64,000 nt of DNA from Natrinema salifodinae. Lineage in GTDB: Archaea > Halobacteriota > Halobacteria > Halobacteriales > Natrialbaceae. The position numbers and the translations under genes are program-made. The notes beneath the pieces were generated by a model. It was not told the origin of the DNA. It worked only from the letters and a program-made list of their open reading frames with translations, and did not search any database. Of the stretch, positions 1 to 64,000 are shown in pieces. The stretch lies in NCBI RefSeq assembly GCF_900110455.1, contig NZ_FOIS01000002.1, positions 124,001-188,000 on the forward strand. Direction: 5' to 3'. Numbering within the stretch: the stretch's first letter is position 1; each line of letters begins with the position of its first letter.

Positions 1-596
1 GTCTCGATCCAGAGTTCGGGCTCGAGACCGAGGTACATCTCGAACAGGCCGGCGGCCTGCTGCTCGCGGTCGTCGACTTCCTCGACAACCTCGTACTCGT
101 ACTCGACGTCCTCGCCGGCCAGCGGGTGGTTGAAGTCGACGCGGGCGCGGCCGCCGATGATCGTGCTGATGTAGCCCTGCTGGCCCTCGATCTGGACGTT
201 CGCGCCGGGATACCGGTCATCCTCGTCGATCTTCTCGGCGCTGACGGTCTGGACGTCGTCGGGGTCGTACTCGCCGAAAGCGTCCTCGGCGGAGACCGTC
301 ACGGTGCCTTCGTCGCCGGGTTCGGAGCCGATGATCGCCTCTTCGACGGCCTCGAAGATGTGGCCCTCGCCGAGGACGATCGTCCGCGGCTTGAACTCCT
401 GACCCTGGTCGTCGACGCCCTCTTCCTCGGCGACTTCGGGGTCGGTCGTGTCGACCAACTGGTCGCCGTCGGCGGTGTAGGCGGTGTATTCGATTTCGAC
501 GAAATCGCCTTCCTGAAGTCCCTCTGCTTCGTCTTCAACCTCCTCTTCGACGTCATCGGCCTGCTCGTCGAGCTCGGCCTCTTGTTCCTCGGTCAT
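1..596 (-). CDS. FKBP-type peptidyl-prolyl cis-trans isomerase, SlyD-like (3' end outside window)
   Basis: Catalyses cis-trans isomerisation of prolyl bonds and acts as a folding chaperone in the cytoplasm. The first 198 residues are visible and the frame is still open at base 1. After an acidic N-terminal tail (about 25 residues) comes the FKBP core beginning at GDFVEIEYTAY. An insert-in-flap region follows, with the SlyD-type signature VDFNHPLAG near residue 160. Archaeal long FKBPs add a C-terminal domain, which would lie outside the window. The ATG at 596 sits about 28 bases after a TATA-like tttaaa at 621-626, which fits a leaderless transcript. The gene is divergent from the CYTH gene. 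Confidence 0.9.
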   Translation of the reverse strand, partial: MTEEQEAELDEQADDVEEEVEDEAEGLQEGDFVEIEYTAYTADGDQLVDTTDPEVAEEEGVDDQGQEFKPRTIVLGEGHIFEAVEEAIIGSEPGDEGTVTVSAEDAFGEYDPDDVQTVSAEKIDEDDRYPGANVQIEGQQGYISTIIGGRARVDFNHPLAGEDVEYEYEVVEEVDDREQQAAGLFEMYLGLEPELWIE

Positions 597-752
597 ACGT
601 GGTACGTCCGCCCGTCCACATTTAAACTAATCGCTAGCAGAATGGCTGCGGCCGTCCTTCTTGTGAACAAACCGCACGATATTCGCCTTCGAGCGACGGT
701 TTTCGCGACGTGAAACGACCGATACTTACGACCGCCCCTCGTGCTCTCGGCC

Positions 753-1295
753 ATGTACGAGGTCGAAGTGAAGGTCCCGGCCGACCTCGAAACCGTCCGA
801 GAGCGGCTCGCGGACCTCGACGCGGCGTCGCGAGGCGGTGTGGTGCAGGTCGACACCTACTACGACGCGCCCCACCGCGAGTTCGCCGAAACCGACGAGG
901 CGCTGCGGATCCGCGAGGAGCGGCCCGCTGACGGGCCCGACGAGACCCGCGTCACCTACAAGGGTCCGCTCGTCGACGACGAGTCAAAGACCCGCAAGGA
1001 GGTCGAAACCGCCGTCGTGAATGGCGAGAAATTCGACGCCGTGCTGACGAACCTCGGCTTCGAGGCCGCCGCCACGGTTCGCAAGGACCGCGAGCGGTTC
1101 GAACTCGACGGCTATACGATCACCCTCGACGCGGTCGACGACGTCGGCGAGTACGTCGAAGTCGAGACCGAGGTCGAGGCCGAATCCGACCTCGAACCGG
1201 CCCGCGAGGGCGCCTACGACGTCCTCGAACGCCTGGGACTCGATCCCGACGATCAGATTCGAACCTCCTATCTCGGCCTGCTGCTCGCGCCCTGA
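753..1295 (+). CDS. CYTH domain protein (class IV adenylate cyclase / triphosphatase type)
   Basis: 180 residues. CYTH tunnel enzymes act on triphosphate substrates, making cAMP from ATP or hydrolysing inorganic or thiamine triphosphate. The N-terminal ExExK metal and triphosphate motif is seen as EVEVK at residues 3-7. Later strands carry the charged residues typical of the barrel (LRIREE, RVTYKGP, RKEVE, YVEVETEVE). The ATG at 753 is chosen over a GTG at 741 because the conserved MYEVEVK start follows it; a TATA-like atacttacg lies about 28 bases upstream. The substrate cannot be told from sequence: haloarchaeal members are often annotated CyaB, but triphosphatase activity is equally possible. 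Confidence 0.85.
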   Translation: MYEVEVKVPADLETVRERLADLDAASRGGVVQVDTYYDAPHREFAETDEALRIREERPADGPDETRVTYKGPLVDDESKTRKEVETAVVNGEKFDAVLTNLGFEAAATVRKDRERFELDGYTITLDAVDDVGEYVEVETEVEAESDLEPAREGAYDVLERLGLDPDDQIRTSYLGLLLAP

Positions 1296-1379
1296 GGATG
1301 CGACCCATTACCAGTAAACATTTTCTGGGCCGTATCTGTTTCCGCAAGTTATAGAACCTCGCTCGCTCAAGTGCCGGCA

Positions 1380-2585
1380 ATGAGCGACCGGAACATCCGG
1401 ATCGAATCCATCGACCGCCAGGCGGTCGAGGATCAGGAAGTCGAGATCGTCGAACGAAAGGGCATCGGCCACCCGGACTCCATCTGCGACGGCGTCGCCG
1501 AGAGCGTTGCCGGGGCTCTGGCTCGCGAGTATATCGACCGCGTCGGCGAGGTGCTGCACTTCAACACCGACGAGACACAACTCGTCGCGGGCGAGGCGGC
1601 GCCGGCCTTCGGCGGCGGCGAGGTCGTCGATCCCATCTATCTACTGATCGTCGGCCGCGCGACCAAACACTACGAGGGCCAGACCATTCCCGCCGAGACC
1701 ATCGCGCTGCGGGCCGCCCGCGAGTACCTCGAGTCGGAGATCCCCCAGCTGACCGTCGGCGAGGACGTCGTCGTCGACGTCAAACTCGGCGAGGGCAGCG
1801 GGGACCTCCAGGAGGTCTTCGGGGAGGACGAGGTCAGCGTGCCGATGGCCAACGACACGAGCTACGGCGTCGGCCACGCGCCGCTGACCGAGACCGAGCG
1901 GATCGTCCGCGAGGCCGAGCACCGGCTGAACGGCGAGTACGCCGACGAGAACCCCGAACTCGGTCCGGACGTGAAGATCATGGGAAAGCGCGAAGGCGAC
2001 CGGATCGACGTTACCGTCGCGGCGGCGATGGTCGACGAGTACGTCGCTGACTTAGACGAATACATCGACGCCGTCGAGTCCGTCCGGGAATTCGTCGATG
2101 GCGTCGCGCGCGACCACACCGACCGCGAGGTCGACGTCCACGTCAACACGGCCGACGACTACGAGGAGGGATCGATCTACCTGACCGTCACCGGCACCTC
2201 CGCCGAGCAGGGCGACGACGGCTCCGTCGGCCGCGGCAACCGCGCCAACGGACTCATCACGCCCAACCGCTCGATGTCGATGGAGGCCACCAGCGGCAAG
2301 AACCCGGTCAACCACATCGGGAAGATCTACAACCTGCTCTCGACCGAGATCGCCGAGGAGGTCGTCAGCGAGGTCGACGGCATCCGCGACCTGCGCGTGC
2401 GCCTGCTCTCCCAGATCGGCCGGCCGATCGACCGGCCCCACGTCGCTGACGTGCAACTTGTCACCGCCGAGGGCGTCGCCCTCGCGGACGTCGAGGACGA
2501 CGTCGAAGCGATCGTCGACCGAGAACTCGCCGACGTCACCGAACTCACGCGCAGCGTGATCGAGGGCGAACTCTCGACGTTCTAA
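1380..2585 (+). CDS. mat: S-adenosylmethionine synthetase, archaeal type
   Basis: 401 residues. Makes S-adenosylmethionine from ATP and methionine, feeding methylation and polyamine pathways. It is the archaeal form of the enzyme, very different from bacterial MetK. Recognisable blocks are [14 protein letters not shown] near residue 24, the glycine-rich [16 protein letters not shown], and [17 protein letters not shown]. Full length for the family. ATG at 1380 is preferred to the in-frame GTG at 1371. A TATA-like gttatagaa at about 1348-1356 is about 28 bases upstream, so the transcript is probably leaderless. Other one-carbon genes (folA-thyA, folD, glyA, purD) occur later in the window but not in one operon. 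Confidence 0.97.
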
Positions 2586-2706
2586 GCCTGGTTCTTCCGA
2601 GCATCCCTTCGGAACCGGCACGATGCGTGTGCCGCCGGAATACTCAAGAGCCGATCCAGTGTATCCCGTTCCGAATCGAAACTCCTTCGCTCCCGTGTCC
2701 GACGCT

Positions 2707-3960
2707 ATGTCCTCCACCGAATCGGGCTCTCGGCCCGTCGTCTACGCCGTCGTCGCGAGTACCTTCTTCGTCGGCTTCGGCGGCGGGGTCGTCTTTCCCA
2801 TCCTGCCGAACCTCGGCGAAGTGCTCGGCATCTCGGCGTTTCTGGTCGGCGTCATCCTCTCGGCCAATCGCTGGACGCGCCTGGTCGCGAACGCGCCGGC
2901 GGGGGTGCTCGTCGACCGGATCGGGACCCGGAAGCCGTTCGTCGCCGGCCTGGCGATCGAGGGAGCCGCGACCGCCGGCTACGTGGTCGCGATCACGTCC
3001 TCGGTCCCCGAACTCTGGTTCATCGTCGCGCGGATCATGTGGGGCGTCGGCAGCGCGCTCGTGTTCGCGACGGCCTACACCATCACGGCGGACGTCAGCG
3101 AGGCCGGCACGCGGGGGACGAGCATGGGGATCGTCCGGGCCGGGATCACGTTCGGGTTCCCCGCCGGCATGGTGTTAGGCGGGATCGTCAGCGAGGCCTA
3201 CAGCAACGTCACGGCGTTCGTCCTCGCGGCTGCCTTCGCCGCGCTCGCGAGCGTCATCGCGTACTTCATCGTCCCCGAGACCCACGTCGACACCCCCGAT
3301 TCGTCGGTCAAGCCCTGGGACGTCGAGACGACGCTGCCGGCGCTGACGGTCGGCCTGGTCAACTTCGGGCTCTACTTCGCGTACATCGGCGTCCTCTTCT
3401 CGACGCTGGTACTCTACCTCGACGTCGAGGCGGTGACGCTGACGGTCTCGGTCGCGGGCCACGAACTCGACTACGGAGCGCAGGGCACGTCGGGGCTGTT
3501 GATGGCGATCTCGACGCTCTCGGGCGCCGTCTTCACCATCTTCGGCGGGAAGATCAGCGACGCCGTCGGCGCTCGCATGCCCGTGCTCGTTGCGTTCCTG
3601 ATGACCTCCTGTGCCGGGTTCGTGGTGCTGACGCTCGCGCCGTCGTTTCATGCCGTGGTGCTGGCCTGCGCGCTGATCGGGGCCGGCCAGGGCGGCGTCG
3701 GCGGCCCGCTGACGGCCCTGCTCGCGGATCTCACGCCCGAGGACCGGATGGGCCGGGCGATGGGAACCAACAACGTCTTCGGCGACGTCGGCGGCGGGGT
3801 CGGGCCGCTGGTCTCGTTGCCGTTCGTCGAGATCGTCGGTTTCGACGCGATGTACGCGCTCAGCGCGATCGTTCCGCTGCTGGCCGGCGTCGTGCTCGTC
3901 GCCGGAATCTACACCTACACCGGGAGCCTGAGCCCGACCGTCGAGGAATCGATCGTCTGA
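2707..3960 (+). CDS. MFS transporter
   Basis: 417 residues, a multi-pass membrane protein with about 12 predicted hydrophobic segments. The first begins at VVYAVVASTFFVGFGGGV. Between segments 2 and 3 lies the MFS motif A (APAGVLVDRIGTRKP). A second-half equivalent, IFGGKISDAVGARMP, marks the usual two-fold repeat. Substrate unknown; the family includes drug and metabolite exporters. The ATG at 2707 gives the conserved short N-terminus before the first segment; an upstream ATG at 2623 would add 28 residues with no membrane character. It follows the SAM synthetase on the same strand by about 120 bases. Confidence 0.9.
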   Translation: MSSTESGSRPVVYAVVASTFFVGFGGGVVFPILPNLGEVLGISAFLVGVILSANRWTRLVANAPAGVLVDRIGTRKPFVAGLAIEGAATAGYVVAITSSVPELWFIVARIMWGVGSALVFATAYTITADVSEAGTRGTSMGIVRAGITFGFPAGMVLGGIVSEAYSNVTAFVLAAAFAALASVIAYFIVPETHVDTPDSSVKPWDVETTLPALTVGLVNFGLYFAYIGVLFSTLVLYLDVEAVTLTVSVAGHELDYGAQGTSGLLMAISTLSGAVFTIFGGKISDAVGARMPVLVAFLMTSCAGFVVLTLAPSFHAVVLACALIGAGQGGVGGPLTALLADLTPEDRMGRAMGTNNVFGDVGGGVGPLVSLPFVEIVGFDAMYALSAIVPLLAGVVLVAGIYTYTGSLSPTVEESIV

Positions 3961-4041
3961 GCGGCGGGCCGGCCCGCGCTTCCGAGCGCCGCGCTCGCTC
4001 CCTCGTAACCCCCTTATAGCCGCGAGTGGCTATGCTGGGGC

Positions 4042-5220
4042 ATGCATCCTCCGGGAGCCGATACCGTCCTCGTCCGACACGGGGACCTCAATACCAAGAG
4101 CAACACCGTCAAGCGGTACATGGTGGGGCTCCTCGTCGAGAACCTCGAAGCGATCCTCGCGGATCGGTCGATCCCCGGCGAGGTCGAGCACCGATGGAAC
4201 CGACCACTGATCCACGCGAGCGAAGACGCCGTTGAGGCCGCCACCGACGCCGCAACGGACACCTTCGGCGTCGTCTCCGCCAGCCCCGCCCTGACCGTCG
4301 GTACCGAGAAAGAGGCGATTCTCGACGCCCTGGCCGAGACCGCCCGCGCGTGCTACGACGGCGGGACGTTCGCGGTCGACGCGCGCCGAGCCAATAAGGA
4401 ACTCCCCTACGAGAGCGAGGAACTCGCCCGCGACGGCGGCGACGTCATCTGGGAGACCGTCGCGGATGAGTTCGACCCCGAAGTCGACCTCGACGATCCC
4501 GACCTCACCTTTGGCGTCGAGGTCCGCGACGAGGTGGCGTTCATCTATCTCGAGAAACGCGATGGACCAGGCGGGCTGCCCCTCGGCTCCCAGGAGCCCG
4601 TGATCGCGCTGGTCAGCGGCGGGATCGACTCGCCGGTCGCGGCCTACGAGATGATGAAACGCGGGAGTCCGATCGTCCCGGCCTACGTCGATCTCGGCGC
4701 CTACGGCGGGATCGACCACGAGGCGCGCGCGATGGAGACCGTCCGGATCCTCGGCGAGTACGCGCCGAATTTCGACATGCGAGTGTACGAGATTCCCGGC
4801 GGCGAGACCGTCGACCACCTCGTCCAGGAGATGGAGAAGGGCCGGATGCTCTCGCTGCGTCGCTTCTTCTACCGCGCGGCCGAGACGCTGGCCGAGCACG
4901 TCGACGCCAACGGCATCGTCACGGGCGAGGCGATGGGCCAGAAGTCCAGCCAGACCGTCCAGAACCTCGGGGTCACCAGTCGCGCCGCCGCGCTCCCGAT
5001 CCACCGGCCGCTGCTCACCCGGGACAAGCAGGAGATCGTCGCGCAGGCCCGCGAGATCGGCACCTACACCGACTCGACGATCGACGCCGGCTGCAACCGC
5101 GTCACCCCCGACCGCGTCGAGACCAACGCCCGCCTGGAACCGCTGCTCGCGGCCGAACCGGACGACCTGCTCGAACGGGCCGAGGAGGTGGCGAAGAACG
5201 CGGCACTCGTCGAACCCTGA
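4042..5220 (+). CDS. thiI: tRNA sulfurtransferase ThiI
   Basis: 392 residues. Adenylates tRNA uridine 8 and transfers sulfur to form 4-thiouridine; archaeal versions may also serve thiamine synthesis. Domain order is a ferredoxin-like N-terminus, a THUMP domain (about residues 60-172) and a PP-loop ATPase domain with SGGIDSPVA at 192-200. A second conserved patch is EAMGQKSSQT. There is no C-terminal rhodanese domain, as is usual in archaea; the candidate catalytic Cys is in the DAGCNRVTP patch. A TATA-like cttatag at about 4013 lies roughly 27 bases before the ATG. Confidence 0.95.
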   Translation: MHPPGADTVLVRHGDLNTKSNTVKRYMVGLLVENLEAILADRSIPGEVEHRWNRPLIHASEDAVEAATDAATDTFGVVSASPALTVGTEKEAILDALAETARACYDGGTFAVDARRANKELPYESEELARDGGDVIWETVADEFDPEVDLDDPDLTFGVEVRDEVAFIYLEKRDGPGGLPLGSQEPVIALVSGGIDSPVAAYEMMKRGSPIVPAYVDLGAYGGIDHEARAMETVRILGEYAPNFDMRVYEIPGGETVDHLVQEMEKGRMLSLRRFFYRAAETLAEHVDANGIVTGEAMGQKSSQTVQNLGVTSRAAALPIHRPLLTRDKQEIVAQAREIGTYTDSTIDAGCNRVTPDRVETNARLEPLLAAEPDDLLERAEEVAKNAALVEP

Positions 5221-5420
5221 GTCCCACGTCCCGATCGGTCCCTGCCCCGTCCTCGCGGCTCCGTTCCGGCTGAGACGGTCGTTACATCGGTCTCCGTTCC
5301 GGGCTCAGTTCGAACCGGTTTCCATCGCAAGCGAGACCCCTATCCACCGGCGGGCCCGAATGCGTTCGCATCGTCGAAAAGCCGAAACCGACATTACAGC
5401 GTCGTCCCCACCTCAGTGTA

Positions 5421-6065
5421 GTGACCCGCGTCTGTCTCATCGGCGAGGACGAGACCACTCTCCAGTACGAACTGCTCTCCCGGGAGACGGCTCGCGAGGC
5501 CCTGGCGACCTACGATCTGGAGCGGCCGTTCGAGAACTCGCTTTCCCTCCGGACCGTCAGCGTGGGCGCCGCCGTCTCGCTGCTGAACGACCTGAACTGG
5601 TATCTCACGCGGTTCGTCGACGAGGCGCTCGTTCAGGAACCGAGCGTCAGCGACGAGGAGTGGCTCTCGCGGCCGCTCGCGCGCCAGCTCCGCAACGGCG
5701 ACGTCGAGCCCGAGGAGACGGCCCAGTTCTGCAAGATCTACGGTCTCGAGCGGATCGGCGCGGCACCGCAGTCGCCCGACGATTCGGACGCAGGTGCCGC
5801 GTCTGGCGGGGGCGGGAGTTCGGATCCGGACGCGAGCCCGAAGGCCCATAACGACCGAGCCCCTGAAAACGGTGGACCGTCCTCCCCTCCCGCGGACGAT
5901 GCGGGCGAGGACGACGCCGATCGATCCGGCGCCGCCGGGCCGACCTACCGGCTCGTCGAACCGCTGTACGTCCGCCGGACCGACGGCGACCTACCCGACT
6001 ACGACCTCCGGGACGTCGAGGACACCCTCGTCGTCCGACTGACCGAAGCCGAATACTCTCCATGA
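5421..6065 (+). CDS. Haloarchaeal conserved protein (DUF5804-like) with a disordered insert
   Basis: 214 residues, function unknown. The first 110 residues (CLIGEDETTLQYELLSRETA onward) and the last 35 (TYRLVEPLYVRRTDGDLPDY onward) look like a conserved haloarchaeal family, which I recall as DUF5804. Between them, residues about 115-175 are a Gly/Ser/Asp/Pro-rich low-complexity stretch that is probably an unstructured insertion. The start is a GTG at 5421. The stop overlaps the start of the next gene (ATGA type), so the hydrolase is probably co-transcribed. No catalytic motif is seen. Confidence 0.7.
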   Translation: MTRVCLIGEDETTLQYELLSRETAREALATYDLERPFENSLSLRTVSVGAAVSLLNDLNWYLTRFVDEALVQEPSVSDEEWLSRPLARQLRNGDVEPEETAQFCKIYGLERIGAAPQSPDDSDAGAASGGGGSSDPDASPKAHNDRAPENGGPSSPPADDAGEDDADRSGAAGPTYRLVEPLYVRRTDGDLPDYDLRDVEDTLVVRLTEAEYSP

Positions 6066-6988
6066 CTCGCCTCTCGACTTCGACCGCGACGGTTGCACCG
6101 ACGGCCGACGTCGGCGGTACCGGCATCACAACCATCGACGGCTGCCGCCTGGCCTACCGGCGCGCCGGCACCGAGGGCTCGCCGGTCGTCCTCCTCCACG
6201 GCGGCGGCGTCGACGATTCGACGCTCTCCTGGCGCCACGCGATCGACACGCTAGCCGAGGACCACCGCGTGTACGCGCCCGACTGGCCGGGCTACGGCGA
6301 CAGCGAGGCCGGCCCCGACTTCGAGCACTCGATCGAGAGTTACGTCGATCTGCTCGTCTCGTTTCTCGACGACATGGGCCTCGAATCCGCGACGCTCGTC
6401 GGCATCTCCATGGGCGGCGGCGTCGCGCTCGGGACCGCACTCGACCACGCCGATCGGATCGACCGCCTGGCCCTCGTCGACAGCTACGGGCTCGGCCCGC
6501 GGATCCCGGCCGGCGCGCTCTGGAAGACGATGGCCCACGTCCCCGGCGCGAACGCCCTGGGCTGGGCCGCGGTCGGCCTCTCGAACGAGATGGCCCGGCT
6601 CAGTCTCAGTCGCCTGGTCGCGGACGGCGCGGCGCTCGACCCCGAATTCGTCGAGGACTTCCGGACCCGCGCCGGCCGGCGAAGCGCCGGCGAGGCCTTC
6701 GAGGCGTTCCAGCGCAACGAACTCCTCGCGAGCGGCACCGTCCGGACGGACTTCACCGACGACCTCGGTTCCCTGTCGGTCCCGACGCTGCTCGTCCATG
6801 GCGCCGACGACCCGCTCATCCCGGCGGCCTGGTCCGAGCGCGCGGCCGCCCGGATCCCCGACGCCGAACTGACGGTTCTCGAAAATTGCGGTCACTGGAC
6901 GCCGCGAGAGCGGCCGGACGCGTTCAACGAGGTGCTGACGTCGTTCTGTGCCGACGATGCGGGCGATATCGACGGCGACGGCGTATAG
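6062..6988 (+). CDS. Alpha/beta hydrolase
   Basis: 308 residues. An alpha/beta-hydrolase-fold enzyme with the full triad in place: nucleophile Ser in GISMGGG (about residue 119), acid Asp in GADDPLIP, and His in NCGHWTPRERP. The oxyanion-hole motif is LLHGGGVDD. Such enzymes cleave esters, C-C bonds or haloalkanes; the substrate cannot be told. The ATG overlaps the stop of the DUF5804-like gene by four bases, so translation is likely coupled. It is paralogous in type, not closely in sequence, to the hydrolase at 26439-27251. Confidence 0.9.
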   Translation: MTRLSTSTATVAPTADVGGTGITTIDGCRLAYRRAGTEGSPVVLLHGGGVDDSTLSWRHAIDTLAEDHRVYAPDWPGYGDSEAGPDFEHSIESYVDLLVSFLDDMGLESATLVGISMGGGVALGTALDHADRIDRLALVDSYGLGPRIPAGALWKTMAHVPGANALGWAAVGLSNEMARLSLSRLVADGAALDPEFVEDFRTRAGRRSAGEAFEAFQRNELLASGTVRTDFTDDLGSLSVPTLLVHGADDPLIPAAWSERAAARIPDAELTVLENCGHWTPRERPDAFNEVLTSFCADDAGDIDGDGV

Positions 6989-7066
6989 GCTCGTCGCCGG
7001 GCGTCCCCGTCCCGTCGCTGCTTCGCGGACTAGCTAGCTGGTACCGTTTTCGCGCCGAGACGCTGT

Positions 7067-7762
7067 CTACGAGCCGCCGCTTTCGGACCCGGCGTCGCTT
7101 TCGCTCGCGCTCTCGGACGCGCTCTCGCTTGCGACGCTGAACTCGGACGTTTGGCCGTTCCGATCGGTGATGCTCGCCGAGACGTCCGTCAGCGGCGCCG
7201 ACTCGAACGTCGCGCGGACGAGCCGACCGACGGTCGTCTCTTGTGCGATACAGGCCTGGGTCTCCGTTTCGCCGCCATCTCCGTCATCCTCGTCGGCCTC
7301 GCCCACCGCCGCCTCGAGGACGAGCGCGTCGTCCTCGATATCGATCGCTTCGAGCGCCAACTCGTGGCAAGGATTCGGCGCGCCGGCCTCGAGCGACACC
7401 AGTATCGACGTCTCGAAGTCGGTCTCGTCGACGAAGTCGGCGAGGGAATCGGCCTGGTCCGTCCGCTCGTCGAGCCAGCGGTCGGTGCCGTCGCTATCCG
7501 TGAGCAGCTCGACGTCGGGGGCGGTCGAGCGCTCCGGTTCCTGATAGGCGCGAGTCTCGTAGTCGGCCAGGCCGTCGGGGAGGTCCGCCTCCGGGTCCGA
7601 GTCCGACCCGGGATCGGTCTCGTCGCCGTCGGTCTCGTTCCCGTTCGAACCGGTGCCGTCGTCGGTCTCGCCATCCGATTCCGAGCCGAGTTCGTCCGCG
7701 AGACAGCCTGCGGAGAGGGCGAGCAGAGATGCAGTTCCGAAGACCAGCGTCCGTCGCCGCAT
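7067..7762 (-). CDS. Secreted lipoprotein, haloarchaeal, unknown function
   Basis: About 231 residues. The N-terminus MRRRTLVFGTASLLALSAGC is a Tat-like signal ending in a lipobox (LSAGC), so the mature protein is probably lipid-anchored outside the cell. An Asp/Glu/Gly/Asn-rich linker (residues about 25-65) leads to a folded domain with two Cys (NPCHE and QACIAQE). It ends in a Ser/Glu repeat tail. An in-frame ATG at 7783 would add seven residues; I prefer 7762 because it gives the compact signal. No enzymatic motif recognised. Confidence 0.75.
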   Translation of the reverse strand: MRRRTLVFGTASLLALSAGCLADELGSESDGETDDGTGSNGNETDGDETDPGSDSDPEADLPDGLADYETRAYQEPERSTAPDVELLTDSDGTDRWLDERTDQADSLADFVDETDFETSILVSLEAGAPNPCHELALEAIDIEDDALVLEAAVGEADEDDGDGGETETQACIAQETTVGRLVRATFESAPLTDVSASITDRNGQTSEFSVASESASESASESDAGSESGGS

Positions 7763-7913
7763 GGAGGGTCGTGAGCGTGTCATCGTACCCGACCGTACGC
7801 AAGAACGACTAAAGGAGGTTCGGCTAGGTGAAAGAGTTCTTTTCGTGCCCCGTCGCTCGACGACGGACGACACTCGATTCGCGCGGAAAATCGCGGCCGC
7901 GGCGGGAAATCGA

Positions 7914-8909
7914 TCAGTCGAAGAGTCCGGTCGAGAGGTACCGCTCGCCGCTATCCCAGAAGACGGTGACGACCAGCGGGCAGTCCTCCCCGTCGACCGC
8001 CTGGCCGCCGTCGGTCTCGGGCGAGGCCGGTTGCGTCCCGTCGGCCTCGTCGAAGGCGGTCGGGACCTCCGGACACTCGACGGCGGGGTCGGCGATCTCG
8101 CTGGCGATGCGCTGGGAGACGAGACTCGTCGCGCCGCTGGACTGGCCGACGAGGATGCCTTCGTCGCGGGCGAGACGGCGGCACTCCTCTTCGGCGTTCT
8201 CGATTGTCACCGTCTCGACGCGATCGATCAGGTCGCGATCGAGGTTCTCGCTGACGAAGCCCGGCCCCATGCCCTGGAAGTCGTCGTCGCCGGACTCGCC
8301 GGTCGAGAGGACGGCGTTGCGCTCGGGTTCGACGGCGATGATGTCCATGTCGGGAAATGCCTCGCGGAGGCGGCGGCCGGTACCCGAGATGGTGCCGCCG
8401 GTGCCGACGCCGGCCACGAAGGCGTCGATCTCGCGGTCGCCGACCTGCTCGAGGATTTCCTCGCCGGTCGTCTGATAGTGGGCCTTCGGGTTCGCAGGGT
8501 TCTCGAACTGACCCAGCTGGATCGCGCCTTTGGCTTCGAGTTCCTCGGCGCGGGCGCGGGCGTCTTCCATGTCGCCCTCGACCAGTTCGAGGTCGGCCCC
8601 GTAGGCGGCCATGACCTGCTGGCGTTCCTTGGACTTGTCCGCCGGCATGACGATCGTCAGGTCGTAGTCCCGCGCGGCAGCGACGAGCGCGAGTCCGATC
8701 CCGGTGTTCCCGCTCGTCGGTTCGACGAGCCAGTCGCCCGGTTCGATTGCGCCCTCGCGTTCGGCGGCCCGGATCATCTCGCGAGCCGGCCGATCCTTGG
8801 CCGATCCGCCGGGGTTGAACGATTCGACCTTCGCGGCGACCGTCGCCCCGTCCGGCGAGTCGACCTGGACGAGCGGCGACCCGATGGTGTCCAGGATACT
8901 CCCTTTCAT
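7914..8909 (-). CDS. cysK: Cysteine synthase (PLP-dependent O-acetylserine sulfhydrylase family)
   Basis: 331 residues. Forms cysteine from O-acetylserine (or phosphoserine) and sulfide. The PLP lysine is in NPGGSAKDR (Lys38), the substrate loop is PTSGNTGIG, and the phosphate-binding loop is GVGTGGTISG. SGATS near the C-terminal third also fits the fold. An extra stretch rich in Asp, Gly and Pro (about residues 278-305) separates the last two helices and looks like a haloarchaeal insertion. ATG at 8909 is preferred to a TTG two codons upstream. Confidence 0.93.
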   Translation of the reverse strand: MKGSILDTIGSPLVQVDSPDGATVAAKVESFNPGGSAKDRPAREMIRAAEREGAIEPGDWLVEPTSGNTGIGLALVAAARDYDLTIVMPADKSKERQQVMAAYGADLELVEGDMEDARARAEELEAKGAIQLGQFENPANPKAHYQTTGEEILEQVGDREIDAFVAGVGTGGTISGTGRRLREAFPDMDIIAVEPERNAVLSTGESGDDDFQGMGPGFVSENLDRDLIDRVETVTIENAEEECRRLARDEGILVGQSSGATSLVSQRIASEIADPAVECPEVPTAFDEADGTQPASPETDGGQAVDGEDCPLVVTVFWDSGERYLSTGLFD

Positions 8910-9051
8910 TGGCAACCCGTAGGTATTCGAGACGTAAACCGGTGCTGGACACAGGCAGGACGTGCCGGTGTCTCAGATAGCGGTGCCGCGATGCGGTGAC
9001 GATTCTGCCAGAAACACCGGGGTTAAGCCCGCCGGGGCGCAAGTCGTCCGT

Positions 9052-9438
9052 ATGAGTCTCGAGACCATGCGGCCGAACCCCACGTGGGACGCGGCGTCCT
9101 ACGAGGCGGCCGTCGACACGCTCGCAGCGCACAACGACGAACTGGTGTACAAAGTCTGGGGCGGCGACTGGTGCAAGGACTGTCGCGCCCTGTTGCCCGA
9201 CTTCGGCGCCGCGCTCGAAGCCGCCGAGGTCCCCGAGGACCGCATCGAGGAGGTCGGCGTCGACAAGGACAAGGAGGGACCGGGCGTCGAGGAGTACGGC
9301 GTCGAGTACATCCCGACGATCGTCGTGGAGACCGACGACGGCGAGGAGATCACCCGCTTCGTCGAGGAAGAGGATGTCCCGCCGGCGGTCTGGCTCGCCG
9401 AGGAGATCGAAGCCGCGCTCGAAGCCGACGCGGCCTGA
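9052..9438 (+). CDS. Thioredoxin-like protein
   Basis: 128 residues, thioredoxin fold. The redox-active pair is WCKDC (Cys41, Cys44), followed by the usual cis-Pro segment YIPTIVVE. It may reduce disulfides or act in oxidative-stress defence. The ATG at 9052 was chosen because a GTG 90 bases upstream adds a tail with no thioredoxin similarity. It is convergent with the DUF255 gene, itself a thioredoxin-domain protein, about 60 bases away. Confidence 0.88.
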   Translation: MSLETMRPNPTWDAASYEAAVDTLAAHNDELVYKVWGGDWCKDCRALLPDFGAALEAAEVPEDRIEEVGVDKDKEGPGVEEYGVEYIPTIVVETDDGEEITRFVEEEDVPPAVWLAEEIEAALEADAA

Positions 9439-9498
9439 AAGCCGAGTCGAGGTCGACGCCGCGTTCGCGGACCCGCTTTTCTCGCCGTTCGACGCCCG

Positions 9499-11679
9499 TC
9501 AGAACGGCACGTCTTCGACGTCGCCGACGTCAGCGTCGGTCTCGTCACCGAGCCACTCGAGGGCCTCCTCGACGTCGTGGGTCGGCGGCGAACACGTCCG
9601 ATCGCGACAGACGTACAGCGTCGGCTCGCCGTCGCGGGCCTCCCGGTCCGCCCAGATCGGAGGCGCTTCCTCGAGCCCCAGGCGGTCGAGCCAGTCCGCC
9701 AGGCTGTCCTCCGTCGGCGGCCGCAGCGCGAACAGCCGATCGGGGAGGTACCGCGACGCGAACCGGTCGCGCCACTCGTCCGGGAGGGCGTCGGCGGCCA
9801 CGGTGATCTCGAGCGCGCCGGCCGCCAGGCGGTCGGCGGCGAGACACAGCGTCGCGTGCTCGAGCGCGTTCGCCTCGAGCCGGTTCGCGTGCGTTTCGAG
9901 GACGGTCGCGGCGATCCCCTCGAAGTCCGCGTCGGCGAACTCGTCGAGCGCGAGCAGGGTCTCGACCGCCACGCCGGCCGCGGAGGGCGTCGACTGGTCG
10001 CTCAGCTCCTGGGGCCTGGTCACCAGCGACTCGCCGCTCTCGGGCGTGAAGTAGAGGGTCCCGCGGTCCGCGTCCCAGAACTCGTCCTCGATGACCCGAG
10101 CCAACTCGAGCGCGAAGGCCAGGTGGTCGACCTCGCCGGTGGCCTGGTAACAGTCGAGCGCGCCGCGCGCCAGGAAGGCGTAGTCCTCGAGGTAGCCGTC
10201 GACCTTGACGTTCCCGTCTTTGTACCGGCGCGACAGTCGCGCTTCCTCGTCGTCCCAGAGCCGGTCGCGGACGAATTCGAGCGCGTCGACGGCGGCGTCG
10301 GCGTAGTCGTCCTCGCCGAGCGCGAGCGCGGCCTCGGCGTGGGTCGAGATCAACAGGCCGTTCCAGCCGGCCAGGACCTTCTCGTCGCGGTTCGGTCGCG
10401 GCCGCTCCTCGCGGGCCTCGAACAGTTGCTGGCGGGCCGACTCGAGTCGCTCCCGCACCTCGCTTGCTTCGAGGTCAAACTCGTCGGCGAGCGTCGCGAC
10501 GTCGGTCACGCGGTTTGGCTGGTTCCGCCCCTCGAAGTTGCCCGACTCGGTAATATCGTAGCGCTCGCAGAAGAGGGCCGCGTCGGTCTCGTCGTCGAGG
10601 ACCGCCCGGACCTCGTCGGGCGTCCAGACGTAGAACGCCCCCTCCTCGCGCTCGCCGGTCTCGGGCGACTCGCTCTGGGCGTCGAGCGTGCTGAAGAAGC
10701 CGCCCTCGTCGTGGGTCAGCTCTCGCTCGACGAACTCGAGGGTCTCCGCGACCACTTCGGCGTAGCGCTCCTCGCCGGTCAGCTGGTAGCCGGTCAGGAA
10801 CGCGCGGGGTATCTCGGCGTTGTCGTACAGCATCTTCTCGAAGTGGGGAACCGTCCAGTCCTTGTCGACGCAGTAGCGGTGGAAGCCGCCGCCGACGTGA
10901 TCGTAGAGCCCGCCCGCGGCCATCGCGTCCAACGTCTCCTCGATCACGTCGAGATAGGTCGCCTGGCCCGTGCGATCGTACGCCCGCGCGAGGACGCGAA
11001 GCCGGGAGGGCTGGGGGAACTTCGGACCGCCGGAGCCGAAGCCGCCGTGTTCCCGGTCGACGCTCCGGAGTGCGGCGTCCGCGGCCCGCTCGAGGAGGTC
11101 GCTGGACGGCGGCTCCGCGGCGCCGGCGTCGACGCCCGCCGAGTCGGGCGTCTCCTCGAGTCGGTCTTTCGCCGCGTCGGTCCACTGTTCGGCGCGGTGT
11201 TCCATCTCCTCGCGGTCCTCCGCGCTCCCCCAGGAGTTGCTGATGCGCTGACAGAGGTCGCGGAAGCCGGGCTGGCCCCGCTTCCCGTCCCGCGGGAAGT
11301 AGGTCCCGACGAAGAAGGGCTTGCCCTCGGGGGTGAGCCAGGCCGACAGCGGCCAGCCGCCCCGGCCGGTCACGAGCTGGCAGACGGTCATGTAGATGCT
11401 GTCGACGTCCGGGCGCTCCTCGCGGTCGACCTTGATCGGGACGAAGTTCTCGTTCAAGACGTCGGCGACGTCCTCGTCGGCGAAGCTTTCCTCCTCCATC
11501 ACGTGACACCAGTGGCACGCCGAGTAGCCGACCGAGAGGAAGATCGGGACGTCGCGTTCCTTCGCGGCCGCTAAGGCCTGTTCGTCCCAGGGCTGCCAGT
11601 TGACGGGGTTGTCCGCGTGCTGGCGCAGGTAGGGACTCTCCTCCTCGTCGAGCCGGTTGCGCTGAGTGGGGTCGCTCAT
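9499..11679 (-). CDS. Thioredoxin-domain / DUF255 protein (YyaL, SPATA20 type)
   Basis: 726 residues, the usual length of the family. The N-terminal thioredoxin-like domain (about residues 1-170) opens with SPYLRQHADNPVNW and carries CHWCHVM. The remainder is an alpha/alpha toroid like six-hairpin glycosidases or N-acylglucosamine epimerases. The biochemical role is not established in any organism I can name with confidence. ATG at 11679 matches the conserved start; the frame continues upstream but without family similarity. Confidence 0.92.
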   Translation of the reverse strand: MSDPTQRNRLDEEESPYLRQHADNPVNWQPWDEQALAAAKERDVPIFLSVGYSACHWCHVMEEESFADEDVADVLNENFVPIKVDREERPDVDSIYMTVCQLVTGRGGWPLSAWLTPEGKPFFVGTYFPRDGKRGQPGFRDLCQRISNSWGSAEDREEMEHRAEQWTDAAKDRLEETPDSAGVDAGAAEPPSSDLLERAADAALRSVDREHGGFGSGGPKFPQPSRLRVLARAYDRTGQATYLDVIEETLDAMAAGGLYDHVGGGFHRYCVDKDWTVPHFEKMLYDNAEIPRAFLTGYQLTGEERYAEVVAETLEFVERELTHDEGGFFSTLDAQSESPETGEREEGAFYVWTPDEVRAVLDDETDAALFCERYDITESGNFEGRNQPNRVTDVATLADEFDLEASEVRERLESARQQLFEAREERPRPNRDEKVLAGWNGLLISTHAEAALALGEDDYADAAVDALEFVRDRLWDDEEARLSRRYKDGNVKVDGYLEDYAFLARGALDCYQATGEVDHLAFALELARVIEDEFWDADRGTLYFTPESGESLVTRPQELSDQSTPSAAGVAVETLLALDEFADADFEGIAATVLETHANRLEANALEHATLCLAADRLAAGALEITVAADALPDEWRDRFASRYLPDRLFALRPPTEDSLADWLDRLGLEEAPPIWADREARDGEPTLYVCRDRTCSPPTHDVEEALEWLGDETDADVGDVEDVPF

Positions 11680-11864
11680 GGGGCCCTCTACGGCCGGACG
11701 CTGTAAAAGGTCGGCGTGCGCCGCTCGAGGTCGCCGGCGACGGGCGGACGGAAGCCCCTCGATCGCGCAAAAATCGCCAGTTCGGGTCCGGACCCGTTTC
11801 GATGTGGCTCTTGGCCGAGCCCGACCGATCCGAGACGGTGTCACGGAACTCGTTGGCGAATCCG

Positions 11865-12542
11865 TCAGCCGTACGTGTCGGTATCGGAGTCGGTTTCGGT
11901 CCCATTGGTCGATTCGTTGGTTTCGGATTCGGGACCGGAATCGTCGAGGTCACCGTGCGGCATCATACCTGACGAATCGACCGGGACCAGAGATCCGGCA
12001 ATTTCACCGCTGGGGTACTCCTCCGTATGGATGTTCACGTACGCCTCGCCGGCCTCGATCTTTTCGATCAAGTCGTCGACGGACTCCGACTCGGCTTCCG
12101 CCACTCGTCCTTCCGCGATGGCCTCGTCGGTGATCGTCCCGACGTCCAAGAGACCAGAGAACTGCCCCTCCTCAAGGCGCTCGTCCTGCGTCTGGAAGTC
12201 GTACAGCCAGACGGCGATCGGTCCGAGAACTTCGTCCTCGTGAATGTGCCCCATGAACGCGTTCTCGAGGTTCGAGACCTGGACGGCGAACTTCAGCCCG
12301 TCCTGTCGTTCCTGAACGATCGCCATCCCTTGCGCGTCCGAGTCGACGTCCTCCTGGGGCCCGAGATGGGCGACGAATAGATCGGAGGGGGCTGACTGCC
12401 CGCCATTTCCGAGGGCGTCATCGTGGTGGTCATCGTCGCTGTGGTGTTCGTCGGCCGCCGCGGTGCCGATACCGGTCGTCCCGATGCCGAGCAGGGCGAG
12501 TCCTTTCAGCGCTGTTCGTCGCGTGGAGTCGAGATCATGCAT
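11865..12542 (-). CDS. Secreted CHRD-domain protein
   Basis: About 225 residues. A twin-arginine signal (STRRTALKGLALLGIG, ending AAADEH) points to Tat export. A His/Asp-rich linker follows, then a CHRD domain (about residues 55-190) with FMGHIHEDEVLGPIAVWLYD and AYVNIHTEEYPSGEIAGSL, the two most conserved CHRD blocks. CHRD domains are extracellular beta-rich modules of unclear function; conserved His suggest metal binding. The tail is Asn/Thr/Asp-rich with several N-x-T/S sequons. ATG at 12542 places the Arg pair near the N-terminus; another ATG at 12584 is possible. Confidence 0.82.
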   Translation of the reverse strand: MHDLDSTRRTALKGLALLGIGTTGIGTAAADEHHSDDDHHDDALGNGGQSAPSDLFVAHLGPQEDVDSDAQGMAIVQERQDGLKFAVQVSNLENAFMGHIHEDEVLGPIAVWLYDFQTQDERLEEGQFSGLLDVGTITDEAIAEGRVAEAESESVDDLIEKIEAGEAYVNIHTEEYPSGEIAGSLVPVDSSGMMPHGDLDDSGPESETNESTNGTETDSDTDTYG

Positions 12543-12797
12543 CTCTCTTGATACCTCCCTCGTACGAACGACGGACTCCGACATAGTTCTCTCACGCTTA
12601 CACGGAACGGACGATCGTAATGAGGTGTTCATCGCACTGAACTCAAACGTTTATCCCCGAATCTACCACGGTGGGTTCGGTCACGAATCGTCGCCGCGTC
12701 GCGCTATTCGTTCGTCAGCGATCGGGTGTCGATCGACAGATGTGTCAGTACGCGATACGAAGTCGACCGAAGACCGGAAAACTCGAGCTCGGGGTCG

Positions 12798-13163
12798 CTA
12801 CTGCGCCCCTTCCTGGAGCAGGCGTCGGTGCACGAGGTGGAGCACGCCGCCGTTTTCGACGTACTCGATGGCGGCGGGGGTGCCGACCTGTGCGGTCACG
12901 TCGAACTCGGTCGTCTCGACCGCCTCGTCTTCCGCGACGACGGTGAGTTCGGCCATCGACTCGAGGCCGTCGTCGAGGCCGCGGATCTCGAACGTTTCGG
13001 TGCCGTCGAGTCCGAGTTCCTCCCAGCCCTCGCCCTCCTCGAACTGCAGCGGAAGCACGCCCATGCCGAGGAGGTTGTCGCGGTAGATGCGCTCGTAGCT
13101 CTGGCCGATGGTCGCGCGGATGCCGAGCAGGTTGAACCCCTTCGCGGCCCAGTCGCGGCTCGA
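12798..13163 (-). pseudogene. acnA: Aconitate hydratase C-terminal fragment
   Basis: About 121 codons encode the tail of an aconitase: SSRDWAAKG (substrate-binding block of the swivel domain), then NLLGIRATIGQSYERIYRDNLLGMGVLPLQF, through to a normal stop. Everything N-terminal (about 80 percent of the enzyme, including the three cluster Cys) is missing. Immediately before SSRDW the sequence becomes the complement of a DUF763 gene on the other strand, so the break lies at about 13160-13175. The frame is still open and codon use is normal, implying a recent event. The fragment cannot bind a 4Fe-4S cluster. Confidence 0.82.
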
Positions 13164-13172
13164 GCAGGATCC

Positions 13173-13560
13173 GGGCCACGGCGTCGTCGTGGTGGGCGGC
13201 AAGGGGGCGACCTCGCGGAAGACGCCCGCCGAGATCGACGGGAGCGCGCTCGAGCAACTCCAGCGCGCCTACGAGTACCAGCCCGACGACTACGAGGAAC
13301 TGGTCGAACTCGAGGGGATCGGCCCCGGTTCGCTCCGAGCGCTCGCGCTGATCGCCGAACTCGTCTCCGACACCGAGAGCTCCCGCGAGGACCCGGCGAA
13401 GTACGCCTACGCCCACGGCGGCAAGGACGGGACGCCCCACCCGGTCGAGCGCGAACGCTACGACGAGTCGATCGATCACCTGCGGTCGATGCTCGACGGC
13501 GCGGAACTCGAGCGGGAGACGAAACAGGAGTCGCTGAAGCGCCTGGCGAAACTCGAGTAA
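13173..13560 (+). pseudogene. DUF763 protein fragment, 5'-truncated and internally deleted
   Basis: About 129 codons. The first 20 or so (HGVVVVGGKGATSRKTPAEI) match a block from the N-terminal third of DUF763 proteins. They run straight into AYEYQPDDYEELVELEGIGP and AYAHGGKDGTPHPVERERYD, which belong to the C-terminal third with its helix-hairpin-helix-like motif. So the 5' end is missing and about half of the protein between these blocks is deleted near 13235-13250. The start is lost, since the sequence just before is the aconitase tail on the other strand. DUF763 function is unknown; a role in DNA transactions is only suggested by the motif. Confidence 0.72.
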
Positions 13561-13595
13561 CGCCGGACGCGGCGCAGAATAGTTCGCTTTCGGCC

Positions 13596-14135
13596 TCAGT
13601 CGCGGCGGACGTACTCGACGAACGCGAATCCGTCGCGCTCGTCCCGCGAGACTTCCTCGAACGCCGACCGGTCCCAGTCGGGGAAGTGCGTGTCCCCGTC
13701 GGGGTCGTCGTGGACTTCCGTCACGACCAGGCGATCGATCGCGGGCAGGAACTGCTCGTAGACGGTGGCACCGCCCGCGACGAAGATCCGGTCGGTGCCG
13801 TCGTGGCGCTCGCGGGCGGCCCGCTCCGCGGCGTCGATCGCGCTCTCGAGATCGTGCGCGACCGCGGCGTTTTCCGGGGTTTCGATGTCCCGGCTCGTCA
13901 GCACGATCGTCGTCCGGCCGGGCAGCGGCTCGCCGAGCGCCTCGAGGATGCCCTCGTAGGTGACCCGACCCATGACGACCGGGTGGCCCATCGTCGTCTC
14001 CTTGAAGTGCTGGAGGTCCTCGGGGACGTGCCAGGGCATCTCGCCGTCGTTCCCGATGACGCCGTTGTCGGCGACGGCGGCGATGGCGACGAGTTCGCGA
14101 TCGGCGTTCGGCGGGGCGGAATCGGCCTCGCTCAT
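13596..14135 (-). CDS. folA: Dihydrofolate reductase
   Basis: 179 residues. Reduces dihydrofolate to tetrahydrofolate with NADPH. It shows the N-terminal AAVADNGVIGNDGEMPWHVPEDLQ, in which W, P and the acidic residue of the PEDL segment form the active site. It also has the NADPH-binding block HPVVMGRVTYEGI and the late FVAGGATVYEQFLP. The ATG overlaps the thyA stop by four bases, so the two are a translationally coupled operon that regenerates the folate oxidised by thymidylate synthase. Confidence 0.96.
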   Translation of the reverse strand: MSEADSAPPNADRELVAIAAVADNGVIGNDGEMPWHVPEDLQHFKETTMGHPVVMGRVTYEGILEALGEPLPGRTTIVLTSRDIETPENAAVAHDLESAIDAAERAARERHDGTDRIFVAGGATVYEQFLPAIDRLVVTEVHDDPDGDTHFPDWDRSAFEEVSRDERDGFAFVEYVRRD

Positions 14136-15148
14136 TCGGCCACTGCGAACGTGAGCCCGTCGTGGGACTCGTAGTCCTTCAACTCGACGTCCTCGTACGC
14201 CAACTCGTCGATCGAGACGTCCGCGACCTCGAGCGTCGGCCGTTCGAGGGGCTCCCGCGAGAGCTGTTCGAGCAGTCCCGGGACGTGATCGAGGCGCTCG
14301 TCACCCTCGGCCTCGGGCGGCGCTTCGGACTCGAGCCACTCCCGGACGTCTCGGTACTCCTCGCGGTCGTCCACGTCGGCCAGGCGCGACTGCAGGGCGT
14401 CGAGGTTGTCGGCGTACCAGTCACCGCGCTCGCCGCGGCCGCAGTAGACGTGGGCGTCGACGACGGTGTGAGCGAAGGTGCCCGGCTCGAAGCCGGTCTG
14501 CTGGGCGATCACTTTCGTCAGGAGCGCATACGCGGCGACGTTGAAGGGGACGCCGAGCGCGACGTCGCCCGAGCGCTGCGTGAGGTGGCAGTTCAGCCGG
14601 TCGCCCTGGACGTTGAAGACGAACGAGTAGTGACACGGCGGCAGCGTCGAGACGGCGGCGTTGGCGGGGTGCCAGGCGTTGACCACGAGTCGGCGCGAGT
14701 TCGGCGAGTCCGAGAGCGTGTCGATGACGTACTGCAGTTGGTCGAAGGTCGTCCGCCCGTCGGCTTCCTCGGTGACCCACCGGTGGGCCTCATCGGGCCA
14801 GGACTCGCCCTCGAGTCGCGCGTCGTCGTCGGGAACGGGGAACCGTCGCCAGAAGCGGCCGTAGGCGGTGTCGAGCCGGCCCTCATCGTCGGCCCAGGCG
14901 TCCCAGATCTTGGTCTCTTCGCGGAGGGTTCGAATGTGCTCCTCGCCGGAGAGGTACCAGCAGACCTCGTGGAGCATCGAGTTCCACCGGTAGCCGTCCA
15001 TCTCCTTGGTGGTGAGCAGGGGATACCCCTCCCGAAGATCGACCTCGTAGTGCTCGCTGAACGACGAAATCGTGTCGACGCCGGTCCGGTTGGGCTTGTG
15101 GGTCCCGGTCGAGAGGACCGCGTCGACGAGGTCGAGGTACTGTTGCAT
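14132..15148 (-). CDS. thyA: Thymidylate synthase ThyA
   Basis: 338 residues. Methylates dUMP to dTMP using methylene-tetrahydrofolate. Conserved features are NRTGVDT, TTKEMDGYRW, the phosphate-binding SRR near residue 151, nucleophile Cys172 in PPCHYSF, and RSGDVALGVPFNVA. An insertion rich in Glu and Pro (about residues 255-285) is a halophile addition before the C-terminus. The ATG at 15148 gives MQQYLDLV; two further in-frame ATGs upstream (15160, 15172) are less likely. First gene of the thyA-folA pair, divergent from purD. Confidence 0.96.
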   Translation of the reverse strand: MQQYLDLVDAVLSTGTHKPNRTGVDTISSFSEHYEVDLREGYPLLTTKEMDGYRWNSMLHEVCWYLSGEEHIRTLREETKIWDAWADDEGRLDTAYGRFWRRFPVPDDDARLEGESWPDEAHRWVTEEADGRTTFDQLQYVIDTLSDSPNSRRLVVNAWHPANAAVSTLPPCHYSFVFNVQGDRLNCHLTQRSGDVALGVPFNVAAYALLTKVIAQQTGFEPGTFAHTVVDAHVYCGRGERGDWYADNLDALQSRLADVDDREEYRDVREWLESEAPPEAEGDERLDHVPGLLEQLSREPLERPTLEVADVSIDELAYEDVELKDYESHDGLTFAVAE

Positions 15149-15294
15149 TGTCGTCCTCATTCGGACGCGCATTTATGATGGTTACGTCACGTCGATCCGA
15201 CCGAACGGAGCCGGTCGCGTGCAAGCACGAACGTGCATATTTCGGCCGCGGTGAAAGAGCAACGCTTACAGGTTCGTGCGTTCCGCTATCGACC

Positions 15295-16650
15295 ATGGCA
15301 GAGACCGTGCTCCTGATCGGCGGCGGCGGCCGCGAACACGCCGTCGCCCGCGCGCTCGCGGACAGCCAGGCGGACCTGTACGCCTGCGCCGGCAACCGGA
15401 ACCCCGGGATCGCCGAGATCGCGACCGGATTCGAGACGCTCGAGACGACCAACCCGAAGGCCGTGGTCGACTACGCCGAGGACGTCGACGCGACCCTCGC
15501 CGTCATCGGTCCCGAAGCGCCCCTCGAGGCCGGCGTCGCGGACGAACTCGAGGACGCCGGGATCTACGCCTTCGGCCCGAAGGAGGCGGACGCCCGCATC
15601 GAGACGGATAAGGCCTTCCAGCGCCGGTTCATGCGGGAGCACGACATTCCCGGCTGCCCGGATTTCGAGACCTTCGACACCGCGGCGGCCGCCTGCGAAT
15701 ACATCGACGAGTACGACGGCGACCTCGCGATCAAGCCCGCCGGCCTCACCGGTGGCAAGGGCGTCAAGGTCATCGGCGACCAGGTCACCGCCGAGGAGGG
15801 CAAGGAGTACATCCGCGACTCGGACTACGACCGAATCGTCCTCGAAGAGCGCCTGGTCGGCGAGGAGTTCACCATCCAGGCGTTCGTCGCGAACGGCGAG
15901 TTCCGCACGGCGCCCGCGGTCCAGGACCACAAACGCGCCTACGAGGGCGACGAAGGGCCCAACACCGGCGGCATGGGGAGCTACTCCGACGCGACCCCCG
16001 AACTGCCGTTCATGACCGAGGACGACTACGACCGGGCGGTCTCGATCATCGAGGCCACCGTCGACGCCCTCGACGATTACCGGGGCATCCTCTACGGTCA
16101 GTTCATGCTAACCACCGACGGCCCCAAGGTCGTCGAGTTCAACGCCCGCTTCGGCGACCCCGAGGCGATGAACACCCTGCCCGTCCTCGAGACGGACTTC
16201 CTCGACGTGCTCACCGCCGCCCGCGACGGCGAGTCGCTGCCGGCCCTCGAGTTCGCCGACCAGGCGACCGTCTGCAAGTACGCCGTGCCGGCGGGCTATC
16301 CAACCGACCCCGAAGCCGGTGCGAAGGTCGAAATCGACGAAGAGAGCGTGGCGCGTACCGTACGCGCCACGGAGAACTCGAGCGGGGAGCAAAGCGACCC
16401 GCGAGAGAGCGCCGACGACGCCCTGCTGTACTACGCCAGCGTGGACGAGCGCGACGACGGCATCTACACGACCACCTCCCGGTCGTTCGCCGTGGTCGGC
16501 CTGGCGGACTCGATCGCTGAGGCCGAGGAGATCGCCGAGGACGCGCTCGCTGTCGCCGGCGAGGAGGGACTACGGGTGCGCCACGACATCGGAAAAGCCG
16601 CCCTCATTCAGCGCCGGATCGACCACGTGAACGAACTCCGCGGCGAGTAG
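15295..16650 (+). CDS. purD: Phosphoribosylamine-glycine ligase
   Basis: 451 residues. Joins glycine to phosphoribosylamine in purine synthesis. The N-terminal domain begins VLLIGGGGREHAVA; the ATP-grasp domain carries KPAGLTGGKGVKVI, NTGGMGSYS and EFNARFGDPE. Near residue 350 an extra stretch (SVARTVRATENSSGEQ onward) interrupts the strand before LLYYASVD and is encoded over a perfect hairpin (16347-16371). The ATG at 15295 gives the canonical start; the frame is open far upstream but unconserved. Confidence 0.96.
   Translation: MAETVLLIGGGGREHAVARALADSQADLYACAGNRNPGIAEIATGFETLETTNPKAVVDYAEDVDATLAVIGPEAPLEAGVADELEDAGIYAFGPKEADARIETDKAFQRRFMREHDIPGCPDFETFDTAAAACEYIDEYDGDLAIKPAGLTGGKGVKVIGDQVTAEEGKEYIRDSDYDRIVLEERLVGEEFTIQAFVANGEFRTAPAVQDHKRAYEGDEGPNTGGMGSYSDATPELPFMTEDDYDRAVSIIEATVDALDDYRGILYGQFMLTTDGPKVVEFNARFGDPEAMNTLPVLETDFLDVLTAARDGESLPALEFADQATVCKYAVPAGYPTDPEAGAKVEIDEESVARTVRATENSSGEQSDPRESADDALLYYASVDERDDGIYTTTSRSFAVVGLADSIAEAEEIAEDALAVAGEEGLRVRHDIGKAALIQRRIDHVNELRGE
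16347..16371. repeat. Perfect inverted repeat inside purD
   Basis: Eleven-base arms (16347-16357 and 16361-16371, core gtggcgcgta / tacgcgccac) with a 3-base spacer, lying in the stretch that encodes the extra residues of PurD. It stays in frame and contains no stop. Confidence 0.85.
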
Positions 16651-16745
16651 GGCTCGGTTCGCCCTGCGTCCGGAACGTCTGCGATCGGCACACCGTTTCC
16701 GATCCCGACCGAAGATGTCAGTAATCCAACCGCTCGGTTTTTGGA

Positions 16746-18104
16746 TTACGCGTCGTTCCCGTCCGCGACCTCGTCGATCGTCTCGAGGAGGAGGTCCGCG
16801 CCGAGATCGATCTCCCGCTCGGTGACGTCAAGCGGCGGGAGCAGGCGAAGCGTCTTGTAGCCGCAGCCGAGGGTTAGCAGGCCCTTCCGGAAGGCGGTCT
16901 CGAGGACCGCGTCGCGGCGGTCCTTGGCGTCGAACTCGACGGCGAGCATGAGCCCGCGCCCGCGCACGTCGACCGCGCCTGGCGCCTCGCCGTCCGCGAT
17001 GGCGTCTTCGAGTCGCGTGCGGAGCTGGTCGCCGCGCTCGCGGACGTTCGCGAGCAGGTTCTCCTCGTGGATGACGTCGATCGTGAGCGCGCCCTGCATG
17101 GCGGCGATGAGGTCGCCGGCGCCCCAGGTCGAGGAGAGTCGGCCCTTCTGTTCGGGGAAGACGTCGGATCGCGAGATCGTCGCGCCCACGCGCAGACCCT
17201 TGCCGCTCGTGATGACGTCCGGGGTGAGATCGAGGTGATCGACGGCCCATAACTCGCCCGTCCGGCCTAACCCGGACTGGATCTCGTCCGCGATGATCCG
17301 GAGGCCGTACTCCTCGCGGAGTTCCTCGAGGTCGCGCGCGAACTCGGGGTGGGCAACCCGGTAGCCGCCCTCGCCCTGGATCGGTTCGAGGATCAGGTAG
17401 GCCACTTCGTCCGGATCGACGACGCCGCGCTCGGGGTGGAGCGCGTCGGCGACGACGTTCCCGCCTGGCCCGTCGGTCCGCCAGCGGATCTCGTAGGCCT
17501 CGTCGGTCGCGGGGTAGGGGACGCTGACGACGCCCGGCACCTCGGGGAAGCCGCTGCGGTGGACGGCCTTCGAACGGTTCAGCGAGAGCGCGCCCAGCGT
17601 CCGACCGTGGAAGGCCCCGTCGAAGGTGAACGCGCGGTGGCCGCCCGCGGCGTAGCAGATCTTGATCGCGTTCTCGACGGCCTCCGCGCCGGAGTTCGAG
17701 AGGAAGACCCGATCCATGTCGTAGTGGTCGGTCATCGCGACCAGGCGGTCCATCAACTGGGTCGGACCGGGGAAGTCGGGGTCGTCCGGCGGGCCGCCGC
17801 CGCTGACGTAGAAGTCCTGGCCCGCGATCTTCAACGGGTCGACGAGGTCGAACGCCTCGAGTTTCTCGCGGATCGCCGGGTTGTTGTAGCCGAGCGGCGC
17901 CGCCGCGACGTGGCTCGTGAAGTCAAGCAGGACGTTGCCGTCGACGTCGGTACAGAACGGACCCGTCGCCTCGGCGGTCGCGTCCCAGACGAACTCGTAG
18001 ACGTACGTGCTCGGGGCGGCGAACTCGTGGTGGTAGTCGGCCCACTCGCCGGCTCGCTCGCCCGGTACCGTCTCGACCTGCGGTTCGGCCGTTGCTCTGT
18101 CCAT
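16746..18104 (-). CDS. Class III aminotransferase (PLP-dependent)
   Basis: 452 residues. Fold-type I class III aminotransferase, similar to 4-aminobutyrate, acetylornithine and diaminobutyrate aminotransferases. It shows SNSGAEAVENAIK (PLP phosphate), FHGRTLGALS, the DEIQSGLGRTG block whose Asp contacts the pyridine nitrogen, and the PLP lysine in TSGKGLRVG. The long loop GPPDDPDFPGPTQLMDRL after the substrate region separates it from classic ArgD. Substrate uncertain: GABA, ornithine or another omega-amino compound. It stands alone, convergent with purD. Confidence 0.9.
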   Translation of the reverse strand: MDRATAEPQVETVPGERAGEWADYHHEFAAPSTYVYEFVWDATAEATGPFCTDVDGNVLLDFTSHVAAAPLGYNNPAIREKLEAFDLVDPLKIAGQDFYVSGGGPPDDPDFPGPTQLMDRLVAMTDHYDMDRVFLSNSGAEAVENAIKICYAAGGHRAFTFDGAFHGRTLGALSLNRSKAVHRSGFPEVPGVVSVPYPATDEAYEIRWRTDGPGGNVVADALHPERGVVDPDEVAYLILEPIQGEGGYRVAHPEFARDLEELREEYGLRIIADEIQSGLGRTGELWAVDHLDLTPDVITSGKGLRVGATISRSDVFPEQKGRLSSTWGAGDLIAAMQGALTIDVIHEENLLANVRERGDQLRTRLEDAIADGEAPGAVDVRGRGLMLAVEFDAKDRRDAVLETAFRKGLLTLGCGYKTLRLLPPLDVTEREIDLGADLLLETIDEVADGNDA

Positions 18105-18143
18105 ACCGGTGCATTACTCGCCGGTAAGTAAAGTACTAGAGTC

Positions 18144-19466
18144 TTAGACGAGGAGCAACAGCGATGCGACCGCCCCGCCGAGCAGCAACACCGTGCTGTA
18201 GGCCGCGACCCGGTTGCGGAACCCGTCGTTCGTCGAGGTCGCCGCCAGCAGCGCCTTGACGACGATGCTCGAGACCGTCGCCAGCAGGATGGCGATCGTC
18301 GCCTCCGTCGCGCCGAGTTGGCCGCCGCGGTAGAGGACGACCGCGGAGGTGGTCGCGCCGGCGCTGGAGACGAAGCCGCTGGCGATCGCCGTCGCGTAGA
18401 AGCCCAGCGTCCCGAACCAGGTCTCGGCCAGCGAACCGAACACGAGGACGACGAGGAAGACGGCACCGAACCCGAGCGCGTTCTTCAGGGAGAACGGGCT
18501 CTCGAGTTCTATCGGGCCGGTCTCGTCCCAGTCGGCGGTGAGGCCGGCGATAACGAACGCGAGGACGATGACGGCGCCCAGCGGGACGACCGCCTCGACG
18601 AGGATGTCGGAGCCGCTGCCAGCCGTGAAGCCGACCGCGATCGCGAGGTTCCGGACGGCCATGGCGGCGTTGGCGAGCAGGATCGCGGCGACGGCGTAGG
18701 AAGACGCCTCGGGCCGCTGGTTGACGTGATCGAGCATCGTCCCGACGACGGCCGTCGAGGAGGCCAGGCCGCCGAAGAAGCCGGTGATCGCGATGCCGCG
18801 CCCGCCGTAGGTCGAGACGATCGCGTAGTTGGCGATGCCGATCCCCGCGACGGCGACGACCATCAGCCAGATAACCTTCGGTTCCAGCGGAATGGTCAGG
18901 CCCGCGATCTCGGGCTCGTACTTGGCCGGGAGGATCGGATAGACGACGAACGCGAGGATCGCGAACTCGGTCGTCGAGCGCATCTCCTCGTGGGAGAGCC
19001 CCCAGGCGAACTCGTGGAGCTCGCGTTTCAACACGAGCAGCAGCGACGAGAGGACCGCAACGGTGACGCCCTCGAGGATGAAGCCGACGGTGACGAGCAC
19101 GCCGACCCCGTAGGTGACGAGCATCGAGACAGACGTCGTCAGCGAGAGGCCGGCGTCGTCTTCGCTCAGGAGTCCCTGTACCGCAAGTAACACGCCCTGA
19201 ACGATTACGAGCAACCCGCCGAGCAACAGGAGGTTCGCCCCGATAGCGCCGGTATCGGTGGTTCCGATCGCGGTCTCGGTCTCGACGGCGAGGACGGTAA
19301 AGACGGCGGCGAGGAGGCTGATAAGTGAGAACGTTCGGATTCCGGCGGACTTCTGCGACCACTCCCGTTCGAGCCCGAGGAACATCCCCAACGCGCCCGC
19401 GAGTGCCATTCGGACGACCGGCTCGGAAAGCGGCGCGTCGGCGACCTGCAACGCGACGTCGTTCAC
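18144..19466 (-). CDS. MgtC/SapB-like DUF4010 integral membrane protein
   Basis: 440 residues with about 12 hydrophobic segments. The N-terminal half matches the MgtC/SapB family (GALGMFLGLEREW, then AGIRTFSLISLLAAVFT). The C-terminal half is DUF4010 (GFFGGLASSTAVVGTM, VSSAGATTSAVVL). Function unknown; MgtC proteins are linked to Mg2+ limitation and ATPase modulation in bacteria, which need not apply here. The start is inferred as GTG at 19466 (VNDVALQVADAPL), since the first Met inside the frame is already in segment 1. Confidence 0.85.
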   Translation of the reverse strand: MNDVALQVADAPLSEPVVRMALAGALGMFLGLEREWSQKSAGIRTFSLISLLAAVFTVLAVETETAIGTTDTGAIGANLLLLGGLLVIVQGVLLAVQGLLSEDDAGLSLTTSVSMLVTYGVGVLVTVGFILEGVTVAVLSSLLLVLKRELHEFAWGLSHEEMRSTTEFAILAFVVYPILPAKYEPEIAGLTIPLEPKVIWLMVVAVAGIGIANYAIVSTYGGRGIAITGFFGGLASSTAVVGTMLDHVNQRPEASSYAVAAILLANAAMAVRNLAIAVGFTAGSGSDILVEAVVPLGAVIVLAFVIAGLTADWDETGPIELESPFSLKNALGFGAVFLVVLVFGSLAETWFGTLGFYATAIASGFVSSAGATTSAVVLYRGGQLGATEATIAILLATVSSIVVKALLAATSTNDGFRNRVAAYSTVLLLGGAVASLLLLV

Positions 19467-19710
19467 TCCCGGCTGTTCGGGGTGATCGCATATAAGCGAT
19501 CCGCCGGCGTTCGGCGCGGTGCGGCCCGGGATAGCGTGGAGTCGACCTGAGCTCCGAACGCATCTGCCGCGATTACCCTCGGTCGCAGTGTTCCGACCCG
19601 ACGGTCGCCGCGTGGGTGAGCCCCGATCGGACGCGGACACTGGCAGTATCGGCTCGCGGCCGAATTCCGGGACGGACGCAGAAGCGGACGGCGCCGCGTT
19701 GCGGACCCCC

Positions 19711-19986
19711 CTATAGGTCCACGTACTGCCCTTCCCACTCGCGCCGGGCTTCGAGTTCGCGGCGGCCGCGGCGGGTGAGCGTATAGAAGTTCGTCCGGCG
19801 GTCGCGGCGCCCCTTCTCGACGAGCCCCTTGTCGACGAGGGTGTCGAGGTTCGGGTAGAGCCGCCCGTGGTGGATCTCCTTCTCGTAGTACTCCTCGAGC
19901 TCTTCCTTGATCGCCAGTCCGTGGGGCTCCTCCTCGCCAGCGATGACGTAGAGCAAGTCACGCTGGAATCCTGTCAGGTCGTACAT
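19711..19986 (-). CDS. PadR family transcriptional regulator
   Basis: 91 residues, a minimal winged-helix PadR protein with no C-terminal extension. The start FQRDLLYVIAG and the recognition and wing segment HHGRLYPNLDTLVDKGLVEKG, followed by NFYTLTRRGRREL, are diagnostic. Such small PadR proteins often repress their own gene. A short palindrome (19992-20008) lies directly upstream of the ATG, between a TATA-like element and the start. Confidence 0.92.
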   Translation of the reverse strand: MYDLTGFQRDLLYVIAGEEEPHGLAIKEELEEYYEKEIHHGRLYPNLDTLVDKGLVEKGRRDRRTNFYTLTRRGRRELEARREWEGQYVDL

Positions 19987-19991
19987 TGGGA

Positions 19992-20008
19992 AAGTACCAG
20001 TCGTACTT
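19992..20008. promoter_or_regulatory. Palindrome upstream of padR, candidate operator
   Basis: aagtac-N5-gtactt, six-base perfect arms with a 5-base spacer, 6 bases before the padR ATG and downstream of an A/T-rich ttaataagg element (20021-20029, TATA-like on the minus strand). Position over the start site fits autorepression. Binding is inferred. Confidence 0.5.
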
Positions 20009-20284
20009 ACTGTCGAATTTTAATAAGGCTATCGGGTTGTTTCGAACGAAAGAGGGCTATTACCAGCGAGCGGAGTCGTTTCGAGCGCTAACGAACCATA
20101 ACGCCCGTGACGAATTGCCCGCTGAAACACACATAACTCGGTGTTCATGTTTACAGTCCGGCCATTTCGTTCCGGTACAATTATATTGGTCGATGTTGAG
20201 AGCGAGCGCTCGTCTGTTTCGATCGACGTACTCCGAATACGAGACGCGTCGCTATCGAGAATCAGTGTCGAAACAGGAAAGCAA

Positions 20285-20312
20285 ATCGCGTGACGGAAAA
20301 GTGTCACGCGAT
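20285..20312. repeat. Inverted repeat, 10-base arms
   Basis: atcgcgtgac (20285-20294) and its complement (20303-20312) around an 8-base loop ggaaaagt. Perfect pairing. First of a pair of hairpins 28 bases apart. Confidence 0.75.
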
Positions 20313-20339
20313 CGCTTGCCGCCCTGAATTGGTCCCCGC

Positions 20340-20369
20340 TGACGCTTCGGCCCTCCAAGCGAAGCGTCA
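20340..20369. repeat. Inverted repeat, 10-base arms
   Basis: tgacgcttcg (20340-20349) and its complement (20360-20369) around a 10-base loop. The arm motif gacgcttcg recurs in the hairpin at 34446-34462, suggesting a dispersed intergenic hairpin type. Confidence 0.75.
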
Positions 20370-20481
20370 CGTGAAAGATTCCGCCGTGTGTACTTAAATG
20401 TAACGACACGGACGAACGGCGAACAGAATCGCCCGCAGTCGGGCGTTTCGCCCTGCTCGCGCTTCCGAGCTCAAACCGCGA

Positions 20482-20628
20482 TCAGATGTGTTCCTCCTCG
20501 AGCACCCAGCCGATCGCGCGTTTGTAGTAGGTAAACATCTCTTCGACCCCGTCGTGGCGCATCTCGTCGCTCTCGAGGTGTTCTTTGAGGAACTCGTACT
20601 GCTCTCGGATCTCTTCTTCGGTGCGCAT
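20482..20628 (-). CDS. 48-residue acidic small protein
   Basis: The frame runs from ATG (20628) to TGA (20484-20482) and encodes 48 residues: MRTEEEIREQYEFLKEHLES, then DEMRHDGVEEMFTYYKRAIG, ending WVLEEEHI. It has strong G/C bias at third positions and a pattern predicted to be all-helical and amphipathic, all signs of a real gene. I do not recognise a domain. The spacing of Glu/Arg with Tyr/Phe/Leu suggests two helices that may pair or bind a partner. It stands alone between padR and a lipoprotein gene on the same strand. Confidence 0.68.
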   Translation of the reverse strand: MRTEEEIREQYEFLKEHLESDEMRHDGVEEMFTYYKRAIGWVLEEEHI

Positions 20629-20927
20629 ACGCGCTTCTACCGTCCGACGCGGCAAAAAAGTCGCCTCGCCGTGCTATCCGTTCTCTCCCCAGCCGCCGGC
20701 CTGCGTTTGCGCGGTCGCGTCCGCTGTTTCGGTCACACAGACCGGGATTTCGCCGCGAAACGGTCGCTGCGATTACCGGTGGCCGGCGCTCGTCGTCGCC
20801 AGGCGACACCAGTGATTGCGGAGCACCATCGAAAAAGCGCGGTCCGAGCAGCGATCGTTCGCAGTGCCGATCCGAGCGGAACTGATGGGACACGGTCCCC
20901 GCAGCAGGGACCGACGATAGATGACAG

Positions 20928-21626
20928 TTAGCTGCTGTTCTCGTCGTCTTCGCTCTCGTTGTCGCTTTCGTTCTCGGACTCGTTGCCCGCTCCACCGCCG
21001 TCTTCGCCGAGCGTCAGCGTGACTTCCTCGTCGTCGCCGTCGATCTCGACGTCGTCTTCGGCCTCCTGGCCCTCGTGGTCGGCGGTGACGGTGTATTCGC
21101 CGTCCTCGAGTTCCTCGAACTCGACTTCGCCGTCCTCGTCGGTCTCGTCCTCCATCGGGAAGTCCTCGCCGGCGCCGGCGTCGGACGCGCCCTCTGACTC
21201 GTTGTCCGATTCGTTCTCGGACTCGTTGCCCATTCCGCCTTCCTCGGAGCCCGTCTCGTTGTCTTCGGTGCCCGACCCGAGTTCGTCGCCCGAAGCCGTG
21301 TCGTTCTCGGACGCGTTGTCCGACTCGTTCTCGGACTCGTTGCCCGCGCCGTCTTCACCGCTGCCCATGCCCATTCCGCTCGCTTCCTCGACGGTAACGG
21401 TCGCGCCTTCGACCGGCTCTTCCTGGTCGTCTTCGACGGTGACGGTCAGCGTGTATGTCTCGTCGCCGCTCCCGCCTCCGGTCTCGTTGCCGGTTTCGCC
21501 CGGTTCTTCGTCTTCGGTCTCGTTGCCCCCGCCGGGCCCGCTGTCGGCACAGCCGGCGAGTGCGAGCGCGCTTGCAGTTCCTGCCGCGGTTACGAACGTA
21601 CGTCGATTCAGTCGTTGGCGGGACAT
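20928..21626 (-). CDS. Tat lipoprotein rich in N-glycosylation sequons
   Basis: 232 residues. The N-terminus (NRRTFVTAAGTASALALAGC) is a Tat lipoprotein signal with lipobox LAGC. A beta-sandwich module, carboxypeptidase-regulatory or transthyretin-like, is visible in two parts: TYTLTVTVEDDQEEPVEGA and EVEFEELEDGEYTVTADHEG. Between and after them are repeated Asn-Glu-Ser, Asn-Glu-Thr and Asn-Asp-Thr units, all sequons for archaeal N-glycosylation. Probably a heavily glycosylated, surface-anchored protein; the ligand is unknown. Confidence 0.82.
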   Translation of the reverse strand: MSRQRLNRRTFVTAAGTASALALAGCADSGPGGGNETEDEEPGETGNETGGGSGDETYTLTVTVEDDQEEPVEGATVTVEEASGMGMGSGEDGAGNESENESDNASENDTASGDELGSGTEDNETGSEEGGMGNESENESDNESEGASDAGAGEDFPMEDETDEDGEVEFEELEDGEYTVTADHEGQEAEDDVEIDGDDEEVTLTLGEDGGGAGNESENESDNESEDDENSS

Positions 21627-21981
21627 ATCTCTTCGTTGGACGTTCCCGCTGGTTTCGATGTGGCCTGCACCTGCTGACCGTTAATCACCTATTGAACGAC
21701 GCCCAGCATCCGATGACTATCACCGCGCTCGTATCACCATCGAACCGGAACTATCAGAAACGGAAATATTCGGCGAGCGGACGTCGAGACCGAATGTGCG
21801 GAAGGAAACCCCCTCGAATGCGGTTTCGTTCCGCAAGCACTTGTTGGTCGACGGAACGGTCCGACGGTCCCGCGTCGGACCGGACCGAGACGCGACTGCG
21901 ACTGACTGCCCGCGGTGACCGCGATCAACGCGCCGACTCCGGTCCGGAGGGCCTTTTGACCTGCCGACCGTAGCGACGGCC
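21627..21981. other. Intergenic region between divergent genes
   Basis: 355 bases between the sequon-rich lipoprotein (minus) and the zinc-ribbon protein (plus). A few A/T-rich patches (gttaatcacctattg, aaatattcgg) could be promoter elements. No convincing gene or RNA seen. Confidence 0.4.
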
Positions 21982-22692
21982 ATGAAGATCCGGGGTGAGC
22001 GCGAGTGCAAGGAGTGTGGGACCCGCTGGTCGTACTACGAGACCGGTAGCGTCGGCTGTCCGGCCTGCGGAAGCCTCCGGAGCGTCGGCGTCGACGAACG
22101 GACCGAACACACCGACCTTCAGGTCACGTTCGATCTCACGTCCGTTCGAAACGCCGTCGACGAGGCCGCGACCGGCGACCTCGCCGAGCGGGCTCGCGAG
22201 GAGTGTCGCGAGTACGTCCGCCGCCGCGGATTCGTCAACGCCGGCGACCTCCGCGAGCTCGACGATACCTATCTCGCCGCGATCGAACTGCTGCACGTCG
22301 CCGACATCGTTGCCCGCGAGATCCGCCTCGACGACCGCGAGGAACTGTACTTCCTCTCGCTGCTGCGCGACGCCGACCGGGGCGAACGGCCGCCAGTCGA
22401 GGAGGTCCCGGAGACGCTGCGGTCGGCCCGCGGGCTCGCGTACGCGAACGCGGTCCGCGAGTACCGCCGCGACGTCCGCACCTGGGCCGAGGACCGCGAT
22501 CTGACCGCGAGCGAACGGAGCGCGCTCGAGACGCTCGGCGAGCACGTCAAACGCATCCGGATGCTCGACGGCGACATCGAGCCGCGGACCGCCGAACGGC
22601 TCGTCGACACGACTCGCGACCTGGCGAACGGACTGCGGGGCGACGAGCTCGCGTTCTCGCGGTCCCAAGAGCGTCTAGAACGACTCGAATAA
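21982..22692 (+). CDS. Zinc-ribbon protein, haloarchaeal, uncharacterised
   Basis: 236 residues. It begins with a TFIIB-like zinc ribbon: Cys9, Cys12, Cys26 and Cys29 (CKECGTRW and GCPACGSL). The rest is predicted helical with many Arg and Glu, for example REECREYVRRRGFVNAGDLR and TAERLVDTTRDLANGL. I recall similar haloarchaeal proteins under a DUF7117 label but cannot confirm. The ribbon may bind nucleic acid or a protein partner. Confidence 0.78.
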   Translation: MKIRGERECKECGTRWSYYETGSVGCPACGSLRSVGVDERTEHTDLQVTFDLTSVRNAVDEAATGDLAERAREECREYVRRRGFVNAGDLRELDDTYLAAIELLHVADIVAREIRLDDREELYFLSLLRDADRGERPPVEEVPETLRSARGLAYANAVREYRRDVRTWAEDRDLTASERSALETLGEHVKRIRMLDGDIEPRTAERLVDTTRDLANGLRGDELAFSRSQERLERLE

Positions 22693-23069
22693 CCCCGTCC
22701 GGGTCCGGAGCCCCGGAGCCGCCGTCCTGAGTTCGCTCGGTCGCCCGTCCGTCTCCGAATATATTTACCCCGATGACACCGCTGTGAACGAGCCGTCGCA
22801 CGGGGTATCACGGAACCGAACCCCTCCCGCGACGGGGGAGCTTCGCCCGGTAATGACACTTGGTATCATATAATATTCGTCTAAGTCAAATCTTACCACC
22901 TTTATACCAGCGACCGGCTATTGTCGAACCGAACGTAGCGGACGCCCTCCACCCCGTGTCTCGGACCGACCGAATTCGGAAGCGACGGCCGATCCAGTTC
23001 GATCGCTGACTCTCGATCGACGATCCGGAAATGCGGCGCTTCGCGGGGGGTCGTTCGCTATCCGCAATC
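22693..23069. other. Upstream region of the OPT transporter gene
   Basis: 377 bases without a gene. It contains an A/T-rich block at 22861-22918 with candidate TATA elements (atataatatt, tttatacc), and another atatattta at about 22759. The 6-base inverted repeat tggtat/atacca flanks the block (22861-22866, 22914-22919). Probably promoter and a long 5' leader of the OPT gene. Confidence 0.4.
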
Positions 23070-25046
23070 ATGTCACACGGACCATCGGAAGAACGCACGG
23101 AACCGAGCGGTAGTCGTACAGTAGGCGACCAGGCGAGCAGCGACGGGCCGACCCCGACGGTCCCCGCGGGGAAGAGTGTCGCCGAGCTCACGATCAAGGC
23201 GGTCGCGATCGGACTCGCGCTCAACGTGGTGATGCTGACCGCGAACATGTACCTCGGGATGCGCTCGGGGATGACGATCAGCGCGTCCATCCCGGCGGCG
23301 GTTATCAGTATGGGCCTGTTCTACGGACTCCGGCAGGTCGGCATCGGCGGGACGCTCCTGGAGAACAACATCGTCCAGACGATGACCTCCGCCGGCGAGG
23401 CGCTGGCGGCCGGCGTGATCTTCACGATCGCGGGCGTAACCTTCCTCGACCAGCCCATCGACATCGCCGGGACCGCGACGGTTGCGGTTCTGGGCGGGGT
23501 ACTCGGGGTCCTGTTCATGATCCCGATGCGCCGGTATCTCATCGTCGACAAACACGAAGAACTCCCCTACCCGGAGGGGACCGCCTGCGCCGACGTCCTC
23601 GAAGCCGGTAGCAGCGGGGACGACGGCGTGAAACTCATCTCGTTCGGGTTCCTCGTGAGTTTCCTCTACATGTGGCTGGCCAACGGCATGGCCGCCTTCC
23701 GGACGACGATCCAGACGGCGTTTTCGGCGGGTGAAACCGACGGGTTCGCCATCGGCGGCGACTTCACGCCCGCCCTGATCGGCGTCGGCTACATTATCGG
23801 CCCGAAGATCGCCGGCTACGTCTTCGGCGGCGGGCTGATCGCCTGGCTGATGTTGATCCCGCTGCTGATCACGGGTGGGTTCGTCCCCGAGGAGGCCGCC
23901 GACGCGGCGCTGATGACCCAGGCCGAGGCGGTCTGGGACGCATATATCCGCTACGTCGGCGCGGGTGCGATGATCGTCGGCGGGTTCTACGCCATCATCT
24001 CGATGCGCGAGACGATCGTCGACGCGCTGGGGACCGCCGGTGCGGAACTCCGCGGCTCCGCGGCGGCTGCGACCGAGTCGCGAAAGCGCACCCAGCGCGA
24101 CCTCCCGATGAAGGTCGTCGTCGTCGGCGCCGTCCTCGTTGCGCTCGCGCTGGTCGCCGTCCCGCAGGTTCAGGTCGGACTGCTGGGCGGAGTCATCGCC
24201 GTGATCGCCGCGTTCCTCTTCGTGGCCGTCTCAGCGTACCTGGTCGGGGTCGTCGGGAGTTCCTCGAACCCCGTCTCCGGGATGGCCGTGGCGACGATCC
24301 TGATCGCCGCGCTGGCGATGAAATCGACCGGCGTGACCGATCCCGTTGCCGTGCTCGTGACGGCGTCGGTCGTCGCGATCGCCGCGGCGGTCGCCGGCGA
24401 TACCTCTCAGGACTTAAAAACCGGCTACCTTCTCGGCGCGACCCCCCGCAAACAGCAACTCGCGCAGGTGATCGGGATCGCCCTCTCCGCGCTGTTCGCC
24501 GGCTGGGTCCTGTACTTCTTCCACCAGGCGTACGGCATCGGCAGCGACACCATTCCCGCGCCGCAGGCGGGGATGATGGCGCTCATCTCCGAGGGCGTGC
24601 TCACGGGAACCGCGCAGTGGGGGATGATCCTCATCGGCGCCGTCTTCGCGTGCGTGCTGATCCTGATGGACGTTCCCGTTCTCCCCTTCGCGGTCGGGAT
24701 CTACCTGCCGATCACGCTGGCGACGCCGATCTTCCTCGGCGGCCTGCTCCGCGGTGGCATCGACAGGTACGTCGCCCGGAAAGACGACGAGGACGGCTCG
24801 CTCGCCGAGCACGTGACCTCTCGGGGCCGGATCGTCGCGGCCGGCCTGATCACCGGCGAGGCGATCATGGGCATCGTCATCGGTGCGCTGTACATCACTG
24901 GAACCGGCGCGGAGAGCGGCGCCCCGTTCCCGCTCGGCCTCTCCGGTGAGACGCAGACGGTCCTCGGGGTTGTAGCCGTCGTCACCCTCGTCGGGCTCTT
25001 CGTGGCCAGCGTGCTCCGGAACACTCCCGACGCGGCGGACCGATGA
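23070..25046 (+). CDS. OPT family oligopeptide transporter
   Basis: 658 residues, with about 14-16 hydrophobic segments. Family signatures are ELTIKAVAIGLALNVVMLTANMY near the start and NNIVQTMTSAGEALAAG. Further ones are LPYPEGTACADVLEAG, with its usual PEGTAC core, and a late GLITGEAIMGIVIG. OPT proteins move peptides or metal chelates across the membrane by proton coupling; the substrate here is unknown. The ATG at 23070 is preferred to one at 23031. The stop overlaps the next ATG, coupling it to a PqqD-like gene. Confidence 0.93.
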   Translation: MSHGPSEERTEPSGSRTVGDQASSDGPTPTVPAGKSVAELTIKAVAIGLALNVVMLTANMYLGMRSGMTISASIPAAVISMGLFYGLRQVGIGGTLLENNIVQTMTSAGEALAAGVIFTIAGVTFLDQPIDIAGTATVAVLGGVLGVLFMIPMRRYLIVDKHEELPYPEGTACADVLEAGSSGDDGVKLISFGFLVSFLYMWLANGMAAFRTTIQTAFSAGETDGFAIGGDFTPALIGVGYIIGPKIAGYVFGGGLIAWLMLIPLLITGGFVPEEAADAALMTQAEAVWDAYIRYVGAGAMIVGGFYAIISMRETIVDALGTAGAELRGSAAAATESRKRTQRDLPMKVVVVGAVLVALALVAVPQVQVGLLGGVIAVIAAFLFVAVSAYLVGVVGSSSNPVSGMAVATILIAALAMKSTGVTDPVAVLVTASVVAIAAAVAGDTSQDLKTGYLLGATPRKQQLAQVIGIALSALFAGWVLYFFHQAYGIGSDTIPAPQAGMMALISEGVLTGTAQWGMILIGAVFACVLILMDVPVLPFAVGIYLPITLATPIFLGGLLRGGIDRYVARKDDEDGSLAEHVTSRGRIVAAGLITGEAIMGIVIGALYITGTGAESGAPFPLGLSGETQTVLGVVAVVTLVGLFVASVLRNTPDAADR

Positions 25047-25393
25047 GTTCGCACGGGCCGACCGCCGTCCCGATCCGGATCGCCGACGACTGGGAGGAGA
25101 CGGTCGTCGACGGCGAACGACGGGTCACGATCGCGTGGACGAAGTCGGCCCGAAACCGGATCGATCGGTTCCTGTTCGACCTCTTCGGGACGAGCCGGGA
25201 ACGCGAGATCACGCTCGATCCGGTCGGGACGACCGTCTGGCGTCACTGCGACGGCGACCACACCGTCTCGGAGATCGCGTCGGCCGTCGCCGACGCGCAC
25301 GACGCCGAGCGCGTCGAACCGGTCGACGAGACGCTTGCCCACTTCCTCATGCAACTCGAGGAACGCGATCTAATCCAGTTCGAGGACGACTGA
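25043..25393 (+). CDS. PqqD-family protein
   Basis: 116 residues. A PqqD-like winged-helix module is visible in the C-terminal two thirds: ITLDPVGTTVWRHCDGDHTV, SEIASAVADAH, then DETLAHFLMQLEERDLIQF. PqqD proteins bind precursor peptides and present them to modifying enzymes (RiPP recognition elements), but many archaeal members are orphans. It overlaps the OPT transporter stop by four bases (ATGA). No radical SAM enzyme or precursor peptide gene is seen nearby. Confidence 0.82.
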   Translation: MSSHGPTAVPIRIADDWEETVVDGERRVTIAWTKSARNRIDRFLFDLFGTSREREITLDPVGTTVWRHCDGDHTVSEIASAVADAHDAERVEPVDETLAHFLMQLEERDLIQFEDD

Positions 25394-25443
25394 AGAAAAC
25401 GGGCGTTCAACGGCGTTTCGGAGAACCTTCGATCCGGCGCAGT

Positions 25444-26337
25444 TCAGGGCAGTTCGACGTCGACGTCCTCCTGCAGGCTCGCGGCCTTGACCGTATTGTA
25501 GAGCAACATCGCGCGGGTCATCGGCCCGACGCCGCCTGGTACCGGCGTGATCGCGCTGGCCTGTTCTTTCGCGCTCTCGAACTCGACGTCGCCGACGAGT
25601 TCGTACCCCTTCTCGTTGTCCGCGTCGACGCGGTTGACGCCGACGTCGATCACGACCGCGCCCTCGCCGATCATCGAGCCGTCGATCAGTTCCGGGACGC
25701 CGGTCGCGGCGACGACGACGTCGGCGCTGCGGGTCTTCTCGGCGAGGTCGTCCGTGCGCGAGTGACAGACCGTCACCGTCGCGTTACCGTCGTCGGCCTT
25801 CTGGATCAGCAGGTTCGCGAGGGGCTTGCCGACGATGTCCGAGCGGCCCACGATCGTCACGTCCTTGCCCTCCGTGTCGACGTCGGCCGACTCGAGCAGC
25901 TTCTGGACGCCGTGGGGCGTGCAGGGGCGGAACCGGGCGTCGCCGGCGACCAGGCGACCCACGTTCTCGGGGTGGAAACCGTCGACGTCCTTCGCGGGGT
26001 CGACGCGGCGGATGACCTCGCGGTAGTCGACGTGGTCCGGGACGGGCGCCTGAACGATGTAACCGTGCACGTCGTCGTTCTCGTTGAGGGCGGCGATTTC
26101 ATCGTACAGCGTCTCGGGCGGCGCGTCGCCGTCGACGTCGACGTGGTAGCTCTCGATGCCGACCTCCTCGCAGTCGCGCTGCTTCATGTTCACGTAGGTC
26201 TCGCTGGCCGGGTCGTCGCCCATGAGCACGGTCGCCAGGCCGGGCCGCGCGCCCGCGTCGGCCAGGCGTTCGATCGCGTCCGTCAGGTCTTCGCGAATCT
26301 GGCTCGCGACGGCGTCGCCGTCGATGATCTCGGTCAT
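25444..26337 (-). CDS. folD: Bifunctional methylene-THF dehydrogenase / cyclohydrolase
   Basis: 297 residues. Interconverts methylene-, methenyl- and formyl-tetrahydrofolate. Signatures are YVNMKQRDCEEVGI (with the catalytic Lys of the YxxxK type), PLPxH-type substrate loop APVPDHVDYREVI, DVDGFHPENVGRL, CTPHGV, and the NADP-binding VGRSDIVGKPLANLL. The C-terminal PVPGGVGPMTRAML is canonical. It supplies one-carbon units together with GlyA in this window. Confidence 0.96.
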   Translation of the reverse strand: MTEIIDGDAVASQIREDLTDAIERLADAGARPGLATVLMGDDPASETYVNMKQRDCEEVGIESYHVDVDGDAPPETLYDEIAALNENDDVHGYIVQAPVPDHVDYREVIRRVDPAKDVDGFHPENVGRLVAGDARFRPCTPHGVQKLLESADVDTEGKDVTIVGRSDIVGKPLANLLIQKADDGNATVTVCHSRTDDLAEKTRSADVVVAATGVPELIDGSMIGEGAVVIDVGVNRVDADNEKGYELVGDVEFESAKEQASAITPVPGGVGPMTRAMLLYNTVKAASLQEDVDVELP

Positions 26338-26438
26338 TGTTCGAGTTGGTGCCCGCGAGGCTAATCAACCCTCGGATTCGTGCGCAGAATGAGCGTCGAC
26401 GTGCTAGTGAATACGCACGAACGTGGATATAATCGCCG

Positions 26439-27251
26439 TCAGAACCGCTCGTCGAGGAACGACCTGATCGCGTCGTTGACTAGATCGGGCCGCTCGAGGT
26501 TCGCGGTGTGGCCGGCCTCGGGGATCAGTTCCAGGTCGGCGTCGGGCAACTCCTCGACCATCGGTTCGGCCCGCGAGGGCGGCAGCGAGGGGTCTTCCTC
26601 GCCGTGGACGACGAGCGTCGGCACGTCGATCTCGGGGAGCCGATCGGTCACGTCCGCGCGGCCGAGCCACGAATTGAGCTCGTGATACACTGCCGCGCCG
26701 GGGTAGGTGGCCCAGCGGTCGACCCACGATTCGACCAGGTCGGGCTTCTCCGCCCGGGTCGTCTCGCCGAACAGTTCGGCCGTCGATCCCTCGGCTAGCT
26801 CGCGCGGAATCGGGTCGCGAGAGCCCTCGAACGGGTCGACGAGTTCGCTGAACGTCTCTCGCTCCTCGTCGGTGTGAGGCACCGCCGTCGTGTCGATCAG
26901 GACGAGTCCGTCGACGCGCTCCGGATACGCGAGCGCGAAGCGCAGCGCCGTGAACCCGCCCATCGACATCCCCGCGATCACGGCGCTGTCCTCGTTGATT
27001 CCGTCCAGCAGCGCGGCGCAGTCGTCGGCCAGGTCCCACAGGTCGTAGCCCGGCGCGTACCGATCGGTCCGCGCCCGCAGGTCGTAGGCGACGGCCCGGT
27101 ACTCGTCTCGCAGGGCCTCGAGCTGGGGCGCGAACATCGTCCGGTCCATCAACGTCCCGTGCGCGAAGACGACGGGTCGTCCCTCGCCGACGTCCGTCGT
27201 CAGTGCGTCGGGCCTGGTCCGATACATCGCGGTCGCCGAGTCGGAAGCCAT
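26439..27251 (-). CDS. Alpha/beta hydrolase
   Basis: 270 residues. Triad residues are visible: Ser in GMSMGGF, Asp in GEEDPSLP, His in EAGHTANLERPD. The N-terminal oxyanion motif is FAHGTLMD. The lid region between core strands 6 and 7 is helical and Glu-rich. It resembles 3-oxoadipate enol-lactonase and haloperoxidase-type proteins, but the substrate cannot be assigned. The ATG at 27251 was chosen because the frame upstream overlaps the neighbouring gene and lacks similarity. Confidence 0.9.
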   Translation of the reverse strand: MASDSATAMYRTRPDALTTDVGEGRPVVFAHGTLMDRTMFAPQLEALRDEYRAVAYDLRARTDRYAPGYDLWDLADDCAALLDGINEDSAVIAGMSMGGFTALRFALAYPERVDGLVLIDTTAVPHTDEERETFSELVDPFEGSRDPIPRELAEGSTAELFGETTRAEKPDLVESWVDRWATYPGAAVYHELNSWLGRADVTDRLPEIDVPTLVVHGEEDPSLPPSRAEPMVEELPDADLELIPEAGHTANLERPDLVNDAIRSFLDERF

Positions 27252-27391
27252 GCGAACTGATAACATTAAACGAATAGAAAAAGATGTGTCAAGCGGAAAC
27301 CGAATCGAATCTCGGTCGGAGTCGCCTCCGGTGCGTTGCCGGTCCGGTGACGACCGCTCGACGGCGGAGCCGGTGACGACACGGAACCCGG

Positions 27392-28339
27392 TCAGTTCCC
27401 GCCCCGATCGGCCGTCCCCGGCTCCGAAACCTCCCACTCGGCGGTGTCGCGGGCGTCGCTCACGACCAGCGCGTACTCGTCGTCGATCCCCTGGTAGTCG
27501 GTCGTCCCGGCCGCGTCGATCAGTTCGCGGGCCTGGCGCTCGTGGACGGCGCGGGCGGCCGCCAGTGCGTCGGGGTCCACGCCGACACCCTCGGCCTCGA
27601 GTTCGGGGCTGAGTCGGTCGGTCCAGACGTCCTCGGGGAGCAGACAGACCGCCCGTTCGTCGACCGACAGCGGCGGGACGCCGGCGACGTGATCGCCGGT
27701 CCCCACGAGATCGTGGGTCTCGATCGCTTCGAGGATCCCGATCACGTCGCCGTCTGCGACCTCGTGGTCGGCGAGCACGGAGCCGAACACGTCGGCGTCG
27801 ATCGGCGCGTCCATCGTCTCCGGCCGGGGCGTCGGATCGCCGCGGTCCTCGCGCTCGATGACCCCCTCCGCGATGGGGTCGCTGTCTTCGGCGGCGTCCG
27901 GAAGCCGCTCGGCCCGGTAGGGTTCTCCATCGTCGAACCGGACGGGAACGAGACCGATCGTCTCGCCGGTCGTAATGGCGTCGAACAGCAGCGGCCGATC
28001 GGCGTCGTAGCCCTCGAGATCGATCCCCAGCCCCTCGGGCGGTTCGGCGCGCACCAGCGGGTCCGGGACGGGCGCGACGATCTCGCCGTCCTCCTCGCGG
28101 AGCTGGCGCGGGTACGGCGCGTCGGCGGTGGCCGCCTCGGGGATGCCGCTGAGTACGAGCATCGCCTGGTCCTCGTACTCGTCGACGTCCCAGTCGACGT
28201 GGTCGCCGCGCTCGGCGTCCATGTGCTCGGCCACCGGCGTCAGTTCGACCGCCAGCTCCGAGGCCGCCGTCTCCTCGGTCTCTCGAAGTTCGAGCAGCCG
28301 GTCGTCGTCCAGAATCGTGCCGGTCGGACGCGTGGACAT
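27392..28339 (-). CDS. Uncharacterised acidic haloarchaeal protein
   Basis: 315 residues, very acidic, with no membrane segment, signal peptide or motif that I recognise. Local features are a Pro-rich central stretch (PTPRPETMDAPIDADVFGSV) and the hydrophobic patches ERAVCLLPEDVW and DEYALVVSDARDTAEWEVSE. G/C-rich third positions and lack of stop codons support a real gene. It stands between a hydrolase and a divergent methyltransferase. Confidence 0.7.
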   Translation of the reverse strand: MSTRPTGTILDDDRLLELRETEETAASELAVELTPVAEHMDAERGDHVDWDVDEYEDQAMLVLSGIPEAATADAPYPRQLREEDGEIVAPVPDPLVRAEPPEGLGIDLEGYDADRPLLFDAITTGETIGLVPVRFDDGEPYRAERLPDAAEDSDPIAEGVIEREDRGDPTPRPETMDAPIDADVFGSVLADHEVADGDVIGILEAIETHDLVGTGDHVAGVPPLSVDERAVCLLPEDVWTDRLSPELEAEGVGVDPDALAAARAVHERQARELIDAAGTTDYQGIDDEYALVVSDARDTAEWEVSEPGTADRGGN

Positions 28340-28511
28340 TGCGCGGCGGTACGCCGACCCGGCGGAAAAGCCGCGTGCCGGCGAGTGACAGGGGCAGATG
28401 GGGTCTCCTCAACGGGGGCTAACGCTGGTAGCGCGGCCTCGAGACGGACCTGTGATCAATGCTACCGAATGTTATCGTAGCGTTATTTGAATCGGTGGCG
28501 TGTCACGGCAT

Positions 28512-29213
28512 ATGACGGACGCCGATCCGTTCGGTCGCGCCGTCCGCGACCACTACCTCGGCGAGCGATCGGAACCGCTCCTCGACCGCGACGGCGCGGA
28601 CGTGCGCGAACACCGGATCGAGGAGTGGTACTTCGGGGACCACGACGCCGACGCCTGGCGCGACCGATGGATCGAGGGGCCGGTACTCGATATGGGCGCC
28701 GGTGCCGGGCGGGACGCGCTCTATTATCAGGATCGGTTCGAGACCGTCGCGATCGAGGTGAGCGACCGCCTCGTCGAAACGATGCGCGATCGCGGCGTGA
28801 ACGACGTCCGACTCGCGGACATGTTCTCCCTCCGCAATCACTTCGACCGGAATCAGTTCCGGTCGGCCCACGCGATCGGAACGCAACTCGGATTAGCCGG
28901 CTCGATGGCGGGCGTTCGCGAGTTTCTCTCGGACCTCGCGTCCGTGACGACGACCGACGCGATCGCCGTCCTCGACAACTACGCGCCCGAGTTAGATGCC
29001 ACGAGCGACGTCTTCGGCTACCGGGAAGATCCCACGCCGGGGCTCGCCTACCGGGTCTACCACGTCACGTACGAGGGCGAGGTCGGCCGAACGCTGCTCT
29101 TTCGGCTGTTCAGCGTGGACCGGCTCCGGGAGGCGACGGTCGGAACGCCCTGGGTAGTCGCCGCGACCGACTACGGAGACGTGCAGTGGCGAGCGGTACT
29201 CGAGAAGCGGTAA
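28512..29213 (+). CDS. Class I SAM-dependent methyltransferase
   Basis: 233 residues. Rossmann methyltransferase with motif I VLDMGAGAGRDALYYQD and motif II VAIEVSDRLVETMR. The later NYAPELDATSDVFGYRED and TLLFRLFSVDRLREAT segments fit the C-terminal half. Substrate unknown. The ATG at 28512 follows a TATA-like gttatttga (28480s) by about 28 bases; an in-frame GTG at 28500 is possible. Confidence 0.88.
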   Translation: MTDADPFGRAVRDHYLGERSEPLLDRDGADVREHRIEEWYFGDHDADAWRDRWIEGPVLDMGAGAGRDALYYQDRFETVAIEVSDRLVETMRDRGVNDVRLADMFSLRNHFDRNQFRSAHAIGTQLGLAGSMAGVREFLSDLASVTTTDAIAVLDNYAPELDATSDVFGYREDPTPGLAYRVYHVTYEGEVGRTLLFRLFSVDRLREATVGTPWVVAATDYGDVQWRAVLEKR

Positions 29214-29385
29214 CGAGGAGCGGCCGCCGTCGAATCTCGAGCCGCCTGGATTCGCCGGACGGAAATCGAACGAAATTCACGCAAGAACCACTGGCGAACG
29301 TCGTGCGTGACTATTCCGCTCTGCCGTCGGTGCACCGTGAAAAACGAAAATCCGTTTCTGATGTCCGGGAGCTCGGCGCGACTCC

Positions 29386-30633
29386 TTACTCGTACAGCGG
29401 GTTCTCCTCGCACAGCGTCGCGACTTCCTCGCGGACCTCCTCGATGACGGCTTCGTCCTCGGGCGCGTCGACAATGCGGGCGATCAGATCGCCGACTTTC
29501 CGGCAGTCGTCTTCGTCGAAGCCGCGCGTGGTCAGCGCCGGGGTGCCGGCGCGGATGCCGCTCGGGTCGAACGGCGAGCGTGTCTCGCCAGGCACCGTGT
29601 TCCCGTTGAGGACGATGCCCGCTTCCTCGAGGGCGTCCTCGGCGTCGCCGCCGGAGGTGTCGGGGTGGCTCTCGCGGAGGTCGACGAGCACGAGGTGGTT
29701 GTCGGTGCCGCCCGAGACCAGCGAGAGGCCGTTGTCGGCCAGCGACTCGCCGAGCGCCTGCGCGTTCGCGACCGTCTGCTCGGCGTAGTCCTCGAACTCC
29801 GGTTCGAGGGCCTCCTTGAAGCCGACGGCCTTGCCGGCGACGTTATGCATGAGCGGGCCACCCTGACCGCCGGGGAAGACCGCCGAGTCGATGTCGTCGG
29901 CGTACTCCTCGCTGGTCATCACGATGCCGCCTCGGCCCGAGCGGATGGTCTTGTGGGTCGAGCCGGTGACGAAGTCGGCGACGCCGACCGGCGAGGGGTG
30001 GACGCCGGCGGCGACCAGGCCGGTGATGTGAGCGATGTCCGCCAGGTGGAGCGCGTCGACGTCGTCGGCGACGTTCTGAATGCGCTCCCACTCGATCTCG
30101 CGCGGGTACGCGGAGTAACCCGAAACGATGATGTCGGGCTCGAACTCGGCGGCATGCTCCGCAAGGGCGTCGTAGTCGATGTAGCCCGTCTCGGGATCGA
30201 CCTCGTACTGCTCGACCTCGTAGAGCTGGCCTGTGAAGTTCGCCGGGTGGCCGTGGCTGAGGTGGCCGCCGTGGTTGAGATCGAGTGAGAGAATCTTGTC
30301 GCCGGGCTCGAGCATTGCGAAGTAGACCGACTGGTTGGCCTGTGTGCCCGAGTGGGGTTGGACGTTAACGTGCTCGGCGCCGAATAGCTCTTTCGCGCGA
30401 TCGATCGCGAGCTCTTCGACCTCGTCGGCGTACTGGCAGCCGCCGTAGTAGCGCTCGCCGGGGTAGCCCTCGGCGTACTTGTTCGTCAGCGCGCTGCCCT
30501 GCGCGTCGATGACGGCCTCGCTGACGTGGTTCTCGCTGGCGATCATCTGCAGGGTCTCTCGCTGGCGGTCTACCTCGCCCTCGAGTGCATCCGCGACGGC
30601 GGGATCGACCTCGCGAACCTGGTCGTGGTCCAT
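29386..30633 (-). CDS. glyA: Serine hydroxymethyltransferase
   Basis: 415 residues. Converts serine to glycine and charges tetrahydrofolate, the main one-carbon entry. Signatures are IASENHVSEAV, NKYAEGYPGERYYGGC, VNVQPHSGTQAN, the PLP lysine in TGSTHKTIRSGRGG, and TVPGETRSPF. Full length. ATG at 30633 gives MDHDQVREVDPAV. An upstream TATA-like element lies in the divergent region shared with the CHAT gene. Confidence 0.97.
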   Translation of the reverse strand: MDHDQVREVDPAVADALEGEVDRQRETLQMIASENHVSEAVIDAQGSALTNKYAEGYPGERYYGGCQYADEVEELAIDRAKELFGAEHVNVQPHSGTQANQSVYFAMLEPGDKILSLDLNHGGHLSHGHPANFTGQLYEVEQYEVDPETGYIDYDALAEHAAEFEPDIIVSGYSAYPREIEWERIQNVADDVDALHLADIAHITGLVAAGVHPSPVGVADFVTGSTHKTIRSGRGGIVMTSEEYADDIDSAVFPGGQGGPLMHNVAGKAVGFKEALEPEFEDYAEQTVANAQALGESLADNGLSLVSGGTDNHLVLVDLRESHPDTSGGDAEDALEEAGIVLNGNTVPGETRSPFDPSGIRAGTPALTTRGFDEDDCRKVGDLIARIVDAPEDEAVIEEVREEVATLCEENPLYE

Positions 30634-30805
30634 ATCCAATCTGCGGTTTGGCGGCTGTATAAGTGTACCCGTCTTCGGCAAGTGGAGCCACTATTGCCGC
30701 TTCCGGCCGGAATCGGCCCGGGCCGGCGGGCCGACGCCGGCCGCTATCTGTCGCCGCTGCGACCCCGATACAACTAACTTACCGGAGTGACATTCGGCCA
30801 ACTGA

Positions 30806-33037
30806 ATGATAGAGTGGGCGGTAGATGGCGACTCCCTCCACGTCACCGACGCCGACAACGCCGAACTCACCGTCGACGGCGCCGACCTCGTCGTCGACGA
30901 CACCGGCGTCGACATTCCGCGCCCGGTCGACGAAACGGTCGCCCTGACCACCGACGAACTCCGGTTCCCGCATGCGGTCGTCTACGCGTTCTCGCTCGGA
31001 CTCGAGGAGCAGTACGAACTCGATCCCTGCGGCGATCCGCTATCGCTGTCGCCAGGCGAGTACGTCGTCGACATCGACACGGATATCAAGGCCTACCTCC
31101 GGTTTTCCGGCGCAGCGACGATCGAGCGGACCGACGACTACGAGTCGATCGTCGTCTCCTTTCCGAACCGGACCCGTACCATCCTCGGCGTGCGCTGTCG
31201 CCACGAGTTTCCCGCGGGGACGATCACCGTTCCCGACGATCCGGCGGCCGTCGCCGAAGCCATCACTCACCTGGCCGCTTCGCACAAGACGGCCGGACCG
31301 GACCGGTCCTATCCGACGCTCCGAGGCCATCCCTCGCTGCTCGAACGCGGTGACGAACTCGAGATTTCGGACTGCATTCGCTCCGACACCCCCGATCACG
31401 GAATCGAACTGCTCGTCCCGCCCGACTACGAGTCGCTGTTCGTCACCGCCCCGCTGGCGTACTACCTGCAGGCGACCGTGCGGACGACCGACGAAGCGTT
31501 CGGCGATCGACCTCGGCCGGGATCGGGATCTGGGTCGCGATTGGGTTCGGGAGCAGATCCGGGCCCGCGTTCCGGCTCGAAACGCGACCGGCCACGGCTG
31601 CGACTCGTCGATCGCGCGATCGAGGAACCGCTCTCGCCGATGCCGGACTTAGAGCGCGACGTCGAGCGACTACTCCGGAAGACCTTCTTTCTCGACTGTC
31701 TCGTCCGGAACGCGGGCCCCCACGGAACGACCCTCGCGGAGTACAGCCTCCTCGAGGCGCTCGAACTCGACGCCGACGCGCTCTACGAGGCGTCGCCCCA
31801 GGACCGCCTGGCGACCTACCTCGACGTCCCGTACGCGGCGATCAAACACCGGCTCCCCGACTGGCACCTCTCGACGTACGTCGCGCCCGACTACGACGCC
31901 CTCGAGACGCTACCGTTCCTGCTCGACCGGGTGAGCATGATCTATACGCCGCGGACCTCCGAACTCGCGGGCAGGGAACTGGTCGAACGTTCGCTCGAAG
32001 ACTTCTACCGCGGCGGTGCGTCCGGGTCCCGACGGCACGATCGGCCGCAGGCAAACGCGCGCGATGAAAATACTGCGACTCGGCGAGCGAGCACCGGTCG
32101 GGTTGCCTCGGTCGACATCGTCAAACCGGAACTCCGGAACGGGCGAACCCACGGCTGGCTCGCCGACGGCGTCCCGATCGACGTCTTCAAGTCCACTCCG
32201 GCGGCCTACCAGAACCGGCTCGACTACCTCGAGCGGGCGAGCGATTCGACGTCGATCTGCGTCGTCCTGAACGATCCCGACATGGCCGGCGAGCACGACG
32301 ATGTTGCCGAGATCTACCGGCAGCGCGCCGAGGAGCGCTCGATCGACGTCACTGTCGCGGAATCGCTCGGGACGGACGCGCTCGCCCGCGTCTTCGAGGA
32401 CGCCCACGATTTCGTCCACTACATCGGTCACTGCGAAACCGACGGGCTCCGCTGCCCGGACGGAACCCTCTCCGCGTCGAATCTCGACCGCTGTAACACG
32501 CAGACGTTCTTTCTCAATGCCTGTGGATCCTTCTACGAGGGAATGGGACTGGTCGAGAACGGCGCCGTCGCCGGTGCGGTGACGTTCACCAAGGTCCTGA
32601 ACGACCACGCCATCAAGGTCGGTTCTACGTTCGCCAAACTGCTGGTTCACGGTTTCAGCATCGAACGCGCGATGGGACTCGCGCGCCGGCGGATCATGAT
32701 GGGGAAAGACTACGCCGTCGTCGGGGACGGAACCCACTCGCTGACCCAGGGCGACCACCGACCCCCGACGACCGCGACGTTGGAAGAACTCGACGACAGC
32801 GCCGGCGACGAGCGGCGGTTCCTCCTGACCGTCGACTGCTACTCGACGCGCGTGACCGGCCACTACTACTTCCCCCACACCGAGGACAACGAGTACGCCT
32901 ACCTCTGTGGCAACGACTCGAACTTTACCCTGACCGAGTCGGAGGTGGCGACCATCCTCAAAGAAACGGAGGCGTCGGTTATCTACGACGGGGACATCTA
33001 CTGGTCGGACGACCTTTGGCCGCAGTTCGATCGCTGA
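30806..33037 (+). CDS. CHAT-domain caspase-like protease
   Basis: 743 residues. The C-terminal 300 or so form a CHAT domain with the catalytic dyad: His542 in VHYIGHC and Cys573 in FLNACGS, 31 residues apart as in the family. The preceding ICVVLNDPDM and RSIDVTVAES are the core strands. The N-terminal 230 residues are beta-rich (PGEYVVDIDTDIKAYLRFSG). A Gly/Ser/Arg/Pro linker (about 236-262) separates them from a helical middle (280-400), and a second Arg-rich linker (405-435) precedes the CHAT domain. There is no TPR array. CHAT enzymes are cysteine peptidases, often in defence or programmed death; target unknown. The gene is monocistronic, divergent from glyA. Confidence 0.85.
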   Translation: MIEWAVDGDSLHVTDADNAELTVDGADLVVDDTGVDIPRPVDETVALTTDELRFPHAVVYAFSLGLEEQYELDPCGDPLSLSPGEYVVDIDTDIKAYLRFSGAATIERTDDYESIVVSFPNRTRTILGVRCRHEFPAGTITVPDDPAAVAEAITHLAASHKTAGPDRSYPTLRGHPSLLERGDELEISDCIRSDTPDHGIELLVPPDYESLFVTAPLAYYLQATVRTTDEAFGDRPRPGSGSGSRLGSGADPGPRSGSKRDRPRLRLVDRAIEEPLSPMPDLERDVERLLRKTFFLDCLVRNAGPHGTTLAEYSLLEALELDADALYEASPQDRLATYLDVPYAAIKHRLPDWHLSTYVAPDYDALETLPFLLDRVSMIYTPRTSELAGRELVERSLEDFYRGGASGSRRHDRPQANARDENTATRRASTGRVASVDIVKPELRNGRTHGWLADGVPIDVFKSTPAAYQNRLDYLERASDSTSICVVLNDPDMAGEHDDVAEIYRQRAEERSIDVTVAESLGTDALARVFEDAHDFVHYIGHCETDGLRCPDGTLSASNLDRCNTQTFFLNACGSFYEGMGLVENGAVAGAVTFTKVLNDHAIKVGSTFAKLLVHGFSIERAMGLARRRIMMGKDYAVVGDGTHSLTQGDHRPPTTATLEELDDSAGDERRFLLTVDCYSTRVTGHYYFPHTEDNEYAYLCGNDSNFTLTESEVATILKETEASVIYDGDIYWSDDLWPQFDR

Positions 33038-33450
33038 CCGACCGCCTGACCCCGTCTACGGACCGCCGTACGTACTGACTCGCTTCGCTCGCACCGCGAC
33101 CGGGCCGCTCGCTCGCTCGGTGCCTGGCCTCGTTCGCGTGGAGGGGACCAATTCGTGGGCGACCTGCCACAGTCGGTTGCGTGGAACACCCATACGATAG
33201 CGTAATAACACGTTTCCCGTATATACTTATTGCCGATGCGAAAATAGATGCTAGTTGTAAACACCTCCCTTATGGGAGAGTTGTCACGTTTCCACTCTGC
33301 GGTCCGCGTCTGGATGTCCTCTCGCCATTTCGTCGGCGAACTAATGGGTTGCGGGACAAAAATTACCGGTAGGGACGCCGCAGGAGAAGTTCTGCCCTGA
33401 AAACGGCCACCAAAATTAAGTACGGTGATCTCGATTACTTCTGTATAGGC
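33038..33450. other. Intergenic region before tbsP
   Basis: 413 bases with no gene. It contains gcttcgctcgc-type G/C repeats after the CHAT stop (33073-33125, possible terminator), a TATA-like gtatatactta at about 33217, and aaaattaagta at about 33411-33421, some 30 bases before the tbsP ATG. The last is the likely tbsP promoter. Confidence 0.45.
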
Positions 33451-34269
33451 ATGACCTCGAATTTACTCAACCACCAGATTGACGATATACTCGAGTCTCT
33501 GCTCGAAGATGCAAGCGGAGACGTGTACGTGGTCAACCCGTCGCGGGACGCCATCGAGGAGTTCGTCTCGGTCGCGACCGCGTTCGACGGCGACCTCCCG
33601 TCGGTTCACATGCTTGCCGACGAACGGACCCTGAAAGACGTCATGGACGACTTCATCGTCGCCTCGAACGCCGCCGACCTCATCAGCGAGGACGCGCTCG
33701 CGCTGCGAACGCTCGAGGAAGCACCCGAGAACTCGCTGGTCATCACCGACGACCGCGTCATCGCCATCGTCCACGCCGGCGACCGCGTCGGCGGACTCGT
33801 CACCGACGACGAGAGCTTCGTCGCGGACACCTACGACACCTATGCGGCCCGCTGGGACGACGCCGACGACTTCAACCTCCGGACGCCGCCGATCACGGAC
33901 GTCCGCGAGACCCTCTCCGACGAGATCAGTCCCGAGGCCGAAGAAGACTTCACCGCCATCCTCGATTCGCTCGAAACCGCTCGCGGCGACGGCGACGGCC
34001 TGGACGAAGTCACCATCTCCCTGCTCGTCGCGGCCAAGAACGAGGCCCTGCTCTACGACATCAGCAAGTGGGGCGAGGACGTCGGCATCGCCTCTAAGGC
34101 GACGTTTTCCCGGACCAAGACCAAGCTCGAGGACATGGGCCTGATCGACACCGAGAAGGTCCCGATCGACGTCGGCCGTCCGCGCCTGCGCCTGAAGATC
34201 GGCGACGACCGCCTTCAGGAGGCCGACAACGGCCAGCTCGCGACGGTCGCACAGTCGATTCTCAACTGA
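33451..34269 (+). CDS. tbsP: Transcriptional regulator TbsP
   Basis: 272 residues. A haloarchaeal DNA-binding regulator. In Haloferax volcanii TbsP acts with TrmB on the glyceraldehyde-3-phosphate dehydrogenase gene gapII (established). The N-terminal half (VYVVNPSRDAIEEFVSVA onward) is a mixed alpha/beta sensor-like domain. The C-terminal part, about residues 195-245, is the winged helix (DISKWGEDVGIASKATFSRT, then LEDMGLIDTEKV). Well conserved and full length. Its targets here are outside view. Confidence 0.9.
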   Translation: MTSNLLNHQIDDILESLLEDASGDVYVVNPSRDAIEEFVSVATAFDGDLPSVHMLADERTLKDVMDDFIVASNAADLISEDALALRTLEEAPENSLVITDDRVIAIVHAGDRVGGLVTDDESFVADTYDTYAARWDDADDFNLRTPPITDVRETLSDEISPEAEEDFTAILDSLETARGDGDGLDEVTISLLVAAKNEALLYDISKWGEDVGIASKATFSRTKTKLEDMGLIDTEKVPIDVGRPRLRLKIGDDRLQEADNGQLATVAQSILN

Positions 34270-34637
34270 CGAAAAACGAAATTTTGCGCTGTCGTTCGAG
34301 AGAGCGAAGCTCTCTCGTGATCGCGGACCTCGCGGGACCTTCGGTCCCGCTTAGTAACGAACGGCGCTTCGCGCCTTTCGAACCACGGGCCGTCTTCGCC
34401 GGCCCCCGATGAAATTTCGATCGAAAACATTCCTTCTCCCGTTTCGTGACGCTTCGCGTCACTCCATATCAGCCGTCGGCCCGCTCGTTCGCTCCGGTCA
34501 CTCGTGGCCATACTGGTAGACCGCCTGCCTCCCCCGAACCGCACACTCGCCTGGTGCCGGCGAGCGTGCTCTCGGCCACGGGTTTTCGTTCGACGCATGA
34601 CGCAAACCCCAAGTCACCGCCGCGAGAGGGATCGGGT
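34270..34637. other. Hairpin-rich intergenic region
   Basis: 368 bases between tbsP and rnp3 with no gene. Four perfect hairpins follow one another, each with a 3-base GAA or TTC loop: 34297-34317 (9-base stem), 34332-34350 (8), 34363-34375 (5) and 34446-34462 (7). The first, 28 bases after the tbsP stop, could terminate it; the rest are unexplained. Confidence 0.65.
34297..34317. terminator. Hairpin after tbsP
   Basis: Nine-base perfect stem cgagagagc / gctctctcg with a gaa loop. Stem-loop terminators are not the standard archaeal mechanism (T-tracts are), so the role is tentative. Confidence 0.4.
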
Positions 34638-35342
34638 ATGTACGAGGCCGTCCACGCCCATCCCGACGGACAGAGCACGGTCGCCAGGCTCGCCAAGACG
34701 GCGGCCGACTACGGGTTCGAGGGCGTGATCGTGCGCAATCACGCCGACGGCCGAGCGGACTACGATCCCGAACGGATCCGCGAGGAGTACGGGATCGACG
34801 TCGTGGACGGGATCGAAATTCGGGCCGACGACCAGCAACAGGCCAGCGGCGCGGTGGGGAACCACCGGACCTCGAAGACCATCGTCGGAATTCACGGCGG
34901 CACCGTCGCGATGAACCGGTTCGCCGTCGAACAGGCGAAGGTCGACGTGCTCGCGCATCCGATGGCCGGCGACGGCGATGTCAATCACGTCATGGTGAAA
35001 GCCGCCGTCGAGAACGGCGTTCGCATCGAGTTCAACCTCTCGGGCGTCCTGCGACGGAGCGGCGGCCGCCGCGTTCGGGTCATCCAGTCGCTGCGGAAGC
35101 TCCGCGAGATCGTCGCCCACTACGACGCCCCTTACGTCGTCAGCGCCGATCCGGCCTCACACCTCGAACTGCGGGCGCCACGGGAACTGAACGCCCTCGG
35201 CGAACAGCTCGGCTTCTCTCGGGAGTTTATCGAGGAGGGCCTGGCGGAGTGGGGCCGCCTGGCCGAGCGCAACCGGCGCATCCAGTCCGAGTCGTTCATT
35301 GAGCCGGGGGTCGAACGGGGGAGATATGAAGAAGAGCATTGA
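34638..35342 (+). CDS. rnp3: RNase P protein component 3 (Rpp30 family)
   Basis: 234 residues. Protein subunit of RNase P, which trims 5' leaders of tRNA precursors. It has the PHP-like TIM-barrel pattern: MYEAVHAHPDG, GFEGVIVRNHAD, VVDGIEIRADD, KVDVLAHPMAGDGDVNHVM and VRIEFNLSGVLR. The ATG at 34638 gives the conserved start. It begins the block rnp3, methyltransferase, rnp2, psmA, SBDS; the 3' end overlaps the methyltransferase start by 17 bases. Confidence 0.95.
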   Translation: MYEAVHAHPDGQSTVARLAKTAADYGFEGVIVRNHADGRADYDPERIREEYGIDVVDGIEIRADDQQQASGAVGNHRTSKTIVGIHGGTVAMNRFAVEQAKVDVLAHPMAGDGDVNHVMVKAAVENGVRIEFNLSGVLRRSGGRRVRVIQSLRKLREIVAHYDAPYVVSADPASHLELRAPRELNALGEQLGFSREFIEEGLAEWGRLAERNRRIQSESFIEPGVERGRYEEEH

Positions 35343-36018
35343 GGAGCACGCCGCCCGATTCGACGAGAAGGCCACCGAGTACGACGAGTCGAAGTCCGAC
35401 GAGTACCACGCCTGTGCGAACCTCGTGGTCGAACGCGCCGCGCCCGCGGCCGACGACGTCGTGCTCGACCTCGCGACCGGCACGGGCGCAATCGCACTCG
35501 CGATCGCTCCCGACGCGGATCGCGTCGTCGGCCGCGACATCAGCGAGGGAATGCTCGAAGAAGCCGAGCGGAAGGCCGCCGACAAGGGTATCGAGAACGT
35601 CGAATTCGATCACGGTACCTTCCGTGAGCCGGAGTACGACGGGCCGGCCGACACCGAGTCGTCGGAGACGCCTCGAGCCCCCACTCGCTCCGCTCGCGTG
35701 GATATCGTCACCTCGAACTTCGCGATGCACCACCTCTCAGATCCGGAGAAGCGAGAGGCGATCGACGTCATCGCCGACCTCGAACCCCGGAAATTCGTCC
35801 TCGGGGACGTCATGTTCTTCGGCGAGCCCGATCCGGACGAGCCGTTCTACTCGCCGGAGGTCGACGATCCCGCGACCGTCGGCGCGCTCGCGGACGCCTT
35901 CACCGACGCCGGCTTCTCGTTGACAGCCGTCGAGCGCGTCCACGATCAGGTGGGCGTGCTCGTCGCGGAGCGGTGCCCGACGGCGGCCGACGTCGACGAA
36001 GCGCCGGCCGAGGAATGA
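35326..36018 (+). CDS. SAM-dependent methyltransferase, in the RNase P cluster
   Basis: 230 residues. Rossmann methyltransferase: motif I VLDLATGTGAIALAIA, motif II VVGRDISEGMLEEAERKA, motif IV-like DIVTSNFAMHHLSD. A short Arg/Pro/Thr insertion (SSETPRAPTRSAR) interrupts the loop before motif IV and is coded by a G/C-repeat sequence. Translationally coupled on both sides: it overlaps rnp3 by 17 bases and rnp2 by four. This position suggests an RNA substrate, but the target is unknown; UbiE/COQ5-like enzymes look similar. Confidence 0.87.
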   Translation: MKKSIEEHAARFDEKATEYDESKSDEYHACANLVVERAAPAADDVVLDLATGTGAIALAIAPDADRVVGRDISEGMLEEAERKAADKGIENVEFDHGTFREPEYDGPADTESSETPRAPTRSARVDIVTSNFAMHHLSDPEKREAIDVIADLEPRKFVLGDVMFFGEPDPDEPFYSPEVDDPATVGALADAFTDAGFSLTAVERVHDQVGVLVAERCPTAADVDEAPAEE

Positions 36019-36500
36019 AACACCTCCCGAAACACCTCCGGCCGCGCTGGCGGTACCTCGCTATCGAACTCGAAACGTGGCCGGACGAGCGGATCGCCAG
36101 GCGAGCGTTCCAGCGCGAGGTGTGGTACGCGGGCCAGAACCTGTTGGGCGATCCGGGCAGCGCCGACGCCGACCTGACGGTCGTACGGTTCTCGTTCGGG
36201 GAGGGAACCGGCGAAGCGATCATCCGCGTCCGCCGCGGCGAGGCCGAGCCGGCGCGGGCGGCGTTGGCCTGTATCGACGAGATCGACGGGGCTCCCGTCG
36301 GCGTTCGGGTCCGCGGTATCAGTGGCACGATCCGTGCCGCTGAAGAAAACTATTTAGGACGCCGCGGGCAAGATTCCGAAGAGAGAAACGTCGTGTTCGG
36401 GAACGAGGAGCGAGTCGCCGTCCTGCGGGACGGCGTTGGGGACGTGCGACTCGATGAGGCGTTCACGGGTGCGACAGACCTCGATTACGATTTAGCGTGA
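36015..36500 (+). CDS. rnp2: RNase P protein component 2 (Pop5 family)
   Basis: 161 residues. Partner of Rnp3 in archaeal RNase P; helps position the catalytic RNA. It shows KHLPKHLRPRWRYLAIEL at the start and the RNP-like fold segments REVWYAGQNLLGDPGSADAD and GEAIIRVRRGEAEPARAALA. The C-terminal tail after AAEENYLG is longer than in most Pop5 proteins and acidic. ATG overlaps the methyltransferase stop by four bases; psmA begins 4 bases after its stop. Confidence 0.94.
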   Translation: MKHLPKHLRPRWRYLAIELETWPDERIARRAFQREVWYAGQNLLGDPGSADADLTVVRFSFGEGTGEAIIRVRRGEAEPARAALACIDEIDGAPVGVRVRGISGTIRAAEENYLGRRGQDSEERNVVFGNEERVAVLRDGVGDVRLDEAFTGATDLDYDLA

Positions 36501-36504
36501 TACT

Positions 36505-37263
36505 ATGCAGGGACAAGCCCAACAGCAGGCGTACGACCGCGGCATCACGATCTTCTCGCCCGACGGCCGACTCTACCAGGTCGAGTACGCTCGCGAGGCA
36601 GTCAAGCGAGGGACCGCGAGTATCGGCGTTCGAACGACCGACGGCGTGGTGCTCGCCGTCGACAAGCGAGTCCCCTCGCCGCTGCTCGAGGACTCGAGCG
36701 TCGAGAAGATTCACAAGGCCGACGACCACATCGGCATCGCCAGCGCGGGCCACGTCGCTGACGCGCGCCAGCTGATCGACTTCGCGCGCCGCCAGACGCA
36801 GGTCAACCAGCTGCGCTACGGCGAGCCGATCGGCGTCGAGACGCTGACCAAGGAAGTCACCGACCACATCCAGCAGTACACGCAGGTCGGCGGCGCGCGC
36901 CCGTTCGGCGTCGCGCTGATCGTCGGCGGCATCGAGAACGGCGAGCCGCGCCTGTTCGAGACCGACCCGTCGGGGACCCCCTACGAGTGGAAGTCCCTGG
37001 CCGTCGGCGCCGACCGCGGCGAACTCCAGAACTACCTGGAGGAGAACTACGACGACGAGGCCGACTTAGACGGCGGCATCCAGCTGGCGCTGGATGCGCT
37101 CGCGTCGGTCAACGACGGGTCCTTGCTCCCCAGCGAAGTCGGCCTGGCGACTGTCGACGCCGAGACCGAGACCTTCGAACAGTTCGAGCAGGACCGGATC
37201 GCGGACCACCTCGAGGAGAACGACCTCCTCGACGAGGGCGAGGACGAGGAGACCGACGAGTAA
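36505..37263 (+). CDS. psmA: Proteasome alpha subunit
   Basis: 252 residues. Forms the outer rings of the 20S proteasome and the gate for ATPase regulators. The diagnostic N-terminus AYDRGITIFSPDGRLYQVEYA is present, with KRVPSPLL and the hydrophobic sequence of the ring interface. The C-terminal tail is strongly acidic (EENDLLDEGEDEETDE), as in haloarchaea. It follows rnp2 closely in the RNase P block, a widespread archaeal arrangement. Confidence 0.97.
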   Translation: MQGQAQQQAYDRGITIFSPDGRLYQVEYAREAVKRGTASIGVRTTDGVVLAVDKRVPSPLLEDSSVEKIHKADDHIGIASAGHVADARQLIDFARRQTQVNQLRYGEPIGVETLTKEVTDHIQQYTQVGGARPFGVALIVGGIENGEPRLFETDPSGTPYEWKSLAVGADRGELQNYLEENYDDEADLDGGIQLALDALASVNDGSLLPSEVGLATVDAETETFEQFEQDRIADHLEENDLLDEGEDEETDE

Positions 37264-37509
37264 CGACTCCCGAGTCGTCGCCGCAGTCGAATCGGATTCG
37301 AGGCGAGGATCGGTTTTCGCCTACTCCGTCCGTTTTCGCTTCCGTTGTCACTCCACCTCCAGTTTCAATTTCGTCACCGGCCGCCTGCCGTACCGGGCCG
37401 GCTAGTCCGCCGGTTCGGGACCACAGTCGATTCGTCCGGGGTCTTCTCCCTGCCGCGTTCGGGCGGTCGTCGGGAAACACTCTTTTAATTGGCGGGGGAA
37501 CCGTCTGGT
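37264..37509. other. Gap between psmA and SBDS
   Basis: 246 bases, no gene. A TATA-like cttttaattgg at about 37481-37491 precedes the SBDS ATG by about 24 bases, so SBDS probably has its own promoter. Confidence 0.4.
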
Positions 37510-38235
37510 ATGATTTCGCTCGACGAGGCGGTGACGGCGCGACTCGAGTCACACGGGGCGCGCTTCGAGGTACTCGTAGATCCGGACGCGGCACTGGCGA
37601 TCAAACGCGACGAGTTCGATGGCGACCTAGAGGACGTGATCGCGGCCGAGGACGTCTTCGAGAACGCCTCCCGGGGCGACCGACCGGCCGAGAACGACCT
37701 CGAGACGGTCTTCGACACGACGGAGCCCCTCGAAATCATCCCGGAGGTCATCAAGCAGGGAGAGATCCAGATCACGGCCGATCAGCGCCGCGAGATGCAA
37801 GAACAGAAGCGCAAGCAGCTGATCGACACCATCACGCGCAACGCGGTCAACCCGCAGATGGACAACGCGCCCCATCCCCCCGAGCGGATCGAGAACGCGC
37901 TCGAGGAGGCCGGGTTCACCGTCGATCCGATGGAACCGGTCGAGGGACAGGTCGACGACGCCTTGGACGCGCTGCGACCGATCATTCCGATCCGGTTCGA
38001 GGAAGTGACGGTGGCCGTCCAGGTGCCGGCCGAGCACGCCGGCAGCGCCCAGGCGAAGATCCGCCAGTTCGGCGACCTAGAGCGCGAGGAGTGGCAGTCG
38101 GACGGCTCCTGGATCGGCGTGCTCACGTTCCCGGCGGGGCTGCAAAACGAGTTCTACGACGTCGTCAACGAGCACACCAGCGGCCAGGCGGAGACGGAGA
38201 TCATCAAGGATAAGGACGACCTGAAGACACGCTGA
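37510..38235 (+). CDS. Ribosome maturation protein SBDS
   Basis: 241 residues. SBDS/Sdo1 proteins help release the anti-association factor from the large ribosomal subunit. The three domains are visible: the FYSH fold (VTARLESHGARFEVLVDPDA), the central helical domain (QIPADQRREMQEQKRKQLI region, residues about 95-160) and the ferredoxin-like C-terminal domain (IPIRFEEVTVAVQVPAEHAG). ATG at 37510 is the conserved start. Confidence 0.94.
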   Translation: MISLDEAVTARLESHGARFEVLVDPDAALAIKRDEFDGDLEDVIAAEDVFENASRGDRPAENDLETVFDTTEPLEIIPEVIKQGEIQITADQRREMQEQKRKQLIDTITRNAVNPQMDNAPHPPERIENALEEAGFTVDPMEPVEGQVDDALDALRPIIPIRFEEVTVAVQVPAEHAGSAQAKIRQFGDLEREEWQSDGSWIGVLTFPAGLQNEFYDVVNEHTSGQAETEIIKDKDDLKTR

Positions 38236-38253
38236 TCGCGAACGGAGGGTTTT

Positions 38254-38571
38254 CTACGCTCGCTTGAACCCGACCAGGAAGCCGCCGGTAAAGCCCGCGC
38301 CGATCGACAGCGTCGAGAGGAGCGACTCGAGCCAGTGGACGTCCGCCACGTTCTGTGCGCGGTCGCCCGTCTGCACCAGGCCGGCCGAGAGCCGGTCCCA
38401 GTCGACGATCACGATCCCTTGTGATTCGAGGTACCGAAAGAGCATTAGCTGGACGCCGACGAGGACCGCGAGTAGTTTCGCGATCTTCTTCGCGGCGAAC
38501 CCCATGACTGCCCCGATGGCCGCGCCGCCTCCGAACTCGAAGCCGAGCGCCGTCGGATCCACGTCTAACAT
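38254..38571 (-). CDS. FUN14-family membrane protein
   Basis: 105 residues with two clear hydrophobic segments, one at GGAAIGAVMGFAAKKIAKLL and one at IGAGFTGGFLVGFKRA, separated by VVDWDRLSAGLVQTGDR. This is the compact archaeal FUN14 form. The function in archaea is unknown; the eukaryotic name refers to mitochondrial proteins. Convergent with SBDS, only 18 bases apart. Confidence 0.87.
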   Translation of the reverse strand: MLDVDPTALGFEFGGGAAIGAVMGFAAKKIAKLLAVLVGVQLMLFRYLESQGIVIVDWDRLSAGLVQTGDRAQNVADVHWLESLLSTLSIGAGFTGGFLVGFKRA

Positions 38572-38941
38572 CGTTCGCTCCCATTCGAGTCAGGTCCTAT
38601 GACTGTTATGGTAGCCGCGTCGTCGGCGGACCGCGAACCGGGTGAAGCGTCGGTCCGCGACGGACGGCTGAACCGCCAAATCGCCCGCTCAGCGGCCGGA
38701 CGAGCGAATCGGAGACCGACCGGGCACGGGATTCAAGGCGGTCCGACGCGTACCGGTCGATATGAACCGCGTTCGTTCAACGGAGGTGTTCGCCCGGCAT
38801 CTCTAGCGGAACCGGGCCCACGCGGCGGCTCCCGCCACGTCGGCGTGAGCGGCGCGTGCAAGCGACGAATCGCGGGAGCAACGACGAGCGGCGCTCGAAC
38901 GAGCACGACCGACCACGCCCGGCATCCGCACAGCCATCCGC
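38572..38941. other. Intergenic region between FUN14 and hflX
   Basis: 370 bases between two divergent genes. G/C-rich, with a short A/T-poor patch before hflX. No gene, RNA or strong TATA element is evident. Confidence 0.35.
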
Positions 38942-40243
38942 ATGAAAACGATCATTGCCAAACGCGTCGATTCGGGGACGGCCGATACGAGTGAGATCCG
39001 CGACCTGGCCCGCGCGGCGGGATACACCGTCGTCGGCGAGGTCACGCAGTCGCGACGAGCCGATCCGGCCCTCCAGATCGGCGAGGGGAAAGCCGAAGAG
39101 TTAGCCGCGTTAGTCGACGAAACCGACGCCACGACGGTCATCTTCGACAACCGGCTCGGTCCCTACCAGACGTACAACCTCGGCCAGCTCCTCCCGGAGG
39201 GCGTCGAGGTCATCGACCGGTTCACGCTGATCCTCGAAATCTTCGGCCAGCGCGCCCAGACCCGGAAGGCTCAACTTCAGGTCGAGCTGGCCGAACTCCG
39301 GTACGAGCTGCCCCGCGCCGAGGCCAAGACTAGCCTGGCCAAGCGCGAGGAACACCCCGGCTTCATGGGTCTCGGCGAGTACGACGAGAGCCGCGAGCAG
39401 GACATCAAGGCCCAGATCAGCCGCATCAAAGACGAGCTCGAACAGATCGAACAGACCGAACAGCACCGCCGGGAGCGGCGTCGGGACTCCGGGTTCGATC
39501 TGGTCGCGCTGGCGGGCTACACCAACGCGGGCAAGTCGACCCTGCTGCGCCAGCTCGCGGCCGACCTGGACGTCGAGGAGAACGAGAATCTCCACCCTGA
39601 CCTGGACGCGACCGCCGAATCCCAGGACAAGCTGTTCACTACGCTGGGGACGACGACCAGGCGCGCGGATCTCGAGCCGCGGGACGTGCTGGTGACCGAC
39701 ACCGTCGGGTTCATCAGCGACCTGCCTCACTGGCTGGTCGAGTCGTTCAAGTCGACGCTGGATTCGGTCTACCGGGCGGATCTGGTCTTGCTCGTCGTCG
39801 ACGTCAGCGAGCCGGTCGACGAGATCCACGAGAAGCTCGTCACCTGTCACGACACCCTCTACGAGCGCAACGAGGCGCCGATCGTGACCGTCCTGAACAA
39901 GATCGACAAGGTCGACGACGAGGAACTGCGGGAGAAGCGGGACGCGCTCTCGGCGCTCGCGCCGAACCCGGTCACCGTCAGCGCTCGCGAGGCGACGAAC
40001 GTCGACGCCCTGCTCGACCGGATCGACCGGGAACTCCCCGATTGGGAGCGCGAGCGGCTCCTGTTGCCGATGACCGACGACACGATGAGCGTCGTCTCGT
40101 GGCTCCACGACAACGCCCACGTCGAGGACGTCACCTACGGCGACGAGGACGTCGTCGTCTCCTTCGAGGCCAGGCCGGCGGTCGTCTCCCAGGCGCGCTC
40201 GCGCGCCAGCGAGTTGCGGACGACCGCGGCGGAGTCGGCATGA
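38942..40243 (+). CDS. hflX: GTPase HflX
   Basis: 433 residues. Ribosome-associated GTPase that splits stalled ribosomes in bacteria; archaeal members bind the large subunit. The N-terminal HflX domain contains QIGEGKAEELAALV and DNRLGPYQTYNL. A coiled-coil segment (about 130-178) precedes the G domain, with G1 GYTNAGKST, G3 DTVGFISDLP and G4 NKID. The C-terminal extension (about 365-433) is short. ATG at 38942 is clear. Confidence 0.95.
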   Translation: MKTIIAKRVDSGTADTSEIRDLARAAGYTVVGEVTQSRRADPALQIGEGKAEELAALVDETDATTVIFDNRLGPYQTYNLGQLLPEGVEVIDRFTLILEIFGQRAQTRKAQLQVELAELRYELPRAEAKTSLAKREEHPGFMGLGEYDESREQDIKAQISRIKDELEQIEQTEQHRRERRRDSGFDLVALAGYTNAGKSTLLRQLAADLDVEENENLHPDLDATAESQDKLFTTLGTTTRRADLEPRDVLVTDTVGFISDLPHWLVESFKSTLDSVYRADLVLLVVDVSEPVDEIHEKLVTCHDTLYERNEAPIVTVLNKIDKVDDEELREKRDALSALAPNPVTVSAREATNVDALLDRIDRELPDWERERLLLPMTDDTMSVVSWLHDNAHVEDVTYGDEDVVVSFEARPAVVSQARSRASELRTTAAESA

Positions 40244-40391
40244 TCGCCAAGACCACTCTCGATCCCGTTCGCGACCGCGCGCCGATCGGCCCTCGCCGCG
40301 TCGTTCGCCCCTCCGGCTGCGGTCCAGGGCGAGCCGTCGATCGATTTCCCGACCCCCACATTATAAATTCCTGATTCGAGTCCAGTAGGGT

Positions 40392-41552
40392 ATGGAACGG
40401 GTTGCAATCATCGGTGCTTCGATGACCCAGTTCGGCCAACGCGAGGGGGAGTGGATCGCGGACCTCCTCGCAGAAGCCGGGGAGGAGTGTCTCGAGGACG
40501 CGGGTGTCGGCGCAGACGATGTCGACCACCTGTACGTGTCAAACATGGCCAGCGGCGAGTTCGAGGGCCAGACCGGCGTTCCCAACGCCCTGGCACACGA
40601 CCTCAACGCGATGCCGGCGTACACCCAGCGGGTCGACCAGACGAGTTCCAGCGGCGGCGCGGGGATCTACGCCGCCTGGCAGTCGGTCGCCAGCGGGGCC
40701 AGCGACATGACCCTGCTCGTCGGCGGCGAGAAGATGACCCATCGGTCGACCGGCGAGGCCACCGACGTCATCGCGTCGCTGACCCACCCCGTCGAGTACA
40801 AGACCGGCGTCACGCTGCCCTCGTTCGCCGGGTTGACCGCGCGCCACTACTTAGAGCGGTTCGACGCGCCCCGTGAGAGCCTGGCGAAGGTCGCCGTCAA
40901 GAACCACAAGAACGGCGTCGACAATCCGAACGCGCAGTTCCAGAAGGAGATCGACATGGAAACAGCTCTGGAGTCGCCGATCGTGGCCGACCCGCTGCGA
41001 TTGTACGACTTCTGTCCGATCACGGACGGTTCGGCGGCGCTCATGCTCTGTCCCGAATCGGTCGCCGAGGAGTACGCCGACGAGTACGTCGTCATCTCGG
41101 GGATCGACGGCGCGACTGACACCCACGTCGTCCACGAGCGCGAGGACCCGACCGTGATGGGCGGCGTCGTCGAGAGCGGCAAGGGTGCCTACGAAATGAG
41201 CGGCTACGGCCCCGAGGACATCGACGTGGCCGAACTCCACGACATGTTCACGATCCTCGAGTTCCTCCAGATGGAGGGACTCGGATTCGCCGAACAGGGC
41301 GAGGCCTGGCAGCTCGTCGAAGAGGGGTACACCGAGCGAGACACGGGCGAACTGCCGATCAACACCTCCGGCGGGCTCAAGTCCAAAGGCCACCCGCTCG
41401 GAGCCAGCGGCGTCGCCCAGGGCGTCGAGATCTACGAACAGCTCGTCGGCGAGGCTGGCCCGCGCCAGGTCGACGCGGACGTGGGCCTGTGCTGTAACGT
41501 CGGCGGCTTCGGCAACTGCGTCATCACCACTATCATGGAGGCTGCACAATGA
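40392..41552 (+). CDS. Haloarchaeal-type beta-ketothiolase, catalytic alpha subunit
   Basis: 386 residues, thiolase fold (SCP2-like subgroup). The nucleophile Cys of ordinary thiolases is replaced by Ser85 in VDQTSSSGGAG. His283 (VAELHDMF) and His334 (SKGHPLGASG) complete a Ser-His-His set. This matches the beta-ketothiolases described from Haloferax mediterranei PHBV synthesis, in which a Ser-type alpha subunit pairs with an OB-fold beta subunit. Such a partner follows at once, overlapping by four bases. The reaction is probably condensation or cleavage of acyl-CoA; acetoacetyl- versus 3-oxovaleryl-CoA preference cannot be told. Confidence 0.85.
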   Translation: MERVAIIGASMTQFGQREGEWIADLLAEAGEECLEDAGVGADDVDHLYVSNMASGEFEGQTGVPNALAHDLNAMPAYTQRVDQTSSSGGAGIYAAWQSVASGASDMTLLVGGEKMTHRSTGEATDVIASLTHPVEYKTGVTLPSFAGLTARHYLERFDAPRESLAKVAVKNHKNGVDNPNAQFQKEIDMETALESPIVADPLRLYDFCPITDGSAALMLCPESVAEEYADEYVVISGIDGATDTHVVHEREDPTVMGGVVESGKGAYEMSGYGPEDIDVAELHDMFTILEFLQMEGLGFAEQGEAWQLVEEGYTERDTGELPINTSGGLKSKGHPLGASGVAQGVEIYEQLVGEAGPRQVDADVGLCCNVGGFGNCVITTIMEAAQ

Positions 41553-41914
41553 CGATGGAAGCGATCCGCTACGAGGACGGTTCGATCAGCTACCCCGGCC
41601 ACCCGCGCGGCCCCGGCGGTGCGAAGCCGGAGGAAACGATCGATCTCAGCGAGTACACCGCCGAGGTCGTCACCTGGACGACCAGTACCGCCACGCCGCC
41701 TGGCGTCCGCGAACCGAACCACCTGGCGATCGTCGAGTTCGACGTGGACGGCGAGTCGGTCCGTGCGATCGGCCAGCTGACCACCGGCGATGTCGAGACC
41801 GGCGACGAGGTTCGCCCGGTTTACGTCGAGGAACTCCGCGAGCCAGGCGCGGGCATCCGCGAGCCCGAGAGCCAGGACTGGGACGGCTACCGGTTCGAGC
41901 CGGTGGACGCGTAA
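41549..41914 (+). CDS. OB-fold (DUF35) beta subunit of the beta-ketothiolase
   Basis: 121 residues. Single OB-fold domain of the DUF35 type: LAIVEFDVDGESVRAIGQLT, GDVETGDEVRPVYVEE. Unlike many DUF35 proteins it has no zinc-ribbon Cys at the N-terminus. ATG overlaps the thiolase stop (ATGA), giving coupled translation and equal amounts of both subunits. Established: DUF35 proteins bridge thiolase and HMG-CoA synthase in archaea; a haloarchaeal beta subunit is needed for ketothiolase activity. Confidence 0.85.
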   Translation: MTMEAIRYEDGSISYPGHPRGPGGAKPEETIDLSEYTAEVVTWTTSTATPPGVREPNHLAIVEFDVDGESVRAIGQLTTGDVETGDEVRPVYVEELREPGAGIREPESQDWDGYRFEPVDA

Positions 41915-41977
41915 GCGCGGCCGGGTTCCGTCTTTTCCGGTACGCGGATCGTTCGCAGCGACGAGTCGGCCGCCGAG

Positions 41978-42790
41978 TTATCGAGGACCGGATCCCGTAC
42001 CGCCTGTTTCGGACCCAGTGGAACCCGGTTCGTCATCGCCGTCACCGCCATCATTGCTGTCGTCGTCATCGTCGCCGGTCCGCTCGCTCGAGTCGCCGGG
42101 TTCGTCTTCCGCGGTGTCTTCGTCGGGGCCGTACCGGTCCCGGAGCGTCTCGAGTTCGGCGTCGACGTCGACGGACGGGTCGGGGTCGGTATCGTCGTCG
42201 GCGCCGGTGGCCGCGTCCGTATCGGAATCGGGCGGTGCTCCGTCTTCGATGTCGATCTCGACGGGGTCGTCTCCGGCGGCCGCCGATCGGTCCGTCGCCG
42301 TCGATCGAGTCCCGGTCTCGCGGTCGGTGGCGTCCCGGAGGCGCCGATCCACATCGTCTCGGAGCTCACGCGCCTCCGAGAGGAGGTCGCGGGCGCGGTC
42401 GTCGGCCGGCAATCCGCCCTCCGTGGCGGCCCGCTGGAGTTCCGAGAGCACCGTCTCGAGCTGTGCGAGCGTCGTCTCTCGGAGTTCGCTCGCACGCTCG
42501 CCGGTCGCGTCGGCGGCCGCCGTCGTCCGCTCGCGGGCCTCCCGTTCGGTCCGGGCGATCCGGAGCGCCCGCTGGAAGGCTTCGAGCGCGCGGACGCTGG
42601 TCTCGAGGACGGCCAGGACGGCGGGGAGCGCGACCTCGTCGGTAAAGCGCAGCAGCTCCCGCGGCGTCGGCGGTCGCAGCGGCGGCCGGCGGCGCGTCTC
42701 CTGTCCGTCGAGTTCCCGTCGTAACTCGTCGATTGTCCGCGCCAGGTCACGGACGGCGTCGGCGAGTTCGTCGTCGCGGTCGTCGGCCAT
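41978..42790 (-). CDS. Acidic coiled-coil protein, haloarchaeal, uncharacterised
   Basis: 270 residues. Residues 1-150 are predicted helical with heptad-like spacing (DDELADAVRDLARTIDELRR, then ATGERASELRETTLAQLETV). Residues 160-270 form an extremely acidic, Gly/Thr/Ser-rich tail. A Pro-rich turn (RRRPPLRPPTPRELLRF) separates the first two helices. No signal peptide. It could be a scaffold or chromosome-associated factor, but no function can be assigned. Confidence 0.68.
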   Translation of the reverse strand: MADDRDDELADAVRDLARTIDELRRELDGQETRRRPPLRPPTPRELLRFTDEVALPAVLAVLETSVRALEAFQRALRIARTEREARERTTAAADATGERASELRETTLAQLETVLSELQRAATEGGLPADDRARDLLSEARELRDDVDRRLRDATDRETGTRSTATDRSAAAGDDPVEIDIEDGAPPDSDTDAATGADDDTDPDPSVDVDAELETLRDRYGPDEDTAEDEPGDSSERTGDDDDDSNDGGDGDDEPGSTGSETGGTGSGPR

Positions 42791-42941
42791 ACGCGACCTA
42801 CGGCCGCCCCGCTGAAAAAGCCGGCCGGTGTGCCGACCGTGGGTTTTCGGTCTGTTTCCCCGTCCGCGGTTCGTGGTCCGTGGTTCGACGCGTAAGATAG
42901 CCACAATTCTTATTGCCGACTCGGGAGTCCCATGGAACGGC

Positions 42942-43631
42942 ATGGAAGACGAGGGAGGGCGATCCGCACCGGTGCGTGCGTCGGTCACGCGGGCGTTGGG
43001 CACGCTCAAGCGGGAGGGATGTAACGTGTTGCTCGTCGGGTCGGAGGCGACGAGCGCACACGAAACGGTCTGTCGGCAGTTCCTGGGCGCATCGGCAGCT
43101 GAGGCGCCGTTTCGACTGTTCGTCAGGGCAGTAGGGCAACGCGAGACCGACCAGGCTTCCTGCGGACCGGTTGACGAAAGCGAGACCGATCGCGTCCAAA
43201 CGATCGAGTGCGCGAGCGCGACGCTCGATCCGACTACGGCGTCAGCGATCGGCGCGCTCGGGATCGAGATCGTCGAGGCGATCGATGCGTTCGCCGATTC
43301 GGCCGCCGGCGGCAACAGCGACGGCGGTCTCGAGCCCGCGTCGCTTCGCGTCTGCGTCGACTCGCTAGGGCCGCTTCTCGAGGCGTACGACGCCGAGGCG
43401 GTGTTCCGGCTGCTCCACGTGACGACGACGCGGGTCGACCAGGCCGACGGCATCGGCCACTATCACCTGCCGATCGCACCCGACCACGACGCCGTCTCCC
43501 TGCTGGAACCGTTGTTCGATGCAGTCGTCACGGTGCGAACCCGAGACGGCGCCGACGAACAGCGGTGGTCCCTTCAGGAGGCGGACGCACCCACCGACTG
43601 GCTGGCGGTCTCGGCCGGGCAGCGCTCGTAG
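42942..43631 (+). CDS. Haloarchaeal protein resembling a degenerate RecA/KaiC-type fold
   Basis: 229 residues. Alternating strands and helices: GCNVLLVGSEAT (P-loop-like position but no Walker A GxxxxGKT), SAHETVCRQFLG, then LRVCVDSLGPLLEAY and VFRLLHVTTTRVDQADGIGH. The pattern resembles KaiC/RadA-like haloarchaeal proteins that have lost ATP binding; I recall such families as DUF7504 without certainty. Possibly a signalling or regulatory protein. A TATA-like ttcttattg at about 42906 supports the ATG at 42942. Confidence 0.65.
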   Translation: MEDEGGRSAPVRASVTRALGTLKREGCNVLLVGSEATSAHETVCRQFLGASAAEAPFRLFVRAVGQRETDQASCGPVDESETDRVQTIECASATLDPTTASAIGALGIEIVEAIDAFADSAAGGNSDGGLEPASLRVCVDSLGPLLEAYDAEAVFRLLHVTTTRVDQADGIGHYHLPIAPDHDAVSLLEPLFDAVVTVRTRDGADEQRWSLQEADAPTDWLAVSAGQRS

Positions 43632-43767
43632 TCACCGGACGATATCGACGCCTGTCCGACAGGGGTCGGATACAATCTAGACGATTCGAGGCCGGGAACG
43701 CGGTCGCCACGGCCGCTCTGCGCGGTCGATCCAAGCGCTTTTACCCGCTCCGTGCCCCTGATCGGGT

Positions 43768-44520
43768 GTGCGAATCGAGAACAGCTTCATTCCCGTCCGC
43801 GGCGTCGGGGAAGCCACCGAACGGAAGCTCTGGGCGAACGGCGTTACCCACTGGGACGAGTTCGACGGCAGCGTCGTCGGCCCGACGCTTTCCGACCGGA
43901 TCGAGTCCTTCATCGACGAGGGGCGGTCCCACCTCGAGCGCGGCGATGTCTCCGTCTTCGCGGAGGCGCTGCCGGCCTCGAGCCGCTGGCGGTGCTACGA
44001 GAACGTCAGTGACGAGGCCTGCTTCTTGGACATCGAGACGACCGGCCTCGACGCCTCCTGCAGCGACGTGACGACCGTCAGCCTCCACCGCGACGGCGAG
44101 ACGAAGACGTTCGTCAAGGACCGCGACCTCACAAGCGACCGCCTCGAGCGGGAACTCGACGAGTCGGCCCTGCTCGTCACGTTCAACGGCCAGCGGTTCG
44201 ACGTCCCGTTCCTCGAGACCTGTTTCGACGTCGACGTCGACCTGCCCCACGTCGATCTCATGTATTCCTGCAAGAAACTGGGGCTCGACGGCGGTCTAAA
44301 GGCGATCGAACGCGATCTCGGCATCGACCGCGATATGCCCGATATCAGCGGCCGAGACGCCGTCCGCCTCTGGCGCGAGTACGAGGCCGGCGACGACGCC
44401 GCCCTGGAGACGCTCGTCGAGTACAACCGCGCCGACACGGTAAATCTCGAACCGCTGATGGAACTCGTCGTGGACCGGCTCCACGACCAGGTCTTCGCGG
44501 CGGCGACGGCCGACGACTGA
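43768..44520 (+). CDS. RNase H-like (DEDD) exonuclease-domain protein
   Basis: 250 residues. The N-terminal 60 residues resemble a helix-hairpin-helix (FIPVRGVGEATERKLWANGV). The C-terminal domain is a DEDD exonuclease: FLDIETTGLD (Asp, Glu), LVTFNGQRFDVPFL (Asp), and YNRADTVNLEPL (Asp with preceding Tyr). The type is called RNase_H_2 or YprB-like. Likely acts on nucleic acid ends in repair or turnover. Start is a GTG at 43768. Confidence 0.85.
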   Translation: MRIENSFIPVRGVGEATERKLWANGVTHWDEFDGSVVGPTLSDRIESFIDEGRSHLERGDVSVFAEALPASSRWRCYENVSDEACFLDIETTGLDASCSDVTTVSLHRDGETKTFVKDRDLTSDRLERELDESALLVTFNGQRFDVPFLETCFDVDVDLPHVDLMYSCKKLGLDGGLKAIERDLGIDRDMPDISGRDAVRLWREYEAGDDAALETLVEYNRADTVNLEPLMELVVDRLHDQVFAAATADD

Positions 44521-44734
44521 GCGCTCCGCCGACGCCGTTTACTGTTATCCGTCTCCGCTCGGAGCGCGCGTCCATACGGCGAGCGCTCCCGAATCCGGTC
44601 GCACGCGGGCGACGACAGCGACGAGAACCGTACAGGTATTCGTCGATTCGGAGAGCGGCGAGTCGCGCCCGTTCCCGTTCGCCTGGCGGACGCGACTCGA
44701 GAACCGTGCGTGACCGGTCTGATCGGGAGGAAAC

Positions 44735-45016
44735 TTACTCGAGGTCGGAGACTTCGACGTCGCCGTCGCTCGTGACGACGACGTGGTAACCACAGAAGGG
44801 GAATTCGACGTGGCCGGTCGGTCGCTGTCGACCGTTGACGCGGTTCGAGAAGAGTGCATCGAGCGCTTCGGGGTTGACGACGTCGTAGAGCGCCTGGTAC
44901 TCCGGCGGCTCGAGTTCCGTCGGATCCACCCCTTCGCGCTCGGCGACGGCAGCGATGACGTCGAAACTTACTGACTGCCCGCCTGTCACATCCGAACGAT
45001 CCACTGAGAGTAGCAT
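44735..45016 (-). CDS. HalOD1 output-domain protein
   Basis: 93 residues, a stand-alone HalOD1 domain. Typical pattern: VSFDVIAAVAEREGVDPTEL, then LEPPEYQALYDVVNPEALDALF, ending in VEFPFCGYHVVVTSDGDVEV. HalOD1 is a haloarchaeal output domain of signalling proteins with unknown binding partner. ATG at 45016 gives MLLSVDRSD. Its upstream region is unusually A/T-rich and contains a 16-base palindrome. Confidence 0.88.
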   Translation of the reverse strand: MLLSVDRSDVTGGQSVSFDVIAAVAEREGVDPTELEPPEYQALYDVVNPEALDALFSNRVNGRQRPTGHVEFPFCGYHVVVTSDGDVEVSDLE

Positions 45017-45332
45017 CGGCCGGACTCTTACGGCGACCGGATATAAATCCTCTGGCCCCAAGCCGAGATTGGGCTACAATTTTGGGCTCTAGAGCCCATG
45101 TATGGTGTATAGGGTATTTATTGGTCGCTAATTAATAACTAATCTTATTCCCATCAAACTATATAAAACTATTCAGGGAGTGATAGTTCGCCGTAATATT
45201 CTGTTATATCGGCGTTTCACCCGACCCGGTATAAACGGTCGGCGGCTTCGACGAGCGGACGAATTCGACTCGAGCACGTTCCGGAGCCGGGACGGCTTTC
45301 CTCGGGCGAGCGGACCGAGGAACCCCAACGGG
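45017..45332. other. A/T-rich intergenic region
   Basis: 316 bases upstream of the HalOD1 gene and downstream of the antiporter. Bases 45100-45180 are strikingly A/T-rich for this genome, with stretches such as gctaattaataacta and actatataaaacta. No gene seen; several TATA-like sequences on both strands. Contains the palindrome at 45083-45098. Confidence 0.5.
45083..45098. promoter_or_regulatory. 16-base perfect palindrome
   Basis: tgggctctagagccca reads the same on both strands. A direct repeat of the arm (ttgggct) lies at about 45069. Position 67 bases upstream of the HalOD1 ATG suggests an operator, but it is only inferred. Confidence 0.5.
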
Positions 45333-46607
45333 CTACGACGCCTCCGCCCGCGCTTCGAGCCAGCGGATAGCGGGTGTGGCGGTGATGCCGTGGACGACGA
45401 TCGAAATGAGGACAACGGCGCCGACGGTGGCCCACAGGATGTCGGCGTCGGGAAACGCCGCCTCGTTCAGCCCGTGAGCGAGGTAGTAGAACGACCCGAT
45501 GCCGCGCACGCCGAAGAAGGCCACCGTCGCCCGCTCGACGGGGTCGCGTTCGAACCCGAGGAAGCCGATCAGTCCGGCGAGCGGCCGGATGAGGAACACG
45601 ATCGCGACCGCCGCGACGAGCGCCTGGCGGGTCAGCGGCTCGAGGAGGCCGCCGACGATCGCGCCGCCGAAAAACAGCATGATGATCGCCATCATCACCT
45701 GCTCGGCGAGTTCGCTGATCTCGTGGAGCGACTCGTTGTATTCGTGAGAGCGCTCGTAGTGGCGGATCGTCAGCGCGGCGACGAAGACCGCGATGAACCC
45801 GTAGCCGCCGACGAGTTCGGTCGCCCCGTAGACGAGTAGCGTGCCCGCGATGGCTTCGAGCCCCTCGACGGACGCCGCCAGCGGGGTCTCGCCCCAGGGA
45901 CTCGAGGCGAAGACGGCCCTGGCGGTCACGTAGCCGAGGACGAGGCCGACGGTCACGCCGACGACGATCCGGTAGCCGACGTCGACGATGAGCCACTCGC
46001 CGGCCCAGTTGGCGGGCGCGAGCCCGACGAGGGCGAGCGCGATCGCCAGGTTCGTAAACGGAAAGGCGAGCCCGTCGTTTAACCCCGCCTCGGAGGTGAG
46101 CGCGAACCGGACTTCGTCCTGCTGTCCGGCTGCCTCCTCTAAGGACTCCGCTTCGCTTCCCATCCCCGGGCCGCCGACCTGGACCTCCGACGCCAGCACC
46201 GGGTCAGTCGGCGCGATACACGCGCCCAGCAAGACCGCCGTCGGAACGACTAGGCCGGTCCACCAGCCCAGCAGCGCCGCTCCGGCGATCGAGAGCGGCA
46301 TCGTGATCACCAGCAGTCGCCAGGTCGACGCCCAGGCGCGCAGTCCCGGCGGGCGATCGATCTTCAGTCCGACGCCCATTAGGGCGATGATGACGCCCAG
46401 TTCAGCGAGGTGCTCGGTCGTCGTCCCCTGTTCGAGCGGGTCGGGCGCGGGGAGACCGATCGGCAGCCCGAACAGCAGCATGCCGAGCGCGACGAAGAAG
46501 ACGGGCATCGAAATCGCCCGGTCTGAGACGAACCGGGGGAGCACGGCGACGCCGAACAGCGCGACGCCGATCACGATCAGGCCGACGTTGTACAGCTCGA
46601 GGGCCAT
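45333..46607 (-). CDS. Cation:proton antiporter, NhaP/CPA1 type
   Basis: 424 residues with about 12 membrane segments. Exchanges Na+ (or K+) for protons, important for ion homeostasis in halophiles. Core motifs are ACIAPTDPVLASEVQ (TDP segment) and SEAGLNDGLAFPF (ND pair that binds the ion). FFGVRGIGSFYYL is the third conserved block. The extra acidic loop between the first two (GSEAESLEEAAGQQDE) is typical of haloarchaea. ATG at 46607; it diverges from a lipoprotein gene 94 bases away. Confidence 0.92.
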   Translation of the reverse strand: MALELYNVGLIVIGVALFGVAVLPRFVSDRAISMPVFFVALGMLLFGLPIGLPAPDPLEQGTTTEHLAELGVIIALMGVGLKIDRPPGLRAWASTWRLLVITMPLSIAGAALLGWWTGLVVPTAVLLGACIAPTDPVLASEVQVGGPGMGSEAESLEEAAGQQDEVRFALTSEAGLNDGLAFPFTNLAIALALVGLAPANWAGEWLIVDVGYRIVVGVTVGLVLGYVTARAVFASSPWGETPLAASVEGLEAIAGTLLVYGATELVGGYGFIAVFVAALTIRHYERSHEYNESLHEISELAEQVMMAIIMLFFGGAIVGGLLEPLTRQALVAAVAIVFLIRPLAGLIGFLGFERDPVERATVAFFGVRGIGSFYYLAHGLNEAAFPDADILWATVGAVVLISIVVHGITATPAIRWLEARAEAS

Positions 46608-46701
46608 TGGGGCGATGACACCTATGCGAAATCGGTCCTTTATCTCGGTGCCGGCGTTTGCAGAACGAATGCCTTTGACTCGGGACGGTGCGACAACGCG
46701 T

Positions 46702-47337
46702 ATGGACCGCCGGGTGTCGGGCACCGACGAGCGGAGCGCCAGCGGTAGCGATAGCGATAGCGGCCGCGGATCGACGCGGCGACGATTCCTGCAGGCGGGC
46801 GCGGTCGCCGCGCTCGCCGCGTCCGCCGGCTGCATCGAGGAGATGGGAACAGAGTTTCCGAAGAACGAGAAGTGGCCGATCTCGGAGCGGGTGCCGGACC
46901 TCCCCGTCGAGGAGCGGGCGGACGTTCTCGAGGACCGGATCACCGAACTCGCGAGCGCCGAGATCGACGATCCGGAGGGGCTCGCGTCGACGCTCGGCGA
47001 GTACGACGTGACCGTCGAGTCGGTCGAGCGCGAGCGGGACGTGCTGACGCTCGAGTACGTCAACACGGACCGCGACGACGAGGGCAACGTCCACGACGTC
47101 GCCCTGCTTGCGGGCGGGTACGCGGCGCTGATCGAGTCCGGATACGACGCCGCCGCGCTGGGGGCGACGATCCTCGACGACGCGCCGGCCTCCTACGGCT
47201 CCGCGACGGTCGAGACCCCCTGGGCCGAGGAGTACAACGCGGGCGCGCTGACGGCCGCCGAGTACGGCGAACTGGTCGTGACGACGATCGAATCCCAGCG
47301 CTACGAACCCGACGTCACCGTCTCGCCCGAGGAGTGA
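46702..47337 (+). CDS. Tat-exported lipoprotein, uncharacterised
   Basis: 211 residues. After a Ser/Asp-rich leader comes the twin-arginine motif (STRRRFLQAGAVAALAAS) and lipobox AGC. The mature domain (about 55-205) has an alpha/beta pattern: RADVLEDRITELASAEIDD, VLTLEYVNTDRDDEGN, YAALIESGYDAAAL, YGELVVTTIESQRYEP. It resembles a haloarchaeal DUF of secreted proteins. No catalytic motif seen. Confidence 0.8.
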   Translation: MDRRVSGTDERSASGSDSDSGRGSTRRRFLQAGAVAALAASAGCIEEMGTEFPKNEKWPISERVPDLPVEERADVLEDRITELASAEIDDPEGLASTLGEYDVTVESVERERDVLTLEYVNTDRDDEGNVHDVALLAGGYAALIESGYDAAALGATILDDAPASYGSATVETPWAEEYNAGALTAAEYGELVVTTIESQRYEPDVTVSPEE

Positions 47338-47421
47338 CGGTGCCCCGTCGCGAGTGACGCTTCGAGCCTCCTTGCTATCGTCTGTTCAAAGGCTATTCGT
47401 CCCGGTGGTCTACGACCGACG

Positions 47422-47553
47422 ATGACTCCCCGTTCTCGCTCGTCGGACGAACCGGTCACGTGCCGGGTGTGTGGCACGAAAAACAAGCATCTCTACACCT
47501 ACTGCCGGAACTGTCTCGGCCAGCTTCCCGCGCGACCCGATTCCAGACGGTAG
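47422..47553 (+). CDS. 43-residue zinc-ribbon small protein
   Basis: A short frame with ATG at 47422 and TAG at 47551-47553. It carries two CxxC knuckles: CRVC (Cys14, Cys17) and CRNC (Cys28, Cys31), ten residues apart, with basic residues between (TKNKHLYTY). This is the form of haloarchaeal one-domain zinc-finger micro-proteins. The last Cys pair is followed by LGQLPARPDSRR. No promoter is obvious; a TATA-like caaaggctattc lies about 25-35 bases upstream. Role unknown. Confidence 0.72.
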   Translation: MTPRSRSSDEPVTCRVCGTKNKHLYTYCRNCLGQLPARPDSRR

Positions 47554-47690
47554 CCGACACCGCCGCTCGCTCGCGGAGTTTCGATCACGGATCGTCTCGC
47601 GTGGACCCGCTGAGTCGGGCGGACGCCGCCGTCGGCATTCGGGCCGGAGACGTTCGTCGCTCCTGCGGGCCGTGAGCCTCCCCTGGCGCG

Positions 47691-49523
<1,833 letters not shown>

Positions 49524-49876
49524 TCCTGTGGCAACAGTCAACAGGTGCCTACCTTACTTTTTCGCAACCGGTCGGAGAAGCGGCCCCGGGTTGCAGTCGC
49601 GGTCGCCGCGTCGACCGCAGTATCTAGTTCGCTATCGGAAGTACCGTTTTAAGTACCTGTCGGAGCGGTGGCGGGCGGTCGGGCGTCGCGACCGTCGCAC
49701 ATCGGCCTCGAAACTCGCTGCTTCGATATCGTTCCTTCCGTTCCGGCCGGTGCAGCGGCCCAGTTACCCCGTTCGATCGTATCAGGCGCCGGGGTTCAGC
49801 GGATCGGGTCGTGCGCTAGCGAGGTTACGGATCGAAAGTCATAAAGTAGTGGACTTCTCATATCGAGACAGACTCA
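49524..49876. other. Region between pccA and the 5S gene
   Basis: 353 bases without a coding gene. A two-way A/T element lies at about 49648-49656 (acttaaaac read on the minus strand), about 125 bases before the pccA ATG, and is a candidate pccA promoter. At 49838-49847 a TATA-like gtcataaagt read on the plus strand is the candidate 5S promoter. No 23S rRNA remnant is seen. Confidence 0.5.
49831..49850 (+). promoter_or_regulatory. Candidate promoter of the 5S rRNA gene
   Basis: BRE/TATA-like cgaaagtcataaagta, about 30 bases before the tRNA-like element at 49877. The expected start of transcription would fall near 49865-49870. Archaeal promoter spacing fits; no experimental data. Confidence 0.45.
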
Positions 49877-49917
49877 CCGACGTTGGCTGTACCGCGGTTC
49901 GATTCCGCGGGTCGGCA
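49877..49917 (+). ncRNA. tRNA-like element (t-element) before 5S rRNA
   Basis: ccgac (49877-49881) pairs with gtcgg (49911-49915); ccgcgg (49892-49897) pairs with ccgcgg (49905-49910) around the T-loop-like ttcgatt (49898-49904). Together they form an acceptor-plus-T-arm minihelix ending one or two bases before the 5S rRNA. In Haloferax volcanii, tRNase Z cuts after such a tRNA-like structure to create the 5S 5' end (established). There is no D-arm or anticodon arm, so this is not a tRNA gene. Confidence 0.78.
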
Positions 49918-50039
49918 TTGAGGCGGCCACAGCGGCGGGGAACCACCCGTACCCATCCCGAACACGGAAGTTAAGCCCGCCTACGTATCGGCCAGTACTG
50001 GAGTGCGCGAGCCTCTGGGAACCCCGATTCGCCGCCTCC
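49918..50039 (+). rRNA. rrf: 5S ribosomal RNA, orphan copy
   Basis: About 122 bases, complete. Helix I pairs 49920-49927 (gaggcggc) with 50031-50038 (gccgcctc). Conserved internal segments are acccgtacccatcccgaaca and agtactggagtgcgcgagcc. The 5' end ttgagg and the length fit haloarchaeal 5S. No 16S, 23S or tRNA gene is in the window, so this copy stands alone. It lies on the plus strand between two minus-strand pcc genes. Confidence 0.95.
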
Positions 50040-50296
50040 CCATTCATTCCGTTTTATCACGCACCCAATAGTCGAATCGCCTTCCTCCTCGCCGAGGACG
50101 GGCTCGACCGGCGGACACTCGTCGAGCCGGTGCGTTCGGTCGGAACACGAGGACTGTTCCGTATACCTGCTATAGTATTTCCGAGAATACGGCTTCCCGC
50201 GATGGGTTCCGAACGTCCCGCCGAACTCTGCCTCACGAATTACGGGCGATCGATCCGTCCGGATCGGACCGAACCGAAAAGCGAGTCCGGGTCCCG

Positions 50297-50650
50297 TCAG
50301 AACCGCTCGGTCCGCCCCGCGGCGGTCCACGGATCCGTCGGCGCCTGGCGGGGCACTCGAACGGTCCGGTGTTGCTGTGCGCGAACGCGGCCGCCGAAGG
50401 CCCAACGCCTGTCGTCCCACGTCTCCTCGCCGTCGGCCGCGGCGGCGGCCGCGAGCGTCAGGTCGTGAAGGTGGGCCCCGATGGCGGCGGCGATCGCCGC
50501 CGCCTCCTCGTCGTCCGCGTCGTCGGGGATGTCGATCTCGACGTCGGCGGGCAGCGTCGCCTCGATCGCGGACGGGTCGGCGTCATCCGGGGCCGGTTCG
50601 TCCGTCGGCGCCGCGGCGGTGTCGGTCTCAGACTGGTGCTGTGAGGTCAT
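50297..50650 (-). CDS. pccX: PccX-like third subunit of propionyl-CoA carboxylase
   Basis: 117 residues. In Haloferax mediterranei a small subunit PccX, encoded between pccB and pccA, is essential for propionyl-CoA carboxylase activity. This protein has the same position right after pccB (8-base gap). The helical segment [20 protein letters not shown] is followed by [20 protein letters not shown], the conserved part. An acidic N-terminal extension of about 45 residues makes it longer than I recall for the H. mediterranei form (about 80). Confidence 0.82.
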
Positions 50651-50658
50651 ACTGTGGA

Positions 50659-52209
50659 CTACAGCGGGATGTTGCCGTGTTTCTTGTCCGGGTTCGACTC
50701 GCGCTTGGTCTGGAGCATCTCCAGGTCGTCGATCAGCCGCGGCCGGGTCTCCGTCGGCAGGATGACGTCGTCGAGGAAGCCCTTGTCCGTCGCGGTGTAG
50801 GGGTTGGCGAACTCTTCGCGGTACTCCTCGATGAGTTCGTCCCGGAGTTCGTCGGGATTGTCGGCTTCCTCGAGTTCGTTGCGGTAGAGGATGTTGACCG
50901 CACCCTGCGGGCCCATGACGGCGATCTCGGCGGTCGGCCAGGCGTAGTTGACGTCGGCGCCGAGGTTCTTCGAGGCCATGACGCAGTAGGCGCCGCCGTA
51001 GGCCTTCCGGGTGATGACGGTCAGCAGCGGGACGGTCGCCTCGGCGTAGGCGTAGAGCAGTTTCGCACCGTGGCGGATGATCCCGCGGTGCTCCTGGTCG
51101 GTCCCGGGCATGTAGCCGGGGACGTCGACGAAGGTGACGATCGGGATGTTAAAGGAGTCACAGAAGCGGACGAACCGCGAGCCCTTCATCGAGGAGTCGA
51201 CGGTCAGCGTGCCGGCGTTGACGCGGGGCTGGTTGGCGACGATGCCGACCGAGCGGCCGTCGAGGCGACCGAAGCCGACGACGAGTTCCTTGGCGAAGTT
51301 CTCCGCGACCTCGAAGAACGAGCCCTGGTCGACGACGCTGTCGACGACGTCGACCATGTCGTAGGGCTTCTGCGGGCTCGGCGGAACGATGGTCTCGAGT
51401 TCCTCGTCGCGGCGGTCGGGATCGTCCCACGGTTCGACGCGTGGCGGATCCTCGACGTTGTTCTGCGGGAGATAAGAGAGCAGCCGTTTGATGTCGTCTA
51501 GGGCCTGTTCCTCGCTCTCGCAGGCGAACTGGGCGACGCCGGTCTTGTTCGCGTGGGTCACCGCGCCGCCGAGTTCCTCGTGGGTGACCTCTTCACCGGT
51601 GACCGTCTTGGTGACGCCCGGTCCGGTGATGTACATGTGACTCGTGTCCTTCACCATGAAGATGAAGTCGGTGATCGACGGCGAGTAAACCGCACCCCCG
51701 GCGCAGGGCCCCATGATCCCCGAAATCTGGGGGACGACGCCGCTGGCCTCCTGATTCCGACGGAAGATCTCGGTGAAGCCGGCCAGGCTCTTGACGCCCT
51801 CCTGGATGCGCGCGCCGGCGGAGTCGTTGAGCCCGACGATGGGAGCGCCCACCTCCATCGCCATGTCCATCACCTTGCAGATCTTCTCGGCGAACACTTC
51901 GCCGAGCGAGCCGCCGAAGACGGTGAAATCGTGGGCGAAGACGAAGACGGTTCGGCCGTTGACCTCGCCGTAGCCCGTGACGACGCCGTCGCCGGGAATC
52001 TTTCGCTCTTCCATCCCGAACTGGCTCGTCTGGTGGGTCCGGAGCTGGTCGAACTCCGTGAAGGTGCCATCGTCGAGGAAGTAGTCGATCCGCTCGCGAG
52101 CGGTCATCTTCCCCTTGTCGTGTTGCTTCTCGATGCGCTCTTCGCCGCCGCCCTTGCGGGCTTCCTCGCGGAACTCCTCGAGTTCGTCGATGCGGTCTTC
52201 CATCGTCAT
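50659..52209 (-). CDS. pccB: Propionyl-CoA carboxylase beta subunit (carboxyltransferase)
   Basis: 516 residues. Transfers the carboxyl group from biotin to acyl-CoA. Both crotonase-fold halves are seen: [12 protein letters not shown]-type [20 protein letters not shown] and [15 protein letters not shown] in the first, then [40 protein letters not shown] and [19 protein letters not shown] in the second. The oxyanion-hole Gly-Gly pairs are intact. Start: ATG at 52209, or 52203. First gene of the cluster; the 5S gene separates it from pccA. Confidence 0.95.
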
Positions 52210-52400
52210 TGTTGATGAACCCTCCCGCTCATTGCCCGAGGAAACGGCCACGTCCCCCAAAAACGTTCGGTAAATCGGAGTGGTATCCTACCGACGGTGT
52301 GCGAAATTATGCCACATTGGTTCGGTTTCGCTCACAGTCAGTTTCGGTGAGACGTGAGCAGCCATAATTCGTCTCTGGGACGCGTTGTGGCACAAACAGC

Positions 52401-52408
52401 TATATAGG
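52401..52408 (+). promoter_or_regulatory. TATA box of the binding-protein gene
   Basis: tatatagg, about 21-28 bases before the ATG at 52429, predicts a leaderless transcript for the permuted binding protein. The gene therefore looks expressed. Confidence 0.6.
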
Positions 52409-52428
52409 ATACCTTGTCATTGTTACCC

Positions 52429-53706
52429 ATGGTACGGCAAGTCAGTCGACGGGGGGTGCTCAGTGGAATCGGTGGTGCGGGTGCGATCGGTCTCGCCGGA
52501 TGCATCGGCGACGAAGGGGCGGTCGAAGGGGGCGGTCCGGACGTCCTAAACGTTATCGGCTACCCGGAGAGCGGCATTCAGATCTTCCGGGACTTCTACG
52601 CCGACTTCGACACCGGGACGGAAATCATCGTTCCCGACGGACTGCAGGACGGCGATCTCCCCGGCGAAGTCGGGAACGATATGGCGAACGTCACCGGCAC
52701 CGCGCCGGCGTCCCAAGGCCCGCACGAGGAGGCCTTCGCGGAGCTCTACGAGGACGAGTACGGCGAATCACCCGGGGTGTTCACCTCGCACACGTTCGAC
52801 GCCGTTGCGATGTGTACCCTCGCGAACGTCGCGGCCGGTAACAACGACGGCCAGGCGGTCCGAGATCAGATGCGCCGGGTCGCGAACCCTGGCGGCGACG
52901 AGTACGGGCCCGGCGAACTTCAGGCGGCCGCTGAAGCCGTCGCGGCCGGCGACGAGATCACCTATCAGGGCGCTTCAAGCGCGGTCAACTTCGACGACGT
53001 CGGCGACCCCGCAGAGGCCGCCTACGACGTTTGGGAGTTCAGCGACGATGACATCGAAACGGTCGATACGATCACCTTCGAAGGGAACGATCCCGGTGGC
53101 GAGATGGCCAACGAATCACCCGGCGGAACCGGCCGCGACGTGATGGTCGCGATGTTGCTCCCCGAAACGGGGGACCTCGGCGAACTCGGCACCCCGATGA
53201 TCGACGCCGGTCGCCTGGCCATTCAACGGATGGAGGGGGTCGACCTCACGTTCGATCTGCAGGTCGAGGACACGGAGACCGACGAGGACACGACCCTCAG
53301 CAACGGCGGTGCGCTCATCGACGCGGGGTATCCCGCGATCGTCGGCGCCGCGTCGTCCGGCAACTCCGTCCCGCTGGTCGGCGAGACCAGCAGCGCGAGC
53401 GTCGTCCAGTGTTCGCCGGCCAGTACGGCACTGTCCCTGTCGAACGTCGAGGACGACGGCTACTTCTTCCGGACCGCGCCGAGCGACCTGCTGCAAGGGC
53501 AGGTGATGGCGGAGGTCTCCGCGAATCGCCTCGACGCGGACCAGGTGGCCACGCTGTACGTCAACAACGACTACGGGCAGCAGCTCTCGGAGCAGTACGT
53601 CGAGTCCGTCGAGGACGATCAGGGCGGCGAGGCGCTCAGTGAGGTCTCGTTCGAGCCTGAACAGGGCTCGTACACCGGCGAACTCGAGTCCGCGCTGGCC
53701 GAGTAG
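52429..53706 (+). CDS. Branched-chain amino-acid binding lipoprotein, circularly permuted
   Basis: 425 residues. The signal MVRQVSRRGVLSGIGGAGAI ends in lipobox LAGC (Cys25), Tat type. In the LivJ-like family the mature protein starts with VAMLLPETGDLGELGTPM and ends with the GASSAVNFDD block. Here the order is reversed: residues 37-218 are the usual second half (DVLNVIGYPESGIQIFRDFY, VFTSHTFDAVAMCTLANVAA, TYQGASSAVNF). A linker (219-235, GNDPGGEMANESPGG) leads to residues 236-425, the usual first half, ending ELESALAE. Both halves are complete, so total length is normal. It is convergent with the livHMGF operon. Confidence 0.88.
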   Translation: MVRQVSRRGVLSGIGGAGAIGLAGCIGDEGAVEGGGPDVLNVIGYPESGIQIFRDFYADFDTGTEIIVPDGLQDGDLPGEVGNDMANVTGTAPASQGPHEEAFAELYEDEYGESPGVFTSHTFDAVAMCTLANVAAGNNDGQAVRDQMRRVANPGGDEYGPGELQAAAEAVAAGDEITYQGASSAVNFDDVGDPAEAAYDVWEFSDDDIETVDTITFEGNDPGGEMANESPGGTGRDVMVAMLLPETGDLGELGTPMIDAGRLAIQRMEGVDLTFDLQVEDTETDEDTTLSNGGALIDAGYPAIVGAASSGNSVPLVGETSSASVVQCSPASTALSLSNVEDDGYFFRTAPSDLLQGQVMAEVSANRLDADQVATLYVNNDYGQQLSEQYVESVEDDQGGEALSEVSFEPEQGSYTGELESALAE

Positions 53707-53809
53707 TAACGCGGCACCGCGGTGACCGATCGCGGCCGGACTCCTCTTTCGCCGCCCGCCGATACGCGTCGATAGCTGCCGACCGCCGCTGAGTCGCGCG
53801 GACTGCGAG

Positions 53810-54514
53810 CTACCCGCCGAGGAACTGCTGGCGGACCTCGTCGTCGTTCAGCAGGGCCTCGCCGGCGTCCTCGTATCGGTTCGAGCCCTGAACGAGGACG
53901 TAGCCCCGGTCGCAGCGGCGCAAGGCCTCCTTCGCGTTTTGTTCGACGACCAGGACGGCGGTACCGTTGGCGTTGATCGCGTCGACGTGGTCGAACATCT
54001 CGTCGACGAGGTCGGGGGCCAAACCCGCGCTGGGTTCGTCGAGCAACAACAGGTCGGGATCGAGCATCAGCGCGCGCCCCATCGCGACCATCTGCTGTTG
54101 GCCGCCGCTCATCGAGCCCGCCTTCTGATCCTGTCGCTCGCGTAGCACGGGGAACTGATCGAACACGCTCTCGAGCGCCGCCTCCGGCACCTCGTCGAGG
54201 ATGTACGCGCCCATCTCGAGGTTCTCGCGGACCGTCAGCGACGGGAAGACGTTGTCGTTCTGGGGAACGTAGCCGATTCCCTCGTGGATGATCTCGTCGG
54301 GCGAGCGGCCGGTGATGTCCGCCCGCTTGAACTCGACCGTGCCCCCCATGTACGTCGTCAGTCCGAAGACGGATTTCATGGCCGTCGACTTCCCGGCGCC
54401 GTTGGGGCCGACGATGACCACGTACTCGTCTTCGGCCACCTCGAGATCGATACCGTGCAGGATCTGCAGGTCTCCGTAGCCGGCGTCGAGGTCCCTGACG
54501 TCGAGCATCGCCAT
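53810..54514 (-). CDS. livF: ABC transporter ATPase LivF
   Basis: 234 residues. One of two ATPases driving branched-chain amino-acid uptake. Walker A VGPNGAGKS, LSGGQ equivalent MSGGQQQMVAMGRALM, Walker B LLLLDEPSAGLAP, and switch His replaced by the VVEQN form usual in LivF. The start codon shares its first base with the last base of the livG stop. Last gene of the livHMGF operon, convergent with the permuted binding-protein gene. Confidence 0.95.
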   Translation of the reverse strand: MAMLDVRDLDAGYGDLQILHGIDLEVAEDEYVVIVGPNGAGKSTAMKSVFGLTTYMGGTVEFKRADITGRSPDEIIHEGIGYVPQNDNVFPSLTVRENLEMGAYILDEVPEAALESVFDQFPVLRERQDQKAGSMSGGQQQMVAMGRALMLDPDLLLLDEPSAGLAPDLVDEMFDHVDAINANGTAVLVVEQNAKEALRRCDRGYVLVQGSNRYEDAGEALLNDDEVRQQFLGG

Positions 54515-55347
54515 CAGACCTCACCTCCGAGATAGGCTTCGATGACCCGCTCGTTCGAGGTGATCGCGCCGGGCGTCCCCTCGGCCAGGACCGACCCCTG
54601 GTGCATGACGATGACCCGCTCGCAGTTCTCCATGATGAGATCCATGTCGTGTTCGACGATCAGAAACGTGTACCCCTCCTCGCGGAGGTCGTGGACGTGT
54701 TCGAGCAGCTTCTTCTCGAGCGTGGGGTTGACACCCGCGAACGGCTCGTCGAGCAGGAGCATCTCCGGATCGGTCATCAACGCGCGCGCCAACTCGAGTA
54801 GTTTTCGCTGGCCGCCCGAGAGTGTCCCCGCTTTCTCCTCCGCGAGGTGCTGAATCTCGAAAAATTCGAGGGTACCCCACACGCGTTCCAGGAGCTCGCG
54901 CTCCTCCCGGACGACGTCCCGGCGGGCGACCGGCAGCACCGATCGCCAGAGCGCTTCGCCCCGCTGGCGTTTCGCCGGCAGCATCAGATTCTCGAGGACT
55001 GTCATGTTCGCCATCTCCCGAGCGATCTGGAACGTCCGAACGAGACCGTACTCGGCACAGTAGTAGGGCCTGATGCCGGTGATGTCCTCTCCCTGGAACG
55101 TCACCGTCCCGGCGTCTGGTTCGTGGATCCCCGTGATGCAGTTGAACGTCGTCGACTTCCCGGCGCCGTTGGGACCGATCAGTCCGGTCATCGACCCCGA
55201 CTCGACCGCGAACGTCGCGCCGTCGACGGCCGTGATCCCGCCGAAGCGCTTGACCAGGCCGTCGACGGCCAGTTCGACGTCGTCCATCGATCGATCGGGG
55301 CGCTCGCTCGTCAGGGAGTCGGTGGATTCGGCGGTCGTATCGCTCAC
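54514..55347 (-). CDS. livG: ABC transporter ATPase LivG
   Basis: 277 residues. Walker A IGPNGAGKST, signature LSGGQRKLLELARALM, Walker B MLLLDEPFAGVNP, H-loop VEHDMDLIMEN. It starts with a 25-residue Thr/Ser/Asp tail before the ATPase core. Overlaps livM by four bases. The C-terminal EGTPGAITSNERVIEAYLG is the LivG-type tail. Confidence 0.95.
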   Translation of the reverse strand: MSDTTAESTDSLTSERPDRSMDDVELAVDGLVKRFGGITAVDGATFAVESGSMTGLIGPNGAGKSTTFNCITGIHEPDAGTVTFQGEDITGIRPYYCAEYGLVRTFQIAREMANMTVLENLMLPAKRQRGEALWRSVLPVARRDVVREERELLERVWGTLEFFEIQHLAEEKAGTLSGGQRKLLELARALMTDPEMLLLDEPFAGVNPTLEKKLLEHVHDLREEGYTFLIVEHDMDLIMENCERVIVMHQGSVLAEGTPGAITSNERVIEAYLGGEV

Positions 55348-56684
55348 TGGGTATCACCTCCGCGATCGGAATCGGTTCCAGGTCCGGCTGGGGTCTCGCC
55401 TCCGGCCTCGGCGACGGGTCGATCCGTCAGGGGGATCGCTGCCGCCGCCTCCTCCCGATGGCCGAGCAGCCCGTCGGACCGCCGATGCATGAGGAGGACG
55501 AGCGCGACGCCCATCAGCACGAACTGCAGCGTCAGGAACTCGTCGAAGGTGTACCGCAGGAGCGGCGCCGGGTTCGCCGAGAGCAGCGGCGCCACGGCGC
55601 CGGCGAACGTGTTCGGCGCGTCGCCGACCGTGATGACCTCCTCGATCAGACGGCGCACGTAGCGTGGCCCCTCGAACAGCACCGCGACGAAGAGCCCAGA
55701 GCCGAGGACGCTGCCGGTGTTCGAACCGGCGCCACCGATTATCAGTGCGATCCAGATGTAGAACGTGACGTGCGGTCGGAACGCCGTCGGCGTCACGCCG
55801 GTGCGGCGGAACCGCCAGAGGATGCCGGCCAGGCCCATCAGAGCACAGCCGAGCACGAACACCTTGATCTTGAATCGATTCGTGTTCTTCCCGAGCGATT
55901 GGGCGGCCTCCTCGTCCTCGCGGATCGCTTTGAGGACGCGTCCGAACGGCGATCGACTGGTCCGCTGGATGAGCCAATAGAACCCGATCAGGACGAGTAC
56001 GAGCACGATCGAATAGGCCAGCGACCGCGCCTGCGTCGGCCCGAAGCCGAACAGGTCGTTCGTGAGGTCGACGAACGAGGAGAACACCTCGAGCTCGAAG
56101 ATGACGTTCATCGGATCGCCGTAGTTTCGAGTGAGACCGCGACCGCCGCCGGTCCCCAGTTCGGCCCCGAGGACGGAGAACCGCTGGGCCGCGCCCGAGG
56201 TGAGCCCCAACCGGACGATCTCCGCGAACGCGATCGTCGTGATCGCGAAGTAGTCGGCCCGAAGGCGCAACGCGGGGATCGCGACGACCAGGCCCGCCAG
56301 GCCGGCGGCGGCGACGCCCCCGGCGATCGCGATCGGCATCGGGAGCCCGAGCCCCGGGTACTGCGCGGCGCCGGTCGGATCGACCGGTTTCGCCAGCATC
56401 ATCGTCACGTACAGGCCGATCGCCATGAACCCCGCGACGCCGATGTTGAACAGACCGGTGTACCCCCAGTGGAGGTTCAGCGCCAGCGTGACCATGCCGT
56501 AGACGGCGATCAGGTAGGTCATCCGCCGCAAGGTGTTGACGATCCCGTCGAGGGAGTAGCCGAGCGCGAGTCCGATCGCCGCGTAGACGAGATAGATCGC
56601 CGCGAAGGCTACGAGGATCTTCACGGCGTCCCGTTCCCAGAGCGCTTCCAGTCGAGCCCGTGTGTCCGTCGCGTTCACGCTCAT
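55344..56684 (-). CDS. livM: ABC transporter permease LivM
   Basis: 446 residues, with about 9-10 membrane segments and the LivM hallmark HWGYTGLFNIGVAGFMAIG. Then comes RSPFGRVLKAIREDEEAAQSLG, the coupling helix that contacts the ATPase. A Gly/Pro/Ser tail ends the protein. Overlaps livH and livG by four bases each. Confidence 0.94.
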   Translation of the reverse strand: MSVNATDTRARLEALWERDAVKILVAFAAIYLVYAAIGLALGYSLDGIVNTLRRMTYLIAVYGMVTLALNLHWGYTGLFNIGVAGFMAIGLYVTMMLAKPVDPTGAAQYPGLGLPMPIAIAGGVAAAGLAGLVVAIPALRLRADYFAITTIAFAEIVRLGLTSGAAQRFSVLGAELGTGGGRGLTRNYGDPMNVIFELEVFSSFVDLTNDLFGFGPTQARSLAYSIVLVLVLIGFYWLIQRTSRSPFGRVLKAIREDEEAAQSLGKNTNRFKIKVFVLGCALMGLAGILWRFRRTGVTPTAFRPHVTFYIWIALIIGGAGSNTGSVLGSGLFVAVLFEGPRYVRRLIEEVITVGDAPNTFAGAVAPLLSANPAPLLRYTFDEFLTLQFVLMGVALVLLMHRRSDGLLGHREEAAAAIPLTDRPVAEAGGETPAGPGTDSDRGGDTQ

Positions 56685-57793
56685 GCCGTCGTCTTCCCTC
56701 CGAAGAGTCCAGACGGTCTGATTAGCAGGACGAGGATCATCAGCAGGAACGCGGTGATCGTCGTGAAGTCACCGCCGGGGAGCCAGATCATCGACATGTG
56801 CATGCCGACGCCGATGACCAGGCCGCCGAAGATGGCCCCGTAGATCGAGCCGATCCCGCCGAGGATCACCGCCGCGAAGATCAGCAACAGCAGCAACCAC
56901 CCGAACTGCCAGTCGATCGTGCCCGTCCACAGCACCATGAGATAGCCCGCGGTACCGGCGAGGCCGCCGCCGATCAGCCAGGTCCACCGGATCACCCGTT
57001 CGGTCGGGATGCCGGTGACGAGGGCCAGGTCTCGGTTGTCCGACATCGCTCGCATCGCTTTCCCGAGTTTCGTCCGCTGGAGCAAGAAGTGAACGCCGAG
57101 CATCAGTGCAACCGCGGCGACGATCAACGTCGCGTCGTGGGCGCCGATCGACACGTAGCCGTCGACCAGCAGGAAATCGACGGATGGTACGCTCGCGGTC
57201 GTGCCGCGCGTGCTGCTCGAGTAGACGAACACGAGGACGTAGCGAAGTGCGAACGCCACGCCGATGCTCGTGATCAGCAGCGGAATACCGCCCGATCCTC
57301 GGACCGGTTTGAAAGCGAAGCGGTCGATCAGCAACACGAAAAGCGCCGTCGCGACGCCGGCCACGAGCAGGCCGGCGAGGACGGCGATCGGCGTCGCGGT
57401 GATCGCGATGTCGAGTTGTGCTCCGGAAACCTCGCGCTGAGGCGCGACGAGGACGAGCGGACCGACGCTCGCGACACCCCAGCCAGCGACGAGGTACGTG
57501 ACTCCCCACCCGAAAAACGCACCCGTCGTCACGTAGTCTCCGTGAGCGAAGTTCGCGAAGTTGAGGATGCTGTAGGTCATCGAGAGCCCGATCCCAGCGA
57601 GCCCGATGATCAGCCCGTAGAGGATTCCTTCCGTCACGTATCGAGCGACACGTGAGAGACTGTACGTTCCGTTTGCGAGACCGAGAATCAGGTCCCCCAG
57701 CAACGCCACAGCACCGATCCCCACGACCAGTAACAGGAGCTGCTCGGACGAGAGACTTCGACCCCGATTGACCGCCTCATCTACTGTAGACAT
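56681..57793 (-). CDS. livH: ABC transporter permease LivH
   Basis: 370 residues, about 9-10 membrane segments. LivH motifs: NFAHGDYVTTGAFFGWG, TKLGKAMRAMSDNRDLALVTGI (coupling loop), and GGIGSIYGAIFGGLVIG. First gene of the operon. A minus-strand TATA-like catataac (57835-57843) about 45 bases upstream suggests a short leader. Ligand preference is not given by the sequence. Confidence 0.94.
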   Translation of the reverse strand: MSTVDEAVNRGRSLSSEQLLLLVVGIGAVALLGDLILGLANGTYSLSRVARYVTEGILYGLIIGLAGIGLSMTYSILNFANFAHGDYVTTGAFFGWGVTYLVAGWGVASVGPLVLVAPQREVSGAQLDIAITATPIAVLAGLLVAGVATALFVLLIDRFAFKPVRGSGGIPLLITSIGVAFALRYVLVFVYSSSTRGTTASVPSVDFLLVDGYVSIGAHDATLIVAAVALMLGVHFLLQRTKLGKAMRAMSDNRDLALVTGIPTERVIRWTWLIGGGLAGTAGYLMVLWTGTIDWQFGWLLLLLIFAAVILGGIGSIYGAIFGGLVIGVGMHMSMIWLPGGDFTTITAFLLMILVLLIRPSGLFGGKTTA

Positions 57794-58090
57794 GCACAGA
57801 CCTCCGTACGGGTCGATACTTTCAGCGTACCGTGTTATATGTTATGGTGGGCCTTGACAATATATGCCAATCTAATGGCGAATGATTCAATTTCCTTATA
57901 TGGGTGAACGTGAGAAAACGTTCGAGAAGGACTGCGGTCGATGTTTTCCGTTACTACCTGGGTGCGAGACTGTCGAAGTGTTCACCGACCACCCCACGAT
58001 TTATCATAATATAGTTATTCGTTATCAGCGATGATAAATGCGGGCTGCGAATGTAAGGCTTTAGGACCCCGGGGGGCAGTCGCATAACGT
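57794..58090. promoter_or_regulatory. Divergent promoter region of livH and the NSS symporter
   Basis: 297 bases, partly A/T-rich (57830-57905). Contains an inverted repeat tttatcat / atgataaa at 58000-58007 and 58031-58038 with a 23-base spacer. Two ttat(t/c) units sit in between. Probably holds both promoters and an operator. Confidence 0.5.
58000..58038. promoter_or_regulatory. Inverted repeat, candidate operator upstream of the symporter gene
   Basis: Eight-base perfect arms tttatcat (58000-58007) and atgataaa (58031-58038), 23 bases apart, 53 bases before the symporter ATG. The A/T-rich core with gttattcgttatc may hold the TATA box. Confidence 0.5.
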
Positions 58091-59488
58091 ATGGCACAAC
58101 GTGAGACGTGGGCAACGAGAACAGGGTTCATCCTCGCTGCGGTCGGGAGCGCAGTGGGGCTCGGAAACATCTGGCGGTTCCCGTTCGTCGCGGGCGAAGG
58201 CGGGGGCGCGGCGTTCCTCGTCATGTACCTGCTGTTCGTCGGGCTCATCGGGTTCCCGGCGATTCTCGTCGAGTTCGTCGTCGGCCGCCGGACGGAGCGC
58301 AATCCGGTCGGCGCGCTGATGCAACTGGGCGGCAACACCTGGAAGTACATCGGCGGGGTGTTCATCGTCACCGGCTTCGTGATCCTGTCGTACTACAGCG
58401 TGGTCGCCGGCTGGTTCATTCGCTACTTCCTGGAAGGCCTCCGCAGCAGCTACGCGAGCCAGCTCGCGGGCTTCGAGAGCGCCGCCGCCGAGGCCGGCGC
58501 CCCGGTCGCGGCCGTCATGTTCGGTGAGCTGTCGACCGGCATCGACGCGTTCGTCTTCCACACACTGTTCATGGCGGTGACGATCGGCGTCGTCGCGCTC
58601 GGTATCCGTCGCGGCATCGAGCTCGCGACGAAGCTGATGGTGCCGGCGATCGTCCTTCTGCTCGTCGGAATGGCCGTCTGGGCGTTCACCCTTTCCGGGT
58701 CGAGCGCAGGCTACGAGTACTACCTGTCGCCGGAGTTCGGCGTCATCCTCGACAACTGGACGAGCCTGCTCCCGGCCGCGGCCGGCCAGGCGTTCTTCAC
58801 GCTCTCGCTCGGGATGGGCGTGATGATCACCTACGCGTCCTACCTCGGCGAGGACCGGAACCTGACCAAGGACGCGCTCACGATCATCGGGTTCGACACC
58901 GGCATTGCGTTCCTGACCGGCCTGGTCGTGTTCCCGATCTTCTTCGCGGCGGGGATCACTGAGCCCGGCGAGGGCGGTCCCGGTGCGATCTTCGTGTCGA
59001 TGACCGAGGCGTTCGCGACCCTCTCCGGCGGTCGCATCCTCGGGATCCTGTTCTTCGGCACCGTCGCGATCGCGGCGCTGTCGAGCGCGATCTCGCTGCT
59101 CGAAGTCGTAACGGCGTATCTGATCGACGAGAAGGGCGTCGAGCGGTGGAAGGCGTCTCTGGGGATGGGTGGCGTCATCTACCTGCTCGGCGTGCCCGTC
59201 ACGTTCGACCTGATCTTCCTCGACCTGCTCGACCTGTTCGCGGACGGTATCCTGCTCGTGTTCGGCGCGCTCGTGTTGATGATCCTGGTCGGCTGGATCG
59301 CACCGCAGTTCGCCGTCGAGGAGCTCTCGAAGGGGATCGGGGACCTCGGTTCGCTCGGCCAGGCGTGGATCTGGGCGGTCCGCGTCCCGATCATCATCGT
59401 GCTGCTCGTCTCCCTGTCGCTGGGCGTCATGGACTACGTCGAGTTCCTCACCACGGACTTCTCGGGCTGGTTAACCGAGAACCTGTAA
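58091..59488 (+). CDS. Sodium-dependent transporter, NSS (SNF) family
   Basis: 465 residues, about 12 membrane segments of the LeuT fold. Family signatures: WATRTGFILAAVGSAVGLGN (first unwound helix with Na+ ligands), IWRFPFVAGEGGGAAFLVMY, and late FFTLSLGMGVMITYASYLGE. It takes up an amino acid or related solute with sodium, in keeping with a high-salt lifestyle. Substrate not readable. Divergent from the liv operon. Confidence 0.93.
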   Translation: MAQRETWATRTGFILAAVGSAVGLGNIWRFPFVAGEGGGAAFLVMYLLFVGLIGFPAILVEFVVGRRTERNPVGALMQLGGNTWKYIGGVFIVTGFVILSYYSVVAGWFIRYFLEGLRSSYASQLAGFESAAAEAGAPVAAVMFGELSTGIDAFVFHTLFMAVTIGVVALGIRRGIELATKLMVPAIVLLLVGMAVWAFTLSGSSAGYEYYLSPEFGVILDNWTSLLPAAAGQAFFTLSLGMGVMITYASYLGEDRNLTKDALTIIGFDTGIAFLTGLVVFPIFFAAGITEPGEGGPGAIFVSMTEAFATLSGGRILGILFFGTVAIAALSSAISLLEVVTAYLIDEKGVERWKASLGMGGVIYLLGVPVTFDLIFLDLLDLFADGILLVFGALVLMILVGWIAPQFAVEELSKGIGDLGSLGQAWIWAVRVPIIIVLLVSLSLGVMDYVEFLTTDFSGWLTENL

Positions 59489-59581
59489 TCCGTACGCGTA
59501 ACGACTGCTGACCGACGATCCGTCGGCGATTCGGATTCAGACTCAGACCGGTCTCCGGTTCCGGAGTCCTTTTTCGTTCTT

Positions 59582-60316
59582 TCAGGCCTCGCCGTACACC
59601 GGCACGGCGGCGCCGCTGGTCACCGCCGCGCCGTCGCTACAGAGGAAGGCCATCACGTCCGCGATCTCGCTCGGATCGACCCACGAGTCGTGGTCCGCGT
59701 CGGGCATCATCTCTCGATTCATCGGCGTGTCGATCACGCTGGGCATGACGCAGTTGGCTCGGACGGTCCCGCGGTTCTCCTCCGCGAGCGTCTCAGTGAG
59801 GATTCGGATGCCGGCCTTGGTGATCCGATAGGGACCGTCGCCCTCGCCGCCCTCGAGCGACGAGCGCGCGCTGACGCTGACGATCGCCCCCTCCGATTCC
59901 TGTAGGTGCGACAGGGCGTGTTTGGACGCGAGGAAGGCGGTCTTCAGGTTGACGTCTACGAGGAGCCCGAACTCCTCGAGGTCGGTGTCCTCAACGTGGT
60001 CGCCGCCCCGCCAGGTCCCGGCGATGTTCAACAGGTGGTCGAGCCGCCCGTGGTCGGCGACGACGGTCGACACCAGGTCGGCGACGTCGTCCTCGTCGGT
60101 CAGGTCGGCCTCGTAGAACGCGAGGGCGGATTCGTCGTCAGGATCGCGCTCGAGTTGGCTGTCCTCGTCGTCCGGCGCAATCACGTCGACGGCACAGACC
60201 GTTGCCCCCGCCGCGAGGAAGCGATCGACGGCGGCGCTGCCGAGCGCGCCGCTCGCACCGGTGATCACCGCAACGGTTCCCTCGAAGTCGACGTCGAAAT
60301 CGGTCGCGACTGCCAT
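59582..60316 (-). CDS. Short-chain dehydrogenase/reductase
   Basis: 244 residues. Classic SDR: cofactor motif TGASGALGSAAV, LLNIAGTW (NAG-like), catalytic Ser in VSVSARSSLE and the YxxxK pair in PYRITKAG. The C-terminus ends SGAAVPVYGEA. NAD versus NADP preference is suggested to be NAD by the acidic residue after strand 2 (AVDV). Substrate unknown. The ATG at 60316 matches the family start. Confidence 0.91.
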   Translation of the reverse strand: MAVATDFDVDFEGTVAVITGASGALGSAAVDRFLAAGATVCAVDVIAPDDEDSQLERDPDDESALAFYEADLTDEDDVADLVSTVVADHGRLDHLLNIAGTWRGGDHVEDTDLEEFGLLVDVNLKTAFLASKHALSHLQESEGAIVSVSARSSLEGGEGDGPYRITKAGIRILTETLAEENRGTVRANCVMPSVIDTPMNREMMPDADHDSWVDPSEIADVMAFLCSDGAAVTSGAAVPVYGEA

Positions 60317-60413
60317 GGTCGATACTGTGCGATCGGTTCGCATCAAAGGAGGGGGCGACCGCCAGCAAGTGCGACGCGTCGCGTCTCGGCGTCGGTCGCG
60401 ACGTTCGAAGACG

Positions 60414-60857
60414 CTACGCGGGCGTCGGCGGCAGCGCGGCCCGTTCGAACCAGAACTCCGCGACCGCGTCAGCCAGATCGTCGTACCCCTCGGGATCGGT
60501 GGGCTTCCTGAGATAGGCATTGACTGCGAGTTCGTAGCGCTCGCGGACCGTCCCGAAGGTCGTCGAGCAGGCCAAGACGAGGACGGGAAGCCGGGTGAGA
60601 ACCGGCTCGTCCGTGAGGGCTTCGAGGAGTTCTCGACCGTCCGACTCGGACGGATCGAGATCCAGCAAGAGGAAATCCGGGAGCGACGACTCGCCGTCGT
60701 GGTCGGTCAGGAGGCCGAGCGCTTCGGTACCGTCGGTGACTGCGCGGATCGACGTCTCCGTGTCCAATCCCTCGAACGCCTCGCGAATGCGGCGAGCGTC
60801 CGTCGGATCGTCCTCGACAAGGAGAACGCCGACCGGGTCTGTGGGCTGCTTGCTCAT
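60414..60857 (-). CDS. Response regulator receiver-domain protein
   Basis: 147 residues, a stand-alone receiver domain. Acidic pocket EDD in LLVEDDPTDARR, phosphoacceptor Asp in FLLLDLDPSESDG, and Lys in YLRKPTDPEG. No DNA-binding output domain. Resembles the Rcp1-like receivers common in haloarchaea. Its cognate histidine kinase is not in the window. Confidence 0.9.
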   Translation of the reverse strand: MSKQPTDPVGVLLVEDDPTDARRIREAFEGLDTETSIRAVTDGTEALGLLTDHDGESSLPDFLLLDLDPSESDGRELLEALTDEPVLTRLPVLVLACSTTFGTVRERYELAVNAYLRKPTDPEGYDDLADAVAEFWFERAALPPTPA

Positions 60858-61052
60858 ATGAGTCTCATTGATACTGCTATCCGCCGGCGCTGGTTGCTTG
60901 TGTCATCCGATCCACTGACTATCTCTATCTAGTCAAGACGTCCGTTTAAGGGTACTTGCTAGATGCTTTGGGCCTCGAGAATCGGATCGGCTTTCGCCCG
61001 CTGGAGTCGGCGTCATCGGTATCGCCATCGGCATTGCCGTCGCCGGGATCGA

Positions 61053-61442
61053 TCAGTCCCCGACGGTCGTCACGGTGACCGTCCGCGTTCGCGGCCCATC
61101 ACACTCGACAACCATTACCGACTGCCAGGTGCCGAGCGCCAGGTCGCCGTCCTCGATCGGGATCGTGACGTCCGAGCCGATCAGCGCCGCTCGAAGGTGC
61201 GAGTCGGCGTTTCCATCCAACTCATCGTGCGCGTGTCCCTCGTCCGGCACGAGTTCCCGGAGAAACGACTCGAGATCTCCGCGCAGCCTGGGTTCGTCCT
61301 CTTGGACGACCACCCCCGCCGTCGTATGTCGGACGAATACCGTACAGGTCCCCGACTCGCAGTCGTCGGGGACGGCCGCGGCGATGCGATCTGTCACGTC
61401 GACGGTCGTCAGTTCGGCGTCCGTCTCGACGGTGAACTCCAT
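61053..61442 (-). CDS. YjbQ family protein (UPF0047)
   Basis: 129 residues. Conserved blocks are CTVFVRHTTAGVVVQEDEP and HLRAALIGSDVTIPIEDGDLALGTWQSVM. The family forms trimers with His and other residues lining a pocket; a thiamine-phosphate synthase-like side activity has been reported for some members, but the physiological role is unsettled. It begins 22 bases after the HEAT-repeat gene ends, on the same strand. Confidence 0.93.
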   Translation of the reverse strand: MEFTVETDAELTTVDVTDRIAAAVPDDCESGTCTVFVRHTTAGVVVQEDEPRLRGDLESFLRELVPDEGHAHDELDGNADSHLRAALIGSDVTIPIEDGDLALGTWQSVMVVECDGPRTRTVTVTTVGD

Positions 61443-61464
61443 GGTCGAGACACGATCGCAGCGA

Positions 61465-62529
61465 CTACGAAAGTTGCTCCGTCGCCCACGCGGCGCGATC
61501 GCGCACGTTCGGCGCCGGATCCACCCTCGCGAGCGTCTCGAGACGCGGGGCGGCCGCGTCGACGCGTCCCTGGCCGAGCGCGACGCAGGCGTTCGCCCGC
61601 ACGTGCGCCTGGTTGTCCTCGAGCAGCGCGACCAGCCGGTCCCGAACGGGATCGATCGCGCGCCGGCATTGGGCGGCCAGGCGAGTGACCGTGACCGCGG
61701 CGATCGCCCGCGTGTCCGGATCGGACGACGAGAGCGCCGCCTCGAGCTCCGCACAGACCGGCTCGAGCGCGGTCGGCTCGGAGCGGGCTACGTCGCCCAG
61801 ACAGCCGAGCGCGTCGTAGCGCAGCGCCGCGTCGTCGTGTTCGACGAGCGCGGCAGCCTGCTCGACGAAGTCGAACGCAGGCACCGTCGCATCGGAGCCG
61901 GCCAGGCGACCGAGCGCGCGCAGGGTCAGTCGTCCGTTCGCGTCCGGATCGGCGGCCAGCGCGTCGGCGAGGACCGACGCCGCCGGTTCGACCGCTGTGG
62001 GGTGTGATCTCGAGACGCGCGCCAGGGCCCGTAGTCCCCGGCGATCGTAGCCGTCTCCGCGCGCCAGGACGACGGCGATCGACGCGGTGTGGTCGGCGAC
62101 GACGTCCGGTCGGTCCGCCGCGACGGCGGCGAGACAGCGCAGCAGCGCTCGCGTGACGTCGGCCGCCCCGTCCGATTCGCTCGATTCGTCCGACCCGTCG
62201 GTGAACTCGACGGCGACGATGACGATCGTGTCGACCGACGGCGCGACGTCGGCGGGCGCTTCGGCCGCCAGGTCGGCGAGGCAGGCGGCGACCTCGTCGC
62301 GGAAGTCGATCGACGGTTGCTCGAGTAGCGCCCGGAGCTTCGGAACCGTCGGGACGGCTGCCGCCGGCGTCCCTCGGTCGTCGATCGCAGCGCGAATCCG
62401 GCGGACCGCGGTCCGTTGTGTTTTCGATTCGGTATCATCGAGTTGCGCGAGAACCGACGGTAGATCGAACTCGGTCCCGGTGGTCCCCCGACCCCGGGGC
62501 TCGACGGTCTCGCCCCCGTCCCCATCCAT
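61465..62529 (-). CDS. HEAT-repeat protein
   Basis: 354 residues. Successive helical pairs resembling HEAT repeats: AVPTVPKLRALLEQPSIDFR, DEVAACLADLAAEAPADVA, RALARVSRSHPTAVEPAASV, DALGCLGDVARSEPTALEPV, and ANACVALGQGRVDAAAPRLE. Such scaffolds bind other proteins; a PBS-lyase-like role is possible but not implied. Glu/Asp-rich loops fit halophily. It lies between spoVR and yjbQ, perhaps in one transcription unit. Confidence 0.86.
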   Translation of the reverse strand: MDGDGGETVEPRGRGTTGTEFDLPSVLAQLDDTESKTQRTAVRRIRAAIDDRGTPAAAVPTVPKLRALLEQPSIDFRDEVAACLADLAAEAPADVAPSVDTIVIVAVEFTDGSDESSESDGAADVTRALLRCLAAVAADRPDVVADHTASIAVVLARGDGYDRRGLRALARVSRSHPTAVEPAASVLADALAADPDANGRLTLRALGRLAGSDATVPAFDFVEQAAALVEHDDAALRYDALGCLGDVARSEPTALEPVCAELEAALSSSDPDTRAIAAVTVTRLAAQCRRAIDPVRDRLVALLEDNQAHVRANACVALGQGRVDAAAPRLETLARVDPAPNVRDRAAWATEQLS

Positions 62530-62650
62530 CGTATCTCCTGCATGTACGATAATGGGGATAAGTATTCTGGCCGGATGCGCCGCAGTACGCCGCGGTCGCT
62601 GCTACGCCTCGAACTGATTCAGAGCGGAAAGACGGGGAGACCCGACCGCG

Positions 62651-64000
62651 TTAGGCGAGCCACTCGTCGGGTTTCGTGTCGTAGTCGACGTCGTCGGCCG
62701 CCAGGTGCTCGACTTCCTCCCAGGGCACGTCTTCGGTGGTCACCGTCTGGCCGTTGTACCGGAGCAGCTTGCCCTGCTCTTCGGGTTCGGGCTCGCGGTT
62801 GCGCCGCTTGGCCACCTCGATGTCGTGCTCGTCGACCTCCTTGACGATCGTCAGCAGGTTCACCGGCCGGCCCCACAGCTCGAAGATGCGCTTGAGCGTC
62901 TCCTTCGCCTTGCCCAGATCGAGCATGACGCCGTTGTACTGGTGGCCCAACAGCAGTTCGTTGGCGTTGTTGTAGTTGCCGTCGTAGACCGCGATCGTCG
63001 GCTTCCCGAAGTTAGTGAACTGCAACAGGAGCTTCTTCTTGACGTCCTCGGCCTCGTCGCTGGCGACGTGGAACTGCCCGGTCGCCTGGGAGTGCTCGTA
63101 GGTGAAGTAGTTGTTCTCCGTGATGAACTCCCGGGTCAGGAATTCGTCGAGGAAGGTGACGTCGTTGTGGCTCTCCCGGACGTCGAACATCCGGTCCCAG
63201 CCGGTCGCGAAGTCGACGTCCGCGAGCGCCTCCTCGACCGAGGTGTAGCGGGCGTCGTCGAACAGGTAGCGGCCGATCCGCTCGAGTTCGTTCTGATTGA
63301 CCCGCGCGAGGAACCCGCGGTTCTGCCGGCGGACCAGCGAGTAGTGGCGGCGGGCCAGGCCCTCGTAGGTCAGCACCTTCCAGGGATACTTCTCGACGTC
63401 GATCTCGCCCTCGCGGGCCGCCTCGAGGGCGTCGCGGTCGACCCACGCGTCGGGGACCTCCTCGAGCTGATCGAGCGTCTCGGGGGTAATCGTCGCGATC
63501 GCGTCCGGCGGCTCGAGTGCGTCGAGGACGTCCTCGAAGTCGACGACGTCGGTGAGATTGCGCCAGGAGACGCCCTCGACGCGCAGCAGGTGTTCGAGAA
63601 CTTCCTGCCGGTTGGTCGTGTTCTCGACGTACTCCCACAGCTCCATGCCGAGACTGTAGGGGTTGAGCCCGCCGGAGGCCAGCACCTTCGCCATGTGGTC
63701 GGCGTAGTTGAGGAACTCGTCGTCGCCGGCGAAGCCCTCGTCGGTCATCATCGTCGATTCCCAGTAGGCGGCCCACCCCTCGTTCATCACCTTCGTCATC
63801 TTCTGGGCGGCGAAGTAGTACGCCTCCGCCCGCATCATGTCGAGGATGTCCCGCTGCCACTCGGTCATCTCGACCGCTCGCTCGCTCTCGTCGTCGTACT
63901 GCTTGCCGTGCTCGCGGACGAACGCTAAGACGTCCTTCTGGGGTTCCTCGGGGAAGTTCGCCGTGCCCTCTTCGCCCTTGAGCTTCTCGAGCCACTCGTC
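62651..64000 (-). CDS. spoVR: SpoVR family protein (5' end outside window)
   Basis: 449 residues are visible and the frame is open to base 64000. SpoVR proteins are often encoded with PrkA kinase and a YeaH/UPF0229 protein in bacteria and archaea, with roles in sporulation or stress. Landmarks are the internal RDILDMMRAEAYYFAAQKMT, MNEGWAAYWESTMM, the RDLLPxx-like stretch around VEGVSWRNLTDVVDFEDV, and LLLGHQYNGVMLDLGKAKET. The visible start-side residues (DEWLEKLKGEEGTANFPEEP) precede the methionine at 63868, so that methionine is internal. The partner genes would lie outside the window. Confidence 0.92.
   Translation of the reverse strand, partial: DEWLEKLKGEEGTANFPEEPQKDVLAFVREHGKQYDDESERAVEMTEWQRDILDMMRAEAYYFAAQKMTKVMNEGWAAYWESTMMTDEGFAGDDEFLNYADHMAKVLASGGLNPYSLGMELWEYVENTTNRQEVLEHLLRVEGVSWRNLTDVVDFEDVLDALEPPDAIATITPETLDQLEEVPDAWVDRDALEAAREGEIDVEKYPWKVLTYEGLARRHYSLVRRQNRGFLARVNQNELERIGRYLFDDARYTSVEEALADVDFATGWDRMFDVRESHNDVTFLDEFLTREFITENNYFTYEHSQATGQFHVASDEAEDVKKKLLLQFTNFGKPTIAVYDGNYNNANELLLGHQYNGVMLDLGKAKETLKRIFELWGRPVNLLTIVKEVDEHDIEVAKRRNREPEPEEQGKLLRYNGQTVTTEDVPWEEVEHLAADDVDYDTKPDEWLA

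Follow-up and report, generated by a model that had tools for sequence, protein, structure and literature searches.

As a rule, a natural circular permutation is known from just one ancient pair of proteins. The LivK protein TM1135 of Thermotoga maritima (PDB entry 3td9), which is the best structural match of the proteins described here, has the normal chain order of LivJ-type binding proteins. A naturally permuted type I lipoprotein is known from Treponema: TpMglB-2 (Tp0684), the founder of Type Ic / Cluster Bc (PMC4990184). Circular permutants have also been found from structures among glycine betaine-binding proteins, using CPSARST; these are substrate-binding proteins (SBPs) too, but they form a different binding-protein group (PMC2395249).

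Here, we describe an SBP encoded in a 64,000-nucleotide stretch of the Natrinema salifodinae genome (the window), together with its haloarchaeal homologues, which have either the normal chain order (CP0), the order seen in the window (CP1), or a third order (CP2). CP1 and TpMglB-2 share a circularly permuted, bilobed type I fold and both are lipoproteins, but TpMglB-2 is bacterial and belongs to the sugar-binding MglB branch (PMC4990184), whereas the archaeal family has its best matches in LivK/LivJ. In TpMglB-2, the opening follows the third N-lobe strand (PMC4990184); in CP1 it lies in the C-lobe, and in CP2 before the second N-lobe strand. The Type Ic trait of having the first three N-lobe strands at the C-terminus is absent, CP2 having moved only strand 1 and helix 1. 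Because the branch, the domain of life, the cut sites, and the linker differ, the haloarchaeal family is outside that subgroup, yet it is of the same kind as Type Ic / Cluster Bc. An initial reading of the DNA made without database searches (the sequence-only reading) had expected a rare natural example of a permuted type I protein. It is a natural permutant, but one belonging to an order-wide family and preceded by TpMglB-2 (PMC4990184).

Domain order of the window protein

The gene (52429..53706, + strand) encodes a permuted type I substrate-binding lipoprotein of 425 residues, as judged from its translation, Pfam, phmmer searches of the PDB, and an AF2 model. Its translation begins with the Tat (RR) lipoprotein signal that the sequence-only reading had recognized (MVRQVSRRGVLSGIGGAGAIGLAGC; 52429..52503, +), ending at Cys25 of the lipobox LAGC. 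A short tether (residues 26–36; 52504..52536, +), the length of which varies widely among homologues, leads from the lipid anchor to the domain. Based on the 3td9 alignment and on conservation, the domain consists of block B (residues 37–218; 52537..53082, +), which contains Y45 and D70, and block A (residues 236–425; 53134..53703, +), which contains S309/S310 and T333. In normal LivJ/LivK proteins block A is the first half of the sequence and block B the second; here, block B takes first place. A new linker (residues 219–235; 53083..53133, +) joins what were formerly the C- and N-termini. After the signal, the protein starts again as GGGPDVLNVIGYP, and its C-terminal end is ELESALAE. The residue numbers, junction sequences, and linker reported earlier are all correct in the translated ORF. 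Shortly upstream of the ATG lies a TATATA box (52401..52406, +), a motif found three times in the window versus 0.24 expected; by analogy with known haloarchaeal promoters, it is likely to be the promoter of a leaderless transcript.

Evidence for the swap comes from two phmmer alignments to the single chain of 3td9: residues 238–420 match chain residues 17–198, and residues 37–156 match chain residues 205–327. Both alignments are co-linear and their order is swapped, as anticipated by the sequence-only reading, which had placed residues 37–218 before 236–425 and had proposed an alignment with LivJ family members, in swapped order, as a check. In Pfam, the protein matches Peripla_BP_6 with E = 3.7e-22 (79.9 bits; cut-off, 31.7), with residues 238–423 corresponding to profile positions 2–187. 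With Pfam and phmmer taken together, both lobes match the type I family profile significantly and the canonical chain order is absent; hence, the protein is a permuted variant of the Peripla_BP_6 / type I SBPs. A combination of two unrelated half-domains is ruled out, since both halves map to adjoining parts of one LivK chain. These data support interpretation of the window protein as a true circular permutation.

The five other Peripla_BP_6 loci in the same genome all have normal order across the profile, and only the window locus is swapped. A normal-order paralogue in this genome, at C3:728625-729728 (locus L164 of genome G000), shows 37–48% identity, and no livFGMH match was found inside the 20 kb fetched around it.

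Predicted structure, binding cleft, and linker

The AF2 model of CP1 is confident (pLDDT 74.5, pTM 0.80) and shows a bilobed α/β fold, as does the CP2 model (pTM 0.82); LivK 3td9 is the best Foldseek match of both. For CP1, matches to LivK and other binding proteins cover only some 195 of approximately 350 residues, which is what a sequential aligner should yield with a permuted protein. In the model, the N-lobe strands stay together and the opening site lies in the C-lobe, between the helix formed by residues 416–424 (preceded by strand 401–408) and strand 39–43. The bilobed fold that the sequence-only reading had named as support was obtained, whereas the new termini, expected at the hinge, are located away from it, between a C-lobe helix and the next strand. 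Judging from β/α topology, loops preceding strands would be on the face of a lobe opposite the ligand. The lipid anchor of CP1 should accordingly be attached at the distal end of the C-lobe, whereas that of normal-order proteins would be at the distal end of the N-lobe.

The cleft residues of LivJ/LivK are retained, with Y45, D70, S310, and T333 aligning with the amino-acid site and being identical in 101/101 CP1 and 3/3 CP2 proteins. With the 3td9 alignment as a guide, we take S310, T333, Y45, and D70 to be the equivalents of LIV-BP S79, T102, Y202, and E226, respectively. Within the linker, G224, G232, and G233, as well as the adjoining R236, are invariant over 17 diverse members, which points to a single origin. 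Toward its 3' end, the linker has a GGxGR segment before strand 1 that is similar to the tether at the mature N-terminus of CP0 proteins. Such a linker, like the rest of the CP1 arrangement, lacks a counterpart in LivK 3td9 and LivJ-type proteins, which have no connection between the old termini.

Genomic context

The SBP gene faces, in convergent orientation, a set of minus-strand genes that resemble a branched-chain amino-acid importer: the ATPases livF (53810..54514) and livG (54514..55347) and the permeases livM (55344..56684) and livH (56681..57793), with best NCBIfam matches to LivF, LivG, LivM, and a UrtB/LivH-type model, respectively. This convergent arrangement is found in nearly every carrier, and the genetic linkage to livFGMH is that of a LivJ/LivK receptor. 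The left flank is a pccB-like carboxyltransferase gene (50659..52260, −), conserved across several genera in genomes with CP0, CP1, or CP2, and in the family to which the window belongs the SBP gene sits between pccB and livF. A neurotransmitter:sodium symporter-like gene is located at 58091-59488 in the window; in relatives, it occurs on either side of the SBP-liv block.

The pccAB-SBP-livFGMH slot is occupied by a CP0 protein in seven genomes (G068, G052, G049, G015, G007, G104, and G151), by CP1 in the window, Natrialba, Natronorubrum, and Haloterrigena, and by CP2 in G016 and G017. The CP0 homologues (for example, those of G068, G049, and G015) have the same cleft residues as CP1, but their blocks are in the normal A-B order, and they end at ...ETIxFEA without a linker. 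Since normal-order homologues fill the same slot in other genera, CP1 is likely the working binding protein of the transporter. In G042 (L131:9800-10800), which lacks livFGMH but still has pccAB and the symporter gene, the permuted gene is frameshifted; decay of the SBP gene where the liv genes are absent fits a shared function. The NCBIfam scores of the window protein are far under the curated cut-offs, and no fitting NCBIfam model was found for the permuted protein.

Distribution and selection

Full-length matches in CP1 order, with 46–95% identity, were found in about 158 of the 392 Halobacteriales genomes sampled (counting genomes with a best E < 1e-100), and in 24 of 125 genomes of the window's family. 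Carriers belong to at least nine family-level groups, and some of the assemblies are single-contig chromosomes. Full-length CP1 was located in 79 named or MAG loci, with named carriers in Haloterrigena, Natrialba, Natronorubrum, Halopiger, Halorussus, Haladaptatus, Halorubrum, Haloferax, Haloquadratum, and Halobellus. These 79 loci, which were kept from a scan of approximately 85,000 species that left out 29 weaker loci, are all haloarchaeal, and a 393-genome sample of the phylum contained no carriers outside Halobacteriales below 1e-70. Pairwise dN/dS values among close relatives are between 0.04 and 0.17, which indicates purifying selection.

Decayed copies do occur: besides the frameshifted gene in G042, which has lost its liv genes, the permuted gene in G265 (C2:2081225-2083864) is split at residues 321/324 by about 1.4 kb, possibly a mobile element. 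Assembly error or a pseudogene that mimics a permutation is nevertheless a negligible prospect for the family, given the same full-length order in so many independent genomes, single-contig chromosomes included, the low dN/dS values, and the invariant cleft residues; we consider both ruled out. The earlier view of a true permutation rather than decay agrees with this distribution, with the purifying selection, and with the confident structural model.

Origin of CP1

For phylogenetic analysis, sequences were rotated to a common order. In the resulting SBP tree, the split between CP0 and CP1+CP2 received 100/99 support; with the distant normal-order sequences L083 and L002 added, support for the CP0/CP1 branch was 66%. 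The analysis shows a single origin of CP1 within the sampled haloarchaeal homologues. We treat the normal order as the ancestral one, since the solved bacterial relatives have it. In a tree of the LivFGMH transporter proteins, the locus L135 (G134), which encodes a CP1 protein, sits on a long branch basal to the CP0 transporter clade, which may reflect a partner swap or a tree artefact.

The standard route to a circular permutation is tandem duplication followed by fusion and trimming (PMC3320104). In three Haladaptatus-type loci (L136, L137, and L138), two full-length CP1 genes lie in tandem on the same strand beside livFGMH, meaning that the starting state needed for such a route does occur. 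The fetched loci contained neither a fused duplicate nor a leftover half-copy beside the gene, which leaves the duplication route unproven. General theory also predicts a route by fission and fusion, in which separate half-genes are rejoined in the other order (PMC3320104), and the lack of a fused 1.5- or 2-copy intermediate in the fetched loci would fit that route as well. Against it, free-standing half-genes were seen in none of these loci, the Haladaptatus pairs represent the state that duplication requires, and the tether-like GGxGR segment of the linker looks as if the mature N-terminus of a second copy had been fused to the C-terminus of the first. We regard fission and fusion as unlikely and infer that CP1 probably arose by tandem duplication and trimming.

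A second permutation

CP2 was found in three genomes: G016 (L028), G017 (L029), and G366 (L125). In window numbering, its order behind the signal is 274–425, 37–218, linker, 236–273. Strand 1 and helix 1 have moved to the C-terminus, and the chain is opened before N-lobe strand 2, at a site corresponding to residues 271–273 of block A (53239-53247). The former A-B joint is uninterrupted once more (ALSGDPDTLVVIGYP), and the CP1 linker is retained. The AF2 model (pLDDT 85.9, pTM 0.82) is better than that of CP1, and Foldseek aligned it with 3td9 LivK with a TM score of 0.74 over 331 columns.

CP2 is nested twice inside CP1, with G016/G017 near Halorubellus-like CP1 proteins and G366 as sister to the CP1 protein L123, and a single CP2 clade was rejected (AU p = 0.0003). 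The LivFGMH tree, which is independent of the SBP alignment, agrees with both placements of CP2. The precise end points are not identical in the two lineages (...QVNGEI / SEIGLQ versus ...EADLDIS / SGLEIN), as expected of independent events. Compared window by window, CP2 is nearer to CP1 than to CP0 over its whole length (near-tied at the L028 joint, 0.71 versus 0.70), which implies that CP2 was made from CP1. Taken together, the trees and end points show two independent origins of CP2 within the CP1 clade.

The one feature that speaks for the reverse order of events, with CP2 older than CP1 or of one origin and CP1 derived from it, is that CP2 keeps the natural A-B joint that CP1 lacks. Such a history is very improbable in view of the double nesting in both the SBP and transporter trees, the rejection of a single clade, the closer similarity to CP1, and the differing end points. 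Gene conversion from CP0 to CP2 at the restored joint was also considered and was rejected, as no CP0-like stretch was found, although the L028 joint is near-tied.

Function and position of the lipid anchor

CP1 is, with high probability, the lipid-anchored binding protein of the adjacent LivFGMH importer and a permutant of the CP0 protein found at the same locus. With the bilobed fold and cleft residues retained, it would work as an ordinary Venus-flytrap receptor with a putative specificity for amino acids, the substrate being assigned from homology alone. The ligand would bind in the cleft, upon which the protein would close, dock on LivHM as other type I receptors do, and hand over the ligand; docking of CP1 on LivHM is likewise presumed. 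What sets CP1 apart is chain order: the 17-residue linker joins its old termini, and the new ends are at a point of the C-lobe where a helix used to lead into the following strand, which would place the lipid anchor on the C-lobe rather than on the N-lobe.

Tether position may or may not play a role. The chances are about even that the permutation is selectively neutral and that the lobe carrying the anchor is unimportant: the long, flexible Gly/Asp-rich tethers of many homologues should buffer the position of the anchor, and at this one locus all three forms (CP0, CP1, and CP2) work with similar transporters. On the other hand, both CP2 events return the anchor to the N-lobe, as in CP0, although two cases are too few for a test. 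A more speculative possibility, which we hold only tentatively, is that the three reshuffles (CP0 to CP1 once and CP1 to CP2 twice, in the same loop) track the anchor-bearing lobe from N to C and back to N, with topology being tuned to tethering and docking.

Implications

A search of papers available without subscription yielded no reports of permuted haloarchaeal binding proteins or of serial re-permutation at one SBP locus. The amino-acid branch, the archaeal host, the C-lobe cut site, and the serial re-permutation appear to be new. The family also carries a warning, in that profile searches detect only half of such permuted proteins.

Within one archaeal order, one genomic slot next to one kind of transporter is filled by the unpermuted protein, by a primary permutant, and by two secondary permutants of independent origin. 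With this set of forms, one can test which openings are compatible with a two-lobed fold and whether folding or ligand closure changes. The idea put forward for TpMglB-2, that a permuted chain is an adaptation to being anchored by a lipid (PMC4990184), can be tested as well. If the tuning possibility were true, chain topology would be an evolvable trait, adjusted to the way in which the protein is tethered to the membrane and docks on the transporter. Many species share the swap, which is old, and the family provides a natural test case for how a protein survives being rewired.
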